Source: Burkholderiaceae bacterium (lineage in GTDB: Bacteria; Pseudomonadota; Gammaproteobacteria; Burkholderiales; Burkholderiaceae_D). Taken from it: a stretch of DNA of 64,000 nt. The DNA is taken from assembly GCA_030158675.1 (NCBI GenBank), contig JAOASL010000003.1:186001-250000 (forward strand), read 5' to 3'. This document shows positions 1-64,000 of this stretch, one piece after another. Both the position numbers and the translations under genes were made by a program. Numbering within the stretch: position 1 is the first letter of the stretch; every line of letters begins with the position of its first letter. The notes beneath the pieces were generated by a model. It saw only the letters and a list, made by a program, of their open reading frames with translations, did not search any database and was not told where the DNA came from.

Positions 1-829
1 CCATTGGCTTGATGCCGGCACTGCCGGCAAAGCCACTGAGATCAGGGCGGATCGTGAGCAATGCATCGATCACGCCGGCCAGCGTCGATGTCATCTGCAT
101 CGTGCGCGCATGACGCAGACTGCCGTGCGCGACTTCGCGTGCGAGAACGATCGCCAGTTCGGCATCGGACAAGACGTCAAGCATGCCGGCAGTCATCATG
201 ATGCGTCGACCATCGTTATAAGTGTTCACATGCGGGGCATTGCCGATTTCGACCGCGAATGCGCATGCCGGTGTGAGCAGCACTTTCAGCACCGTCGGTA
301 CTCCGTTGCGTGACAAGGCGACTTCAAGTTCGGTGGCATTGCGCATCAGGGGCAGTACCAGCTTGGCCGCTTCGGTCTCCGCCTGATCGCCCTGTGGAAC
401 CGACTGTCCTTCAATAGATTGCAGCACATCGCCGCGCTTGATACCGGCACGCATTGCGCCGCTACCGTCCAGCACTTGCAACACCTGCAATGCATCGCCC
501 AGCTTCAGCCGCGATTCGGCTGCGGCGCGCAGTTCAGCGGAATAGGAATAACGGTTTTTCGCGGTGAAACCGAGTAGCGGGCGCGCGGAGGACTTGCATA
601 ACGCCGTGTTCTTTACGAGCAGCGGTGTGATCACGCGGTACACGCGATCCTGACGGCGTATCAGTATGTCAAATGCCTGGTCGACGTTGGATCTGTCCGT
701 CTGGCCCACGATACTCCTTGCCGGCCGGCCCGTATCCGAGGCGCATGCCGTCAGCACTATTGCAGCAATGACGACCAGTCCCGCGTGGACGGCACGTAAA
801 GCATTCGGCAGAAGCGTGCGGATGGTCAT
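1..829 (-). CDS. M48-like lipoprotein with PDZ-like segment (C-terminus cut off by window)
   Basis: The frame runs from an ATG at 829 off the window edge, giving 276 visible residues and no stop. The N-terminus is a lipoprotein signal with lipobox LTAC and Cys29; Ala follows the Cys, so outer-membrane sorting is likely. A middle segment around residues 95-170 (GSGAMRAGIKRGDVLQSIEG) resembles a PDZ domain. Then comes the region where M48 metallopeptidases carry HExxH, but here it reads LAREVAHGSLRHA, with Arg231 in place of the first zinc-binding His while Glu232 and His235 remain. The third zinc ligand would lie outside the window. The gene follows dut by 21 bp in the same direction. The family is recognised from the overall pattern; peptidase activity is doubtful because of the Arg. 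Confidence 0.7.
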   Translation of the reverse strand, partial: MTIRTLLPNALRAVHAGLVVIAAIVLTACASDTGRPARSIVGQTDRSNVDQAFDILIRRQDRVYRVITPLLVKNTALCKSSARPLLGFTAKNRYSYSAELRAAAESRLKLGDALQVLQVLDGSGAMRAGIKRGDVLQSIEGQSVPQGDQAETEAAKLVLPLMRNATELEVALSRNGVPTVLKVLLTPACAFAVEIGNAPHVNTYNDGRRIMMTAGMLDVLSDAELAIVLAREVAHGSLRHARTMQMTSTLAGVIDALLTIRPDLSGFAGSAGIKPM

Positions 830-850
830 CTGGACACGCCTTGCTCAGGC

Positions 851-1300
851 CTAGTGCTTGCCGGTGCTGCCGAACCCGCCGGCACCACGTTCGCTGTTCT
901 CGAATTCGTCGACGACTGCGAAACCTACCTGCAATACCGGCACGATCACCAGTTGTGCCAGGCGCTCCATTGGGCTCAGCACGAACGCGGTGTTACCGCG
1001 GTTCCAGGTGGAGACCATCAGCTGGCCCTGGTAATCCGAGTCGATCAGCCCGACAAGGTTACCGAGCACAATGCCATGCTTATGGCCCATGCCGCTACGC
1101 GGCAGGATCATTGCGGCATAGCCCGGGTCGCCGATATGAATGGCCAAGCCTGTCGGTATCAGGTGCGTACAACCCGGTTCAATAGTCAGCGGCACATCGA
1201 TGCACGCACGCAGATCGAGTCCCGCACTGCCTGGCGTGGCATACGCAGGCATCTGCTCGCGCAGGCGTTCGTCAAGGATTTTAATGGCGATATTTTTCAT
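851..1300 (-). CDS. dut: dUTP diphosphatase
   Basis: Hydrolyses dUTP to dUMP and diphosphate, keeping uracil out of DNA and supplying dUMP for thymidylate synthesis; trimeric cytosolic enzyme. The 149-residue length is normal. All five family motifs are visible: [12 protein letters not shown] at 21-32, PRSGMG at 67-72, [10 protein letters not shown] at 84-93 with the catalytic Asp, RLAQLV at 113-118, and the glycine-rich C-terminal arm GAGGFGSTG at 139-147 that closes over the nucleotide. It follows coaBC by 11 bp in the same direction, so the two are probably co-transcribed, an arrangement common in proteobacteria. Confidence 0.97.
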
Positions 1301-1311
1301 AATGATGGACT

Positions 1312-2505
1312 TCAGGTGCGCTGGCGTTGCGCAATTTCGGCGACCAGCATCATCGCCAGTTCGTCCTTACCTGCGCGCGGCAGAGGATGGTGGCCAGACT
1401 CATCGAACAGTACCAGTTCGTTGTCGTCCTTGCCGAAGGTCTGGTGGCCGATGTTGCCAACCAGTAGGGGAATATGCTTTCGCTGGCGCTTGGCGGCACC
1501 ATGCTGCAGCAAATTTTCCGATTCGGCGGCGAAGCCCACGCAATACGGCGGTGATGCTAATGCGGCGACGGTTGCCAGGATGTCCGGGTTCTCTGCGAAT
1601 GTCAGTGAGGGCATGCCGCCGTCCTGTTTCTTGATTTTCTGCGCGCTCGATTCTGCGACGCGCCAGTCGGCCACTGCAGCGACGGCGATGAAGATCTGCT
1701 GGCCGGCGATGTTCGCCATCACCGCGTCATGCATCTCGCGCGCAGTTATCACCGGCAGCAGACGTACGCCAGCCGGACAAGGCAGGGCGGTCGGACCGGA
1801 TACCAGCGTGACTTCGGCCCCGGACGCTTGCGCTGCGCGCGCAATGGCATAGCCCATCTTGCCCGACGACAGATTGGTAATGCCGCGCACCGGATCGATA
1901 GGCTCGAAGGTCGGGCCCGCCGTTATCAACACGGTGCGGCCTTGCAGCAGCTTCGGATGGAAAAAAGCCTCGATTGCATCGAGTAAAGCCTCCGGTTCCA
2001 TCATCCGGCCCAGCCCGGTCTCGCCGCAGGCCTGCTCGCCAGCGACCGGCCCGAGCAGCGTGATGCCGTCAGCGCGCAGCTGCGCTGCGTTGCGCCCTGT
2101 GGCAGGGTTCTCCCACATTTCGACATTCATCGCCGGCGCCACCAGCAGCGGCACCGAGGCGGGGCGGGCAAGGCAGAGCGTCGACAGCAGGTCGTCGGCG
2201 GCACCGTGCGCGAGCTTGCGCATGAAGTCCGCTGAACAAGGTGCGATCACGACCACGTCGGCGTTGCGGGTCAGGTCGATGTGCGCCATGTTGTTATCGA
2301 CGCGTGCATCCCATTGGTCGGTGAATACCGGCTTGCCGGACAGCGCCTGCATCGTCACCGGCGTGATGAAGTGGGAGGCCGCGTCGGTCATTACGACTTG
2401 CACGCGCGCGCCCGCTTTTACCAGCCCGCGCACAAGCTCTGCAGCCTTGTAGCAGGCGATACCGCCGGAAAGGCCGAGCACGATATTCTTGCCAACGAGT
2501 TTCAT
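1312..2505 (-). CDS. coaBC: Bifunctional phosphopantothenoylcysteine decarboxylase / phosphopantothenate-cysteine ligase
   Basis: Carries out two consecutive steps of coenzyme A synthesis: ligation of cysteine to 4'-phosphopantothenate, then FMN-dependent decarboxylation to 4'-phosphopantetheine. The N-terminal CoaC domain (about residues 1-185) has the catalytic His75 in [10 protein letters not shown], the PAMNVEMW substrate-binding motif at 124-131 and the active-site Cys160 in the flap [10 protein letters not shown]. The CoaB domain (about 190-397) has the nucleotide-binding [20 protein letters not shown] stretch and the KIKKQ motif at 290-294. Length 397 is typical. It lies between lspA and dut; the 12-bp gap to lspA suggests one transcript. 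Confidence 0.97.
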
Positions 2506-2517
2506 GGGCTCTGCGCG

Positions 2518-2997
2518 TCAGCGGTTGACGCGTCGCAGTTCATCCAGCACGAATAATGCCGCACCGATTGTGATCGCGCCATCGGCGACGTTGAACGCCG
2601 GCCAGTGCCAGCCGCCGACGTGAACATCGAGGAAGTCGATCACATGGCCGTAGGCGATCCGGTCAATCAGGTTGCCGACCGCGCCGCCCAGTATTAGCGA
2701 CAGCGACCAGCAGAACATGCGCTGACCTGCATTCTTCTTCAGCATCCAGACGATGAACACCGACACCCCGAACGCCAGCGCACTGAAGAACCAGCGCTGC
2801 CAGCCGCCCTGATTCGACAGAAAGCTGAAGGCTGCTCCCTGGTTGTAGACCATCACCAGATTGAAATAGCTGGTGATGGCTTCGGACTGCCCATAGGCCA
2901 GCAGTCGCGACATCGTGATCTTCGACAGCTGGTCGAGCAGCACCACGATGGTCGCTATACCGAGCCACAGTGTCAGACCTGCACTTTTCTTTGCCAT
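2518..2997 (-). CDS. lspA: Lipoprotein signal peptidase II
   Basis: Inner-membrane aspartyl protease that removes the signal peptide of prolipoproteins after lipidation of the Cys. The 159-residue protein has four hydrophobic segments (about 10-27, 67-86, 95-112 and 137-152). The catalytic aspartates are expected at Asp121 in GHVIDF and Asp139 in FNVADGAI; the family motif GGAVGNLIDR is at 104-113. It starts 15 bp after the ileS stop. The ileS-lspA pairing is ancient and widespread. Several lipoproteins in this window (829, 12338, 12759) would be substrates. Confidence 0.97.
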   Translation of the reverse strand: MAKKSAGLTLWLGIATIVVLLDQLSKITMSRLLAYGQSEAITSYFNLVMVYNQGAAFSFLSNQGGWQRWFFSALAFGVSVFIVWMLKKNAGQRMFCWSLSLILGGAVGNLIDRIAYGHVIDFLDVHVGGWHWPAFNVADGAITIGAALFVLDELRRVNR

Positions 2998-3012
2998 CGT
3001 TCGCCTTTACGC

Positions 3013-5874
3013 TCAGGCCACGCGGCGGGCTTCGCCGCCACCGAACAGGTTGGATACGCAGCGTCCGCACAGCGACGGATGGCCGGCGTCGGTACCCACA
3101 TCGGCCCGGTAGTGCCAGCAGCGCTCACACTTGCGGTACTTCGATGCATGCACCACAACTTTCTCGTCAGCGTCGCTGTTGGCCGGCACGACCGTTGCGG
3201 CCGAGGTGATCAGCACGAATTTCAGGTCATCATTCAGCGCCTGCAGCAGCGCCAGCTTGTCGCCGGCTGCGTGGATTTCCACTTCGGCCTGCAGCGACGA
3301 GCCGATTGCGCCGGATGCCCGCACTTCTTCCAGCTGCTTGAGCACGCCGGCGCGGATCTCACGCAGCATTGCATACTTACTCAGCAGGACATCGGTATCA
3401 GCGATCGATGGCAGCGTATAGAAGGTCTGCGTGAAAATGGTTTCGCCGGATGCGTCATAAGCTGCCTGATCGGCAAATACCGACCATGCTTCCTCGGCGG
3501 TGAACGACAGGACCGGTGCCATCAGTCGCAGCAGCGATTGCGTGAGGTGCCAGATCGCCGTCTGTGCCGAGCGACGCGCTGACGAGCTCATGCCGCTGGT
3601 ATACAGCCGGTCTTTCAGGATATCGAGATAGAAGCCACCGAGATCTTCCGAGCAGTACATCTGCAGCTTGGCGATCACCGGGTGGAACTCATAGTCGTTG
3701 AAATGCGCGCGCACTTCGTCCTGCAGTTGCGCCATGCGGGCGATCGCGTAGCGATCGATTTCAAGCAGATCATCGATGGCGACTGCATCTTTGGCCGGAT
3801 CGAAGTCCGACGTGTTCGCCAGCAGGAAGCGCAGCGTGTTGCGTATGCGGCGATAGCTTTCGACCACACGCTTCAGAATCTCATCCGAGATCGATAGTTC
3901 GCCCGAGTAGTCGGTCGACGCAACCCACAGCCGCAGAATATCGGCGCCCAGCGTGTCCGACACCTTTTGTGGCGCGACCACATTGCCCTTGGACTTCGAC
4001 ATTTTCTTGCCTTCGCCATCGACCACGAAGCCGTGCGTCAGCAGCGCCTTATAAGGCGCGCAGCCATCCAGCATCGACGCTGTCAGCAGCGACGAATGGA
4101 ACCAGCCGCGGTGCTGGTCCGAGCCTTCGAGATACAGGTCGGCGGGGAATTGCAGCTCCTCCTTGTGCGAGCCGCGCAGCACGGTGAAATGGGTCGCACC
4201 GGAGTCGAACCAGACATCCAGCGTGTCCTTGTTCTTCTCGTAGTGTGCCGCATCCGCGCCGAGGAATTCATTCAGGTCGAGCTGATGCCAGGCTTCGATG
4301 CCGTGCTGCGCGACGCGCTGTGCGACTTTTTCCAGCAGCGCTGGCGTGTCCGGGTGCAGCTCGCCGGTTTCCTTGTGCACGAAGAAGGCCATTGGCACGC
4401 CCCACTGGCGCTGGCGCGACAGCGTCCAGTCCGGACGGTTCGCGATCATGCCATGCAGGCGGGCCTTGCCCCATGAAGGGTAGAAGCGGGTCGCTTCGAT
4501 CGCCGCCAGCGCGGTCTCGCGCAGCGACGTCCCGCCTGCCTTCGGCGTGCGGTCCATGCCGGCGAACCATTGCGAGGTCGCGCGGTAGATAATCGGGGTC
4601 TTGTGACGCCAGCAGTGCATGTAGCTGTGGTCGAACATCACCAACTTGAACAGCGAGCCGGCCTGCTCGAGTGCGGCGCAGATCGGCTTCGATGCGTCCC
4701 AGATCGTCATGCCGCCGAACAACGGCAGCGTCGACGCATAGTGGCCGTCGCCCATGACCGGGCTCAGGATCTCGTCATCCTTCATGCCGTGCGCCTTGCA
4801 CGACGCATAGTCTTCGAGGCCATACGCGGGGGCGGAGTGCACGATGCCGGTGCCGGAGTCGGCGGTCACATAGTCGCCGAGGTAGACCGGCGACAGGCGG
4901 TCATAGCCTGCGTCAGCGCTGGCCAGCGGATGGCGGAATCGGATCAGCGACAGGCGTTCGCCTTTGGTTGTTGCAATCACCTTGCCTTCGAGGCCATAGC
5001 GCTGCAGGCAGCTGTCGACCAGATCGTTCGCGAGGATCAGCAGCAGCGGCTCGCCATTGCGCTCGGTCTGCACCAGTGCATAGTCGAATTCCGGGTGCAC
5101 GTTCAGCGCCTGGTTCGACGGAATGGTCCAGGGCGTGGTGGTCCAGATCGCCACATAGCCCTTGTCCGTCGGTAGCGCTGCCAGGCCGAAGGCCTGCGCG
5201 ATCTTGTCCTGCTCAGCGAACGGGAAGCCGACATCGATGGCGGGGTCGCGCTTGTCCTGGTATTCGACCTCGGCCTCGGCCAGTGCCGAGCCGCAGTCAA
5301 AGCACCAGTTCACCGGCTTGAGCCCACGGTACACATAGCCCTTGTCGAGAATCTTGCCGAGCGCGCGAATTTCATCGGCCTCGTTGCGATAGTTCATCGT
5401 CAGGTAAGGATTGCCCCAGTCGCCGAGCACGCCCAGCCGGATGAAATCCTTTTTCTGCCGTTCGACCTGTTCAGCTGCATAGGCACGCGATTTCTCCAGC
5501 ACGTCGGCAGTCGGCAGGTGCTTGCCGAACTGCTTTTCGATCTGGATCTCAATCGGCATGCCGTGACAGTCCCAGCCCGGCACGTATTGCGCGTCGAAGC
5601 CGTCGAACTGGCGCGTCTTGACGATCATGTCCTTCAGGATCTTGTTGACCGCATGGCCGATGTGAATGTCGCCGTTCGCATACGGCGGGCCGTCGTGCAG
5701 TATGAATTTCGGGCGCCCGGCCGACGCCTTGCGGATGCGCTGGTACAGCTGCTTCTGCTGCCACTGCGCGACCCATTGGGGCTCGCGCTTGGCGAGATCG
5801 CCGCGCATCGGGAATGGAGTCTCGGTCATGTTGACCGAATATTTGTTGTCAGGCTTCTTGCTGTTGTCGGACAT
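3013..5874 (-). CDS. ileS: Isoleucyl-tRNA synthetase
   Basis: Charges tRNA-Ile and edits misactivated valine. Class I signatures are present: HIGH at 71-74 (GDIHIGHA) and KMSKS at 624-628. A CP1 editing domain lies between them. The C-terminus has a zinc-binding region with paired Cys motifs (KCERCW and LCGRCV), as in the eubacterial mupirocin-sensitive type. I chose the ATG at 5874 (MSDNSKK, 953 residues) because family alignments usually begin there. An in-frame GTG at 5913 would add 13 residues and overlap the ribF stop as GTGA, a typical coupling arrangement, so the longer start cannot be excluded. No good Shine-Dalgarno precedes either. It sits between ribF and lspA. Confidence 0.96.
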
Positions 5875-5909
5875 GGATGGGCTTTGGTTGGCTATTCGGT
5901 ATTCGGTGT

Positions 5910-6863
5910 TCACACAGCTTCATGCTGCGCGAAATAATCGCGGGCGGCACGCGCATCTGCATCGATCGCGCGCGTCAGGCTATCGAGGTCGTCGTACTTC
6001 GCTTCGTCGCGCAGCTTCTTCAGGAATTCGACGCGAATCAGCTTGCCGTAGCAGTCGCCGCTAAAATCGAACAGATGGACTTCGAGCAGCACACGGCCAT
6101 TGTCCTCGACGGTCGGGCGCACGCCGAGGCTGGCGACTGCCGGCCGCGGCAGGTCGCCGAGTCCGTATACCTGAACGATGAAGATGCCGGACGCCGCCGG
6201 GCGCTTGTGCGCGATACGCAGGTTCAGTGTCGGGAAACCGATTGTGCGGCCGAGCTTGCGGCCGTGCAGCACATGACCCGAGATCGCATACGGGTGGCCG
6301 AGCAGGTCTTGAGCGTGCGCGAAATCCCCATCGGCGAGGGCAGTGCGAACGACGGACGAGGAAATGCGCGTGTCTTCATGCATCACGGTCGGCAGCGCAA
6401 CGACGTCGAAACCGAGCCGCCGACCAGCCTCGGCCAGCAGGGCGACATCGCCAGCACGCTTTGCGCCGAAACGAAAATCGTCGCCGACGATCAACCACTT
6501 CACGTGCAGGCCGCCGACTAGTACATCTTCAATGAAACGTTCGGGCGACAGCGCAGCAAAGCTGGCGCTGAAGTGCTCGACGATCACGCGGTCGACGCCG
6601 CACTGCTCCAGCGCCTGCAGCTTGTCACGCAGGTTCGCGATGCGCAGCGGTGCACGGCTTTCATCGCCGCTCAAGTGCGCGAAGTACTCGCGCGGGTGCG
6701 GTTCGAAGGTCATGACCGCACTCTCCAGTCCGAGGCGCGCGGCCGCTTCGGCGACGCGCGCAAGCAGCGTGCGGTGGCCGCGATGCACGCCATCGAAATT
6801 GCCGATCGTGAGCGCGCACGGGCGGCGCGCTTCGGCGTTGGGGAGTCCGCGAAAGACCTTCAT
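5910..6863 (-). CDS. ribF: Bifunctional riboflavin kinase / FAD synthetase
   Basis: Converts riboflavin to FMN and then FAD. The N-terminal FMN adenylyltransferase domain (about 1-185) has the nucleotidyltransferase motif [10 protein letters not shown] near residue 22. The C-terminal riboflavin kinase domain (about 190-310) has [11 protein letters not shown] and SLGVRPT, followed by the typical [11 protein letters not shown] segment. Length 317 is normal. The gene heads the ribF-ileS-lspA-coaBC-dut run on the minus strand. Its TGA stop overlaps a possible GTG start of ileS. Confidence 0.97.
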
Positions 6864-6921
6864 CGGGAGGCTGGTTCCTGCCGCAATTCAAAACCAACGA
6901 TTATAGTGGGTTTCCCCAGCG

Positions 6922-7782
6922 TCATTGGCCGCATCTGCCGCGATCGAGCGGGTTTTGCCGATAGTAAGCTGTCAACTTGCGATAAACCTGCGGATAGCCT
7001 TCAGCCAGCGGTTCGGGATCGACGAAAAACGCTTCGGAGGCGACCGCGAAGAATTCGGCCGGATCGCGTGACGCGTACGGATCCAGCGGCAAGCTCGCCG
7101 CAAGCTGCTCGTACAGCTTGGCATCCTCGGCGCGGTCGGGGTCGAAGTCGGGCGGCAGCCGCTCTTCCATCTGGTCGACCTGCGCGCAAAAGTCCTGGTA
7201 GGCGGCGCTGAATACCGCCGCCCAGTCGTTCAGCAATGCCGGCTCGTGCAGCACCGGCAGGCAGGGCGGGCAACCGTTGGCGGCACCGCGCCCCATATCG
7301 ATCTTATGGGCAAACTCGTGGATCACGATATTGTGCGTTGCTCCCGGCACCTGCTGCAGCGCCACATCATGCCACGACAGCACGACCGCACCGCCTTGCT
7401 CCACCGCTTCGCCGGCCAGTTCCTCGTCCCATTCATGCACTACCCCGGCCTCGTCCACATGCTGCTGCCTGACGCCGAAAGCATCGGGAAAGACGATGAT
7501 TGCCGACAGGTCGTCATACAGCGCGAGGTCGAGTTTCAGTACCAGCAGACAGGCCTGCGCCGCGATCAGCACCGCGATTTCGTCGCTGACGCCGAAGCCC
7601 TTCGCACCGGACAAGGGCTTGCGGTCGAGCAGCTGCTCGCACAGGATTTTCAGTTGTGCCGTGTCGGTCGCATCAAGCCGGGCAAGGAAGGGGAGCTGCT
7701 TCATTGTTGATCGCCATAGTGGCGCCGGTATCTGTACCGGTGCGCGGCCGAACGCGGCACGCAAGCGGGACCACCATCCCAT
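6922..7782 (-). CDS. mtfA: M90-family zinc peptidase, MtfA type
   Basis: Matches the MtfA (formerly YeeI) family. In enterobacteria MtfA binds the glucose repressor Mlc and has aminopeptidase activity. The protein has 286 residues with the zinc motif HEFAHKID around residue 155 and the family-typical downstream segment RDPAEFFAVASEAFF, which supplies a further acidic ligand. There is no signal peptide, so it is probably cytosolic. The start MGWWSRLR is usual for the family. It lies 2 bp after the rsmE stop and is probably co-transcribed. I see no mlc or ptsG nearby, so a role in sugar uptake cannot be inferred from context. Confidence 0.9.
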   Translation of the reverse strand: MGWWSRLRAAFGRAPVQIPAPLWRSTMKQLPFLARLDATDTAQLKILCEQLLDRKPLSGAKGFGVSDEIAVLIAAQACLLVLKLDLALYDDLSAIIVFPDAFGVRQQHVDEAGVVHEWDEELAGEAVEQGGAVVLSWHDVALQQVPGATHNIVIHEFAHKIDMGRGAANGCPPCLPVLHEPALLNDWAAVFSAAYQDFCAQVDQMEERLPPDFDPDRAEDAKLYEQLAASLPLDPYASRDPAEFFAVASEAFFVDPEPLAEGYPQVYRKLTAYYRQNPLDRGRCGQ

Positions 7783-7784
7783 GC

Positions 7785-8510
7785 TCAGAATTCACCCCAT
7801 AGCGCGTTCAGCGCGGCCAGTACCGCGAGTCCGGCGGTTTCGGTACGCAGCACACGCTCGCCGATGGACAGGCAGATCGCGCCGTGCGTGATTGCGGCGG
7901 TCTCCTCGTCCAGGGTGAATCCTCCCTCGGGACCGATCATCACCGTCAAAGCCTGTGGCGGATGATGCCGCGCCCAGTCCGACAGTGACTGGTTGGCGCG
8001 CGGTGAAAGCAGAATGCGCGGATGCAGATCGTGTTGCGCAACCCAGCCGGCGAAGGACTGTGGCTCGGCGATCGACGGCACGCGGTTGCGCCCGCATTGT
8101 TCGGCGGCGGCGATGGCGACGGCCTGCCAGTGGGCGAGCTTCTTCGCGGCACGCTCTTCCGACAGCCTGACGACCGAGCGGGCTGCCGCCAATGGCTGGA
8201 TGGCGGTGGCGCCGAGTTCGACTGCTTTCTCGATGATCCAGTCCATCTTCGAGCCTTCGGGCAGCCCCTGTGCCAGCGTCAGCACATGGCCGGGTTCGGC
8301 CTCGCGCGCATCGAAGGTTTTGACCTCGACCGTGCAACGCTTGCGCTCGACGCGGATCAGTGCCGCGTTGTACTCGCCGCCGTGGCCGTTGAACAGGGTC
8401 ACCGTATCGCCGACAGCCAGGCGCAGCACCGCAAGGTGATGCGATACGTGCTCGGGCAGATCAAGCTGCAGGCCGATATCGAGAGGCAGGTTGCAGTAAA
8501 AGCGGGGCAT
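7785..8510 (-). CDS. rsmE: 16S rRNA (uracil-1498-N3) methyltransferase
   Basis: Methylates N3 of U1498 in 16S rRNA using S-adenosylmethionine. It is a SPOUT-fold enzyme; the C-terminal knot is visible as IGPEGGFTLDEE followed by LSIGERVLRTETAGL, the segments forming the SAM pocket. The N-terminal PUA-like part starts MPRFYC. I chose the ATG at 8510 rather than the upstream in-frame ATG at 8552 because RsmE proteins begin with MPRF and the extra 14 residues look unlike the family. It is divergent from tkt. Confidence 0.94.
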   Translation of the reverse strand: MPRFYCNLPLDIGLQLDLPEHVSHHLAVLRLAVGDTVTLFNGHGGEYNAALIRVERKRCTVEVKTFDAREAEPGHVLTLAQGLPEGSKMDWIIEKAVELGATAIQPLAAARSVVRLSEERAAKKLAHWQAVAIAAAEQCGRNRVPSIAEPQSFAGWVAQHDLHPRILLSPRANQSLSDWARHHPPQALTVMIGPEGGFTLDEETAAITHGAICLSIGERVLRTETAGLAVLAALNALWGEF

Positions 8511-8576
8511 GCAGGTCTCGCAGCGTGATGCCAGGTCGGCTAGTCGTTTCATTTTAAGCGGGCCGGGCCTGTCTGG

Positions 8577-8582
8577 TAAAAT
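8577..8582 (+). promoter_or_regulatory. Probable -10 element of the tkt promoter
   Basis: TAAAAT lies 66 bp upstream of the tkt ATG in the divergent rsmE-tkt gap. Only the -10 is convincing; a clear -35 is not seen. Confidence 0.4.
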
Positions 8583-8648
8583 CGCAGGCTTTTCGGTCGG
8601 CCGTGCGGAACCCGCATTACCCCCTTTATTCCATTCAATTTTGGCAAT

Positions 8649-10643
8649 ATGAGCTCATCTCCAGACACTCGCAAGATGGCCAATGCGATTCGCGCACTGG
8701 CAATGGACGCAGTCCAGAAAGCCAACTCGGGCCACCCTGGCATGCCAATGGGCATGGCCGAGATCGCCGTCGCGCTGTGGGCTCGCCACCTGCGCCATAA
8801 TCCGGCCGATCCAACCTGGTCCGACCGCGACCGTTTCGTCGTGTCGAATGGTCATGGTTCGATGTTGCTGTATGCGCTGCTGCATCTGTCGGGCTACGCG
8901 TTGTCGATGGACGATCTGCGCAACTTCCGTCAGTTGCATTCGAAGACCCCCGGTCATCCGGAAGTCGACATCACGCCGGGCGTCGAGACCACTACCGGGC
9001 CGCTCGGTCAGGGTATCGCCAATGCGGTCGGCATGGCACTGTCCGAATGGCTGCTGGCGTCGCAATTCAATAAGCCAGGCTTCGACATCGTCGATCACTA
9101 CACTTATGTGTTCCTTGGCGACGGCTGCCTGATGGAAGGCATCAGTCACGAAGTGTGCTCGCTGGCCGGCACGCTCGGGCTGTCGAAGCTGATCGTCATG
9201 TACGACGACAATGGCATCTCGATCGACGGCAAGGTCGCAGGCTGGTTCAAGGACGACACACCGAAACGCTTCGAAGCCTATGGCTGGCACGTGGTGCCTA
9301 ACGTCGATGGTCACGATGTGGCCGCAGTCGACGTGGCGATCGCCGCTGCCAAGCAGGCCGGCAAGCCAACGCTGATTTGCTGCAAGAGCATCATCGGCAA
9401 AGGCGCGCCGACCATGCAGGGTACGGACAAGGTGCATGGTGCTGCGCTTGGCGATACCGAAATCGCCGCCACCCGTGCCGCGATCGACTGGCCCTACGCG
9501 CCGTTCGAGATTCCGGCCGACGTGTATGCCGACTGGGACGCGAAGGCCAAAGGCACGGAGCTGCAGTCCGCCTGGAACACAAAATTCGCCGCCTATCGCG
9601 CACAGTTCCCGGCCGAGGCGGCCGAGTTCGAGCGCCGCATGAAGGGCGACCTGCCGGCTCACTTTGACCAGGCGGTCGCGGCAATGATTGCTGCCTGCAT
9701 CGAAAAGAAAGAAACCATTGCGACCCGTAAGGCGAGCCAGAATGCGATCCAGACGCTGGCGCAGGTGTTGCCGGAATTCCTCGGCGGTTCGGCCGACCTG
9801 ACCGGCTCGAACCTGACCAACTGGAAAGAATGCGTCGCCGTCCGATCGGGCCAGCCGGGCAACCACATTAACTATGGTGTGCGCGAGTTCGGCATGAGCG
9901 CGATCATCAACGGCATCGCGTTGCACGGCGGCTTCCTGCCGTTCGGAGCGACCTTTCTGACCTTCTCCGACTACAGCCGTAATGCGCTGCGCATGGCAGC
10001 ACTGATGAAGCGGCGTTCGCTGTTCGTGTTCACCCACGATTCCATCGGTCTCGGTGAGGATGGCCCGACCCACCAGTCGGTTGAGCACATTTCCAGCATG
10101 CGCCTGATCCCGAACCTCGATAACTGGCGTCCGTGCGACACCGTTGAATCGGCGGTGGCATGGGCCGAGGCAGTGCGGCGTCGTAATGGCCCGAGCACGC
10201 TGATTTTCTCGCGCCAGAACCTGCCATTCCTCGAGCGGACTGCGATCCAGGTGGCCGACATCGCACGCGGTGCCTATGTGCTGCGCGACGCGCCCGGCGC
10301 ACAGGCGTTGATCATCGCCACCGGTTCCGAGGTCGAGCTGGCCTTGAAATCGGCCGATGCGCTGGCGACCGAAGGCGTCACGGTGCGCGTCGTCTCGATG
10401 CCGAGCGCTGACGTGTTCGAGCGCCAGGATGCGGCCTACAAGACGAGCGTGCTGCCGAAGGGCTTGCCGCGCGTTGCGGTTGAGGCCGGCGTTAGCGATT
10501 TCTGGTTCAAGTACGTCGGTCTCGAAGGCAAGGTGATCGGTATCGACACCTTCGGCGAGTCGGCCCCGGCCGGCGCATTGTTCAAGCATTTCGGCTTCAC
10601 GACCGACAAGGTCGTGGCTGCGGTCAAATCGGTACTGAACTGA
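8649..10643 (+). CDS. tkt: Transketolase
   Basis: Thiamine-diphosphate enzyme of the pentose phosphate and Calvin pathways that moves two-carbon units between sugar phosphates. At 664 residues it has the usual length. The ThDP-binding motif is [12 protein letters not shown], with the closing asparagine in the [10 protein letters not shown] segment. Other conserved parts are GHPGMPMG near the N-terminus, TTTGPLGQG and the [13 protein letters not shown] stretch of the pyrimidine domain. It is followed 43 bp later by gap in the same direction, so the two central carbon genes are probably co-transcribed. A 644-codon open frame on the opposite strand is a codon-bias shadow. Confidence 0.97.
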
Positions 10644-10686
10644 TTTGACACTCTACGGTTAACGCATTTCATTTCAGGAGATCAGC

Positions 10687-11697
10687 ATGACCATCAAGGT
10701 TGCCATCAATGGCTACGGCCGGATCGGCCGCAATATCCTGCGCGCCCACTACGAAGGCGGCAAGAAGCATGACGTTCAGATCGTCGCGATCAACGACCTC
10801 GGCAATCCCGAGTCGAACGCGCACCTGACCCAGTACGATACCGCCCACGGCAAGTTCCCGGGCACCGTGTCGGTCGAGGGTGACTACATGATCGTTAACG
10901 GCGACAAGATCCGTGTGTTCGCGCAGCGCGACCCGGTACAGATTCCGTGGGGCGAACTGGGCGTTGATGTCGTGCTCGAGTGCACCGGCTTTTTCACGTC
11001 GAAGGAAAAGGCCTCCGCACACCTGAAGGGCGGTGCCAAGAAGGTGATCATTTCCGCACCGGGCGGCAAGGATGTCGATGCGACCGTCGTGTTTGGCGTA
11101 AACCAGTCGGTGCTGAAGTCAACCGACACCGTGATCTCCAATGCATCGTGTACCACCAACTGTCTCGCGCCGCTGGTCAAGCCGCTGAACGACAAGATCG
11201 GCGTGCTGAACGGTCTGATGACAACCGTTCACGCGTACACCAACGACCAGGTGCTGACCGACGTGATGCATGAAGACCTGCGCCGTGCGCGTTCGGCCAC
11301 GATGTCGATGATCCCGACCAAGACTGGCGCCGCCGCCGCGGTTGGCCTGGTGCTGCCGGAACTGAACGGCAAGCTGGACGGTTACGCGATCCGCGTCCCG
11401 ACCATCAACGTGTCGGTCGTCGATCTGTCCTTCATCGCTGCGCGTGACACCACTGCAGACGAAGTCAACGCAATTATGAAGGAAGCTGCCGACGGTGCGC
11501 TGAGAGGCATCCTGACCTACAACACCGCGCCGCTGGTATCGATCGACTACAACCACAACCCGGCGTCGTCGAACTTTGATGCGACGCTGACGAAGGTGTC
11601 TGGTCGTCTGGTCAAAGTGTCGTCCTGGTACGACAATGAATGGGGCTTCAGCAACCGCATGCTGGATACCACCGTTGCTCTGATGACGGCAAAGTAA
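10687..11697 (+). CDS. gap: Glyceraldehyde-3-phosphate dehydrogenase, type I
   Basis: Oxidises glyceraldehyde 3-phosphate to 1,3-bisphosphoglycerate with NAD. The NAD-binding start is [10 protein letters not shown]. The catalytic cysteine is in [13 protein letters not shown], and the acid-base His is in the HAYTNDQ segment. Length 336 is normal. A good Shine-Dalgarno (AGGAG) precedes the ATG by 6 bp. It lies downstream of tkt and is closed by a strong intrinsic terminator at 11784-11820. Confidence 0.97.
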
Positions 11698-11783
11698 GCA
11701 GGGCTGCTGGCCTATTCATTGCGCGCAGGCTTAGCTGCAGGATGCAGTCTGTGTCGCAACGATTGAGATGAAACTCACGAAAT

Positions 11784-11820
11784 GCAAAAGGGATCGCCTC
11801 TGCGATCCCTTTTGCTTTAC
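11784..11820. terminator. Bidirectional intrinsic terminator between gap and the lipoprotein pair
   Basis: A perfect 14-bp inverted repeat with arms GCAAAAGGGATCGC (11784-11797) and GCGATCCCTTTTGC (11802-11815) and a 4-nt loop. T-rich stretches on both strands allow it to serve gap and the convergent gene ending at 11844. Confidence 0.9.
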
Positions 11821-11843
11821 CTGCTCGACAACGAGTAGATAAA

Positions 11844-12338
11844 TTATTTTTGCGATGTCCTGATAAACACAGCATCTCCTATCTTATTGAACGCCGACTC
11901 ATAAATTTTCGGATCCATGATCGGCTTTTCACGGTTGGCTTGCTGTCCGTACTCTCTCGTGGTTTTATCCCGCTGTACGAAGTTGAGTCTGACCTTGGTT
12001 GTCTTCGGTCCGATTTCCTCGACGAAGGCCGTGACCGCAGTCTTTCCTTCAGAGCGCATGCTGCTGATGTTTTCGAGGAAGGCCTTTAATCCATCCGCAC
12101 CCTTGAGCGGCGATTCGGCGGAAATGAAGCCTGTCTCAAGGCTGGCCGAGTTCACGATGTAGCCCAAGTCCTGGAAAACCGACATCGTCGAGTTGAATGT
12201 CGTTTTCTTTTCTGCATCGAATTGTCTTGACTGGAATGATTGAATTTCCAGCGAGCTCTTCTCCGGTGCGGGATTGTCAATTGCGCAGGCACAGAGCAGA
12301 AACGGCGCTGCCAGCGTCAGCAAGAATGGGATTTTCAT
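11844..12338 (-). CDS. Small lipoprotein of unknown function
   Basis: A 164-residue protein starting MKIPFLLTLAAPFLLCAC, a clear lipoprotein signal with lipobox LCAC. An upstream in-frame ATG at 12404 would bury the signal, so I use 12338. The mature part is soluble; it includes SRQFDA, a segment about a sequence variant ETGFISAES and a C-terminal KIGDAVFIRTSQK. I do not recognise a named family. The preceding lipoprotein gene stops at 12355, 16 bp upstream, so the two are probably one operon. Base composition is unusually AT-rich for the window (43-52% GC in lines of this region counted by hand, against 65% in a tkt line). Confidence 0.75.
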   Translation of the reverse strand: MKIPFLLTLAAPFLLCACAIDNPAPEKSSLEIQSFQSRQFDAEKKTTFNSTMSVFQDLGYIVNSASLETGFISAESPLKGADGLKAFLENISSMRSEGKTAVTAFVEEIGPKTTKVRLNFVQRDKTTREYGQQANREKPIMDPKIYESAFNKIGDAVFIRTSQK

Positions 12339-12354
12339 GGCAAATGCTCCGTGC

Positions 12355-12759
12355 TTAGAACGAGGATGAGCGAGACGAAAAATCGACGACAGTCTTGACA
12401 CCATTGAGCTCCCTGAATTTGATGATCAGTGTGATCGTTCTACTGGATTGTTCAAAGCCTGACGTGCTGCTGCTTCCGCCGAGAAGAATGATGGTGGCGC
12501 CGATGCCGCTCGAACTTGAGTTCGCTACGACAGCGTGTTTCTGATAGGTCCAGGTTTCGTCGCCATCAGCGCTTTGGGTAACTAGATTAGGGGCGCCAAA
12601 AGAATCAATTACTTCCTGTTGCGATGTGATGTTTTTTTTCAGCGTCAGGCTGACTTGGCCGGCAGTCAGCTTGTTCTGTCCTATCGTTTCTTTCGGGGGC
12701 GTTGCGCAGCCGGTCAGCAGTGCGAAGCAACTAGCGGCGATGCATAAGTGAATTCTCAT
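12355..12759 (-). CDS. Small lipoprotein with BamE/SmpA-like domain
   Basis: A 134-residue protein with signal peptide MRIHLCIAASCFALLTGC, lipobox LTGC and Cys18. The mature part has the pattern of the SmpA/OmlA (BamE-like) fold: a helix after TAGQVSLTLKKNITSQQEV, then DSFGAPNLV, then a strand with ETWTYQK. BamE itself is an outer-membrane assembly lipoprotein, but many relatives have unknown roles, and the serine-rich insert (SSSSGIG, GGSSSTSG) is not typical of BamE. The start at 12759 is preferred over the ATG at 12882, which would place the signal inside the protein. It is first of the two-gene lipoprotein operon in AT-rich DNA. Confidence 0.7.
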   Translation of the reverse strand: MRIHLCIAASCFALLTGCATPPKETIGQNKLTAGQVSLTLKKNITSQQEVIDSFGAPNLVTQSADGDETWTYQKHAVVANSSSSGIGATIILLGGSSSTSGFEQSSRTITLIIKFRELNGVKTVVDFSSRSSSF

Positions 12760-12929
12760 GTCATTGTTGAGATAAATATCTATTCGGTCAGCGGGATCGC
12801 AGGCCGTTAGATCATTGTCAGAAATGAAATTGGAATTCTGGCGGGTAATTGCTTTAATGGCAATATTTCTGTGGCCAGCCAACGACGAAATGATGCATTT
12901 CGTCGGGCTAGTTTGGAGCGTAATTCAAC

Positions 12930-15638
12930 TCACAGAATCGATTGCCAAAGGGCGATTACTGCGTTTCGCAGTTTCTCAACCGTTGCCGGTTCGATGCGTG
13001 CACGCTCTGCGCCGCGCATCCGTATCAGGTGCTGAAGTCTGCGAAATTCGCGATAGGCGTCAGACACCTGGAGCGCCAGATCAGCGTCGATCAGCCCCAG
13101 ATTTCCGGCTAGCCTGAGCAGTGAAATATTTCCGATATCTGCAGTCAGGGCGGAAAAATCGCATGCATGCGCCAGCACCACATACTGCACGATGAACTCG
13201 ATGTCGATCATGCCGCCTGCATCATGTTTCAGGTCGAACATGCCGGAGTGGTTCGGGTGCGCGTCGTGCATGCGCTTGCGCATGGCCAGCACTTCCTCGC
13301 GAAGGGCTGCTGCGTCACGCCGCTGCCGCAACAGGTCGGTGCGCAGCGCCTCAAAGCGTGCGCCGATCGCCGCATCGCCGGCACAAAAGCGCGCCCGCGT
13401 CAGCGCCTGGTGTTCCCACACCCACGCGGATTGCCGCTGATATTTTTCGAATGCATTGACAGACGACACCAGCAGACCGCTGGCGCCATCAGGCCGCAGC
13501 GCGATGTCGATGTCGAACAGAATACCGGCTGAGGTGGGGCTGGTCATCCAGCTGATGAAGCGTTGTGCCAGCTTCGCATACAGTGGTGGCGCGTCCTGGT
13601 CGTCATCGTCGTACAGGAAGATCACGTCAAGGTCGGACGCATACCCCAGCTCCTTGCCACCAAGTTTGCCGTAGGCAATCACCGCAAATGCCGGCTGTTC
13701 GCGATGGCGATTCGGCAGCGTCTTCCAGACGGCTTCGATGGTAGTGTGCACCAGCACATCAGCCAGAGCCGACAGGTGGTCCGCCAGCCGCTCGACTGTC
13801 AGCAGGCCGCCCAGATCCTGCGCCAGCAGCCGGAACAGCTGCGCGTGGTGTATCTCGCGCAGCGCATCCATTTGCCGCTCGGTATCGCCTTCAAAACCTT
13901 GCAGCCGGTTACGGCATTCGAGGGTAACGGCCACCCAGTCCGGCTCGCCCTTCAGGCTGGCGTCGTCGAGCAGTTCGTCCATCAGCATCGGGTGGCGGGT
14001 CAGATATTGCGCGGCCCAGCCGCTGGCGGCCATCATGCGGACCACGCGACCGAGCGCATGCGGGTACTCGGTGAGCAACTCGAGATAGGCTGAACGACGT
14101 GCAATCGCTTCGAAGAAGTCAATCAACCGTCCCAGCGTGGCCGAGCGCGTTCCACCTTCGCGTGCCACCATCGGCAGCGCAGTGCGCATCAATGCGTGCA
14201 GCTGGATCTTGCGCTGTTCAGGCAGGGATTGCAGGCGGGTCGAGCGCAGCGAAATCAGCAGCCGTCGGGCCGACGTGCTTGCATCGTCAAACTGTAGCGT
14301 TGACAGATAAGCACTCAGCGCGTCCTCGTCTGCGTCGTCCAGCAAGGGCGCAGCCGTGCCTTCGCCATCCCTGGCGTTGCTGCTTTTGTCCTCGAACATT
14401 GCGTCGAATTGCATGGCGACCCACTGGCTGCATTCGTCGTAGGCGTGCTTCAGCGCCGTCACATCGGCAAAGCCCATCATTGTGGCGATCCGCTGCCGGT
14501 CTGCTTCCGGTGCGGGCAGCACGTGGGTTTGCGCATCGTCGAGATACTGTATGCGGTGCTCGAGGTTGCGCAGGAAACGATACGACGCCAGCAGCCGGTC
14601 GACCACGTCCGGTGCCAGCAGTTTTTTCTCGGCCAGCGTGCGTAGCGTCGTGCGCGTCGAGCGGTCGCGCAGCGCAGGATCGCGTCCGCCGCGGATCAGC
14701 TGGAATACCTGGGCCAGAAATTCAACCTCGCGTATGCCGCCACGGCCGAGCTTGACGTTTACGTCGCGTTCCGGGTGGCGCGTCTCCTGGCGCACCACCT
14801 CGGCGCGGATTTGCGCATGCATATTGCGCAGCGCATTGATCGCGCCGAAATCAAGGTAACGGCGGTATACGAAAGGCGTCACCAGCTGCTCGAGTTGCGT
14901 GATGTCCTGCAGCTCGCCCGTCATCGCGCGCGCCTTGACCCACGCATAACGCTCCCATTCGCGACCTTGTACCAGCAGATAGTCTTCCAGCATCGCGAAA
15001 CTCGCGGCCAGCGGTCCGGAGGAGCCGTTCGGACGCAGCGCCATGTCGACCCGAAAGCTGAAGCCATCCTCGGTGATTTCTGCGATGTCAGCGATTAGCT
15101 TGCGGCCGAGCCGCAAGAAAAATTCGTGGTTCGACAGCAGACGCTGACCGTCGCGCTGTGCAACGGTTTCGCCCCCTTCCGGATACAGAAAGATCAGATC
15201 GATATCGGAGGACACGTTCAGCTCGCCGCCGCCGAGTTTGCCCATGCCGACCACGATCATCTGCTGCGGCCGTCCTGATTCTTCGCCGGTCGGCACGCCA
15301 TGGACGTCGGTCATCGCGCCATACAGGTCGGCAAGGTGAATTCGCACCGCAAAGTCGGCGAAGCGGGAGATCGCGGCGACCACTTCCGACAGGTCGGCCC
15401 GTCCGGACACGTCGCGCACGACGATCGCACTGACCAGCAGATTGCGCAGGCGCCGCATGGCCGCACGCAGCGACGGGGCATTCGCCCGCAGCTCGGCCAG
15501 CCAGCTATCAAAGCCCAGATCGGAAAGTGGTTGGCCGCTCATCCGCTCCAGCAGACCTGCCCGCGCCGGGTCGGCGGCCAGCCAGCGTTCGACGAACCGC
15601 GACGGAACGAGGGGAGTCAAAGGAAGGTTTGTGGTCAT
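12930..15638 (-). CDS. glnE: Bifunctional glutamine synthetase adenylyltransferase / deadenylyltransferase
   Basis: Adds AMP to or removes AMP from a tyrosine of glutamine synthetase in response to nitrogen status, signalled by PII and glutamine. Two nucleotidyltransferase domains are visible: the N-terminal deadenylylase with GKLGGGELNVSSDIDLIFLY and the C-terminal adenylylase with GKLGGKELGYASDLDVIFLY, each with the GxS...DxD signature. The 902 residues are slightly shorter than the E. coli protein (about 946). It is divergent from yhdP across 123 bp. glnA and PII genes are not in the window. Confidence 0.96.
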   Translation of the reverse strand: MTTNLPLTPLVPSRFVERWLAADPARAGLLERMSGQPLSDLGFDSWLAELRANAPSLRAAMRRLRNLLVSAIVVRDVSGRADLSEVVAAISRFADFAVRIHLADLYGAMTDVHGVPTGEESGRPQQMIVVGMGKLGGGELNVSSDIDLIFLYPEGGETVAQRDGQRLLSNHEFFLRLGRKLIADIAEITEDGFSFRVDMALRPNGSSGPLAASFAMLEDYLLVQGREWERYAWVKARAMTGELQDITQLEQLVTPFVYRRYLDFGAINALRNMHAQIRAEVVRQETRHPERDVNVKLGRGGIREVEFLAQVFQLIRGGRDPALRDRSTRTTLRTLAEKKLLAPDVVDRLLASYRFLRNLEHRIQYLDDAQTHVLPAPEADRQRIATMMGFADVTALKHAYDECSQWVAMQFDAMFEDKSSNARDGEGTAAPLLDDADEDALSAYLSTLQFDDASTSARRLLISLRSTRLQSLPEQRKIQLHALMRTALPMVAREGGTRSATLGRLIDFFEAIARRSAYLELLTEYPHALGRVVRMMAASGWAAQYLTRHPMLMDELLDDASLKGEPDWVAVTLECRNRLQGFEGDTERQMDALREIHHAQLFRLLAQDLGGLLTVERLADHLSALADVLVHTTIEAVWKTLPNRHREQPAFAVIAYGKLGGKELGYASDLDVIFLYDDDDQDAPPLYAKLAQRFISWMTSPTSAGILFDIDIALRPDGASGLLVSSVNAFEKYQRQSAWVWEHQALTRARFCAGDAAIGARFEALRTDLLRQRRDAAALREEVLAMRKRMHDAHPNHSGMFDLKHDAGGMIDIEFIVQYVVLAHACDFSALTADIGNISLLRLAGNLGLIDADLALQVSDAYREFRRLQHLIRMRGAERARIEPATVEKLRNAVIALWQSIL

Positions 15639-15761
15639 GATAGGCGTGGAAACGGGGATATGGGAGCGAGTACCTGCTTACGGGTATCATAACGATAAAG
15701 CGGTGAGCGGGATTCGCCGACGCTGACGCGTGCCGCGCGAACCGCAACCCATTTCCGGCTG

Positions 15762-18700
15762 ATGTCGATCCATCCTCAACAATCCAATCTCCGCCCGCGC
15801 CGCTTTCTGAGTGCAGGGCAGGCCATTGCGTCAGCCTTGTCGACGGCCAGTCGCTTCACGCACCGGGCATTCGCCTGGCTGATGGTTGCTGCCGTGGTCG
15901 GTTACTTCGCATTTTGCGCGCTGTTCCTGGGTCTGCGCTACGTCATCCTGCCCAATATCGATCACTACAAGCCGCAAGTATCCCGACTGGCGAGCCAGTT
16001 GCTGAACCGTCCGGTGACGATCAATGGGATTCGTGCCAACTGGCAAGGCTTGCGCCCGCAATTGCAGCTTGAGAACGTGGTGATCCACGATGACAGGGGT
16101 GAGCGTGCGTTGCAGCTACCGCAGGTGAATGCGACGCTCTCCTGGTTGACCGTACTCGGCCAGTTACGCCTGGCATCGCTGGAGCTGCTGAGTCCGGATC
16201 TTGAGGTCGAACGCGACGTGGATGGCCGGCTTTATGTTGCCGGTATCCGCATTGATGCCGGTCAGCCAGACGATGGCCGCGGGCTCGACTGGCTGCTTGC
16301 GCAGCGCGAGATCATCATTCGCGGCGGCATCTTGCACTGGACCGACCGGCGGCGCGATGCGCCCGAGCTGGAGCTCACCGATATCAATTTTGTGCTGCAT
16401 AACCAATGGCGTTCCCATCGGCTTGCATTACGCGCAACGCCGCCGTCCGAACTGGCGGCGCCGATCGATCTGCGCGCCGAATTCTTTCGTCCGGCGTTTA
16501 GCTCACGCAGTGCAGATTTTGGTGAATGGGTAGGCGAGCTTTACCTTGACTGGCGCAACACCGATCTTGAGGGCTGGAAGCGCTATGTCGACTTGCCCTG
16601 GGATATCAACGGAGGCCGCGGTACGCTGCGCGCATGGCTGAATTTCAAACGCGGGGTGATCGAGAATGTCACTGCCGATCTCGATTTGAAGGAAGCCTCC
16701 GTGACCCTCGCAAAAGGGCTGGAGCCGCTTAGGGTACTGGAAGTCAGCGGGCGGATTTCTGCCGGCGAGACCGCCAGCGGGCTGAAACAGAAACTGCTGT
16801 CGTTCGGCATGCAGGGGCATGCGCTGACGCTGACGAATTTTTCTTTGCGCACCGCGCAGGGAACGGTACTGCCGCGTATCACCGCAAGTCACCATTACTC
16901 AGCCGCGGTTTCCGGCCGCGCTGAGCATCATGAGCTGAGAGTCAGCGCACTCGACCTCGAAGCGCTTGCCCACCTGGCGAATTACCTGCCGATGTCACCG
17001 GGCGAACGGCGTCTGCTTGACGATTTCGCGCCGCGTGGAGAACTGAAAAATTTCTCGGCGAGCTGGGACGGTGAATTGCCCGGATCAGGCAAGTACCGCG
17101 TCAGTGGCAGTTTCGAGCGCCTCGCGCTGCAGGAACAGGAGGCGGCTGAAGGCCGTGCCGCCGTACCCGGCTTTGAAGGTCTGTCAGGTGAGATCGACGC
17201 AAATCAGGACAGCGGCCGCGTGAAGCTGAAGGGGGAGCGCAGCACCCTGTATCTGGCGAAATACCTGAACGAGTCGACCCTGTACTTCGACGAACTGGCA
17301 TTGGCTGGCAGCTGGTCGTTCCTCAATGGGCGCAAGCAGCTCGATGTCAGGGTGGCCGGCATGGAATTCCTGCAGTCGGGCCTGCGCGGACGTGTCGACG
17401 CTACTCACGTGCTGCCCTGGCCACTGGTTCCAGGCAAACTTGGTGAGATCGATCTGAAAGCGCATTTCCCGACCGTCCGCCTGGACCGGGTCGTCGGTTA
17501 TCTGCCGGCCGCGGCCGGTGCCGAAACGCGTGACTGGATGAGCGGTGCGCTGATCGATGGCCATGCCAACGATGTCAGCCTCGTCATCAAGGGCAATCTC
17601 GACAAATTTCCTTTCCTGCCGACGCCAGGCACGCTGGGGCCAAACGGCGTGTTTCGCGTGAGCGCACAGATTGCGCATGGCAAGCTGAGCCCGACACCAC
17701 AGCAGCTGGGACCGGACAGGCGCACGCCGCTGTGGCCACGGATCGAAGAGATCGACGGTCGCGTGACGATCGATCGCACCCGTCTGCATGTGCACGCAGA
17801 CAGTGCCAAGACCTTCGGCGTGCCGCTGACCGGTGTCGAAGTCGTGATGCCCGATTTTTTCGCAGAACATCCGGCGCTCGACATCACGGGCAGTGCGACC
17901 GGGCCGGCGCAACTGATGCTGAACTACGTGAATGTCACACCGATCAGCGGCTGGATAGACGACTTCACCGAAGAAGCCCGCGCCGGCGGTAATGCGCGGC
18001 TTAATCTGAAGATGCAGTTGCCGCTGTCCGATACCGCCGAGCCGGTAGTGCAGGGCAATGTGCGTTTCAGCGGCAACGAGGTGCAGTTGTGGCGTACGAT
18101 GCCGGCCGTTGCCCAGCTGCATGGCGAACTGGGATTTTCCAACCAGGGCTTCCAGCTGTCCGGCATGCATGGCAATTTCATCGGCGGACCGGTGCTGCTG
18201 TCGGGCGGCACCCAACGCGATGGCAGTACGACCGTGAAAATCGATGGCAGCGTGACGGCCGACGGTATCGTGCGCGCTGCGCCCGGTACGGAGGCCAAGC
18301 GGCTGGCGCGCAGACTGTCGGGCAATGCGCGCTATGCGGCCAGCGTCAGGGTCAGGAACCAGCGGATGGAATTCTCGCTGGACTCCCCTCTCAGCGGCCT
18401 GGCGATGGATCTGCCGGCACCTTTGCAGAAAGTCGCCAGCGAAAGCCTGCCGTTGCGGCTGACCATTGTCCCCGCCGGGCAGTCTGACTCGGCGCTGGAG
18501 AGCGAAGACATTCGCGTCAGCCTCGGACGTTCGATCTCGGCGCGCTACTTGCGGCAGCGTCCGGCCGGCAAAAATGCATCCTGGCGGGTAGTGCGCGGCG
18601 CGATCGGCGTGAATGCCGCGGCCGGTTTGCCAGACAGCGGAGTGTCGCTGTCAGCCAGCCTGTCATCGTTGAACCTTGATATCTGGCGCAATCTGATCGC

Positions 18701-19916
18701 CGGCCCTGCCAGCGAGGCTGCGGCGACGTCCGACAGCGGCCATGCATCGCCGATCATGGCCTATCTGTTGCCGGATACCGTCAGCTTGCGTGCCGGCGGG
18801 CTGACCTTTGCCGAGCGCACCATCGAGAATGCGGCCATCGGTGTCTCGCGCAGCCGCAGCGGCTGGCATTTCAGCGTGAGTTCGGATGAAATCGTCGGTC
18901 GCGCGAGCTGGGAGGATCCTTTGTCGGAGCGCGGGGCGGGCAAGCTGAGCGCACGCTTGTCGAAGCTGAAAATCGAACAGAACAATGCTTCCGACGTGAC
19001 CGAAATTCTGAGTGGGCGCAAGCCGGAATTTACCGAGTTGCCCGGTCTCGATATCGTGGTCGAGAATTTTGATTTGCGCGGCATGCGTCTGGGCCGGCTT
19101 GAGCTGGTCGCCAGTAACGCCGGCCTGCCAACTGGCGGTGGGCGCGAGTGGCGAATGAGCCGGCTGGCCATCTTCAACCCGGGCGCCAGCATGTTTGCGA
19201 CCGGCCAGTGGATCACGGGTCTGAACGGCGGGCAGACAACGCTGAATTACGAACTCGACATCACTGACGCCGGCAAGCTGCTCGATCGCATGGGCTTCGA
19301 GCGCACGCTCAAGGGCGGCAAAGGCAAGATGGAGGGCGAACTCAGCTGGCGTGGCGATCCGGTCACCTTTGATTTCCCCAGTATGTCGGGCAATATCAGC
19401 CTGAAGCTGGGTGCAGGCCAGTTTCTGAAGGCAGACCCCGGCGCTGCCAAACTGCTTGGCGTGCTGAGCCTGCAGTCGCTGCCGCGCCGTCTGACGCTCG
19501 ATTTCCGTGATGTCTTCTCCGAAGGTTTCAGCTTCGATTCGATCGCCAGCACGGCGTCGATCTCGCGTGGCACGCTCACCAGCGACAGCTTCAAGATGCG
19601 TGGCCCGCAAGCGGTGGTTCTGATGGACGGTACGGTCGATCTGGCACAGGAGATACAAAATCTGAACGTGGTCGTGATTCCCGATCTGAATATCGGCGGG
19701 GCTTCGGTGCTTTACGGACTGGCGGTTAATCCGGTGATCGGTCTGGGCACCTTTCTCGCACAGTATGTGCTGAAGAATCCGCTGTCGACCGCGCTGACCC
19801 AGGAATACCAGGTCACGGGTCCCTGGAAGGATCCGGTGATCAAGAAAGTTTCCGGCCGTCGCAAGCCGACGTCCGACGCGGACAACAGTTCACAGTCCTC
19901 AGGGCCGGCAAAATGA
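15762..19916 (+). CDS. yhdP: YhdP family AsmA-like protein
   Basis: A 1384-residue AsmA-like protein. YhdP in enterobacteria spans the periplasm from the inner membrane and takes part in phospholipid transport to the outer membrane with TamB and YdbH. One N-terminal membrane segment is visible at about residues 37-60. The rest is a long chain of beta-rich repeats, and the C-terminal AsmA-type segment contains TLNYELDITDAGKLLDR. The next gene overlaps by 4 bp (ATGA), so translation is coupled. The order glnE | yhdP-nitrilase-tldD is seen in many beta- and gammaproteobacteria. Confidence 0.92.
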   Translation: MSIHPQQSNLRPRRFLSAGQAIASALSTASRFTHRAFAWLMVAAVVGYFAFCALFLGLRYVILPNIDHYKPQVSRLASQLLNRPVTINGIRANWQGLRPQLQLENVVIHDDRGERALQLPQVNATLSWLTVLGQLRLASLELLSPDLEVERDVDGRLYVAGIRIDAGQPDDGRGLDWLLAQREIIIRGGILHWTDRRRDAPELELTDINFVLHNQWRSHRLALRATPPSELAAPIDLRAEFFRPAFSSRSADFGEWVGELYLDWRNTDLEGWKRYVDLPWDINGGRGTLRAWLNFKRGVIENVTADLDLKEASVTLAKGLEPLRVLEVSGRISAGETASGLKQKLLSFGMQGHALTLTNFSLRTAQGTVLPRITASHHYSAAVSGRAEHHELRVSALDLEALAHLANYLPMSPGERRLLDDFAPRGELKNFSASWDGELPGSGKYRVSGSFERLALQEQEAAEGRAAVPGFEGLSGEIDANQDSGRVKLKGERSTLYLAKYLNESTLYFDELALAGSWSFLNGRKQLDVRVAGMEFLQSGLRGRVDATHVLPWPLVPGKLGEIDLKAHFPTVRLDRVVGYLPAAAGAETRDWMSGALIDGHANDVSLVIKGNLDKFPFLPTPGTLGPNGVFRVSAQIAHGKLSPTPQQLGPDRRTPLWPRIEEIDGRVTIDRTRLHVHADSAKTFGVPLTGVEVVMPDFFAEHPALDITGSATGPAQLMLNYVNVTPISGWIDDFTEEARAGGNARLNLKMQLPLSDTAEPVVQGNVRFSGNEVQLWRTMPAVAQLHGELGFSNQGFQLSGMHGNFIGGPVLLSGGTQRDGSTTVKIDGSVTADGIVRAAPGTEAKRLARRLSGNARYAASVRVRNQRMEFSLDSPLSGLAMDLPAPLQKVASESLPLRLTIVPAGQSDSALESEDIRVSLGRSISARYLRQRPAGKNASWRVVRGAIGVNAAAGLPDSGVSLSASLSSLNLDIWRNLIAGPASEAAATSDSGHASPIMAYLLPDTVSLRAGGLTFAERTIENAAIGVSRSRSGWHFSVSSDEIVGRASWEDPLSERGAGKLSARLSKLKIEQNNASDVTEILSGRKPEFTELPGLDIVVENFDLRGMRLGRLELVASNAGLPTGGGREWRMSRLAIFNPGASMFATGQWITGLNGGQTTLNYELDITDAGKLLDRMGFERTLKGGKGKMEGELSWRGDPVTFDFPSMSGNISLKLGAGQFLKADPGAAKLLGVLSLQSLPRRLTLDFRDVFSEGFSFDSIASTASISRGTLTSDSFKMRGPQAVVLMDGTVDLAQEIQNLNVVVIPDLNIGGASVLYGLAVNPVIGLGTFLAQYVLKNPLSTALTQEYQVTGPWKDPVIKKVSGRRKPTSDADNSSQSSGPAK

Positions 19917-20734
19917 CCGACGACGGTAGACAGCGCAAATTTCAGGTGGCCGCCATCCAGATGGTGTCGACGCCGGAACCCGAAGAGAACCGGCGTACTG
20001 CCGAACAGCTGGTGTGCGAAGCTGCGGATGCCGGTGCCCGGCTGGTATTGTTACCCGAGTACTGGGCCATCCTCGGCCACCGCGACACCGACAAGCTCGA
20101 CCATGCCGAAGCGCCCGGCGACGGGCCCCTGCAGGAGTTCATGGCGGAACTGGCGCAGAAGACCGGCGTGTGGCTGCTTGGCGGCACCGTGCCCTTGCGT
20201 TCGCAAGAGCCCGGCAAGGTACTCAATTCGCTGCTCGCCTATGCGCCGGACGGCGCGCAGGCGGCGCGCTACGACAAGATCCACCTGTTCGGCTTTTCAC
20301 GCGGCACCGAATCTTTCGATGAGTCGCGCACCATCTTGCCTGGTAGCGACATCGGGTTGCTGGAAACGCCGTTCGCGCGGATCGGCCTGTCGATCTGTTA
20401 CGACCTGCGTTTTCCTGAGCTGTATCGTGCCATGGGGCACTGCGACCTGATCGTCGTGCCGTCGGCGTTCACCTACACCACAGGGCGCGCGCACTGGGAG
20501 ATTCTGCTCCGCGCGCGGGCGATCGAAAACCAGTGCTTCGTCCTTGCCGCCGCGCAGGGCGGGCAGCATCCGAACGGCCGGCAGACCTGGGGGCACAGCA
20601 TGCTGGTCGACCCCTGGGGCGAGATCGGCGCGCAGCGCGCCGAAGGCGAGGGCGTCATCAGCGGGGAAGTCGACCGCGATTTGATGGAAGGCGTGCGGCG
20701 CAGCTTGCCGGCGCTGACGCACCGAAAACTATAG
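19913..20734 (+). CDS. Carbon-nitrogen hydrolase, Nit1/deaminated-glutathione amidase type
   Basis: Nitrilase superfamily, 273 residues. The catalytic triad is complete: Glu in LLPEYWAI, Lys in YDKIHLFGF and Cys in LSICYDLRFPELYR. The KIHLFGF and GTVPLRS segments resemble the Nit1 branch, which hydrolyses deaminated glutathione made by transaminase side reactions. That substrate assignment is from family knowledge, not proven here. The start overlaps the yhdP stop as ATGA. The next gene, tldD, begins 72 bp later. Confidence 0.88.
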   Translation: MTDDGRQRKFQVAAIQMVSTPEPEENRRTAEQLVCEAADAGARLVLLPEYWAILGHRDTDKLDHAEAPGDGPLQEFMAELAQKTGVWLLGGTVPLRSQEPGKVLNSLLAYAPDGAQAARYDKIHLFGFSRGTESFDESRTILPGSDIGLLETPFARIGLSICYDLRFPELYRAMGHCDLIVVPSAFTYTTGRAHWEILLRARAIENQCFVLAAAQGGQHPNGRQTWGHSMLVDPWGEIGAQRAEGEGVISGEVDRDLMEGVRRSLPALTHRKL

Positions 20735-20806
20735 CTGGCGGCGCCTCGGCGCGCGCTGGCGCTATCCATTAGAATCAGGGTTCGATTTTTTTGCCGCCGA
20801 TTCCCC

Positions 20807-22267
20807 ATGAAGATCATTGAACCTAACCTGCACGCGCAAGCCACCGCAAGCAATATTTTGCTGACTCCCTACGGGCTGGACGAGGGCAAGTTGCTGTCCG
20901 TGCTGGGGACGATCTTCACGCATAAGGTTGACTACGCCGATTTGTACTTCCAGCACACCAAGAGCGAGAGCTGGAGCCTGGAAGAAGGCATCGTCAAGAC
21001 CGGCAGTTTCTCGATCGACCAGGGGGTCGGCGTACGTGCGGTCTCGGGCGACAAGACCGCATTCTCCTATTCCGACGATATCTCCGAACGGGCGCTGCTC
21101 GAGGCGGCTGCTGCGACGCGCACAATCGCCCGTCAGGGTGCCGGCCGCGTGAAGGTGGCGTCAGCGATCCGGCCGGGTTCGGCTCGCACCCTGTATTTGC
21201 AGCAAGACCCGGTGATGTCACTGGACGCGACCGCGAAGGTCAAGCTGCTGGAAAAGCTCGAGCGCATCGCGCGCGCAAAAGATCCGCGTGTCGTACAGGT
21301 GATGGCAGGACTGTCCGGCGAACACGATGTGGTGCTGGTCGTGCGCAGCGACGGCGTGATTGCCGCTGACATCCGCCCGCTGGTCCGGCTGTCGCTGACC
21401 GTGATCGCCGAGCAGGATGGCCGCCGCGAGATCGGCACGGCCGGCGGCGGTGGCCGCTACGACTTCAGCTATTTCAGCGACGAGTTGCTCGAGAAATATG
21501 CGAGCGAGGCAGTCAATTCCGCGCTGACCAACCTTGAGGCGCGTCCTGCGCCCGCCGGTCCCATGACGGTAGTACTCGGTCCGGGCTGGCCCGGCGTACT
21601 GCTGCACGAAGCGATTGGGCATGGGCTCGAAGGCGATTTCAACCGCAAGGGCTCCAGCGCCTTCTCCGGCCGCATTGGCGAACGCGTGGCCGCGAAGGGT
21701 GTCACCGTGGTGGATGACGGCACGCTGGCCGACCGGCGCGGCTCGCTGAACGTCGATGACGAAGGCCATCCGACCCAATGCACCACGCTGATCGAAGACG
21801 GTATCCTGCGCGGCTATATTCAGGACACGCTGAATGCGCGGCTGATGAAGATGCAGCCGACCGGCAATGGCCGGCGTGAATCGTACGCGCATCTGCCGAT
21901 GCCGCGCATGACCAATACCTACATGCTGGCCGGCGATCGCGATCCGGAAGAGATCATTGCGTCGGTAAAGCGGGGGCTGTATGCCGTGAATTTCGGCGGC
22001 GGTCAGGTGGATATCACCAACGGCAAGTTCGTGTTCTCGGCCAGCGAAGCCTGGATGGTCGAGGATGGCAAGCTGGCGTATCCGGTGAAGGGCGCGACTC
22101 TGGTCGGCAACGGTCCGGACGTGCTAAATCGCGTTTCCATGATCGGTCGCGACATGAAGCTCGATTCCGGCGTCGGTGTCTGCGGCAAGGACGGACAAAG
22201 CGTGCCAGTCGGCGTCGGTCAGCCGACCTTGCGGATCGAAGACCTGACCGTGGGCGGTACGGGCTGA
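20807..22267 (+). CDS. tldD: Metalloprotease TldD
   Basis: Catalytic subunit of the TldD/TldE (PmbA) heterodimer, which degrades unfolded peptides and in some species matures microcin-type peptides. The zinc motif HEAIGH is visible in LLHEAIGHGLEGD near residue 265. Length 486 is normal. The C-terminal part has the GVCGKDGQSVPVGVGQPTLR segment typical of TldD. The partner pmbA/tldE is not in the window. A possible -10 (TAGAAT at about 20770) lies in the 72-bp gap, so the gene may have its own promoter besides read-through. Confidence 0.95.
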   Translation: MKIIEPNLHAQATASNILLTPYGLDEGKLLSVLGTIFTHKVDYADLYFQHTKSESWSLEEGIVKTGSFSIDQGVGVRAVSGDKTAFSYSDDISERALLEAAAATRTIARQGAGRVKVASAIRPGSARTLYLQQDPVMSLDATAKVKLLEKLERIARAKDPRVVQVMAGLSGEHDVVLVVRSDGVIAADIRPLVRLSLTVIAEQDGRREIGTAGGGGRYDFSYFSDELLEKYASEAVNSALTNLEARPAPAGPMTVVLGPGWPGVLLHEAIGHGLEGDFNRKGSSAFSGRIGERVAAKGVTVVDDGTLADRRGSLNVDDEGHPTQCTTLIEDGILRGYIQDTLNARLMKMQPTGNGRRESYAHLPMPRMTNTYMLAGDRDPEEIIASVKRGLYAVNFGGGQVDITNGKFVFSASEAWMVEDGKLAYPVKGATLVGNGPDVLNRVSMIGRDMKLDSGVGVCGKDGQSVPVGVGQPTLRIEDLTVGGTG

Positions 22268-22349
22268 TTGCCATTCAGGCAGTCACTTGCCAAAGCCGCT
22301 GATTTATAGCACCATCGTCCTTCGTTTAAACCTGAAGTGATGGAAACCG

Positions 22350-22421
22350 ATGTCCGTTCTGCGTTTTCACTTTTATTTTTACTTTAGCTACCCCAGCCCC
22401 CGGGCGGTGGAGAAGCGGTAA
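22350..22421 (+). CDS. Phe/Tyr-rich leader peptide of aroG
   Basis: A 23-codon reading frame with ATG at 22350 and TAA at 22419. Residues 6-14 read FHFYFYFSY, giving four Phe and three Tyr codons in nine positions. A weak purine stretch (GGAAA) precedes the start by 4 bp. The frame ends 38 bp before an intrinsic terminator hairpin that itself stands 38 bp before aroG. This is the layout of leader peptides such as those of pheA or pheST, where ribosome stalling at scarce aminoacyl-tRNA decides between terminator and antiterminator. Phe and Tyr are end products of the pathway AroG begins. The role is inferred, the codon run is seen. Confidence 0.8.
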   Translation: MSVLRFHFYFYFSYPSPRAVEKR

Positions 22422-22458
22422 GTTCACGTAAAAGCAAAGAACCGAAACCGAATCTTAG

Positions 22459-22491
22459 AAACCGCCAGGAATGGCGGTTTTTTGTTTTTTG
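22459..22491 (+). terminator. Attenuator terminator upstream of aroG
   Basis: Stem AAACCGCC (22459-22466) with GGCGGTTT (22473-22480), a 6-nt loop, then a long T-rich run. It lies inside the aroG leader. The left arm ACCGCC (22461-22466) can instead pair with GGCGGT at 22403-22408 inside the leader-peptide gene, which would be the antiterminator. Confidence 0.8.
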
Positions 22492-22527
22492 CGCATTGAT
22501 TAGAACCGAATTATTCCTGGAGAAGCC

Positions 22528-23595
22528 ATGCCCCGCACCGATGACCTGAGGATTAGAGAATTGAAGGAACTGACGCCGCCGTCGCACCTGATCCGGGAAT
22601 TTCCCTGTACGGAAAAAATCGCGAACGTTACCGCGAATTCGCGTACCGCACTGCATCGCATCCTGCACGGCCAGGATGACCGTCTGATGGTCGTTATCGG
22701 GCCGTGCTCTATCCATGACACCAAGGCCGGTATGGAGTACGCGCGCCGTCTCGTCGAGCAGCGCGAGCGCTTCAAGGATGACCTCGAGATCGTCATGCGC
22801 GTGTATTTCGAGAAGCCGCGCACCACGGTCGGCTGGAAGGGCCTGATCAACGATCCTTACCTTGACGGCAGCTTTCGCATCAATGACGGTTTGCGCATCG
22901 CGCGCGAGCTGCTGATGCAAATCAACGAGCTGGGTCTGCCGGCCGGCACCGAATTCCTTGACGTGATCAGCCCGCAATACATCGCCGACCTGATTACCTG
23001 GGGCGCCATCGGCGCACGTACCACCGAATCGCAGGTGCACCGTGAACTGGCGTCGGGCCTTTCCTGCCCGGTCGGTTTCAAGAACGGCACCGACGGCAAC
23101 ATCAAGATTGCCGCTGACGCGATCAAGGCGGCATCACAGCCGCACCATTTCCTGTCGGTGACCAAAGGTGGCCATTCGGCGATCGTGTCGACCAGCGGCA
23201 ATGAGGACTGCCACATCATCCTGCGCGGTGGCAAGGCGCCGAACTACGACGCCGCCAGCGTTGAGGAAGCCTGCATCGCGCTGGGTGCGAATGGTCTGTC
23301 GCAGAAGTTGATGATCGATGCCTCGCATGCGAACAGCTCGAAAAAGCCGGAAAACCAGGTGCCGGTCTGCGCCGACATTGGCAAACAGATCGCGGCCGGT
23401 GACGACCGCATCATTGGCGTGATGGTCGAATCCCATCTCGTCGGCGGGCGCCAGGATCTGGTGCCGGGCCGGGAGCTGACCTATGGTCAGTCGGTCACGG
23501 ATGGCTGCATCGACTGGGACAGCAGCCTGCAGGTGCTGGAGAATCTTGCGACATCGGTGCGTCAGCGTCGCCTGCGCAGCGAGTCTGCAGAGTAA
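22528..23595 (+). CDS. aroG: 3-deoxy-7-phosphoheptulonate synthase (DAHP synthase, class I)
   Basis: First step of the shikimate pathway: condenses phosphoenolpyruvate and erythrose 4-phosphate. The 355-residue protein has the class I features GPCSIHD, the KPRTTVGWKGLINDP segment for PEP and E4P, and metal-binding residues in DASHANSSKKPENQ. Whether feedback is by Phe or Tyr cannot be told by eye. The leader at 22350-22491 contains a Phe/Tyr-rich peptide and a terminator, so the gene is probably controlled by attenuation in response to charged tRNA-Phe and tRNA-Tyr. Good Shine-Dalgarno (GGAG) before the ATG. A strong terminator follows. Confidence 0.96.
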   Translation: MPRTDDLRIRELKELTPPSHLIREFPCTEKIANVTANSRTALHRILHGQDDRLMVVIGPCSIHDTKAGMEYARRLVEQRERFKDDLEIVMRVYFEKPRTTVGWKGLINDPYLDGSFRINDGLRIARELLMQINELGLPAGTEFLDVISPQYIADLITWGAIGARTTESQVHRELASGLSCPVGFKNGTDGNIKIAADAIKAASQPHHFLSVTKGGHSAIVSTSGNEDCHIILRGGKAPNYDAASVEEACIALGANGLSQKLMIDASHANSSKKPENQVPVCADIGKQIAAGDDRIIGVMVESHLVGGRQDLVPGRELTYGQSVTDGCIDWDSSLQVLENLATSVRQRRLRSESAE

Positions 23596-23600
23596 ATGCA

Positions 23601-23632
23601 AAGGGCCGGTTCATCTGAACCGGCCCTTTTTA
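23601..23632. terminator. Intrinsic terminator after aroG
   Basis: Perfect 13-bp arms AAGGGCCGGTTCA (23601-23613) and TGAACCGGCCCTT (23616-23628), followed by a T-run. It stands between the convergent aroG and yajQ genes and serves aroG; AA pairs on the other side may also help yajQ. Confidence 0.9.
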
Positions 23633-23652
23633 CTTCGGATGTCACTGCCGCG

Positions 23653-23700
23653 CTGTCTGACGCGCCATGCGTTTAGCTGTCTGACGCGCCATGCGTTTAG
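23653..23700. repeat. 24-bp perfect tandem duplication at the end of yajQ
   Basis: The 24 bases from 23653 to 23676 are repeated exactly at 23677-23700. The unit contains CTGACGCGCCATGCGTTTAG. The right copy includes the yajQ stop codon, so the duplication arose at the 3' end of the gene and left a second stop-containing copy in the spacer. Confidence 0.95.
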
Positions 23701-24182
23701 TCGCGGAAGTTGTTGAATTCCAGCGGCATATCCGTCACTTCCTTTTTCAACAGTGCGATCGTCGACTGCAAGTCATCGCGCTTGGCGCCCTGGACACGCA
23801 GTGCATCGCCCTGAATGCTGGCCTGCACCTTGATCTTGCTGTCCTTGATGAGGCGCTGGATTTTCTTCGCTGCGTCGGACTCGATGCCGTTCTTCACCTT
23901 GATCACCTGCTTGACCTTGTCGCTGCCGATTTTCTCGATTTTTCCGAGATCGAGGAAGCGCACGTCGACGCTTCGCTTGGACATTTTGGTCGTCAGTACA
24001 TCGCGCACCTGGCTGAGCTGAAAGTCACTGTCTGCGTAGGCCGTCAGTTCACGTTCCTTCTGCTCGATGCGCGCATCGCTGCCCTTGAAATCGAAGCGGG
24101 TGGTGATCTCCTTGTTCGCCTGGTCGACCGCATTCTTCACCTCGACCTGATTGGCTTCGGAGACGACGTCGAATGATGGCAT
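23697..24182 (-). CDS. yajQ: YajQ family nucleotide/cyclic-di-GMP-binding protein
   Basis: A 161-residue two-domain protein of the YajQ family. A Xanthomonas homologue binds cyclic di-GMP and acts with a transcription factor; other members bind nucleotides or tRNA, so the role here is open. Conserved start MPSFDVVSE and internal [10 protein letters not shown] are visible. I chose the ATG at 24182: it has a perfect AGGAGGA Shine-Dalgarno and matches the family start, while the upstream frame to 24332 does not. A TATAAT -10 lies 34-39 bp upstream. The gene is divergent from murB. Confidence 0.95.
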
Positions 24183-24215
24183 GGGGATCCTCCTGATAAT
24201 TAAGCAATGCCGCGC

Positions 24216-24221
24216 ATTATA
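24216..24221 (-). promoter_or_regulatory. Probable -10 element of the yajQ promoter
   Basis: TATAAT on the minus strand, about 34 bp upstream of the yajQ ATG, leaving room for a short 5' leader with the AGGAGGA site. Confidence 0.55.
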
Positions 24222-24255
24222 GTGGACGCACCGCAGCCGGCGGAATGCCCGCCGG

Positions 24256-24261
24256 TATAAT
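24256..24261 (+). promoter_or_regulatory. Probable -10 element of murB, implying a nearly leaderless mRNA
   Basis: A perfect TATAAT ends only 9 bp before the murB ATG. With normal spacing transcription would start at about 24268, leaving a 5' leader of about 3 bases. No Shine-Dalgarno is present. The -35 is poor. Confidence 0.5.
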
Positions 24262-24270
24262 CGGGCGCCT

Positions 24271-25302
24271 ATGGCATTCCCCCTTGATATCCGGCATGAC
24301 CAGTCGCTGCGCGACCTGAATACCTTCGGCATCGATGCGAAGGCGTCATCCTACCTGCGCGTCTGCAGCGTCGATGACCTGCGTGCGGTGCGTGCTGATC
24401 CGCAGTTGTTCGCGTTGCCGCGGCTGGTGCTGGGCGGTGGCAGCAACCTGTTGCTGCTTGCCGATATTGCTGGTCTGGTCTTGCACATGGCGAATCTTGG
24501 CATGGCGGTCAACGGTGAGGATGCCGATCACGTGATCGTCACCGCGCAGGCTGGCGAAAACTGGCACAGCTTCGTGCAATGGACGCTTGCGCACCAGCTG
24601 CCGGGACTCGAGAACCTGTCGCTGATTCCTGGCAGTGTCGGTGCGTCGCCGATTCAGAACATCGGCGCGTATGGCAGCGAGCTGGCCGACTACTTCCATT
24701 CACTGAAAGCATTTGATTTTTCGACCGGTGAAGTAATCGCCTTGTCGAAGCGCGAGTGCGCGTTTGGCTATCGCGACAGCGTGTTCAAACAATCACTGCG
24801 CGACCGTGCAGTGATTGTCGAAGTGAGCTTCGCATTGCCGAAGCGCTGGCAGCCCAACCTGCGGTATGCGGAGCTGGCGGCCGAAATTGCCGCGCGCGGC
24901 ATCCATCAGCCCGACGCGAAGGACATCAGCGACGCCGTCATTGCCATTCGCCAGCGTAAGCTGCCGGATCCGGCAACGACAGGCAATGCGGGCAGCTTCT
25001 TCAAGAACCCGCGGGTGACGGCCGTGACGCGCGATGAACTGCTGGCGCAGCGTCCGGGTCTGGTCAGCTATGCACAGTCCGACGGCAGCTACAAGCTCGC
25101 GGCAGGCTGGCTGATTGATCAGTGCGGCTGGAAAGGAAAAACGCTGGGAGCTGCAGGCGTGCACGACAAGCAGGCGCTGGTGCTGGTGAACCGCGGTGGG
25201 GCGAGTGGTGCGGAGATCCTGCGACTCGCGAAAACAATTCGTGACGATGTATACGCTAAGTATGGCGTGATGCTCGAGCCGGAACCTGTGTTCGTCCCTT
25301 GA
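24271..25302 (+). CDS. murB: UDP-N-acetylenolpyruvoylglucosamine reductase
   Basis: FAD enzyme that reduces UDP-GlcNAc-enolpyruvate to UDP-MurNAc with NADPH in peptidoglycan synthesis. Visible features: the FAD-binding GGGSNLLL near residue 54, the [17 protein letters not shown] segment and NAGSFFKNP with the catalytic Ser. At 343 residues it is the E. coli-like type I form. The gene stands alone rather than in the mur operon. A TATAAT very close to the start and lack of a Shine-Dalgarno suggest a leaderless transcript. Confidence 0.96.
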
Positions 25303-25314
25303 GTTTGCTTCAAT

Positions 25315-25350
25315 AAAAAACGCCCCGCATATTTAACGGGGCGTTTTTTA
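25315..25350. terminator. Bidirectional intrinsic terminator between murB and ppnP
   Basis: Perfect 13-bp arms AAAAAACGCCCCG (25315-25327) and CGGGGCGTTTTTT (25337-25349) with a 9-nt loop. A-run and T-run on the two sides serve both convergent genes. Confidence 0.93.
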
Positions 25351-25364
25351 TTCTGGCGGGTCGA

Positions 25365-25679
25365 TCAGCCGAAGTGGCAAACGTAGTCGAGCGTCTCGAG
25401 CGTTTCAATGTCGAAGCTGGAGTTGCCCGGCACGTTGAAGCTCTGGCCGCCTGCGTAGGTGGTCCACTCGGTTTCGCCTTTCAGGCGGATGCGGCACTTG
25501 CCGGCGTTCAGTTCCATGATCTCCGGTGCGCCCGTATTGAACACCAGCGTGGACGGGAAAATCACGCCCACCGATTTTTTCGTGCCGTCCGCGAAGACGA
25601 CGGTATGCGATATGCACTTGCCGTCAAAGTAGATATTCGCCTTTTTGACCACGGAGACATTGTCGAACTGGATGCTCAT
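25365..25679 (-). CDS. ppnP: Pyrimidine/purine nucleoside phosphorylase (DUF1255, PpnP)
   Basis: A small single-domain cupin of 104 residues. The E. coli homologue (YaiE/PpnP) cleaves several nucleosides phosphorolytically. Family landmarks are the start [28 protein letters not shown] and the C-terminal SSFDI...DYVCHFG. I chose the ATG at 25679; the longer frame to 25757 overlaps the end of argG and is not conserved-looking. It follows argG by 25 bp on the same strand. Confidence 0.92.
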
Positions 25680-25704
25680 TCTTTTTCCTTTGCGTTGATT
25701 CGGT

Positions 25705-26937
25705 TTACTGGCCGCGCTTGATGCGCGCGTTCGCCGCGATGCGCATGCGCAGCGCATTCAGCTTGATGAAGCCGCCGGCATCGGCCTGGTTGTACGCGCC
25801 GCCGTCCTCATCGAAAGTGGCGATGGTCTGGTCGAACAGCGAGTCGGTCTTCGAGTCGCGCGATACGACGATGACATTGCCCTTGTACAGCTTGACGCGA
25901 ACCCAGCCATTGACGGTCTGCTGCGTATGATCGATCAGGGTCTGCAGTGCGACGCGCTCCGGCGCCCACCAATAGCCGTTATAGATCAGCGATGCATAGC
26001 GCGGCATCAGGTCGTCTTTCAGGTGCGCGACTTCGCGGTCGAGCGTGATCGATTCGATCGCACGGTGCGCGCGCAGCATGATGGTGCCGCCCGGGGTTTC
26101 ATAGCAGCCGCGCGACTTCATGCCGACGTAGCGGTTCTCTACCAGATCAAGGCGGCCGATGCCATGCTTGCCACCGATGCGGTTGAGTTCGGTCAGTACC
26201 GTAGCCGGACTCATTTTCTTGCCGTTCAGCGCGACGATGTCGCCCTTTTCGAATTCGATGTCCAGGTACTCCGCTGCATCCGGCGCCGCCTCGGGGCTGA
26301 CAGTCCAGCGCCACATCGACTCTTCCGCTTCGGCACCCGGGTTTTCCAGATGGCGGCCTTCGTAGCTGATGTGCAGCAGGTTCGCATCCATCGAGTACGG
26401 CGCGCCGCCGTTCTTGTGCTTCATGTCGATTTCGATGCCGGCGTCTTCCGCGTACTTCAGCAGCTTCTCGCGTGACAGCAGGTCCCACTCGCGCCACGGG
26501 GCGATGATCTTCACGTTCGGCATCAGCGCATAGGCGCCGAGTTCGAAGCGCACCTGGTCATTACCCTTGCCGGTCGCGCCGTGGGAGATTGCATCGGCGC
26601 CAGTCTCTCTGGCGATCTCGATCAGGCGCTTCGCGATCAACGGACGCGCAATCGACGTACCCAGCAGGTACTCGCCCTCGTACACGGTGTTGGCACGGAA
26701 CATCGGGAACACGAAGTCGCGCACGAATTCTTCGCGCACATCGTCAATGTAGATGTTCTCCTGCTTGATGCCGAACTTGATCGCCTTGGTACGTGCCGGG
26801 TCAAGTTCTTCGCCCTGGCCGAGGTCGGCTGTGAAGGTGACGATCTCGCAATGATAGTGATCCTGCAGCCACTTGAGGATGACGGAGGTGTCCAGGCCGC
26901 CCGAATAGGCGAGCACGACTTTATTGATGTCGCTCAT
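25705..26937 (-). CDS. argG: Argininosuccinate synthase
   Basis: Joins citrulline and aspartate with ATP to make argininosuccinate, the penultimate step of arginine synthesis. The P-loop-like motif AYSGGLDTS is at residues 9-17 from the chosen start, and [13 protein letters not shown] follows near residue 120. The ATG at 26937 ([14 protein letters not shown], 410 residues) matches the family; an upstream ATG at 26967 would run into the argF stop region. It lies 26 bp after argF, so argF-argG is probably an operon. Missing arginine genes must lie elsewhere. Confidence 0.96.
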
Positions 26938-26963
26938 GATGATGTTTTCCTTGGTTCCGATAT

Positions 26964-27875
26964 TCAAACTTCGCCGAGCACGAGATATTCGAGCAGGGCC
27001 TTTTGTACGTGTAGCCGGTTTTCCGCCTCGTCCCAGACGACCGATTGCGGGCCGTCGATCACTTCTGCCGAGACTTCCTCGCCGCGGTGGGCGGGCAGGC
27101 AGTGCATGAAGAGCGCATCCTTGTTCGCGCGTCGCATCTTGTCGGCATCGACGATCCAGCCCTCGAAGGCTTTCAGGCGCTCTGCGTTTTCCTGTTCATA
27201 GCCCATGCTGGTCCAGACGTCGGTGGTGACGAGATCGGCGCCTTCGCAGGCGTCAGCAGGATTGGCGAATGCGGTGTAGCGCGTGTGGTCCTTCGTTACC
27301 AGCGCGGGGTCGATGTCATAGCCCACCGGTGTCGAGACGTTGACGTGGAAGCCGAACACCTCGGCCGCTTGCAGCCATGAGTACAGCATATTGTTGGCGT
27401 CACCGATCCAGGCCACGGTCTTGCCGACGATCGAGCCGCGATGCTCGATGTAGGTGAAAACGTCGGCAAACACTTGGCACGGATGGTGTTCATTGGTCAG
27501 GCCGTTAATTACCGGCACACGTGAATTGGCAGCGAATCGTTCGATGATGTCCTGACCAAAGGTGCGGATCATGATGATGTCGCACATGCGGGACATCACC
27601 TGCGCAGCGTCTTCGACGGGCTCACCGCGGCCGAGCTGGCTGTCGCGTGTGTTCAGGTAGATCGCCGCACCGCCGAGCTGGTGCATGCCGGCCTCGAAGG
27701 AAAGACGCGTGCGCGTGGAGTTCTTCTCGAACACCATCACCAGCGTGCGGTCCATCAGCGGGTGGTAAGGCTCGTAGCTTTTGAACTTGCGCTTGATGAT
27801 CTTGGCGCGCTCGATCAGGTAGTCGTATTCGGCCAGTGTCAGGTCAGCAAACTGCAGGTAGTGTTTGATTGCCAT
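26964..27875 (-). CDS. argF: Ornithine carbamoyltransferase
   Basis: Makes citrulline from ornithine and carbamoyl phosphate. The 303-residue protein has the carbamoyl-phosphate motif STRTRLSF near residue 53, the HPCQ motif and the ornithine-binding MHCLPAHRG segment with the active-site Cys. The start ATG at 27875 has no Shine-Dalgarno but stands 9 bp after a GC-rich hairpin in the leader. It is followed by argG. It is anabolic by context, since no arcA or arcC is present. Confidence 0.95.
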
Positions 27876-27884
27876 AAATGAAAT

Positions 27885-27910
27885 CGGCGGCCAGCCAGCG
27901 GCTGCCGCCG
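27885..27910 (-). other. GC-rich hairpin directly before the argF start codon
   Basis: Arms CGGCGGC (27885-27891) and GCCGCCG (27904-27910). On the coding (minus) strand it would lie in the 5' leader, ending 9 bases before the ATG. A T-run follows only on the plus strand, where there is no gene to terminate. Confidence 0.5.
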
Positions 27911-27930
27911 AATCTTTTTTAACCTGTTGG

Positions 27931-27936
27931 ATTATA
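27931..27936 (-). promoter_or_regulatory. Probable -10 element of argF-argG
   Basis: TATAAT on the minus strand about 56 bp upstream of the argF ATG, in the 165-bp gap to rsgA. The -35 is weak. It predicts a leader of about 50 bases that contains the hairpin at 27885-27910. Confidence 0.45.
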
Positions 27937-28040
27937 AGGGGTTTCGCGAGCCCGGGACAGTGCCTGGAATCCCTGATGGCAATGCTTGATACCCGAGCCT
28001 GATGTCAACTCAGACGATGGGTTACGGGGTCAGGGCGACT

Positions 28041-28937
28041 TTAGCGGTAGCCGGGTTTCTGCAGCGATTCATGCCGCAGCTGCAGATAGAGCTGATGCCG
28101 GCTTGCATCGATCTGCTCTTCTGCCACCGCCTGTAGCAGCGCGCAACCCGGTTCGGCCACATGGTGGCAGTTGTAAAAGCGGCAGCTGCCCAGATGCGAT
28201 GCGAACTCCGGAAAGGCGCGTTCGAGCATGCCTTCGCTTAGGTGGTACAGCCCGAATTCCTGGAATCCCGGCGAGTCGATCACCGAGGTCGTGTCATCAA
28301 TCGAATAGAGCCGGGTGAACGTGGTGGTGTGCTTGCCGGTGTCGAGGCGCTGCGAGATCTCGCGAACGGCAATGTCCGCGTCCGGCACCAGCAGGTTCAC
28401 CAGCGACGATTTGCCCATGCCGGATTGCCCGATCAGGATCGTCGACTGCCCCTGCAACAATGGACGCAGCGTATCGACCGCATGCGCGGGGTCGTCCTTG
28501 GCGCTGACTTCATGCACCGGGTAGCCGAGCGCTTCATAGCGCGCCACCCGTTCGCGGGCGGATTCGCGCTGCGCCTCGATGTCGATTTTGTTCAGCACCA
28601 GGCGGGCGCGAATGCCAGCCGCTTCGGCCGCGACCAGACTGCGCGAGACCAGGTCTTCCGAAAAGCCCGGTTCGGTGGCGACCACAATGAACAGCTGGGT
28701 GACATTGGCCGCCAGTAGCTTGGACTTGAACTGGTCGGAGCGGTACAGCAGCGTGGCGCGCGGCTGGATGGCTTCGATGACCCCCTGATCCAGCGACGTG
28801 GCGCGGAAGCGCACCTGGTCACCGGTGGCGATGTCGCTTTTCTTGCCGCGGGTGACGCATTGCCACAGCTGACCGTCAGCCTGCGCGAGGTAGTGCCGGC
28901 CATGGGCGGCGACAATCAGGCCTAAGCGTTCTGCCAT
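28041..28937 (-). CDS. rsgA: Small ribosomal subunit biogenesis GTPase RsgA
   Basis: Circularly permuted GTPase that helps 30S subunit maturation. Order of parts: N-terminal OB fold (about 1-70), then NKID (G4), then [12 protein letters not shown] (G1), then [10 protein letters not shown] (G3), which shows the permutation. The C-terminal zinc site is [16 protein letters not shown]. Length 298 is normal. Its start overlaps the end of phhB by 16 bp. Confidence 0.96.
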
Positions 28938-29281
28938 GCACCCTGCCGGAAAACATCGTCAATCTTTGCGGCGCAAATGAAGTCATTCTCCGACAGGCCG
29001 CCCTTGCCGCCATTGACCGAGTGGGTGTCGTATTTGACCGTGCAGCGGTTGTAGCTGACCACCAGCTCCGGGTGATGGTCTTCGCGATGGATGACTGCAG
29101 CGATCGCGTTCACGAATGCGATCGTCTGATGATAGTCAGTGAAGCGGAAACTGCGCACCAGCCGGCCGCCGTCCACCGCCCAGTGCTCCAGTACAGCGAG
29201 CGCATCGCGTACCTGCACATCGCTTACCGCGTCTTCGCGGTGCTGACAGGTGGACTGCAACAGTGCGGCCAGCGTCAGCAT
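28922..29281 (-). CDS. phhB: 4a-hydroxytetrahydrobiopterin dehydratase (pterin-4a-carbinolamine dehydratase)
   Basis: A 119-residue protein of the PCD/DCoH family, which recycles the pterin cofactor of phenylalanine hydroxylase. The active-site region [16 protein letters not shown] is clear, with the conserved His residues and following [11 protein letters not shown]. Phenylalanine hydroxylase itself is not in the window, and PCD-like proteins are found in bacteria without it, where they are linked to molybdopterin metabolism. The gene starts 2 bp after the protease stop and overlaps rsgA by 16 bp, so the three are probably one transcript. Confidence 0.92.
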
Positions 29282-29283
29282 GG

Positions 29284-30540
29284 TCAGGCGCCCAGCAGCT
29301 TCTGCACGCGCACGCTGGCCGGCGGATGCGAATCGTAAAAGGCCGAGTGCAGCGGATCCGGCGTCAGGGTCGACGCGTTGTCTTCGTACAGTTTGACCAG
29401 TGCAGAGATCAGGTCCTGCGAATTGCTGTGCTTGGCCGCGAATGCATCGGCCTCGAACTCGTTCTTGCGTGAGGTGATCGACAGCAACGGTGAAAACAGG
29501 AACGTGAATACCGGCAGGACGAACATGAACAGGATCAGCGCCATCGCGTCATTGCTGCCTTGCATCAGCGGCGTCACACCGAGGCCGGCGTAGAACCACG
29601 CCTGCGTTTTGAGCCAGCCGAGCAGTGCGAGGAAAGCCAGCGAGATCGCGAACATCACGCCGACCCGCTGGATCACATGGTTCAGCTTGAAGTGGCCGAG
29701 TTCGTGCGCGAGGACAGCTTCGATTTCATTCGGCGCCAGGCGCGACAGCAAGGTGTCGAAGAACACGATGCGCTTGGCCGCGCCGAAGCCGGAAAAATAA
29801 GCATTGCCGTGCGCGCTGCGGCGCGAACCGTCCATCACGAACAGTCCCTTGCTGGCAAAGCCGACACGCTTCATCAGGCCCTCGATGCGCTGCTTCAGGC
29901 TTTCGTCGGCCAGCGGCGTGAACTTGTTGAACAGCGGCGCAATCAGGCTCTGGTAAAACCCCAGCATGAATACCTGGAAGCCGCACCATAGCAGCCATGC
30001 ATACAGCCACCATAGCGGACCGGCCTTTTCCATCAGCGTCAGCGTGATCCATAGCAGCGGCAGGCCAATCAGCGCGCCAATGAAAGTGCTTTTCACCAGG
30101 TCAGAGAAAAACAGCGACGGCGACATTTTGTTGAATCCGAAGCGATCTTCCAGCCTGAATTGCTTGTAATAGTCGAACGGCAGGTCGATCAGCCCCGAAA
30201 TGAGGGCCACGGCGACGATCAGCGCGATCTGGTAGCTCATGCCGGTGCCGACGCTGGCCACCAGCGTGGTCGACAGCCACTGCAGGCCGCCGAGCAGCGT
30301 GAACCCGATCAGCGTGACCGCATTGACGACCAGCAGCACGATCTTCAGTTTGGTTTTCGCGATCGTGTAGTCGGCCGCCTTCTGATGCGCTGGCAGCGGT
30401 ATCTTTGCGGCGAACTGCTCGGGCACGGCATTGCGATGCAGGGCGACATGGCGTACGTGGCGCGCTGACAGCCACAGCTTGACTGCCAGCGTGGCCAGCA
30501 GGAAGGCGGCGAACATCAATGAGAAGCTGTGTGAATCCAT
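29284..30540 (-). CDS. M48-family integral membrane metalloprotease (Ste24-like)
   Basis: A 418-residue membrane protease with several hydrophobic segments (about 7-24, 65-85, 100-120, 150-170, 175-195, 290-310 and 325-350). The zinc motif HELGHFKLNH is complete, and FEADAFAAKH supplies the third ligand, as in CAAX prenyl protease Ste24. Bacteria have no prenylated CAAX proteins of this kind, so the natural role is probably membrane protein quality control; this is inference. It is first in a run with phhB and rsgA and is divergent from orn. Compare the M48-like protein at 1-829, which lacks the first His. Confidence 0.92.
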   Translation of the reverse strand: MDSHSFSLMFAAFLLATLAVKLWLSARHVRHVALHRNAVPEQFAAKIPLPAHQKAADYTIAKTKLKIVLLVVNAVTLIGFTLLGGLQWLSTTLVASVGTGMSYQIALIVAVALISGLIDLPFDYYKQFRLEDRFGFNKMSPSLFFSDLVKSTFIGALIGLPLLWITLTLMEKAGPLWWLYAWLLWCGFQVFMLGFYQSLIAPLFNKFTPLADESLKQRIEGLMKRVGFASKGLFVMDGSRRSAHGNAYFSGFGAAKRIVFFDTLLSRLAPNEIEAVLAHELGHFKLNHVIQRVGVMFAISLAFLALLGWLKTQAWFYAGLGVTPLMQGSNDAMALILFMFVLPVFTFLFSPLLSITSRKNEFEADAFAAKHSNSQDLISALVKLYEDNASTLTPDPLHSAFYDSHPPASVRVQKLLGA

Positions 30541-30612
30541 GGGGTGCGTGTGAGAAAATGCGGGTTTTGCAAACGCGTGGCCGAAGGGCCGGCGCGCTAA
30601 CGGATCTGGATT

Positions 30613-31194
30613 ATGTCACAAGCAAATGAAGCCCATCAGGCGCCGGTCGTGCGGCCCAACGAGTTCAACCTGGTCTGGATCGACATGGAAATGACCGGCC
30701 TTGACCCTGACAACGACAGGGTGATCGAAGTCGCTGCCATCGTGACCGATCCGAACCTGAACGTGTTGGCCGAAGGACCGGTATTCGTGATTCATCAGTC
30801 CGATGCAGTGCTGGATGGCATGGATGCGTGGAACAAGGGCACCCATGGGCGCTCCGGCCTGATCGAGCGCGTCAAGGCGTCTGCGGTGAGCGAGGCGCAG
30901 GCCGAGGCAGAAATGATCGAATTCCTGCGCAAGTATGTGCCGGCCGGGAAGTCGCCGATGTGCGGCAACTCGATTTGCCAGGACCGTCGCTTCATGGCGC
31001 GCCACATGCCGAAGCTCGAGGCCTTCTTCCATTACCGGAACGTCGATGTGTCGACGCTGAAAGAATTGTGTCGCCGCTGGAAACCGGAACTAATTGCTGG
31101 CTTTAAAAAGCACCAGCTGCATACGGCGCTGGCCGACATTCGCGAATCGGTGGAAGAGCTTCAGTACTACCGCGAGCATTTCATTAAGGTGTGA
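30613..31194 (+). CDS. orn: Oligoribonuclease
   Basis: DEDDh 3'-5' exoribonuclease that degrades RNA dinucleotides, including the pGpG left from cyclic di-GMP breakdown. The first acidic motif is [11 protein letters not shown], and the C-terminal one is [10 protein letters not shown] with the catalytic His. Length 193 is a little above the usual 180 because of an N-terminal extension before [11 protein letters not shown]. It is divergent from the membrane protease. Confidence 0.96.
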
Positions 31195-31361
31195 GCATGG
31201 ACGGCGATGTCCGGTGGGGTCCCGGCCGCACATCGCCAATCTTCCTGCCGGCGCCGGCCTGGCGCTTCTCGCAGAGTAGCGCTCGCGTCGTTCGCCCTTT
31301 GCCGTTCAACCGGTAGCTTCTATGGCGATCGGCGCAGGCTCCAAGATCTTGTTTGAAGCAA

Positions 31362-31955
31362 TTAATGGAGCTGTTTTGCGCGGGCCTTCCAGAATCTTTC
31401 GATCTGCGGCACGGATACCTCGACTTCGATAGCCAGCTTGTGGCACTTCATCGGGTCATCGACCAGCGCGACTTCGTTGTCCTCGATTTCCTCAGCGCCC
31501 AACAGATAGATCGCGCGCAGCAGCGACGCCTGCGGCGACTCGCGCAGCGGCTGCCATGCGTTCGGGCGCAGGCTGACGCCTTCCATGAAACCCCAGCACC
31601 AGGCTTCGGCGTCCAGCACTTCCTGGCCTTTCCATTGGTGCACCGAGAACAGCGGTTCAAAATCCTTGGGCGCGACATCGAAGGTGACCACGATTTCGTC
31701 CAGCGCGCGCGTCAGCAGTTCACGGATGCGCGCCGCCTGCTGCTCAGTACCGAAGTCAGGCACATCTTCCGCGCCCGGTCCCCAGATGCGCGGCTGCCAT
31801 TCGTCGACCGGCACCGGCTCCGGACCGACCGCGACGGCGGTCAGATAGCCGTGGAGCGCATCCATTGCCATCGTTTCGTCGCCGCAGCGATCGGACATCA
31901 GGAAACGGTCGAGTTCGTCGAATTCTTTTTCAGTCAGCAAGGGTTCTGCAGCCAT
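31362..31955 (-). CDS. YecA/UPF0149 family protein
   Basis: A 197-residue protein of the UPF0149 (YgfB/YecA) family, mostly helical. Visible landmarks are LTEKEFDELDRFL at the start, ALHGYLTAVAVGP and WCWGFMEGV, all typical. The C-terminal SEC-C zinc motif of longer YecA members is absent. Function is unknown. I chose the ATG at 31955 because the frame up to 32093 runs through the srkA promoter and start. It is convergent with orn; the 167-bp gap contains inverted repeats (GGCGATGT/ACATCGCC at 31203-31237 and GCCGGCGCCGGC at about 31248) but no T-run. Confidence 0.88.
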   Translation of the reverse strand: MAAEPLLTEKEFDELDRFLMSDRCGDETMAMDALHGYLTAVAVGPEPVPVDEWQPRIWGPGAEDVPDFGTEQQAARIRELLTRALDEIVVTFDVAPKDFEPLFSVHQWKGQEVLDAEAWCWGFMEGVSLRPNAWQPLRESPQASLLRAIYLLGAEEIEDNEVALVDDPMKCHKLAIEVEVSVPQIERFWKARAKQLH

Positions 31956-31995
31956 ATTTGTTGCCCGTGAAATGTTTGTGCGCAGTGTACTCTCA

Positions 31996-32026
31996 TTGCA
32001 GTCAGCCACCCGTTCGCGACTACAAT
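31996..32026 (+). promoter_or_regulatory. Probable srkA promoter, predicting a leaderless mRNA
   Basis: TTGCAG (31996-32001) and TACAAT (32021-32026) with a 19-bp spacer. A normal start 7 bases after the -10 falls on the A of the srkA ATG at 32033. No Shine-Dalgarno is present. Confidence 0.5.
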
Positions 32027-32032
32027 CGGTGC

Positions 32033-33022
32033 ATGAGCTCTTCCCTCTCGCATTCGTTTTACGAACTCTCGCCCGACGCCGTGCTGGACGCACTGGATGC
32101 GGTCGGCCTGCGCGGCGATGGCCGTCTGCTCGCGCTCAACAGCTATGAGAACCGCGTCTACCAGGTGGGCATGGAGGACGGCGCGCCGGTGGTCGCGAAG
32201 TTCTATCGGCCGCAGCGCTGGAGCGACGCGGCCATCCTGGAAGAGCATGCCTTCGTCGCCGAACTGCATGCGGCGGAGATACCGGTGGTGCCGGCACTGG
32301 TGCTTGACGGCGCAACGCTGCACAGTCATCAGTCGTATCGTTTCGCGGTCTTTCCGCGTCAGGGCGGGCGCGCACCCGAGCTTGATGCGCCCGGCACGCT
32401 GGAATGGCTCGGCCGTTTCATGGGCCGCATTCACGCGCTCGGCGCGCTCCATCCCTTCGTCGCTCGCCCGTTGCTCGACCGGCATACCTTCGGCGAGCAG
32501 TCGCGCGACTGGCTGCTTGAGCATGAAATCGTCCCGCAAGACTTGCGCGCCAGCTGGAGCGCGATCAGCCGACTGGCGCTGGACGGCGTGCGTCGCTGTT
32601 ACGACCGCGCCGGCGACGTTCGCATGATTCGCCTGCACGGCGATTGCCACGTCGGCAATGTGCTTTGGACCGACGCTGGTCCGCATTTCGTCGACTTCGA
32701 CGACAGCCGCATGGGGCCTGCGCTGCAGGATCTCTGGATGCTGCTGTCCGGCGAACGTGCCGAGATGCGCTCTCAGCTGGCCGACCTGCTGGCAGGTTAC
32801 GAGGATTTCCGTGAATTCGATCAGCGCGAGCTTTATCTGCTGGAAGCATTGCGCACGCTGCGCCTGCTGCATTACTCCGCCTGGATTGCGATGCGCTGGG
32901 ATGATCCGGCTTTCCGGCAGGCTTTCCCTTGGTTCAGCGCAGTTCGCTATTGGCAGGACCGGATCCTTGAACTGCATGAACAGGTTGCATTGATGGACGA
33001 AGAGCCACTTTGGCCTATTTGA
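32033..33022 (+). CDS. srkA: Stress response kinase A (YihE/RdoA family)
   Basis: Aminoglycoside-phosphotransferase-fold protein kinase that in E. coli protects against stress-induced death. The 329-residue protein has the catalytic loop HGDCHVGNVLW and the metal-binding VDFDDSRMGPALQDLW. The ATG at 32033 (MSSSLSHSFYELSP) matches the family start; the upstream in-frame region overlaps the YecA-family gene on the other strand. A promoter at 31996-32026 places transcription start at the ATG. The stop codon overlaps an FNR-type palindrome that serves the next gene. Confidence 0.93.
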   Translation: MSSSLSHSFYELSPDAVLDALDAVGLRGDGRLLALNSYENRVYQVGMEDGAPVVAKFYRPQRWSDAAILEEHAFVAELHAAEIPVVPALVLDGATLHSHQSYRFAVFPRQGGRAPELDAPGTLEWLGRFMGRIHALGALHPFVARPLLDRHTFGEQSRDWLLEHEIVPQDLRASWSAISRLALDGVRRCYDRAGDVRMIRLHGDCHVGNVLWTDAGPHFVDFDDSRMGPALQDLWMLLSGERAEMRSQLADLLAGYEDFREFDQRELYLLEALRTLRLLHYSAWIAMRWDDPAFRQAFPWFSAVRYWQDRILELHEQVALMDEEPLWPI

Positions 33023-33032
33023 CCGAAGTCAA
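33019..33032 (+). promoter_or_regulatory. FNR-type binding site of the usp promoter
   Basis: TTGACCGAAGTCAA, a palindrome of the form TTGAC-N4-GTCAA. It ends 22 bp before TAGTGT (33055-33060), a plausible -10, which places the site centre at about -41.5, the class II activator position. Confidence 0.8.
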
Positions 33033-33092
33033 ATTTTTAAATCGTTCGTTTTGTTAGTGTGATCCCCACTTCTGAGGAAAGGGGAGACTGGC

Positions 33093-33536
33093 ATGTTCAA
33101 GAAAATCCTGGTACCTACCGATGGATCACCGCTGTCCGAAAAGGCGGCCAAGGCCGCCCTTGAGTTTGCGGCTCAGCACGGCGCAACGGTGGTCGGCCTG
33201 GCGGTGGCCGAGGCCTACCCGTTCATGCTGATGCCCGAGGCCGGCGCCATGGTCGACTTGTCGACCTATGAAGAGCTGCAGGACAAGTCCGCGCAGCAAG
33301 CCATGGAGAAGCTGCGTTCGATGGCGGCGTCGGCCGGAGTCAGCTGCGAGGCGCTGTCGACACGTGGCGTGCATCCCTACGAAGAAATCATTAATACCGC
33401 GTCGGCCAAAGGCTGCGACCTGATCTGGATGGGGTCCCACGGCCGCAAGGGCCTGGACAAGCTGTTGCTCGGCAGTGAGACACAGCGCGTGCTGTCGCAC
33501 ACAACGCTGCCGGTGATGGTGTACCGCGCGCCCTGA
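33093..33536 (+). CDS. Universal stress protein, single domain
   Basis: A 147-residue UspA-family protein. The ATP-binding motif G-2x-G-9x-G(S/T) is present in MGSHGRKGLDKLLLGSETQR. The gene starts 61 bp after an FNR-type palindrome and has a GGGGAG-like Shine-Dalgarno. FNR/ANR control of Usp proteins is well known in Pseudomonas, where they support survival without oxygen; the same is inferred here. It is convergent with a tandem-domain Usp gene. Confidence 0.93.
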   Translation: MFKKILVPTDGSPLSEKAAKAALEFAAQHGATVVGLAVAEAYPFMLMPEAGAMVDLSTYEELQDKSAQQAMEKLRSMAASAGVSCEALSTRGVHPYEEIINTASAKGCDLIWMGSHGRKGLDKLLLGSETQRVLSHTTLPVMVYRAP

Positions 33537-33595
33537 TTCAAAGAACGCAGCGCCGCAATACGTCGCGGCGCTGCCGTGCGCCGGCTCACGCCGGC

Positions 33596-34435
33596 TCAAT
33601 GGGCCATTAGCACCGGTACCGTCATTGATTGCAGCACGGTGCGGGTGACGCCACCGAGCACCACCTCGCGAAAGCGGGTATGACCGTAGGCACCCATCAC
33701 GATCAGATCCGACCCGAGGTCGGCAGCAATCGATAGCAGCGCCTCACCGGTGGCGCCAGTGACGGTTCGCTCGATCACGTTGACCTGAATACCGTGCCGC
33801 GCCAGATAAAGCGCGAGATCCGCACCCGGTTCGTCGCCGTGTGCATCGGCATCGGCGCGCGGATTGAAGATCACCACATCGGTCGTGCCGGCCTGGCACA
33901 GCAGCGGCAATGCGCCGGCGATTGCGCGGCTTGCGGGTATGCCGCCGTCCCATGCGACCAGAGGCCGACGGAAGTTGCCGCTGGCTTGGCCCGCATATGG
34001 CACGACGAGGACAGGGCGACCACTGTTGAGCACCACCGTCTCGACAAAATTTGGCATCAGCCCTGGCACGGCGGTCGTCGGATCGAATTGCCCGATGATG
34101 GTCAGATCCGCATAGCGCGCATGCAGCGCGATGCCGCCGGCGGCATCGTCGTCGACCAACCGCGTTTCGACCGGTTCGACGCCCAGGCGGGCGGCGACAG
34201 GTTCGAAGGTGCCAAGCGCCCCGCGCGCATACTGGCGCAAATGCTCAAGATGATGCGCAAATACCGGATCCTCCGGATTGAACGCGCCCTGGCTGAACAC
34301 AAACCGGGAAATGCCGGTCGTGGCAGCGCCCACCAGATGGGCGCCGTGTGCCTTCGCCAGTTGTGCGGCCAACGTGGTGCGCACGGCACTGCGCGGGGAC
34401 TGGTCGACATGCACCAGCAAGGTCTTGTAACTCAT
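33596..34435 (-). CDS. Universal stress protein, tandem domains
   Basis: A 279-residue protein with two Usp domains (about 1-145 and 150-279). The second keeps the nucleotide-binding pattern in GAYGHTRFREVVLGG; the first is more degenerate. It is divergent from the acyl-CoA synthetase-acetyltransferase gene. A degenerate FNR-type site (34559-34572) lies in the 151-bp gap, with a TAATCT hexamer 20 bp closer to this gene, so it may also respond to oxygen; that is weaker than for the other usp gene. Confidence 0.9.
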   Translation of the reverse strand: MSYKTLLVHVDQSPRSAVRTTLAAQLAKAHGAHLVGAATTGISRFVFSQGAFNPEDPVFAHHLEHLRQYARGALGTFEPVAARLGVEPVETRLVDDDAAGGIALHARYADLTIIGQFDPTTAVPGLMPNFVETVVLNSGRPVLVVPYAGQASGNFRRPLVAWDGGIPASRAIAGALPLLCQAGTTDVVIFNPRADADAHGDEPGADLALYLARHGIQVNVIERTVTGATGEALLSIAADLGSDLIVMGAYGHTRFREVVLGGVTRTVLQSMTVPVLMAH

Positions 34436-34558
34436 TCTCTTTCCTTCCGACAGTGGGAATCAGGGCCGGTCTGTCCGGCTTTCATGCAAGACTAACTACC
34501 AGCGACATGATGAGTCCAGTCAGTTTGCCGATAGATTAACCGAATGTTTCTGTAGAAT

Positions 34559-34572
34559 TTTACCGAGGTCAA
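34559..34572. promoter_or_regulatory. Degenerate FNR-type site between usp and the synthetase-acetyltransferase gene
   Basis: TTTACCGAGGTCAA differs from TTGAC-N4-GTCAA at one position. It is too close to the 34587 ATG for normal activation of that gene. Toward the minus-strand usp gene a TAATCT lies 20 bp away, not 22. Confidence 0.35.
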
Positions 34573-34586
34573 GCGCCCCTCCATCC

Positions 34587-37292
34587 ATGAGCATACGCAA
34601 TCTGCAGTATCTGTTCGCGCCAAAGTCCGTCGTGCTGATCGGCGCGAGCGATCGGCCGCACAGTGTCGGCGCTACCGTGCTGGCCAACCTGATCGGCGGC
34701 CGCAGTAGCGATGAGCTGCGCGAGCAGCTGATGCTGGTCAATCCCCGCCTGAAGGTGTTGATGGGATTGCCGGTTTATCCCGACGTGGCCAGTCTGCCGC
34801 GCGCACCAGACGTGGCCGTGATCGCGACGCCGCCGGCGACCGTGCCTGCCTTGATCGAGGCGCTGGTCGCGCGTGGCGCGCATGCCGCGATCGTGCTGAC
34901 CGCTGGCATGGACGGCCCGAACGGCGACGGCCGCACCCAGCGGCAGGCGATGCTCGACGCGGCGCGGCCGGCCGTGTTTCGCATCCTCGGACCGAACTGT
35001 GTCGGTACGCTGGTGCCGGGCGCGAACCTGAACGCGAGTTTTGCCCACACTACCGCCTTGCCCGGAAAAATCGCCTTCGTTTCTCAGTCAGGTGCCCTGG
35101 TCACCTCGGTACTTGACTGGGCGCACGCGCGTGGCATCGGCTTTTCCCATTTCGTGTCACTGGGCGACGCGTCCGACATCGACTTCGGCGACATGCTCGA
35201 CTACCTCGCGACCGACCCGCAGACCAGCGCGATCCTGCTGTACATTGAGGACGTGCGCAATGCGCGCAAGTTCATGTCGGCCGCGCGCGGCGCTGCCCGC
35301 AACAAGCCGGTGCTGGTGCTGAAGGCCGGCCGCGCGCCCGAGGGGGCGCGCGCCGCTGCGTCGCACACCGGTGCACTGGCCGGACTCGATGCGGTGTTCG
35401 ACTCCGCGATACGACGTGCCGGCATGCTGCGCGTACTGTCCACCGAGGCGCTGTTCGATGCCGTCGAGACGCTGTCGTGCGCGCAACCGCTGCGCAGCGA
35501 GGAGCTGATCATCCTCACCAACGGCGGCGGCCCGGGCGTGATGGCGACGGATGCACTGATCCTGTCGGGCGGCAAGCTGGCGACGCTGCCACCGGAGACT
35601 GTCGCGGCACTGAACCAGGTATTGCCGGCTAACTGGTCGCACGGCAATCCGATCGACATCATCGGTGACGCGCCGGTCGAACGCTACCAGCGCGCGCTGG
35701 CCATCCTGTTCGAACGGCATCCCGACAAGGCGCTGCTGTTCATCCATTCGCCGACGGCGATCGTTCCGTCGGCCGACATTGCGCGCGTCATCGCGCCCAT
35801 GGTCGTGCAATCGCGCCAGCACGTCATCAGCTGCTGGCTTGGCGCTGCGGCTGTGGCCGAGGCAAGGCAGATTTTTTCCGACGCCGGCATACCGCATTTC
35901 GGCACGCCCGAGGATGCGGTGCAGGCCTTCATGCAAGTGGTGGAGTACCGGCGCAACCAGCAGTTGCTGATGCAGACGCCGGCCGCCGGCACGCAGCATG
36001 ACCCGATCAATCGGGTGGCTGCACGCGCCATCGTTGATCGCGCGCTGGCCGAAGGTCGCAGCATGCTGACCGAGCCCGAGTCCAAGGCCTTGCTCGAGGC
36101 CTGTCATATTCCGGTGGTCGACACGCGTATTGCACAAAGTGCCGGCGAAGCGCGCGAGATGGCCGAGCAGATCGGCTTTCCGGTCGCCGTCAAGGTGCTG
36201 TCGCCGGATGTCTCGCACAAGACGGAGGTGGGGGGCGTGGTGCTGGATCTGACGACGCCGGAAGCGGTCGAGGCGGCGGTGCAGGGCATTGAGCAGCGGC
36301 TCGCACGCTTGCGTCCGGAAGCGCGGCTGAACGGTTTTTCGGTGCAGGCGATGGCGCGCTGGCCGGATGCGCAGGAACTGATCATCGGCATCACCACCGA
36401 TCCCATCTTCGGCCCGGTGATCCTGTTCGGTCAGGGCGGTATCGCCGTCGAGGTGCTGCATGACCATGCGGTGGCGCTGCCGCCGCTGAACAGTGTGCTG
36501 GCGCGCGACATGGTCATGCGCACGCGCGTGGCCAGCCTGCTGGCCGGATACCGCAATCGCAAGCCCGCCGACATCGAGGCAGTGTGCCGCGTGCTGATTC
36601 AGGTCGCGCACCTGGCGGCCGAATTGCCGGAAGTCGCCGAGCTGGACCTCAATCCCTTGCTGGCAGACCACCATGGCGTGATCGCGCTCGATGCGCGCGT
36701 GCTGATCCGGCCATCGCGGCTACGACATCCGCATGACCGGCTGGCGATCCGCCCATATCCACAGGAGCTGGAGGAGAAGATCGCCTGGATGAGCGACACG
36801 CTGTTGCTGCGGCCGATCCGGCCGGAGGACACCGAAGAGCACCTGCGTTTTTTCCATTCACTGGAACCGATCGACGTGCGCATGCGCATGTTCGTGCAGC
36901 TGCGTGAGTTGCAGCTGTCGCAGCTTGCGCGCATGACCCAGATTGACTACGACCGCGAGATGGCGTTCGTCGCCGTCCGCAAGCGTGCGGACGGCAGCGA
37001 TGAGACGTTGGGCGTGGTGCGTGGGGTTGCCGATCCCGACAATGAGCAGGCCGAGTTCGCGATCGTCATCCGCTCCGACCTGAAGGGCATGGGACTGGGA
37101 AGCATCCTGATGCGCAAGCTGATCGCGTATTTCCGCCAGCGCGGCACGCGCGCGATCGTCGGCGAGGCGCTGTCGGATAACCGCGCGATGATGGAGTTGA
37201 TGCGCGACCTGGGTTTTGGCCTGCGCAGCAATCCCGGCGAAGGTACGGTCGAGCTGCGTTTCGATCTGAGCGGCGACGGTCCGGCGACTTAA
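34587..37292 (+). CDS. ADP-forming acyl-CoA synthetase fused to a GNAT acetyltransferase
   Basis: A 901-residue fusion. Domains in order: CoA-binding (about 1-140), succinyl-CoA-ligase-like (150-300) with ASHTGALAG and His260 at the place of the phosphorylated His, a middle domain (300-460), ATP-grasp (about 480-710) with DVSHKTEVGGVV and His544, and GNAT (about 740-890) with the acetyl-CoA loop KGMGLGS. This resembles the protein acetyltransferase Pat/YfiQ, which acetylates acetyl-CoA synthetase, but there the synthetase part is thought to be inactive. Here both histidines used by ADP-forming acetyl-CoA synthetases are kept. It stands among low-oxygen genes, divergent from a usp gene and 137 bp before hemN. 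Confidence 0.88.
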   Translation: MSIRNLQYLFAPKSVVLIGASDRPHSVGATVLANLIGGRSSDELREQLMLVNPRLKVLMGLPVYPDVASLPRAPDVAVIATPPATVPALIEALVARGAHAAIVLTAGMDGPNGDGRTQRQAMLDAARPAVFRILGPNCVGTLVPGANLNASFAHTTALPGKIAFVSQSGALVTSVLDWAHARGIGFSHFVSLGDASDIDFGDMLDYLATDPQTSAILLYIEDVRNARKFMSAARGAARNKPVLVLKAGRAPEGARAAASHTGALAGLDAVFDSAIRRAGMLRVLSTEALFDAVETLSCAQPLRSEELIILTNGGGPGVMATDALILSGGKLATLPPETVAALNQVLPANWSHGNPIDIIGDAPVERYQRALAILFERHPDKALLFIHSPTAIVPSADIARVIAPMVVQSRQHVISCWLGAAAVAEARQIFSDAGIPHFGTPEDAVQAFMQVVEYRRNQQLLMQTPAAGTQHDPINRVAARAIVDRALAEGRSMLTEPESKALLEACHIPVVDTRIAQSAGEAREMAEQIGFPVAVKVLSPDVSHKTEVGGVVLDLTTPEAVEAAVQGIEQRLARLRPEARLNGFSVQAMARWPDAQELIIGITTDPIFGPVILFGQGGIAVEVLHDHAVALPPLNSVLARDMVMRTRVASLLAGYRNRKPADIEAVCRVLIQVAHLAAELPEVAELDLNPLLADHHGVIALDARVLIRPSRLRHPHDRLAIRPYPQELEEKIAWMSDTLLLRPIRPEDTEEHLRFFHSLEPIDVRMRMFVQLRELQLSQLARMTQIDYDREMAFVAVRKRADGSDETLGVVRGVADPDNEQAEFAIVIRSDLKGMGLGSILMRKLIAYFRQRGTRAIVGEALSDNRAMMELMRDLGFGLRSNPGEGTVELRFDLSGDGPAT

Positions 37293-37309
37293 TGCGTGGG
37301 CCGGCGATG

Positions 37310-37325
37310 TGGTCATTTTTGACCA
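37310..37325. repeat. 16-bp palindrome upstream of the hemN FNR site
   Basis: TGGTCA (37310-37315), four T, TGACCA (37320-37325). It reads as FNR half-sites in inverted order and ends 11 bp before the true palindrome at 37337. Role unknown. Confidence 0.4.
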
Positions 37326-37336
37326 GCCGGCCTATT

Positions 37337-37350
37337 TTGACTTAAGTCAA
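37337..37350 (+). promoter_or_regulatory. FNR-type binding site of the hemN promoter
   Basis: TTGACTTAAGTCAA, a perfect 14-bp palindrome. It ends 22 bp before TAGACT (37373-37378), a plausible -10, giving a centre at about -41.5. Confidence 0.85.
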
Positions 37351-37429
37351 GGTAATTCAGAGGTGGCGTTCGTAGACTCCAGTCGCCTGAGAGGTGCATG
37401 TGTGCACCCGAGGCGAGCTGCGAGCCCCC

Positions 37430-38860
37430 ATGAACCTTCAGACCATCCCCATCCATCCCGTCCAGCATGTCGAATTTGACGCCGGGCTATTGCGCCGCCT
37501 GAGCCAGTCCGGTCCGCGTTATACGTCGTATCCGACGGCTGACCGGTTCACCGACAGTTTCGGTTATCGCGATTACCTGCAGACGGTCACGCACTTGCAT
37601 TCGCGTGGTGCGCGCCATCCGTTGTCGCTCTATTTGCATATCCCGTTCTGCGACACGGTCTGCTACTACTGCGGCTGCAACAAGATCGTCACCAAGAACC
37701 GCGAGAAGGCCGGCACCTACCTCGGTTACCTGAAACGCGAGATCGCGATGCAGGGCAAGCTGTTCGCCGGCTTCAACCAGGTCGAGCAGCTGCACTTCGG
37801 CGGCGGCACGCCGACTTACCTGTCCGATGCGCAGATGGACGACCTGATGCAGCATATACGCCGCTGGTTCTCGCTGGCTGACGACGAGAAGGGGGAGTAT
37901 TCGATCGAGGTTGACCCGCGCAGCGTGACGGCCGAGCGTGTCCATACGCTGCGCCAGCAGGGTTTCAATCGCATCAGTCTCGGCGTGCAGGATTTCGACC
38001 TCGAGGTACAGAAGGCGGTCAACCGTATTCAGCCGGAAGAAAAGACGCTGGAAGTGATCCGTGCTGCGCGCGAGGCCGGTTTTCGCTCGGTCAGCATTGA
38101 CCTGATTTACGGGCTACCGAAGCAGACCGTGATGACGATGAACCAGACCATCAGCAAGGTTATTGCCGCCGACCCGGATCGCATCGCCGTCTATCATTAC
38201 GCGCACCTGCCGCACTTGTTCAAGCCGCAACGGCGCATCCACGATGACGACCTGCCAAGCCCGGACGCCAAGCTCGACATGCTGGCGCTGTGCATTCGTC
38301 GCCTGAATGAGGCAGGTTATGTGTACATCGGCATGGACCATTTCGCCAAGCCGACCGATGAACTGGCCATAGCGCAGCGTCAGGGCCGGCTGCACCGTAA
38401 CTTCCAGGGTTATTCGACGCACGCGGAATCCGACCTGGTCGCCTGCGGCGTGTCGGCGATCAGCTCGGTCGGCATGGGCTACAGCCAGAACGCCAAGACG
38501 CTTGAGGAGTACTACGACCGTCTTGATCACAACGAGTTGCCGGTCACGCGCGGTTATCAACTGAGCATGGACGATGTGCTGCGGCGCTTCATCATCCAGA
38601 TGTTGATGTGCAATTTCGAGCTATCGATACGTTCGCTCGAAGAGGCGTATCCGATCAAGTTCGACGCCTACTTCGCGCTCGAGCTGGAACAGTTGAAGGA
38701 TTTGCAGGCGATGGGCCTGCTGACGATGGATGACGAGTGGATCGAGGTCAGCCTCAAAGGTCGGCTGCTTATCCGCAATATTTGCATGGTCTTCGACCGC
38801 CACCTTCAGCAGGCAAGGCGGTTACAATCGGAGCCGCTGCGTTATTCACGCACGGTATAG
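37430..38860 (+). CDS. hemN: Oxygen-independent coproporphyrinogen III dehydrogenase
   Basis: Radical-SAM enzyme that makes protoporphyrinogen IX when oxygen is low. The iron-sulfur motif CDTVCYYCGC (CxxxCxxC plus the extra Cys) is near residue 66; the GGGTPTYL motif follows. The 476-residue length is normal. I use the ATG at 37430 (MNLQTIP); the in-frame ATG at 37394 adds 12 residues and is less likely. An FNR site lies 80 bp upstream. Heme supply for the cbb3 oxidase encoded just downstream fits the context. Confidence 0.95.
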   Translation: MNLQTIPIHPVQHVEFDAGLLRRLSQSGPRYTSYPTADRFTDSFGYRDYLQTVTHLHSRGARHPLSLYLHIPFCDTVCYYCGCNKIVTKNREKAGTYLGYLKREIAMQGKLFAGFNQVEQLHFGGGTPTYLSDAQMDDLMQHIRRWFSLADDEKGEYSIEVDPRSVTAERVHTLRQQGFNRISLGVQDFDLEVQKAVNRIQPEEKTLEVIRAAREAGFRSVSIDLIYGLPKQTVMTMNQTISKVIAADPDRIAVYHYAHLPHLFKPQRRIHDDDLPSPDAKLDMLALCIRRLNEAGYVYIGMDHFAKPTDELAIAQRQGRLHRNFQGYSTHAESDLVACGVSAISSVGMGYSQNAKTLEEYYDRLDHNELPVTRGYQLSMDDVLRRFIIQMLMCNFELSIRSLEEAYPIKFDAYFALELEQLKDLQAMGLLTMDDEWIEVSLKGRLLIRNICMVFDRHLQQARRLQSEPLRYSRTV

Positions 38861-38960
38861 CGCCGTCCGGCGTTGCCGATGAACTCCGTGGCCGTGCCGG
38901 CAGCGTCCGCGGCTGTCGACCGCTCTGCGCTTCGCCAGTTTTGGCGAGGTACCTAACCTG

Positions 38961-39722
38961 ATGACATCGATTTCTCTGCTACCGATCTTCCTGATCGGTC
39001 TACTCGGCGGCGTGCATTGCGTTGGCATGTGCGGCGGCATCGTCAGCGCATTCGCTGTCGCCACCCCGCGCCGCCCGTTTCCGGTTGCCGTCGCGACGAT
39101 GAATGGCCTGCCGGCTGCCGTGGCCGACAGCGGCGCGCGCGTGCTCGCATTCAACGCCGGCCGTATCGGCAGTTACATGGCGGCCGGCGCTTTCGCCGGC
39201 CTGGTCGGCAGTGTTCCCGCGCTGATCAATGTCGCCGTTGTGCAGACTGCGGCGTACTGGCTGGCCAACCTGATGTTGATAGCACTCGGGCTGACACTGA
39301 TGAACGTCTGGCACGGCCTGGCGCGCATCGAGGCCGTCGGCCGTGTGGCATGGCGTCATGTGCAGCCGCTGATGCGTCGTTTGCTGCCGGTGCAGACTCC
39401 GTTGCAGGCATTCGCGCTCGGCGCGCTGTGGGGCTGGGTGCCGTGCGGTATGGTCTACAGCGTGCTGATGACGGCGCTCCTCACCGGTTCGGCCACACAG
39501 GGCGCGCAGGTCATGCTGGCGTTTGGCCTTGGCACGCTGCCGCTGTTGTTCACGATGGGTGTGGCCGGCACCTCGATACAACCCTGGCTGCAAAAGCGTG
39601 CGGTGCGCCGCGTGGCCGGCTTACTGGTGCTGGCCTTCGGCCTGCTCGGACTGGTGCGCGTCGGTACCGGCTTGTCGCACGGCTGGCTCGACGCGGTGTG
39701 CATCACGCCGGCGGGAAGATGA
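38961..39722 (+). CDS. TauE/SafE-family membrane protein beside ccoI
   Basis: A 253-residue protein with about six hydrophobic segments and the start MTSISLLPIFLIGLLGGVHC, then VGMCGGIVSAF. The HCVGMCGG motif is typical of the short sulfite-exporter/TauE-like proteins that accompany cbb3 oxidase genes; a role in metal or thiol handling for oxidase assembly is commonly suggested but not settled. Its TGA overlaps the ccoI ATG (ATGA), so translation is coupled. A short hairpin TCGCCA/TGGCGA (38932-38947) lies just before the start. Confidence 0.85.
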   Translation: MTSISLLPIFLIGLLGGVHCVGMCGGIVSAFAVATPRRPFPVAVATMNGLPAAVADSGARVLAFNAGRIGSYMAAGAFAGLVGSVPALINVAVVQTAAYWLANLMLIALGLTLMNVWHGLARIEAVGRVAWRHVQPLMRRLLPVQTPLQAFALGALWGWVPCGMVYSVLMTALLTGSATQGAQVMLAFGLGTLPLLFTMGVAGTSIQPWLQKRAVRRVAGLLVLAFGLLGLVRVGTGLSHGWLDAVCITPAGR

Positions 39723-42160
39723 GTTCCACGCCGATGACAGCGACCACCCACCTTGCGCCCGCAGCCTGTTTCCATTGTGGACTGCCGGTGCCGCAGGGCA
39801 GTCACTGGACCGTCGACATCGACGGCGCCGAGTGCGCAATGTGCTGCCCCGGCTGCGAAGCGGTCGCACAGGCCATCGTCGACAATCACCTGACTGCTTA
39901 TTACCGCAACCGGCAAAGCTTGCCACAAGGCGTTGCCACGCCGGTGCCCGACGAACTGAAGCTGTATGACACGCCCGAGCTGGTGTCGCAATTCACTGGC
40001 GCTGACGGCGGCCCCGAGGCTACGCTGTCGATTGAGGGCATACGCTGCGCTGCCTGTGTCTGGCTGATCGAGAGGCGGCTGTCGCAGGTGCCGGGCCTGA
40101 CGGCGGCGAACCTGAATGTGTCGACCGAAAAACTGCAAGTCACCTGGGACGCTGAGCGCTGCAAGCCCAGCGATATTCTGCAGGCGGTGCGCGAGGTCGG
40201 CTATGTCGCCTATCCGTACGATCCGATCCAGCACGGCGAATTACTGCGCAAGAATGCGCGCAAGATGTTCAAGCAATTGTTTGTTGCCGGTCTGTCGATG
40301 ATGCAGGTGATGATGTATGCGGTGCCGGTCTACATGAGCGGGCCGGATGCGATCGAGCCGGACATGGAGGCGCTGATGCGCTGGGCCAGCCTGCTGCTGA
40401 CCCTGCCGGCGGTACTGTATTCTGCGGCCCCCTTCTTCAAAGGCGCGTGGGCTGACCTGAAACGGCGTGCGCCGGGCATGGATGTGCCGGTCGCGCTGGG
40501 CATCGCCGCCGGTTTCATCGGCAGCACGCAGGCGACCCTGGCGGGGCGGGGTGACGTGTATTTCGATTCCGTCACCATGTTCATCTTTCTGCTGTTGTGC
40601 AGTCGCTATCTCGAACTGGTGGCGCGCCGGCGTGCCGCCGGCTCGCTGGAGAACATGCAGCGCGCGCTGCCGGATGCCGCCTGGCTGCTGAATGATTATC
40701 CGGCCAGCCGGGAGGCGAGCCGGGTGGCGGCGGTGCAGTTGCGTGCCGGCGATGTCATTCTCGTCAAGCCTGGCGAGGCGGTGCCGGCCGACAGTACCGT
40801 GATTGATGGCGAGACCTCACTTGACCTGTCCTTGCTGACCGGCGAAAGCGCCCCGCAGCGCAAGACGGCCGGCGAGCAGGTCGCCGGCGGCGCGGTGAAT
40901 GTCAGCCAGCCGGTGCTGCTGCGGGTCCACAAGGTCAGCCGCGACAGCACACTGTCGTCACTGATCCGGCTGATTGAGCGGGCCGGGCAGGGCAAGCCGC
41001 AGGTCGCGCAATGGGCCGATCACGTCGCCGCATGGTTCGTCGGCGCGCTGCTGCTGTTCGCCGTGCTGGTGTTTGCATTCTGGCACTGGCATGACGCAGA
41101 TCGAGCCTGGTCGATCGCCATTGCCGTGCTGGTGGTGTCTTGTCCATGTGCGTTGTCGCTGGCCACACCGTCGGCGCTGGCAGCGGCGACCGATCGCCTG
41201 CTGAAACAGGGCGTGCTGGTGATGCAGCCGCATGTACTGGAAACCTTGTATCGCGCCAGTCATGTCATCTTCGACAAGACCGGTACGCTGACCGAGGGAC
41301 GACCTGTGCTGCGACACATCGCGACCCTTGGCGCGATGGACGCCGCCCAGGTCAGGGCGATTGCTGCGGCGCTGGAGGCAGGCAGCGCCCATCCGATCGC
41401 GCATGCGCTGTCGGTTGCCGGCAGCACGCTGCAGGCAGAGGCAGTCGAGTTCGTCCAGGGCCAGGGCATTGCCGGGATCGTCGGCGGCACCCGCTACCGG
41501 ATCGGTAGTGCCGGCTTTGTCGCACAGCTTGCCGGCGCCCTGCCGCCCGGCGCGCAGGAAGCCGGCGTCACCGAAGTTTTTCTCGGCACCGATGGCGGCT
41601 GGCTGGCACGCTTCGAATTAGCCGACGGCCTCAAGCCGGAGGCGAAACGTACGACGGACTGGTTTCGTGCACGTGGTTGTCGCGTGATTTTGTTGTCCGG
41701 CGACGCACCCGCGATCACCGCTGAAGTCGGCACTGCGCTGGGCATGGATGAGGCGCACGGCGGCATGCTGCCGCAGCACAAGATGGAATTCGTACAAGCC
41801 TTGCAGCGTGACGGTGCCGTTGTCACGATGGTGGGCGATGGCATCAATGACGCGGCCGTGCTGCGCGCGGCCGATGTGTCGTTTGCCATGGGATCCGGCG
41901 CGGCGCTGGCGCAGTCGCATGCGGACGCGGTACTGCTGTCGGGCAGCCTGCAATCGCTACGCGATGCCGATCTGTCAGCACGCGCCTGCATGCGCGTGAT
42001 CCGGCAAAATCTCGCCTGGGCAAGCATCTACAATCTCGTCGCGATACCTGCTGCCGCGTTCGGCCTGCTCAATCCCTGGATGGCGGGCGTCGGCATGTCG
42101 GCCAGCTCTGCACTGGTTGTCCTGAATGCGCTGCGCCTGCAGCGCGTCACCAAACACTGA
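39719..42160 (+). CDS. ccoI: Copper-translocating P-type ATPase CcoI/FixI
   Basis: Heavy-metal P1B ATPase that exports Cu(I) for insertion into the cbb3 oxidase. The 813-residue protein has an N-terminal Cys-rich segment (CFHCG at 17-21, MCCPGC at 41-46), an HMA domain with GIRCAACVW around Cys110 and Cys113, about eight membrane segments, the CPC motif in VVSCPCALSLATP, the phosphorylation site DKTGTLTEG and the hinge MVGDGINDAAVL. The frame stays open far upstream through the preceding gene, but the start at 39719 overlaps the previous stop and gives the family's N-terminus. Confidence 0.95.
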   Translation: MSSTPMTATTHLAPAACFHCGLPVPQGSHWTVDIDGAECAMCCPGCEAVAQAIVDNHLTAYYRNRQSLPQGVATPVPDELKLYDTPELVSQFTGADGGPEATLSIEGIRCAACVWLIERRLSQVPGLTAANLNVSTEKLQVTWDAERCKPSDILQAVREVGYVAYPYDPIQHGELLRKNARKMFKQLFVAGLSMMQVMMYAVPVYMSGPDAIEPDMEALMRWASLLLTLPAVLYSAAPFFKGAWADLKRRAPGMDVPVALGIAAGFIGSTQATLAGRGDVYFDSVTMFIFLLLCSRYLELVARRRAAGSLENMQRALPDAAWLLNDYPASREASRVAAVQLRAGDVILVKPGEAVPADSTVIDGETSLDLSLLTGESAPQRKTAGEQVAGGAVNVSQPVLLRVHKVSRDSTLSSLIRLIERAGQGKPQVAQWADHVAAWFVGALLLFAVLVFAFWHWHDADRAWSIAIAVLVVSCPCALSLATPSALAAATDRLLKQGVLVMQPHVLETLYRASHVIFDKTGTLTEGRPVLRHIATLGAMDAAQVRAIAAALEAGSAHPIAHALSVAGSTLQAEAVEFVQGQGIAGIVGGTRYRIGSAGFVAQLAGALPPGAQEAGVTEVFLGTDGGWLARFELADGLKPEAKRTTDWFRARGCRVILLSGDAPAITAEVGTALGMDEAHGGMLPQHKMEFVQALQRDGAVVTMVGDGINDAAVLRAADVSFAMGSGAALAQSHADAVLLSGSLQSLRDADLSARACMRVIRQNLAWASIYNLVAIPAAAFGLLNPWMAGVGMSASSALVVLNALRLQRVTKH

Positions 42161-42177
42161 ACCCGGCGGCTCCCGCT

Positions 42178-42363
42178 ATGGAATCCCTCTACCTGCTTAT
42201 TCCCCTGTCGGTCGCCGTGGTCTTCATCGCTCTGTGGGTGTTTTTCAAAGCCATGGATAGCGGCCAGTTTGACGATCTCGAAGGTCCGGCGCTGCGCATT
42301 CTGCAAGATGATGACAGCGTTCATACCGAGCCTGAGCCGTTGGATACACATACCAAGAAATAA
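42178..42363 (+). CDS. ccoS: cbb3-type oxidase assembly protein CcoS
   Basis: A 61-residue protein with one membrane segment (about 4-24) and the family pattern LWVFFKAMDSGQFDDLEGPA. CcoS is needed for cofactor insertion into CcoN. It starts 17 bp after ccoI. An FNR-controlled promoter for ccoN lies just downstream. Confidence 0.93.
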   Translation: MESLYLLIPLSVAVVFIALWVFFKAMDSGQFDDLEGPALRILQDDDSVHTEPEPLDTHTKK

Positions 42364-42397
42364 CTGCAGAAGCACTCTGTTCGGCTGCCGGACAATT

Positions 42398-42411
42398 TTG
42401 ACGCAGGTCAA
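42398..42411 (+). promoter_or_regulatory. FNR-type binding site of the ccoN promoter
   Basis: TTGACGCAGGTCAA, form TTGAC-N4-GTCAA. It ends 22 bp before TACTCT (42434-42439), a plausible -10, giving the class II position; a transcript would start at about 42446. Confidence 0.87.
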
Positions 42412-42488
42412 AGATTGTTGACCTCTCGCAACGTACTCTCCCCGCACACTCGTAGTAATCCGTCTTTTGTAAATCTAGAGGAGTTCCT

Positions 42489-43916
42489 GTGGACACAGCA
42501 CTGAACTACAACTACCGCGTGGTCAAGCAGTTCGCGATCATGACGGTGGTGTGGGGCGTTGTGGGCATGTTGGTGGGGGTGCTCATTGCCGCCCAGCTCG
42601 CATTTCCCGCGCTGAATTTTGATACTGCCTGGCTGACGTATGGCCGACTGCGGCCGTTGCATACCAATGCGGTGATCTTTGCGTTCGGTGGCTGTGCACT
42701 GTTCGCGACCTCCTACTATGTCGTCCAGCGTACCTGTCAGGTGCGGCTGTTCTCGGACAAACTTGCGGCCTTCACCTTCTGGGGCTGGCAATTGGTGATC
42801 GTGGCGGCGGCAGTGACGCTACCCTTGGGCATCACCACCAGCAAGGAATACGCGGAGCTCGAATGGCCGATCGATATCCTGATTGCGCTGGTCTGGGTCG
42901 CGTATGCAGTCGTGTTTTTCGGAACCCTCATCAAGCGCAAGGTTTCGCACATCTACGTCGCGAACTGGTTCTATGGCGCGTTCATCCTGACCGTCGCGGT
43001 TCTGCACATCGTGAACTCGGCCGCGATGCCCGCAACGCTGACCAAGTCCTACTCGGCCTACACCGGCGTGCAGGACGCGATGATTCAGTGGTGGTACGGC
43101 CATAATGCGGTCGGCTTTTTCCTGACCGCCGGCTTCCTCGGCATGATGTACTACTTCATTCCGAAACAGGCCGAGCGTCCGGTGTTCTCGTATCGCCTGT
43201 CGATCGTCCACTTCTGGGCGCTGATCTTCACCTACATGTGGGCCGGCCCACACCATCTGCACTACACCGCGCTGCCGGACTGGACTCAGTCGCTTGGCAT
43301 GGTGTTCTCGCTGATCCTGCTGGCACCGAGCTGGGGCGGCATGATCAACGGCATCATGACTTTGTCGGGCGCCTGGAACAAGCTGCGCAATGACCCGATC
43401 CTGAAGTTCCTGATCGTGTCGCTGTCGTTCTACGGCATGTCGACCTTCGAAGGCCCGATGATGTCGATCAAGACCGTCAATGCGCTGTCGCACTACACCG
43501 ACTGGACCGTCGGCCACGTGCATTCCGGCGCGCTCGGCTGGGTTGGCTTCGTGTCGATGGGTTCGATCTACTACCTGCTGCCGCGTCTGTCCGGCAAAAA
43601 GGAAATGTGGAGCATGCGTCTGATCGAATGGCACTTCTGGACCGCGACCATCGGCATCGTGCTGTACATCGCCTCGATGTGGATCGCCGGCGTGATGCAA
43701 GGCCTGATGTGGCGTGCAGTGAACGACGACGGCACGCTGACCTACACCTTCGTCGAGAGCGTGAAGGCGACCTTCCCGTACTACGTGATCCGTATGGCCG
43801 GCGGCCTGCTGTACCTGGCGGGCATGCTGATGATGGCCTACAACATGTTCAAGACCGTGAGTGGCAGCAAGCCGGTGGATACCCGTATCCAGGCCGCTAC
43901 CGGCGCACACGCGTGA
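42489..43916 (+). CDS. ccoN: cbb3-type cytochrome c oxidase subunit I
   Basis: Catalytic subunit of the high-affinity proton-pumping terminal oxidase; binds heme b and the heme b3-CuB centre. The 475-residue protein has twelve hydrophobic segments. Ligand regions are visible: [12 protein letters not shown] (heme b His), [31 protein letters not shown] (CuB His pair) and HVHSGALGW. The start is GTG at 42489, preceded by a good AGAGGAG Shine-Dalgarno. It is first in ccoNOQP and follows an FNR-type promoter. Confidence 0.97.
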
Positions 43917-43933
43917 TATCTGGAGAGAACTGA

Positions 43934-44548
43934 ATGAAACTCGCTCATGATTCCATCGAACGCAAGCCATGGCTGCTGATTGTTCTGGTACTTCTGGTTA
44001 TCAGCATCGGCGGCCTCGTCGAAATCGTCCCGCTGTTTTTCCAGAAATCCACCACCGAGCCGGTGGCGGGCCTGACACCGTATAGCCCGCTGCGCCTGGC
44101 CGGTCGCGACGTCTACATTCGCGAAGGCTGCTACAACTGCCACTCGCAGATGATCCGCCCGTTCCGCGCCGAGACCGAACGCTATGGACACTACTCGGTC
44201 GCCGGCGAATTCGTCTACGACCGTCCGTTCCAGTGGGGTTCCAAGCGCACTGGTCCGGATCTGGCCCGTGTCGGCGGCCGCTATTCCGACGAATGGCACC
44301 GCGCGCATCTGGATAACCCGCGCGATGTGGTGCCCGAGTCGAACATGCCGGGCTATCCATGGCTGGCCAAGACCGCGCTTGATCCGCAAGGCATCGTGCC
44401 GAAAATGACGGCACTCAAGCGCCTGGGTGACCCATACACCGACGCGCAGATCGCTGCCGCCCCCAAGGATCTCGAGGGCAAGACCGAACTCGACGCGCTG
44501 ATCGCTTATCTGCAGGGCCTCGGCACCCAGATCAAGGCACGGAGGTAA
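43934..44548 (+). CDS. ccoO: cbb3-type cytochrome c oxidase subunit II (monoheme)
   Basis: Membrane-anchored cytochrome c subunit, 204 residues. One N-terminal membrane segment (about 13-36), then the heme c motif CYNCH in [15 protein letters not shown] downstream Met in GIVPKMTAL is the likely second ligand. It passes electrons from CcoP to CcoN. It starts 17 bp after ccoN. Confidence 0.97.
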
Positions 44549-44550
44549 TC

Positions 44551-44739
44551 ATGGACTTCACGACTCTGTTGACCGATGCGCGCAGCATCATGACCCTGGT
44601 GTGCCTGCTGACCTTCCTCGGCATCGTTTACTGGACGTATGTCGCGCATCGCAAACAAGACTTCGATGAGGCAGCGATGCTGCCCTTCGCGGATGAGGAT
44701 ACGAACAATATGAAGCAGGAGCCGCGTCATCATGGCTGA
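44551..44739 (+). CDS. ccoQ: cbb3-type cytochrome oxidase subunit IV (CcoQ/FixQ)
   Basis: A 62-residue protein with one membrane segment (about 14-31) and the pattern VYWTYVAHRKQDFDEAA typical of CcoQ. CcoQ helps assemble or stabilise the core complex. Its end overlaps ccoP by 8 bp. Confidence 0.93.
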   Translation: MDFTTLLTDARSIMTLVCLLTFLGIVYWTYVAHRKQDFDEAAMLPFADEDTNNMKQEPRHHG

Positions 44740-45670
44740 TTTCATCAATGGTTTTTGGGGGATTTACGTCACCGTCCTGACGATCGCCTCGATCGCAGGC
44801 TGCGGATTGCTGCTGTGGTCGCAGGCGAAGGTCAAGATCACGGTGCCCAAGGATGGCAAGGTCGTCGAGACGACCGGCCACACCTGGGACGAAGGTCTCG
44901 AGGAGCTGAACAATCCGATGCCGCGCTGGTGGATGTGGAAGTTCTACATCACCATCGTGTTCGGTCTGGTCTACCTCGCGCTTTATCCGGGCCTGGGCAC
45001 GTTTGCCGGCAAGCTCGGCTGGACTTCGATCGGCGAATATCAGCAAGAGCTCGCCGTCGCGGACGCCGAAGTCGGCCCGATGTTCGAGAAGTACAAGGCA
45101 ACGGACCTGAAGGCGGTGGCCGCCGATCCGAAGGCGCAGGCCATGGGCGAGCGCCTGTTCCTGACCTATTGCGCGCAGTGCCACGGCTCTGACGCTCGCG
45201 GCAACAAAGGCTACCCGAACCTGACCGACGGCGACTGGCTGTACGGTGGCGAACCTGACGTGATCAAGGCCACCCTCCTGAAGGGGCGCCATGGCCAGAT
45301 GCCGCCGATGGGCGCTGCGGTGGGTGGTGAAAAAGAAGTCGAGAACGTCGCACATTACGTGCTGTCTCTGTCGAACTCCACGCACGATCCGATCAAGGCA
45401 GCATTCGGCAAAGAGAAGTTCGGCGCCTGCGCCGCCTGTCACGGCGCGGACGGCAAGGGCAACCAGGCTGTCGGTGCGCCTAACCTGACCGACAAGACCT
45501 GGCTGTACGGCGGAAGTGTCGCGACCATCATGGAAACCATCCGGAATGGCCGCAACAACCAGATGCCTGCCTTTGACGAGTTCCTCGGCGAAGGCAAGGT
45601 CCACGTGCTGGCCGCTTATGTCTGGAGCCTTTCCAACAAGGCGCCGGCCACGACTGCCGGCAACAAGTAA
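44732..45670 (+). CDS. ccoP: cbb3-type cytochrome c oxidase subunit III (diheme)
   Basis: Diheme cytochrome c subunit, 312 residues. N-terminal membrane segments at about 5-28 and 66-88, two heme motifs (CAQCH and CAACH), each followed by a similar block (NLTDGDWLYGG, NLTDKTWLYGG) that shows the internal duplication. It accepts electrons from soluble cytochrome c. The next gene, ccoG, begins after a 69-bp gap with a GC hairpin. Confidence 0.97.
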   Translation: MADFINGFWGIYVTVLTIASIAGCGLLLWSQAKVKITVPKDGKVVETTGHTWDEGLEELNNPMPRWWMWKFYITIVFGLVYLALYPGLGTFAGKLGWTSIGEYQQELAVADAEVGPMFEKYKATDLKAVAADPKAQAMGERLFLTYCAQCHGSDARGNKGYPNLTDGDWLYGGEPDVIKATLLKGRHGQMPPMGAAVGGEKEVENVAHYVLSLSNSTHDPIKAAFGKEKFGACAACHGADGKGNQAVGAPNLTDKTWLYGGSVATIMETIRNGRNNQMPAFDEFLGEGKVHVLAAYVWSLSNKAPATTAGNK

Positions 45671-45681
45671 CACGCTGCATT

Positions 45682-45702
45682 CCGCCGGGCCCGACCCGGC
45701 GG
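45682..45702 (+). other. GC hairpin between ccoP and ccoG
   Basis: Arms CCGCCGGG (45682-45689) and CCCGGCGG (45695-45702) with a 5-nt loop and no T-run. It probably stabilises or processes the ccoNOQP mRNA rather than terminating it. Confidence 0.55.
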
Positions 45703-45739
45703 CGCAGCAGCAGCATTGTGGATGTCAACGGGAAGCGCG

Positions 45740-47140
45740 ATGGAGAAAGCCTCACCTGAAGTGGCAGTCATCAAGATGTACGAAGCGCGGAAGGAAATTT
45801 ATCCGCGCGAGATTCAGGGAAGGTATGCCAGCCTTCGCTGGTTCTTCGTCTGGTTCACCCAAATCCTGTTCTACGGTCTGCCCTGGCTCCAATGGAATGA
45901 TCGACAGGCCGTTCTTTTCGATCTGGGTGCACGTAAGTTTTATATCTTCGGTATCGTCCTGTGGCCGCAGGACTTCATTTATCTTGCCGGGTTGCTGATC
46001 ATCAGCGCCTATTCGCTTTTCCTGTTCACTGCGATTTTCGGTCGTGTCTGGTGCGGCTTTACCTGTCCGCAAACCGTCTACACCGAAATTTTCATGTGGT
46101 TCGAGCGGAAGATCGAAGGCAGCCGCAGTGCGCGCATGCGTCTTGACCGACAGCCGATGTCAGCCGAGAAATTCCTGCGCAAGTTTGCCAAGCATGCCGT
46201 CTGGATTGGTTTCGCGCTCTGGACGGGCTATACCTTCGTCGGCTATTTCACGCCTATCCATGTGCTGTCGGAAGAAATCGCGGCGCTGTCGCTCGGACCG
46301 TGGGAATGGTTCTGGGTTTTGTTCTACGCGTTCGCGACTTACGGCAACGCCGGCTGGATGCGCGAACAGGTGTGCAAATACATGTGCCCGTATGCGCGCT
46401 TCCAGAGCGCCATGTTCGACAAGGACAGCCTGATCATCACCTACGACAAGGACCGTGGCGAACCGCGCGGCGCGCGCAGCAAGGCGGATGCAGCAGCGGG
46501 CAAGTCGCTGGGGGACTGCATCGACTGTTCCATGTGCGTTCAGGTTTGCCCGACCGGCATCGACATCCGCAATGGGCTGCAGTACGACTGCATCGGTTGC
46601 GCAGCTTGCGTCGACGCTTGCAACAGCGTGATGGATAAGATCGGTGCACCGCGCGGCCTGGTCCGCTACTGGACTGATCATGCGATGGCGCGCCGCTGGG
46701 CCACACCCGAGATCGTGCGCCATGCATTTCGTCCGCGCGTACTGATTTACAGCGTGGTTTTGCTGCTGATCGTCGCCGCATTCTTCGGCACCCTGTTCAC
46801 GCGCACGCCGGTGAAGATGGATGTGATCCGCGACCGCGGCTCGATGGGGCGCGAAGTCGAGGACGGCATGATCGAAAACGTGTACCGGTTGCAGATCATG
46901 AATACGGACGAATCCGCGCATCGTTTCAGGATTGCCGTTGAGGGCATCGATAGTGTGCGCCTGACGGGAGCGAATGAAATCGCATTGAGCCCGACAGAAT
47001 CGCGCGCCGTGCCGGTGGCCGTGCGTACCGCAGCCGGCAAGGGCGACAAGGGGTCGAACAAGATCTACTTCACATTGACGTCGGTGGACGACCCACACGT
47101 GCAGTTGAAGGAGAAGGCCGTGTTCTTCGTGCCGCGCTGA
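45740..47140 (+). CDS. ccoG: Cytochrome c oxidase accessory protein CcoG
   Basis: Membrane iron-sulfur protein that reduces Cu(II) to Cu(I) for cbb3 assembly. About five hydrophobic segments, the WCGFTCPQTV and CKYMCPY motifs, then two ferredoxin-type clusters (CIDCSMCVQVCP and CIGCAACVDAC) and a C-terminal IgG-like domain. I chose the ATG at 45740, which has GGGAAG 6 bp upstream (466 residues); ATG at 45722 or TTG at 45716 would add 6 to 8 residues. Confidence 0.93.
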   Translation: MEKASPEVAVIKMYEARKEIYPREIQGRYASLRWFFVWFTQILFYGLPWLQWNDRQAVLFDLGARKFYIFGIVLWPQDFIYLAGLLIISAYSLFLFTAIFGRVWCGFTCPQTVYTEIFMWFERKIEGSRSARMRLDRQPMSAEKFLRKFAKHAVWIGFALWTGYTFVGYFTPIHVLSEEIAALSLGPWEWFWVLFYAFATYGNAGWMREQVCKYMCPYARFQSAMFDKDSLIITYDKDRGEPRGARSKADAAAGKSLGDCIDCSMCVQVCPTGIDIRNGLQYDCIGCAACVDACNSVMDKIGAPRGLVRYWTDHAMARRWATPEIVRHAFRPRVLIYSVVLLLIVAAFFGTLFTRTPVKMDVIRDRGSMGREVEDGMIENVYRLQIMNTDESAHRFRIAVEGIDSVRLTGANEIALSPTESRAVPVAVRTAAGKGDKGSNKIYFTLTSVDDPHVQLKEKAVFFVPR

Positions 47141-47161
47141 CATTGAACGAGAGACTACACT

Positions 47162-47665
47162 GTGCAAACCATGAACAACGACACGCAACCGTGGTATCGA
47201 CATCGCTGGCCCTGGCTGCTGATGGCCGGGCCGATGGCGGTGCTGATTGCCGGCTTCGTCACGACCTGGATTTCCTTTGCCGGAGCCGATGCGCTGGTCG
47301 TCGACGACTATTACAAAAAAGGCCGGGCAATCAACCAGGATCTGCGCCGCGATCGTGCCGCCGCAACGCTGCGTCTGTCTGCGTCGATGCGTTATGATGC
47401 CGCGACCGGTACCCTGGCCGGTCGGTTGCAGGGAACGAAGACGGCGACTGCCGTGACCGTGCAGCTGATTCACCCGACGGTGCCGGCAAAAGACATCCGG
47501 CGCACTGTCACACCGGACGCCTCCGGAGAGTTCAGTTTGCCGCTTCCGCTGCTCGACAGGGCGAGGTGGCAGGTGCAGCTCGAAGATGTCGGCGGCCAAT
47601 GGCGGCTGCATGGCGACTGGCACTGGCCAGAACAGAAAAACATAGACATCCAGCCTGCCGCATAG
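47162..47665 (+). CDS. ccoH: FixH/CcoH family protein
   Basis: A 167-residue membrane-anchored periplasmic protein needed for cbb3 assembly. The start reads MQTMNNDTQPWYRHRWPWLL, then one membrane segment (about 17-40) and YYKKGRAINQD, typical of FixH. The start is GTG at 47162; an ATG at 47171 three codons later is an alternative. It begins 21 bp after ccoG. Confidence 0.9.
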   Translation: MQTMNNDTQPWYRHRWPWLLMAGPMAVLIAGFVTTWISFAGADALVVDDYYKKGRAINQDLRRDRAAATLRLSASMRYDAATGTLAGRLQGTKTATAVTVQLIHPTVPAKDIRRTVTPDASGEFSLPLPLLDRARWQVQLEDVGGQWRLHGDWHWPEQKNIDIQPAA

Positions 47666-47742
47666 ACGGGCAAGGGTGCATCACTGAACCGGCCCGGGAT
47701 GAGCGCATCGCCATTCCGCCCGGATTGAATCGGAGGGGATCC

Positions 47743-47982
47743 ATGCTCAAGTTGGCGATGTCGGTACTTTGGCCATCATTCCTGTCGGCCATCATTGCCG
47801 AAGGTTTTTTCTTTTCCGTATTCGACCCGAGCGACCTGATGCTGGTCGGAGGGCATGTCGATCTGGAGCCGATTGCTGCTTACACGGTGGGGTTTTTCTT
47901 TTTCTGGACCATCTGCGCAATCGCCAGCATGATCAGCCTTTACCTGGTTCGTACCGAAGTGCCAGGGCATCCGCCGTTCTGA
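47743..47982 (+). CDS. Small two-helix membrane protein in the cco cluster
   Basis: A 79-residue protein with hydrophobic segments at about 3-24 and 46-68 and a C-terminal tail LVRTEVPGHPPF. A strong GGAGGGG Shine-Dalgarno precedes the ATG by 4 bp. I do not recognise a characterised family. It lies 77 bp after ccoH on the same strand and is convergent with fnr, so a link to oxidase assembly or respiration is inferred only from position. A longer frame upstream (from 47566) overlaps ccoH and is rejected. Confidence 0.75.
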   Translation: MLKLAMSVLWPSFLSAIIAEGFFFSVFDPSDLMLVGGHVDLEPIAAYTVGFFFFWTICAIASMISLYLVRTEVPGHPPF

Positions 47983-48039
47983 CAAATTGACCGAGGGTTC
48001 GGCGTCAGCGTCGGTTCACTGGGCCAGACAAGATGAGCT

Positions 48040-48078
48040 GACTGTGCGCGCCCGTTGTTCGGGTCGCGCAGTCGTTTT
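48040..48078 (+). terminator. Probable terminator at the end of the cco cluster
   Basis: An imperfect stem of GACTGTGCGCGCCCG (48040-48054) with CGGGTCGCGCAGTC (48060-48073), followed by GTTTTC. It lies between the small membrane protein and fnr, which converge. Confidence 0.55.
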
Positions 48079-48848
48079 CATGCGGAGGTTTGGTCGTTGC
48101 TGTCCGTGCCTGCGGCGATCGCACGCAAGCGATCCGGATCAAGCAGCTCGATCTCGCGGTTTGCGACCCGCAGCAAGCCTTGCTTCTTCAGTCGCGACAA
48201 CAGCCGGCTGATGCTCTCGATCGTCAGTCCAAGGTAATTACCGATTTCTTCGCGCGACATGCGCAGCTGGAAGGTGGTCGACGAATAGCCGCGCGCCGCA
48301 TAGCGCGACGCAAGATTGACCAGGAAGGCCGCAAAGCGCTGCTCGGCCCGCATGTTTCCAAGCAGGAGCATCACGTTTTGCTCGCGCGTGATTTCGCGGC
48401 TCATCATCCGGTGGAAGTGATGCAGCAGTGTCGGTATCGTGCCGAAAAGATCTTCCAGTCGCGAAAACGGAATCTCGCAGACCTCGCTGTCCTCGAGCGC
48501 CATCGCGTCGCAGTGATGGCGATCGGTGCTGATCGCGTCCATGCCCAGCAATTCGCCCGCCATCTGGAAACCGGTGACCTGCTGCTCGCCGCCCGGGCTG
48601 ACCTGATAGGTCTTGAAATGCCCGAGACGGATCGCGTACAGGTTGGTGAATGTGTCCTCCATCCGGTACAGCAGCGAATCTTTCGGAACCTTGCGGCGGC
48701 GGCCGATGATCTGGTCGAGACGCTGCATGTCGGACTCGCCCAGTCCCATCGGCAGACACAGCTGATGCATGCTGCAGGTTGAGCAACTGTTGCGCAGAGA
48801 ATTGATCGAGATGCTCTTGCAGTCGGCGATTGGGGCGGATTGGGTCAT
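48078..48848 (-). CDS. fnr: FNR-type oxygen-sensing transcription regulator
   Basis: CRP/FNR-family activator with a [4Fe-4S] oxygen sensor. Cluster cysteines Cys22, Cys25 and Cys31 (SCSTCSMHQLC) and the internal Cys113 match the E. coli pattern. The cyclic-nucleotide-like domain spans about 45-155, and the HTH near 200-225 has E211, S214 and R215 in ESISR, the residues that read TTGA half-sites. The 256-residue protein probably binds the TTGAC-N4-GTCAA sites in this window. I see no such site before its own start. It is convergent with the cco cluster. Confidence 0.96.
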   Translation of the reverse strand: MTQSAPIADCKSISINSLRNSCSTCSMHQLCLPMGLGESDMQRLDQIIGRRRKVPKDSLLYRMEDTFTNLYAIRLGHFKTYQVSPGGEQQVTGFQMAGELLGMDAISTDRHHCDAMALEDSEVCEIPFSRLEDLFGTIPTLLHHFHRMMSREITREQNVMLLLGNMRAEQRFAAFLVNLASRYAARGYSSTTFQLRMSREEIGNYLGLTIESISRLLSRLKKQGLLRVANREIELLDPDRLRAIAAGTDSNDQTSA

Positions 48849-48923
48849 GGCGTCTGGCGGGTAGGAGCGAACCGACTGTATCCCATTCGGCGCAGGACCG
48901 CCACTTCGCTTGCCGAATTTGAA

Positions 48924-50297
<1,374 letters not shown>

Positions 50298-50322
50298 TTA
50301 TTTTTCCGATCAGGCCGATTCC

Positions 50323-51243
50323 ATGGCGCGTCCCAGTCGTACCGACAAGGCGGTTCCTGTCTTCGAGCTATATGGCGAGGAAGGGGGCCGGCCGACGCTT
50401 GACCCGATTCATGTCGAGTCTATTGCCGCGCGCAGCAGCTTGCACAATTGGGAGATCAAGCCGCACCGCCATCATGGCCTGTTCCAGTTGCTATGGCTTT
50501 CCGAGGGCGAGGGCCGGCTGATGCTGGACGGTGCGCCGGGCCGGCTCGTTCCCGGTTCGGTCGTGCTGGTACCGCAGCATTGCGTGCACGGTTTCCATTT
50601 CGAGCGCGACGCTGGCGGACTGGTACTGACGCTTGCCTATCCGATGCTTGCCGGTCTGTCCGGCGAACTGGGGCGCCGGCTTCTGGCCTTATCGGCGCCG
50701 AGCCTATGCCAGCTGAGCCGTTCCGGCGAGCGTGTGCAGATACAGCGGCTATGGAAGCTGCTGGCCAGCGAGTATGAAATGCATGCTGCGTTCCGGCCGC
50801 AATTACTGGAGGCGCTGGTGGTTGCGCTGCTGGCCTTGCTGTTGCGGCAGCGCGGGGCGGAGGGCGATAGCGCGGAGGCCGGAAGAATGCCAGTGCCAGC
50901 GCCGGCGTCGGCACATCTTGCGCGATTCGCCGCGGAGATCGAGCGCAGCTTTCGAACGCATGCGCCGCTGGCGCACTATGCATCGCTGCTGGGGCTGAGT
51001 GTTGCGCACCTGAATGCGCTGTGCCGCGAGTATGCGGGTCGGTCGGCACTGGGCATGGTGCATGACCGCTTGCTGCTGGAAGCGCGCCGCAACCTCGTCT
51101 ATACCGCAATGACGGTCAGGGAAGTTGCGGAGCTCTTGGGGTTTTCGGATCCGGCGTATTTCACGCGATTTTTCAGACGCGCCACCGGCAGGTCACCGAC
51201 CCAATTCAGGGAGCGCACGGACCTGCCGTCCGGCGTGCTCTGA
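50323..51243 (+). CDS. pobR: AraC-family regulator of pobA
   Basis: A 306-residue AraC-type activator. An N-terminal cupin-like sensor domain (HRHHGLFQLLWLSEGEG, then GSVVLVPQHCVHGF) is followed by a C-terminal double HTH (about 210-300) ending in VAELLGFSDPAYFTRFFRRATGRSP. The divergent placement next to pobA is typical of the AraC-type PobR (PobC) of Pseudomonas and Burkholderiales, which responds to 4-hydroxybenzoate. The 217-bp gap to pobA must hold both promoters; I cannot point to an operator with confidence. Confidence 0.9.
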   Translation: MARPSRTDKAVPVFELYGEEGGRPTLDPIHVESIAARSSLHNWEIKPHRHHGLFQLLWLSEGEGRLMLDGAPGRLVPGSVVLVPQHCVHGFHFERDAGGLVLTLAYPMLAGLSGELGRRLLALSAPSLCQLSRSGERVQIQRLWKLLASEYEMHAAFRPQLLEALVVALLALLLRQRGAEGDSAEAGRMPVPAPASAHLARFAAEIERSFRTHAPLAHYASLLGLSVAHLNALCREYAGRSALGMVHDRLLLEARRNLVYTAMTVREVAELLGFSDPAYFTRFFRRATGRSPTQFRERTDLPSGVL

Positions 51244-51286
51244 ACCCAACGGATCCGAGCTGGCCGGCGCAGATCCGTCGCAGCGA

Positions 51287-52174
51287 TCAGGGCAGTAGCA
51301 CGGCCAGTTCGCTGGATGCGTTCAGGAGTGCGGGCAGAAAGGATTGCTCGACCTGCGTGCGGGCAACGCGCGTCGCCTGGGCGCCGATGTTTAGCGCGGC
51401 CATCGTGGCGCCGGACGCACCCCGCACCGGCACTGCAATCGAGCGCAGACCGATTTCCAGTTCTTCCTCAACGACCGCATACCCTTTCAGGCGCACGTCG
51501 GCGATGATCTCGCGCAGCCGCGCTTCCGCAATTTCCGTGCGGTCGGTGAAGGCGACCAGTTTCACCCGAGAGAAGTATTCATTGAGCTCTGCCTCTGGCA
51601 AGCTGGCAAGCAGCACGCGTCCGAGCGACGTGCAGTAGGCCGGCAGCCTGCTGCCGGCATTGAGCGCGACCGACAGCACGCGCGAGGTCTGCGAGCGCGA
51701 GATATACAGCACTTCATCGTCTTCCAGCACGGCCAGCGAGCAGGATTCGTTCAACGTGCGGCTCAGCTGGTTCAGGCAAGGCTGCGCGGCGATGGTCAGC
51801 GGTGTCGACGACAGATAAGAGTAGCCCAGCGCCAGGATCTTGGGCTTCAGGTAAAAATTGTTCGCCTCCGAGTCCGCGTAACCGAGTTGCTTCAGGGTGT
51901 ACAGGCAGCGCCGGACTGCAGCGCGCGGAATTCCGGTCTTGTGACTGATCTGCGCGATCGTCATCGCCCGTCGCTGATCGCTGAAAGCCTTGACGACGGC
52001 GAGACCGCGCGCGAGCGAGGTCATGAAGCTGGGATCGGTCAGCGCATCGATTTCCTCAGCAATCGTGAGAGGACGTGCGGGCGGTAACGGCAATTCACTG
52101 GCGGCTTCCGGCGCCAGGGGTTCCGGCGCAGCGGCGCGGTTAGGATCGGTGATGGCGGTGGATATGTTCTGCAT
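51287..52174 (-). CDS. pcaR: IclR-family regulator of the pca genes
   Basis: A 295-residue IclR-type regulator. After a proline/alanine-rich N-terminus the HTH lies at about residues 50-95 (MTIAQISHKTGIPRAAVRRC), then the effector domain with SLAVLEDDEVLYISRSQTSR and YCTSLGRVLLA. PcaR activates pca genes with beta-ketoadipate. I use the ATG at 52174; the frame continues to 52267 but the additional residues look unlike the family. It is divergent from pcaI across a 613-bp gap with GTTCG/CGAAC palindromes. Confidence 0.92.
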   Translation of the reverse strand: MQNISTAITDPNRAAAPEPLAPEAASELPLPPARPLTIAEEIDALTDPSFMTSLARGLAVVKAFSDQRRAMTIAQISHKTGIPRAAVRRCLYTLKQLGYADSEANNFYLKPKILALGYSYLSSTPLTIAAQPCLNQLSRTLNESCSLAVLEDDEVLYISRSQTSRVLSVALNAGSRLPAYCTSLGRVLLASLPEAELNEYFSRVKLVAFTDRTEIAEARLREIIADVRLKGYAVVEEELEIGLRSIAVPVRGASGATMAALNIGAQATRVARTQVEQSFLPALLNASSELAVLLP

Positions 52175-52529
52175 GGTCAGATCGCTGTAAATGGTGGCTA
52201 TCTTGTGGACTGGAGACTGTTTGAAAACTGCGCTCTTCATTCGGTCCTGCGATGCTCGTCGCACCACTTGATCGACTGCGCCTCCCGAACCGAACTCGGC
52301 GCGCTCGCTGCCTTTTCAAACTGTCTGACGGGGACTCATGCCGCGAGGTCCGCGTGGTCCGCGTTGGCGAGGATTCCGGGAACGGCAGGGCGTTACCGTA
52401 ACGTAACTCGATATTTTTTTGACAATCTCTGCGCTGTTCATGGCGCCTGCCACTTTGTCCGTATGGAAGCGGGGAGAATTGTTGTGTCTTTCAGACATTT
52501 CAATAAATTTCACCCTTGCGAACGTCCGA

Positions 52530-52544
52530 GTTCGGGAACCGAAC
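52530..52544. promoter_or_regulatory. Probable PcaR operator, upstream copy
   Basis: GTTCGGGAACCGAAC, a perfect inverted repeat of GTTCG. Immediately to the left CGAAC (52519-52523) makes a second, everted pairing with the same GTTCG. Confidence 0.55.
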
Positions 52545-52628
52545 AAAAATTTTAGCTCCGCGCTTGTCGGTATTAATTGGCGGAGATACACTCCGACGCG
52601 CTGATAAATGTTCTATAGACAGCCAGTT

Positions 52629-52643
52629 GTTCGTTGATCGAAC
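52629..52643 (+). promoter_or_regulatory. Probable PcaR operator over the pcaI promoter
   Basis: GTTCGTTGATCGAAC, a GTTCG-N5-CGAAC palindrome that matches the 15-bp PcaR site I recall from P. putida (GTTCGATAATCGCAC) at 12 of 15 bases. It overlaps a -35 TTGATC (52634-52639), which stands 16 bp before TATAGG (52656-52661). Confidence 0.65.
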
Positions 52644-52787
52644 TTTTGGGCGAAGTATAGGGCGAGAATAACGCGTTATCAACCGGTGATTCCCAGGTTG
52701 TTTCTGGCGCCTTTTCGGTACCTTTGGGTCTTCAACTGGCGTGCTCGTCCACCCTCGACTGGCATTACCTATGACGGGAGGTTTTTC

Positions 52788-53459
52788 TTGGTCGATAAGA
52801 TCGTTCCAGATTTAGCGCAGGCCGTCGCCGGCATCTTCGATGGCGCGACAGTCATGATTGGTGGCTTCGGCAATGCCGGCATGCCCAGCGCACTCATCGA
52901 TGCGCTGATCGCACAGGGGGCCGGCGAGCTCACCATCGTCAACAATAACGCCGGCAACGGCGATGCCGGGCTGGCAGCACTGCTGGCCGCCGGTCGCGTG
53001 AAAAAAATCATTTGCTCGTTCCCGCGTCAGGTTGACTCCCATGTTTTCGATCGCCTGTACCGCGCCGGTGACGTGGCGCTCGAACTGACCCCGCAGGGCA
53101 ATCTGGCCGAGCGCATCCGCGCGGCCGGCGCCGGCATCGGCGGCTTCTTTTCGCCCACCGGCTTCGGCACGCTGCTGGCCGAGGGCAAGGAGACCCGCGT
53201 CATCAATGGCCGGCCCTATGTGCTGGAGTCGCCGATCCATGCTGACTTTGCGTTGATCAAGGCGTTAAAGGGTGACCGCTGGGGCAATCTCGTCTATCGC
53301 AAGGCCGCGCGCAACTTCGGCCCGATCATGGCGATGGCCGCGAAGTGCACGATTGCCCAGGTTGACGTAGTCGTGCCGCTGGGCGAACTCGATCCGGAAG
53401 TGATCGTCACCCCGGGAATTTTCGTGCAGCGCGTGGTGCAGGCCGGAGGGGTGCAATGA
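52788..53459 (+). CDS. pcaI: 3-oxoadipate CoA-transferase subunit A
   Basis: Alpha subunit of the enzyme moving CoA from succinyl-CoA to beta-ketoadipate. Conserved segments are GATVMIGGFGNAGMPSALID, NNNAGNGDAGL and the glycine-rich GGFFSPTGFGT. The frame is open from 52686, but homology starts near MVDKIVPD; the only matching start is TTG at 52788 with GGGAGG 6 bp upstream, giving 223 residues. This rare start may lower expression. A leader of about 120 bases is predicted. Overlaps pcaJ by 4 bp (ATGA). Confidence 0.9.
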   Translation: MVDKIVPDLAQAVAGIFDGATVMIGGFGNAGMPSALIDALIAQGAGELTIVNNNAGNGDAGLAALLAAGRVKKIICSFPRQVDSHVFDRLYRAGDVALELTPQGNLAERIRAAGAGIGGFFSPTGFGTLLAEGKETRVINGRPYVLESPIHADFALIKALKGDRWGNLVYRKAARNFGPIMAMAAKCTIAQVDVVVPLGELDPEVIVTPGIFVQRVVQAGGVQ

Positions 53460-54094
53460 AGCGATTTACCCGTGACGAAATGGCGCGCCGTGTCGCGCAA
53501 GACATCCCCGAGGGCGCGTATGTGAACCTCGGCATCGGCCTTCCCACCAAGGTCGCCAATCACCTCGACTCGTCGAAAGAAATTTTCCTGCACAGCGAGA
53601 ACGGCATTCTCGGCATGGGCCCGGCGCCACAGCCCGGTGCTGAAGACCCTGACCTGATCAACGCCGGCAAGCAGCCCGTCACCTTGCTGACCGGCGGCGC
53701 CTACTTCCATCATGCGGATTCATTCGCGATGATGCGCGGTGGCCATCTCGATATCTGCGTGCTGGGCGCATTTCAGGTATCGCAAAGCGGCGACCTCGCC
53801 AACTGGCACACCGGCGCGCCGGAGGCAATTCCTGCCGTCGGCGGCGCCATGGATCTGGCGATCGGCGCCAAGCGCGTGTTCGTGATGATGGAACACCAGA
53901 CCAAGAGCGGCGAGAGCAAGATCGTCGAGCACTGCAGCTATCCGCTGACAGGTGTCGGTTGCGTGGCGCGAATTTACACCGACCTTGCGACCATCGATGT
54001 CACTGCCGAAGGCCTGCGCGTCATTGACATGGCCGACGGACTGACGCTGGCCGAATTGCAGGCGCTGACCGGTGTGCGGCTGGCCATGGCCTGA
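53456..54094 (+). CDS. pcaJ: 3-oxoadipate CoA-transferase subunit B
   Basis: Beta subunit, 212 residues. The catalytic Glu is in [11 protein letters not shown] near residue 50, and [20 protein letters not shown] is typical. Translation is coupled to pcaI. Together they activate beta-ketoadipate for thiolysis by PcaF, encoded next. Confidence 0.95.
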
Positions 54095-54134
54095 GCACCG
54101 CAGCAAGAACCCACATTCAACGATAGGACAACGA

Positions 54135-55337
<1,203 letters not shown>

Positions 55338-55362
55338 TCATTATTCGAGGCAAGGAACCAGC

Positions 55363-56064
55363 ATGTCTGTACTTCAACCCTATCGGCGTCCGGCAGCGGA
55401 AAGCCAGCCTGACTATCTTTACCCCGACTACCAGTCGACGGTCGCACGCACACCGTCCAGGCCACTGATCCTGCTGCCGCAATCGCTCTCGGAGATGACC
55501 GGGCCCGTGTTCGGCCAGGATCGCGTGCACCCGCAGGACGCGGACCTGACGCGCCAGCATGCCGACGAGCCACTCGGCGAGCGCATCATTGTCGCCGGTC
55601 GCGTGCTCGATGAAGATGGTCGCCCGGTGGCGAACCAACTGGTCGAGGTGTGGCAGGCGAATGCTGCCGGTCGTTACCGTCACAAGCGCGATCAGCACGA
55701 TGCACCGCTCGATCCCAATTTCACCGGCACCGGCCGCATGATGACGGATGCGAACGGCAATTACCGCTTTCTGACGATTCGTCCCGGGGCCTACCCGTGG
55801 CGCAACCATCCGAATGCCTGGCGGCCGGCGCACATTCATTTTTCGCTGTTCGGCCCGGCGTTTGCGACCCGACTGGTCACGCAAATGTATTTTCCCGGCG
55901 ACCCCTTGCTGCCTTTCGATCCTATCTACAACAGCGTGCCCGACGGCGCGCGCCAGAAGATGATCTCGGACTTCGACCTCGGCCTGACCGAGCCCGAGCA
56001 TGCGCTCGGCTTCCGCTTCAACATCGTCCTGCGCGGCCGCGATGCGACGCCGATGGAGAAATGA
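55363..56064 (+). CDS. pcaH: Protocatechuate 3,4-dioxygenase beta subunit
   Basis: Iron-binding subunit that opens the ring of protocatechuate between the hydroxyls. The 233-residue protein has the intradiol motif VEVWQANAAGRY and the ligand region GAYPWRNHPNAWRPAHIHFS, with the Tyr and His residues that hold Fe(III). Shine-Dalgarno AAGGA. It is 1 bp before pcaG. Confidence 0.95.
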   Translation: MSVLQPYRRPAAESQPDYLYPDYQSTVARTPSRPLILLPQSLSEMTGPVFGQDRVHPQDADLTRQHADEPLGERIIVAGRVLDEDGRPVANQLVEVWQANAAGRYRHKRDQHDAPLDPNFTGTGRMMTDANGNYRFLTIRPGAYPWRNHPNAWRPAHIHFSLFGPAFATRLVTQMYFPGDPLLPFDPIYNSVPDGARQKMISDFDLGLTEPEHALGFRFNIVLRGRDATPMEK

Positions 56065-56065
56065 C

Positions 56066-56638
56066 ATGAGTTTTCCTCTGACCCCGTCGCAGACCGTCGG
56101 CCCTTACCTGCACATTGGCTTCGACTGGCTGAATACCACCGAGCTGGCAGACGCCGGCGTGTCGGGCGAGCGTATCGTCGTCACTGGTCGTGTGCTGGAC
56201 GCCAAGGGCCAGCCCGTGCCGGATGGCGTGGTCGAGATCTGGCAGGCGAACGCACATGGCAAATATGCGCATCCTGATGACGCGCGCGCGCTGCCGACCG
56301 AGCCGGGCTTTACCGGGTTCGGCCGCTGCCCGACGGATCCCGAAGGGCGCTTCCGCTTCGCAACCGTCAAGCCCGGCTGCGTGCCCGCTGCCGACGGCCA
56401 GCCGCAGGCGCCGCATATCCTGGTCAATGTGTTCGCGCGCGGCCTGCTAAAGCAGCTGTCTACGCGGATTTATTTTTTGGGCGACAATCACGCCACGGAT
56501 CACGTGTTGCAGCAGGTGCCCGCCGAGCGTCGTGCAACCCTGATCGCAAAGCCGGCATCTGCTGCGCCGGCGACCTTCGAACGGGACATCGTGCTCGGCG
56601 GAGGCGGCGACAATGAAACCGTGTTTTTCGATTTCTGA
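56066..56638 (+). CDS. pcaG: Protocatechuate 3,4-dioxygenase alpha subunit
   Basis: Non-metal subunit of the dioxygenase, 190 residues. It starts MSFPLTPSQTVGPYLHIGF, typical for PcaG, and has VEIWQANAHGKY, parallel to PcaH, but lacks the iron ligand cluster. Start chosen at 56066, one base after the pcaH stop; the longer frame from 56000 lies inside pcaH. Confidence 0.95.
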   Translation: MSFPLTPSQTVGPYLHIGFDWLNTTELADAGVSGERIVVTGRVLDAKGQPVPDGVVEIWQANAHGKYAHPDDARALPTEPGFTGFGRCPTDPEGRFRFATVKPGCVPAADGQPQAPHILVNVFARGLLKQLSTRIYFLGDNHATDHVLQQVPAERRATLIAKPASAAPATFERDIVLGGGGDNETVFFDF

Positions 56639-56670
56639 TTCGCACTGCCAACACGCACTACCGACGTGAA

Positions 56671-56729
56671 CTCACGACGCTCACGACCGATTTTTACTGC
56701 CGACTTTCATTGCTGACTTTCACTGCTGA
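56671..56729. repeat. Short tandem repeats in the pcaG-pcaB gap
   Basis: Two copies of CTCACGAC(G/C) at 56671-56688, then three imperfect 13-bp units at 56691-56703, 56704-56716 and 56717-56729 of the form CTTTCA(C/T)TGCTGA. They end 12 bp before the pcaB ATG, which has no Shine-Dalgarno. Confidence 0.75.
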
Positions 56730-56741
56730 CACGCGACGACC

Positions 56742-58094
56742 ATGCAAGTCCTGACCTCCGCCATCTTTTCCAGTGAGGGCATGCAGCGCGTGTTCTCTGC
56801 CGGTAGTGCGGTTCAGCGCATGCTCGACTTCGAGGCGGCGCTGACTCGCGGACTGGCTTGCGAGGAGGTGATACCCACCTCCGCAGTGGCGCCGCTGCTG
56901 GCTTGCTGTGACGCGAGCGCCTATGACCTGACGGCACTGGCACTGGCTGCGCGCGATGCGGGTAATCTGGCCATTCCGCTGGTAAAGCAGTTAACCGCCA
57001 GGGTCGCCGAGCGCGATGCCGACGCGGCGCGCTACGTACATTGGGGCTCGACCAGCCAGGACGTGATCGATACCGGTATGGTGTTGCAGTTACGCGATGC
57101 GCTTGACCTGATCACCGTCGAGCTGGCTGAGCTGGCCGATGTGCTGGCCGGCCTCGCGCACCGGCACCGGACCACGCCGATGATGGGCCGCACCTGGATG
57201 CAGCATGCGCTGCCAATCACCTTCGGACTGAAAGCTGCCGGCTGGCTTGACGCGCTGATGCGGCATCAGCAGCGCCTGGCCGAAATGCGCGCACGGCTGT
57301 GCGTGCTGCAGTTCGGTGGCGCCACCGGTACACTCGCCAGCCTTGGTGACCGCGGCCTGGCCGTCGCGCATGCGGTCGCTGCTGCGCTCGACTTGCCGCT
57401 GCCCCATCTGCCCTGGCATGCACACCGTGATCGCTTCGCCGAATTTGCGACTACCCTGGGGCTGCTGACCGGCACCCTCGGCAAGATCGCGCGTGACATT
57501 GCCTTGCAAAACCAGACCGAAGTCGCGGAATTGTCTGAGCCAGTCGCTGTCGGACGTGGCGGTTCGTCGACCATGCCGCACAAGCGCAATCCGGTGGGTT
57601 GTGCGGCGGTATTGGCTGTGGCCGTGCGCGTGCCGGCATTGGTATCTACCCTGTTGTCGGCCATGCCGAACGAGCACGAGCGCGCGCTCGGTGGCTGGCA
57701 GGCCGAGTGGGACACCCTGCCCGAAATCGCTTCGCTGTGCGCTGCGGCGCTGACGCAGCTGCGCGATGTCGCCGAGGGCCTGCGCGTTGATACCGTGCGG
57801 ATGCGCAAGAACATGGAGCTGACTCAGGGGCTGGTGATGGCCGAGCCGGTGTCGCTGGCGCTGGCGGCGGAGTTCGGCCGTGCGCGAGCGCATGAGATCG
57901 TCGAATCGGCCTGCCATACTGCGATCGACAGCGGGCAGCACCTGCAGCAGGTATTGCAGATGGATGCGCGCGTGGCGTCGGTGCTCGGGCCGGAACGCCT
58001 GGCCGCGCTGTTCGATCCGCTGAGCTATACGGGAGAAGCGACCGCCTTCGTTGACCGCGTGCTTGCGGCGCACCGGCAGCGCAAGGCCGGATGA
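56742..58094 (+). CDS. pcaB: 3-carboxy-cis,cis-muconate cycloisomerase
   Basis: Lactonises carboxymuconate to gamma-carboxymuconolactone. Belongs to the fumarase/aspartase superfamily; the signature loop GGSSTMPHKRNP is visible near residue 285. Length 450 is normal. Other conserved parts are HWGSTSQDVIDTG and GRTWMQHALP. No Shine-Dalgarno is seen before the ATG, and the 103-bp upstream gap holds short tandem repeats. Confidence 0.95.
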   Translation: MQVLTSAIFSSEGMQRVFSAGSAVQRMLDFEAALTRGLACEEVIPTSAVAPLLACCDASAYDLTALALAARDAGNLAIPLVKQLTARVAERDADAARYVHWGSTSQDVIDTGMVLQLRDALDLITVELAELADVLAGLAHRHRTTPMMGRTWMQHALPITFGLKAAGWLDALMRHQQRLAEMRARLCVLQFGGATGTLASLGDRGLAVAHAVAAALDLPLPHLPWHAHRDRFAEFATTLGLLTGTLGKIARDIALQNQTEVAELSEPVAVGRGGSSTMPHKRNPVGCAAVLAVAVRVPALVSTLLSAMPNEHERALGGWQAEWDTLPEIASLCAAALTQLRDVAEGLRVDTVRMRKNMELTQGLVMAEPVSLALAAEFGRARAHEIVESACHTAIDSGQHLQQVLQMDARVASVLGPERLAALFDPLSYTGEATAFVDRVLAAHRQRKAG

Positions 58095-58115
58095 CCTATT
58101 TTATGGAGCCAATCG

Positions 58116-58910
58116 ATGCCTTTCATTGAAACCGGGAGCGGCAAACTGCATTACCAGATCGACGGCGCCGATGGCGCGCCCGTGCTGGTCATGTCCAATT
58201 CACTGGGCACCACGCTGGACATGTGGCTGCCGCAAATGCCGGCGCTGACCGAGCACTTTCGCGTGCTGCGCTATGACACGCGCGGCCACGGCCAGTCCGA
58301 CATCACTGCTGGTCCCTACACGATCGCGCAGCTCGGCGGCGATGTCATCGCGTTGCTCGACCGGCTGAAGATTCCACGTGCACATTTTTGCGGACTGTCG
58401 ATGGGGGGCATGACCGGCATGTGGCTCGGCATTCATCATCCCGATCGTATCGATCGCCTCGTGCTCTGCAACACCAGCGCCGCGATCGGCGTGCCCGAAA
58501 TGTGGAACGCCCGCATCGCGCAGGTGCGGCAGGGCGGCATGCAGATCGTGCTTGATACCGTGCTGCAGCGCTGGTTCACCGACGACTTCCTGTCGCATGC
58601 CCCGGCCCAGGTTGAGCGGGTGCGCAACATGCTGGCCAACACCACCGTTGAGGGCTACGTCGCCAACTGTGCGGCAGTGCGCGACATGGATCAGCGCGCC
58701 GAGCTGGGGCGGATTGCGGCGCCGACGCTGGTGATCGGCGGCAAGCATGATAAATCTACGCCGCCCGAGCATGGCGAGCTGATCGCCCGATCGATTCCCG
58801 GAGCTCGCTATGTGGAGCTGAACGCCGCGCATCTGTCGAACTGGGAAGTCGCGCAGGCGTTCACCCAGCAGCTGCTGAATTTCCTGCTCAAGCAGGACGC
58901 CGCTCCCTGA
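58116..58910 (+). CDS. pcaD: 3-oxoadipate enol-lactonase
   Basis: Alpha/beta hydrolase, 264 residues, that opens the enol-lactone to beta-ketoadipate. The nucleophile elbow is CGLSMGGMTG, with the catalytic His in AAHLSNWE near the C-terminus and the oxyanion region SNSLGT near the start. It is 21 bp after pcaB and 6 bp before pcaC. Confidence 0.95.
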   Translation: MPFIETGSGKLHYQIDGADGAPVLVMSNSLGTTLDMWLPQMPALTEHFRVLRYDTRGHGQSDITAGPYTIAQLGGDVIALLDRLKIPRAHFCGLSMGGMTGMWLGIHHPDRIDRLVLCNTSAAIGVPEMWNARIAQVRQGGMQIVLDTVLQRWFTDDFLSHAPAQVERVRNMLANTTVEGYVANCAAVRDMDQRAELGRIAAPTLVIGGKHDKSTPPEHGELIARSIPGARYVELNAAHLSNWEVAQAFTQQLLNFLLKQDAAP

Positions 58911-58916
58911 GGCCGG

Positions 58917-59315
58917 ATGATGACGATGGATGATGATCAGCGATATGAACGCGGCATGGCGATGCGGCGTGCAGTGCTCGGCGATCGGCACGTCGATCGC
59001 GCGCAGGCCAACCTGAACGACCTCAATTCCGAATTCCAGAACCTGATCACGCGCTATGCGTGGGGCGAAATCTGGACGCGTCCGGGGCTGCCCCGGCATA
59101 CGCGCAGCCTGATGACCATCTGCATGATGGTCGCGTTGAATCGCGAAGAAGAACTGAAGCTGCACCTGCGTGCGGCTGCCAACAATGGTGTCTCGCGCGA
59201 CGAGATCAAGGAAGCGCTGTTGCAGGCAGCGATCTATTGCGGCGTGCCGGCGGCAAATTCCGCCTTCGCGCTGGCGCAGAAGGTGTTCGCGGAGATGGAC
59301 GCGGAACAAGGCTGA
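58917..59315 (+). CDS. pcaC: 4-carboxymuconolactone decarboxylase
   Basis: Decarboxylates gamma-carboxymuconolactone to the enol-lactone used by PcaD. A 132-residue AhpD-fold protein with CMMVALNREEELKLHLRAA and a helix AIYCGVPAANSAF. Here pcaD and pcaC are separate genes, unlike the fused pcaL of some bacteria. Last of the pca genes in the run. Confidence 0.94.
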   Translation: MMTMDDDQRYERGMAMRRAVLGDRHVDRAQANLNDLNSEFQNLITRYAWGEIWTRPGLPRHTRSLMTICMMVALNREEELKLHLRAAANNGVSRDEIKEALLQAAIYCGVPAANSAFALAQKVFAEMDAEQG

Positions 59316-59425
59316 TCGAACGATCCGCCTGAGTCGTCTGCACAAAACGGCCCTTGCCGCTGCGGCATTCGGGGCCGCGTATCAATCGGGTATAGTCTTC
59401 ATCCAATAATAAAAAAGGAGACAAG

Positions 59426-60331
59426 ATGCAAACCAGCGATTCCCCGCGTTTTGCCGTCATTGGTGCCGGTGCGGTCGGCTGTTATTTCGGCGGCATGCTC
59501 GCCCGTGCCGGTGTGCCGGTGACGCTGATTGGCCGTGCTTCGCATGTCGATGTAATGCGTTCGCGCGGGCTGCGGCTCGAGACCCGGATGTTCGATGAAA
59601 CCGTCGCCGTGAACGCCAGCACTGATACGGCGGCGATCGCCGGTGCCGATGTCGTGCTGTTCTGTGTGAAATCCACCGACACCGAGCGCACTGCGCGCGA
59701 GATCGCGCCCTGGCTGAAAGCCGAAACCGTCATCGTCTCACTGCAGAATGGCGTCGAGAATGCCGAGATCATCCGGCGTGTGCTGCCGCAGCGCGTGATT
59801 CCTGCGGTGGTCTATGTGGCCACCGAGATGGCCGGCCCGGCCCACCTGAAGCATCATGGCCGTGGCGAGCTGGTGATTGGCCCGGCGCCCGAGAGTACGC
59901 GCATTCTCGAGACGTTTGCGCTTGCCGGCGTACCGGTGCAGGTGTCGGAAAATATCATGGGCGTGTTATGGGGCAAGCTGATTGTGAATTGCGCGTATAA
60001 CGCGCTGTCGGCGATTGCGCAAAAAACCTATGGCAAGCTGATCGAGGTGGATGGCATTCCGGAATTGATGCAGGCCGTGGTCGACGAGTGTCTGCAGGTC
60101 GCACGGGCTGACGGTATCGATGTGCCCGGCGACAGTCGCGAAGCGGTCCGGAAGATCGCGCACTCAATGGCCAATCAGTACTCATCGACTGCGCAGGATG
60201 TCGCACGCAACAAGCCCAACGAAATCGATTACCTCAACGGCTACGTCGTTCGCCGCGGCCAGGCGCACGACCTGCCGACGCCATTCAACCAGACCCTGCT
60301 TGCGCTGGTCAAGCTAGTGGCAACACCCTGA
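59426..60331 (+). CDS. Ketopantoate reductase family protein
   Basis: 2-dehydropantoate 2-reductase fold, 301 residues. The NADP-binding motif GAGAVGCYFGG is at the N-terminus, and the catalytic Lys is in VLWGKLIVNCAYNAL. It could make pantoate, but PanE-like paralogues often act on other 2-oxoacids, and the place beside an aromatic pathway makes the substrate uncertain. It has its own Shine-Dalgarno (AGGAG) and a possible -10 (TATAGT at about 59391). A small cupin gene follows by 11 bp. Confidence 0.85.
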   Translation: MQTSDSPRFAVIGAGAVGCYFGGMLARAGVPVTLIGRASHVDVMRSRGLRLETRMFDETVAVNASTDTAAIAGADVVLFCVKSTDTERTAREIAPWLKAETVIVSLQNGVENAEIIRRVLPQRVIPAVVYVATEMAGPAHLKHHGRGELVIGPAPESTRILETFALAGVPVQVSENIMGVLWGKLIVNCAYNALSAIAQKTYGKLIEVDGIPELMQAVVDECLQVARADGIDVPGDSREAVRKIAHSMANQYSSTAQDVARNKPNEIDYLNGYVVRRGQAHDLPTPFNQTLLALVKLVATP

Positions 60332-60342
60332 CGGAGAAGAAA

Positions 60343-60609
60343 ATGACTGAACAGGAATTTCGCAGTCAGCTGGCTGCTGAAGGCATCACCACCGTGGTGA
60401 TGGTAGAGCGCGAAGCGAATGGCTCGCTCGACACGCATTCGCATCCGTTCGAGGCGAGAGCGCTGATTCTTGACGGCGAGATCACCATCGTCGCCGAAGG
60501 CAGCACCCGGCATTGCACGGCGGGCGATATGTTTCAGCTGGCGGCCAATGTGCCGCACACAGAGCAATACGGCCCGCAAGGCGTCAAATACCTGGCAGGC
60601 CGCAAATAG
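60343..60609 (+). CDS. Small cupin-domain protein
   Basis: An 88-residue single cupin with the metal-binding pattern SLDTHSHPFEARALILDGE and later NVPHTEQ. No enzyme activity can be named; such proteins are often small-molecule binders or isomerases. It is co-oriented with the ketopantoate reductase family gene and probably co-transcribed. It is convergent with the next gene across 16 bp. Confidence 0.85.
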   Translation: MTEQEFRSQLAAEGITTVVMVEREANGSLDTHSHPFEARALILDGEITIVAEGSTRHCTAGDMFQLAANVPHTEQYGPQGVKYLAGRK

Positions 60610-60625
60610 GCGTTTCAGGACGCGA

Positions 60626-61030
60626 TCAAGTCGGCAGCGTGACCGAGCCCTTCAGTTGGTCGATGCGCACGAAGGTCTTGCGCGCATAGGCCAGCAACTG
60701 GCGGTCGGTCGGATGGTCGACCGTCTCCACGCCGAGGATCTTCGCGGCAGTCTTCGGCAGGTTCTTTTCGACGTAACGAATCAGCTCAAGCTTTGCCGAA
60801 CCTGGACCGACGACCAGGATCTCGCCTGCGTCGGCGACGGCGTCGGTCACCGAGCGCAGATACTCATCCGCCACGCGTGAGTTTCCCGCACCGACCGCAC
60901 CGGACTTGTGATGCAGGTGCGGATGCGTCGATTGGGTCTTCACGACGTCGCTCTCGCTGGCCTCGGCGTCGAAATGAATCACGTGCGCTTCGCTATGGTC
61001 GATCCAGATTACGGCATGGTTGAAGGTCAT
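60626..61030 (-). CDS. eRF1-like single-domain protein of unknown role
   Basis: A 134-residue protein resembling the RNase H-fold domain of the eRF1/Pelota family, annotated in many Burkholderiales as a translational machinery protein. Landmarks: HAVIWIDHSEAHVIHF at the start, EILVVGPGSAKLELIRYV in the middle and ETVDHPTDRQLLAYARK near the end. The anticodon-reading and L7Ae-like parts of eRF1 are absent, so it is not a release factor. A perfect FNR-type palindrome lies 55 bp upstream, so expression under low oxygen is likely. A link to ribosomes is inference from the fold only. Confidence 0.8.
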   Translation of the reverse strand: MTFNHAVIWIDHSEAHVIHFDAEASESDVVKTQSTHPHLHHKSGAVGAGNSRVADEYLRSVTDAVADAGEILVVGPGSAKLELIRYVEKNLPKTAAKILGVETVDHPTDRQLLAYARKTFVRIDQLKGSVTLPT

Positions 61031-61084
61031 ACAGGCTCCTTGTTTGAATGCGACCAGTATTCCTTTTTACGCCCCCTTCGGTCT

Positions 61085-61098
61085 TTGACATGAGTCAA
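61085..61098 (-). promoter_or_regulatory. FNR-type binding site upstream of the eRF1-like gene
   Basis: TTGACATGAGTCAA on the plus strand, form TTGAC-N4-GTCAA. The hexamer 22 bp downstream on the minus strand is GAATAC, a poor -10; TACTGG is 25 bp away, so the geometry is less regular than at ccoN. Confidence 0.75.
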
Positions 61099-61164
61099 AG
61101 ATGCCCGACTCGCCAATGAGGAAAATAATGATAAAAATGATATTGTTTCAATTTATTTAGCCAT

Positions 61165-61566
61165 TCAGCCTGCCTGGTACTGCGGGTCGACCGGCACTTG
61201 CAGACTGTTCGCCAGCCCGTTGGTGCGACTGGCAAGCGCGATCACGGCCAGCAGTTCGGCATGCTGCTCGGGCGTCATGCCTTTCGCGCGTGCCGCCGCG
61301 GTATGCGAGTGTACGCAGTACGTGCAGCTATTGGCTGCGGACACGGCGACGTAGATCAGTTCCTTCGTCAGCGCGTCCAGCGCGCCCGGCTGCATCACGG
61401 TCTTGACTTCCGACCATACCTGTTCAAGTTGCCTGGGCGAATTCGCCAGCGCTTTCCAGAAATTATTCACGTCATCGACGCGGCGCAATTGTTTGATGTC
61501 GTCATACACGGCGCGTACGGACGGGCTGGCATTGGCATGCTCGATCAGTGGAACGGTGGCCATCAT
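61165..61566 (-). CDS. AhpD-like carboxymuconolactone decarboxylase-family protein
   Basis: A 133-residue AhpD-fold protein with the redox motif CTYCVHSHT (CxxC plus His), as in alkylhydroperoxidase AhpD. This differs from the true PcaC at 58917, which has no CxxC. A peroxide or thiol role is likely; the substrate is unknown. It starts MMATVPLIEH; an ATG two residues in is also possible. The 134-bp gap to the eRF1-like gene is AT-rich and holds the FNR site. Confidence 0.87.
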   Translation of the reverse strand: MMATVPLIEHANASPSVRAVYDDIKQLRRVDDVNNFWKALANSPRQLEQVWSEVKTVMQPGALDALTKELIYVAVSAANSCTYCVHSHTAAARAKGMTPEQHAELLAVIALASRTNGLANSLQVPVDPQYQAG

Positions 61567-61700
61567 GTCTCCTCTAAGCTTTATGGCGCGCAGGCGGCAC
61601 CGGGAATGCTAGTGTACTCATCCGGCTGCGGCAGCACGGGGGAGTATGCTGGTTCTGCCTGTTTCCTCTCGGCGAATTGTTTGCCGTGCACTGTCATCCG

Positions 61701-62024
61701 ATGAAGAAAAACCCCGACTCGATACGCGCTCCCGCCGGCCTCGAATGGCGGCTGATCAAAAGACTGCCGCGGTTTGCCTTGTTCGGTCTGCTGGCCTTGC
61801 TGGCCCTGTGGGGTATCGCGCATGCGTGGCCATTCGACGGCGCTCCGCATGACATCGAGCGCAGGCTGCGCACCTTCAACTACACGCTGATCGGGATGGC
61901 GATCTTCCATGTCACGATGGTTATCACCGTGGCGCTGGGCTGCCTGATCGTGATGATCATGAAGGGCCCGCAATACACGTCCGACTCTTACCCGGTGCAG
62001 GACGCCGATCGTCCGTCAAGCTGA
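61701..62024 (+). CDS. Small membrane protein of unknown function
   Basis: A 107-residue protein with two hydrophobic segments (about 25-45 and 62-88). I do not recognise the family. I chose the ATG at 61701 because the frame to 61677 lacks a better site. It is followed by a 168-bp gap with a hairpin (GGCCGCCT at 62098-62105 and AGGCGGCC at 62119-62126) that has its T-run in the loop rather than after it. Confidence 0.65.
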   Translation: MKKNPDSIRAPAGLEWRLIKRLPRFALFGLLALLALWGIAHAWPFDGAPHDIERRLRTFNYTLIGMAIFHVTMVITVALGCLIVMIMKGPQYTSDSYPVQDADRPSS

Positions 62025-62192
62025 CCTGGCGGGCTGAAGGACTCGGCCGACATGCCTCTGCTGTCGTTATCCCGCATGGACGGTACCTTGCCAGCGAGGC
62101 CGCCTCAAATTTTTTGAAAGGCGGCCGGCGCCGGCATTCCTTACAATGGCCTGTATTCAGACCGTTATACAAAAATACAAAGGGAGAACACG

Positions 62193-63275
62193 ATGAGCCA
62201 GCTGACTATCCGTGACTTGCGCGCGCGCGCCGTCGAGGTGCCCATTGCGCGCCCGGTGCGCACTGCGTCCGGCGAGATCGAACAAGCGCCGCTGTTGCTG
62301 ATCGATGTGCTGACCGACGAAGGCGTCACTGGCAGCGCTTATGCGTTCGGCTATACCCGCGCCATGCTCAGGCCGCTGCTCGCGCTGGCGGCCGAGTTGC
62401 GCGCCGAAATCGTCGGCCAGCCGCTCGTGCCTTTCGCGCGCATGCAGCAAATGGAGCGTCGCTTCCGGCTGCTCGGCCTGCACGGCCTGCTCGGCATGCT
62501 GGTCTCGACGCTCGACATGGCCTACTGGGACGCGCTGGGCAAGGCGGCCGGTCAGCCGGTCGTGCAGCTGCTCGGCGGCGAGGCCGTGCCGGTGCGCGCG
62601 TATGACAGCTATGGCATGGTCGATCCGGTGCATGATGCGGGCGCATTGCGCCACTCGATCGAGCAGGGCTTTCGTGCGATCAAGATCAAGCTCGGTTTTC
62701 CGGACCTTGCGCGCGACATCGAGGTTACCCGCGAGGTGCGCAAACTGATCGGCCCGGATGTCGCGCTGATGGTCGATTTCAATCAGAGCCTGTCGCCGGC
62801 CGAAGCGATCCGTCGCGTGCGCGCGCTGGAAGCCTTCGATCTGTGCTGGATCGAGGAACCGGTAGCGGCCGAAGACCTGCAGGGGCATGCGAAAGTGCGT
62901 GCAGGTACCGGCGCCAGCATTCAGACCGGCGAGAACTGGTGGTTCCCGCGCGATGCCGAGCGCGCGCTGGCCGCCGACGCCTGCGACAAGATGATGCCGG
63001 ACCTGATGAAGATCGGCGGCATCACCGGCTGGCTGTCGGTGGCAGGGCTGGCGGCAGCGGCATCGATGCCGGTGTCGAGCCACCTGTTCATCGAGGCCAG
63101 CGCGCATGTCTTGCCGGTCACGCCGACCTGCGACTGGCTGGAGTTCATGGATTTTGGCTCGGCCGTGCTGGCCGACCCGTATCGTGTCGATGCCGACGGC
63201 TGCGTTCGCGCACGTGGTCCAGGCCTGGGCATGGTGTGGAACGAGACGGCAGTCGAACGCTATCGGTTCGTCTGA
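62193..63275 (+). CDS. Mandelate racemase-like enolase-superfamily enzyme
   Basis: A 360-residue enolase-superfamily protein of the mandelate racemase branch. All active-site residues known from Pseudomonas mandelate racemase fall at the same numbers: Lys164 and Lys166 (AIKIKLG), Asp195, Glu221 and Glu247 as metal ligands, Asp270 (MPDLMKIGG), His297 (SSHLF) and Glu317. Racemisation of a 2-hydroxy acid is therefore plausible. Mandelate dehydrogenase and the rest of the mandelate pathway are not in the window, but the 4-hydroxybenzoate genes nearby would accept p-hydroxymandelate products. Many relatives are sugar acid dehydratases, so the substrate is open. Good Shine-Dalgarno (GGGAGAA). Confidence 0.88.
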   Translation: MSQLTIRDLRARAVEVPIARPVRTASGEIEQAPLLLIDVLTDEGVTGSAYAFGYTRAMLRPLLALAAELRAEIVGQPLVPFARMQQMERRFRLLGLHGLLGMLVSTLDMAYWDALGKAAGQPVVQLLGGEAVPVRAYDSYGMVDPVHDAGALRHSIEQGFRAIKIKLGFPDLARDIEVTREVRKLIGPDVALMVDFNQSLSPAEAIRRVRALEAFDLCWIEEPVAAEDLQGHAKVRAGTGASIQTGENWWFPRDAERALAADACDKMMPDLMKIGGITGWLSVAGLAAAASMPVSSHLFIEASAHVLPVTPTCDWLEFMDFGSAVLADPYRVDADGCVRARGPGLGMVWNETAVERYRFV

Positions 63276-63349
63276 CGCATTGGCAGGGCCGGCCAGGAGA
63301 GGCTGCGCAGGGAAAGCGGCGCAAGGATGCAGCGCAGGAAAGTCGAATT

Positions 63350-63790
63350 TCAGGCCGGCGCTATCTGCAGTTGTTGCCTTAGGCCGGCCGCATTTCCCAG
63401 CACATCGGCCAGCGTCAACGGATCGAGCACTGCGAACCATGCGTCGGTCGCCTGCTTCAGCGCCGACTTCAGCCGGCAGGCCGGCGACAACACACAGCGA
63501 TTGGTTGCGCCGTTAAAGCATTCGACCATCTCGAAATCGCTCTCGGTCAGCCGCACCACCTGACCGACTGGTATCTGCGCCGGCGGCATCGCCAGCCGCA
63601 GTCCGCCACCCTTGCCGCGCACCGTTTGCACCCACCCGGACGAGCCCAGCAGATGCACCACTTTCGACAAGTGGTTGCGCGGTATGTCGTAGGCGTCGCA
63701 GATCTCGTCGATCGTCGCCAGCCGCCCGGGGTTCAGCCCGAGATAGATCAGCGTGCGCAGCGCGTAGTCGGTAAATGCGGTCAGTCTCAT
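63350..63790 (-). CDS. nsrR: Nitric-oxide-sensing Rrf2-family repressor NsrR
   Basis: A 146-residue Rrf2-family regulator with a winged HTH at about 1-60 and cluster cysteines Cys91, Cys99 and Cys105 in ECFNGATNRCVLSPACR, the NsrR pattern. NO destroys its Fe-S cluster and relieves repression. It is divergent from nnrS across an 85-bp gap containing a perfect NsrR-type palindrome, so nnrS is the likely target, with autoregulation possible. Confidence 0.9.
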   Translation of the reverse strand: MRLTAFTDYALRTLIYLGLNPGRLATIDEICDAYDIPRNHLSKVVHLLGSSGWVQTVRGKGGGLRLAMPPAQIPVGQVVRLTESDFEMVECFNGATNRCVLSPACRLKSALKQATDAWFAVLDPLTLADVLGNAAGLRQQLQIAPA

Positions 63791-63840
63791 TGAATTTCGA
63801 CCTTTGGGGAATTGTCATTGCGTTCCGGTGTGCGCAACTA

Positions 63841-63865
63841 TAACATGCACAAATAATGCATGTTA
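63841..63865. promoter_or_regulatory. NsrR-type operator between nsrR and nnrS
   Basis: Perfect 9-bp arms TAACATGCA (63841-63849) and TGCATGTTA (63857-63865) with a 7-bp AT-rich centre. It fits the NsrR consensus of two ATGCAT-containing halves and lies 10 bp before the nnrS ATG. Confidence 0.75.
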
Positions 63866-63875
63866 AGGATATTCC

Positions 63876-64000
63876 ATGCCCCTGCTCAAGATTCACGAAC
63901 CCCGGCCGCCGGCCGTGCAGCCACTGTCCCGTCCCGGCAGTCAGCCTGTCAATCCGCCGAAGGGCTTGCCACTGTTGCGCCTCGGATTCCGGCCTTTCTA
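63876..64000 (+). CDS. nnrS: NnrS family protein (start only)
   Basis: Only the first 41 residues are in the window. They end in LLRLGFRPF, the hallmark start of NnrS, a heme- and copper-containing membrane protein that lowers nitrosative stress. The preceding residues are a proline-rich N-terminus. Location next to nsrR and its operator supports the call. The rest is beyond the window. Confidence 0.75.
   Translation, partial: MPLLKIHEPRPPAVQPLSRPGSQPVNPPKGLPLLRLGFRPF

Follow-up and report, generated by a model that had tools for sequence, protein, structure and literature searches.

The window, that is, the whole 64-kb stretch of DNA analysed (positions 186001-250000 of its contig, in a 3.0-Mb genome), carries tldD (20807-22267) followed by aroG, which encodes a type I-alpha DAHP synthase. 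The 260-nt gap between the two genes holds a 23-codon open reading frame (ORF) and an 11-bp intrinsic terminator (Table 1). The solved structures closest to the encoded enzyme are those of the Phe-sensitive AroG of E. coli, and its closest named relatives are found in Oxalobacteraceae/Burkholderiaceae metagenome assemblies, then in Massilia, Noviherbaspirillum, Herbaspirillum and others. A search of the genome for DAHP synthases of type I-alpha and type II (type I-beta lying outside its scope) returned neither a type I-alpha paralogue nor a type II enzyme, and aroG is the only DAHP synthase of these two types found. Due to a putative terminator-like stem on its 3' side, aroG looks monocistronic.

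Table 1. Features at the aroG locus, in window coordinates.
Feature	Position	Strand	Remarks
Promoter-like motif	22287-22315	+	TTGCCA 22287-22292, 17-nt spacer, CACCAT 22310-22315; putative
Leader peptide ORF, MSVLRFHFYFYFSYPSPRAVEKR then stop	22350-22421	+	ATG...TAA, 23 codons; from the sequence and relatives
Putative regulatory codons	22365-22391	+	Phe 22365, 22371, 22377, 22383; Tyr 22374, 22380, 22389
Segment 1, CCCCAGCC	22391-22398	+	Predicted fold; putative protector pairing with segment 2 when ribosome-free
Segment 2, GGCGGT	22403-22408	+	Inside the ORF; putative antiterminator left arm
Segment 3, ACCGCC	22461-22466	+	Putative antiterminator right arm and terminator left arm
Intrinsic terminator	22457-22489	+	Stem 22457-22467 / 22472-22482, loop GGAA, T-rich tail
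Segment 4, GGCGGT	22473-22478	+	Within the terminator
Shine-Dalgarno-like GGAG of aroG	22519-22522	+	Read from the sequence
aroG, type I-alpha DAHP synthase	22528-23595	+	PF00793, E 4.7e-95; putative regulated gene
Terminator-like stem after aroG, AAAGGGCCGGTTCATCTGAACCGGCCCTTTTT	23600-23632	+	Read from the sequence; putative

Codons 6-14 of the leader ORF read TTT CAC TTT TAT TTT TAC TTT AGC TAC and thus comprise four Phe and three Tyr codons in nine, exactly as described in a first-pass annotation of this DNA, whose coordinates were read back from the sequence. A density of seven Phe/Tyr residues in nine is the single top score among 106,191 nine-residue windows taken from six-frame open stretches across the whole window. 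The start codon and the aromatic run are kept in relatives. Phe codons are predominantly TTT in the leaders (612 TTT and 201 TTC across about 190 loci), compared with 212 TTT and 965 TTC in the aroG genes of the same loci, a bias which perhaps reflects slow translation of the codon or a requirement for U-rich RNA free of structure. Another ORF overlaps the aromatic run in a different frame (ATG at 22340, Leu-rich, stop TAG at 22385-22387); it is probably accidental, since the conserved frame is the Phe/Tyr one.

The locus combines several features expected of a transcription attenuator. A short ORF rich in codons for products of the pathway lies 5' of a biosynthetic gene, and an intrinsic terminator lies between the two (folding z -3.9 relative to shuffles). 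Segment 2, within the ORF, is complementary to segment 3, the left arm of the terminator, and the putative antiterminator stretch at 22392-22470 has a folding z of -2.3. This mutually exclusive antiterminator, which a stalled ribosome would expose, is supported computationally by predicted folds and by covariation. The first-pass annotation had placed both arms correctly and had read the arrangement as an attenuator; leader ORF and antiterminator pairing are indeed conserved in about 190 loci, as an attenuator predicts.

For the comparison with relatives, aroG upstream regions were gathered at the genus, family, order and class level and subjected to a strict composite test, which combined an aromatic ORF, a GGCGG word at 8-30 nt beyond its final aromatic codon and a CCGCC...GGCGG hairpin with a T run. 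The test was passed by 102 of 106 Oxalobacteraceae loci and, in three other families, by 19 of 26, 23 of 26 and 24 of 28 loci. Overall, passing loci span 13 families of Burkholderiales, these four and nine more. Only one of 286 reverse complements and none of 11 second type I-alpha copies passed, and eighteen more sampled Burkholderiales families with an AroG relative yielded no match. Nearly all Oxalobacteraceae loci carry 4-9 Phe/Tyr codons per ten together with a terminator built on ACCGCC...GGCGGT. The peptides of other families differ (Ralstonia, MSFAKFFYFYFWHLAPLAEGEGRLQQK; others with ends such as PLAEEG, LAAG and GGRE), so that unrelated tails (AVE, PLAEG, LAAG, GGRE) occur across the loci, and the sequence upstream varies among relatives while the leader is kept. 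An alignment of this kind had been set beforehand as the check that might overturn the attenuator reading; it came out in the other direction, with the codon run conserved. This order-wide conservation was absent from the first-pass annotation, as were the promoter-like motif and the protector role of segment 2 described below.

Within its own genome, the leader model gives only one strong full-length match (E 4.8e-22). The sole other full-length match below E = 1 (E 0.0096) is a terminator following an Ala-rich, lipoprotein-like ORF and was rejected, and no such leader is present at the only other match to F[FY]F[FY]F in the DNA of the genome.

The conservation of segment 2 can be separated from that of the peptide. 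Of 190 loci, 186 have a GGCGG-type word 8-28 nt past the final aromatic codon, as opposed to 23.6 expected from dinucleotide shuffles, and all three frames relative to the ORF are used (153, 19 and 16 loci). The word thus persists while peptide tails, reading frames and the amino acids that it encodes differ, so that it is the RNA segment which is under selection. The five core pairs of segments 2 and 3 are almost invariant, so that covariation can be seen at a single flanking pair: the base before GGCGG and the base after CCGCC are, outside Oxalobacteraceae, T-A in 52 loci, C-G in 23 and other combinations in 8. A simple Fisher test gives p 2e-16, which is not taken here as a probability, since related sequences enter the count repeatedly. 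On the AroG tree, three branches change both flanking bases, all in a compensatory manner, where about 0.5 would be expected by chance given 14 and 7 changes over some 180 branches; support from the tree is modest, since independent changes are few. The first-pass annotation had suggested a search for covarying stems; covariation is seen in the flanking pair, the core being nearly invariant, and RNAalifold applied between segments 2 and 3 recovers only the core helix in most groups.

Folding was also predicted with a ribosome placed on the aromatic codons, assuming a footprint of +15 nt and only the RNA made before segment 4. Under this model, the median antiterminator probability is about 1.0 and exceeds 0.5 in 86-99% of loci. 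Its predicted median without a ribosome is 0.2, a low value explained by the frequent pairing of segment 2 with sequence upstream (median probability of this protector pairing 0.53, mostly 4-7 nt upstream). In the window, the predicted protector hairpin joins segment 1 to 22403-22410. The antiterminator probability of zero for a ribosome at the stop codon is built into the model. The complete terminator exceeds the antiterminator in stability by a median of 4.3 kcal/mol, and antitermination would therefore have to be a kinetic effect. In about 93% of loci, 13 nt or more separate the last aromatic codon from segment 2, so that a ribosome stalled on the aromatic codons would not cover this segment. 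The stop codon is 25-34 nt past segment 2 in a sizeable minority of loci, where a terminating ribosome would thus not sit directly on the segment.

On the computed evidence, namely the ORF, the terminator, GGCGG conservation, covariation and folds, it is very probable that aroG is governed by a ribosome-mediated transcription attenuator of the classical type; the model set out here adds a presumed promoter, translation, stalling, timing and choice of sensed amino acids. The leader RNA would begin near 22322, the start expected from the promoter-like motif, and a ribosome would translate the 23-codon peptide with RNA polymerase ahead of it. A shortage of charged tRNA-Phe, and perhaps of charged tRNA-Tyr, would stall the ribosome on the aromatic run, leaving GGCGGT free to pair with ACCGCC before segment 4 exists, so that no terminator forms and aroG is transcribed. 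When charging is sufficient, the ribosome would cover segment 2, segments 3 and 4 would form the terminator and transcription would end near 22485. Without translation, segment 1 would sequester segment 2 and termination would again be favoured. Since the same arrangement recurs in 13 families, Burkholderiales with this leader probably turn the pathway on when charged Phe or Tyr tRNA is short.

Leader-peptide attenuation is known from E. coli pheA/pheST and trp. The leaders of pheA (pheL) and pheST, represented by RF01859 (Phe_leader), likewise combine a Phe-rich peptide with a choice between antiterminator and terminator, and the full-length similarity of the present leader to this Rfam family is weak (25.9 bits, E 0.17, far below the gathering threshold of 55 bits). 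In contrast to these systems, aroG is the controlled gene here and Tyr codons, or in other families Trp codons, are mixed in. The trp attenuator (trpL) shares the four-segment logic of protector, antiterminator and terminator but differs in its codons and gene; in the aroG leader, segment 2 lies inside the ORF and would often be directly covered by the terminating ribosome. Neither in the leader nor in four relatives does any Rfam family attain its gathering score, and T-box and amino-acid riboswitch families have no match in the leader.

The first-pass annotation had contrasted this logic with the TyrR and TrpR repression of E. coli. TyrR and TrpR regulons for aromatic genes have been described in gammaproteobacterial lineages in a survey of Proteobacteria (PMC5343134); they share the target step and the physiological aim but consist of protein repressors acting at the DNA level. 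Control by a Phe/Tyr-codon leader is not wholly unprecedented for a DAHP synthase. The aroR leader of Corynebacterium glutamicum aroF carries Phe-Tyr-Phe codons and acts by ribosome-stalling attenuation, responding to Phe limitation, with Tyr availability described there as without effect (Neshat et al., 2014, as described in PMC11802643; PMC4046766). Judged from these descriptions, both have a Phe/Tyr-codon leader before a DAHP synthase; aroR differs in belonging to a distant phylum, with a single F-Y-F and an operon, whereas the present leader has 4-9 aromatic codons per ten, a different RNA and an apparently monocistronic aroG. The openly accessible literature that was searched holds no description of this leader for Burkholderiales, in line with the first-pass annotation. 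The class of mechanism is already known. The leader predicts how the first shikimate enzyme is controlled in 13 families, a large group that includes Oxalobacteraceae, Ralstonia and relatives, offers an evolutionary series in which peptide and reading frame change around a constant antiterminator word and provides a practical handle to deregulate aromatic production in betaproteobacterial hosts.

Which amino acids would be sensed is reflected in the codon content. Phe codons dominate the best ten codons of the leaders (mean 4.2-5.1 Phe versus 1.4-2.1 Tyr), at least one Tyr is found there in 181 of 188 leaders, and Trp occurs in the aromatic run of 19 of 25 leaders in one family and of 12 of 23 in a second; a joint Phe and Tyr signal, as read from these sequences, is therefore plausible. 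Its extension to an order-wide aromatic sensor, reporting the charging of tRNA-Phe and tRNA-Tyr and, where Trp codons lie in the run, tRNA-Trp as well, is put forward tentatively, at somewhat less than an even chance. If true, one RNA switch would fit shikimate flux to whichever aromatic amino acid runs out and take the place of the isozymes that E. coli controls by repressors. It is a serious possibility, if again short of even, that the attenuator is real and senses Phe alone, with Tyr (and Trp, His) codons as passive neighbours. Besides being the most numerous, Phe codons are the most fixed: Phe at 22383 (position -7) is kept in 86 of 86 distinct Oxalobacteraceae leaders, encoded by both TTT and TTC. 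The seven leaders free of Tyr in their best ten codons, the Phe-sensitive AroG as nearest solved relative of the enzyme and the C. glutamicum aroR precedent point the same way. On the other hand, Tyr is commonly present twice in the ten codons and is retained across families whose peptides otherwise differ.

Other explanations look beyond or away from the attenuator. In addition to attenuation, the approximately 160-nt terminated leader RNA or its peptide might act in trans, for which the Sinorhizobium trp leader peptide peTrpL is a described precedent (PMC7298713); by analogy this is conceivable but improbable, as peptide tails vary by family and the peptide body is kept mainly as aromatic codons. 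It is very unlikely that the ORF is incidental and that the terminator merely ends the transcript of tldD or exerts a constitutive damping on aroG. The site does lie between tldD and aroG, and intergenic terminators are common, but a promoter-like motif is kept in relatives between tldD and the terminator, and the leader stays while the upstream sequence changes; this explanation was rejected because aromatic ORF, GGCGG word and the spacing of the two are conserved jointly. Also very unlikely is a switch that works without a ribosome, by binding of an amino acid, tRNA or protein to the RNA (riboswitch, T-box or protein-dependent antitermination), for although such systems share the terminator/antiterminator architecture, the Rfam comparison gave no family at gathering score in the leader or the four relatives, the stretch separating segments 2 and 3 shows poor conservation and lacks an aptamer-like core, and outside the arms it is the encoding of aromatic residues that is conserved best.

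As to the promoter-like motif, TTGCCA followed by a -10-like hexamer (CACCAT, CACTAT or TATAGT) is seen in most Oxalobacteraceae loci compared, and the motif in the window is not among the promoters reported by a generic promoter scan. Within Oxalobacteraceae, conservation is striking for CTTGCCAA, which lies 17 nt 5' of the -10-like hexamer and may be a -35 box only or a protein site as well. At one locus (L012), TTTGGCAAGCTGACTTGCCAAACC forms an inverted repeat across the promoter-like motif, some 160-120 nt 5' of segment 2 of that locus; this repeat is not seen in most relatives.

The distribution of the leader has exceptions in both directions. Three loci (L189, L190 and L243) and the leaderless families have an aroG without leader or terminator, and small-genome lineages are among them. 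Outside Burkholderiales, the leader was found at one of 29 loci examined, and a model search of 274 genomes added a second genome from the same outside family. The same leader precedes aroG at L303, L340 and L341, in two genomes of this family (f60), which belongs to another order. Their AroG falls inside a Burkholderiales family (f4; support of the enclosing clade 0.95), a pattern that a joint horizontal transfer of the gene with its attenuator would explain. Downstream of aroG in the window, GCTGTCTGACGCGCCATGCGTTTA occurs twice at 23653-23712, a short tandem duplication between aroG and yajQ (DUF520).
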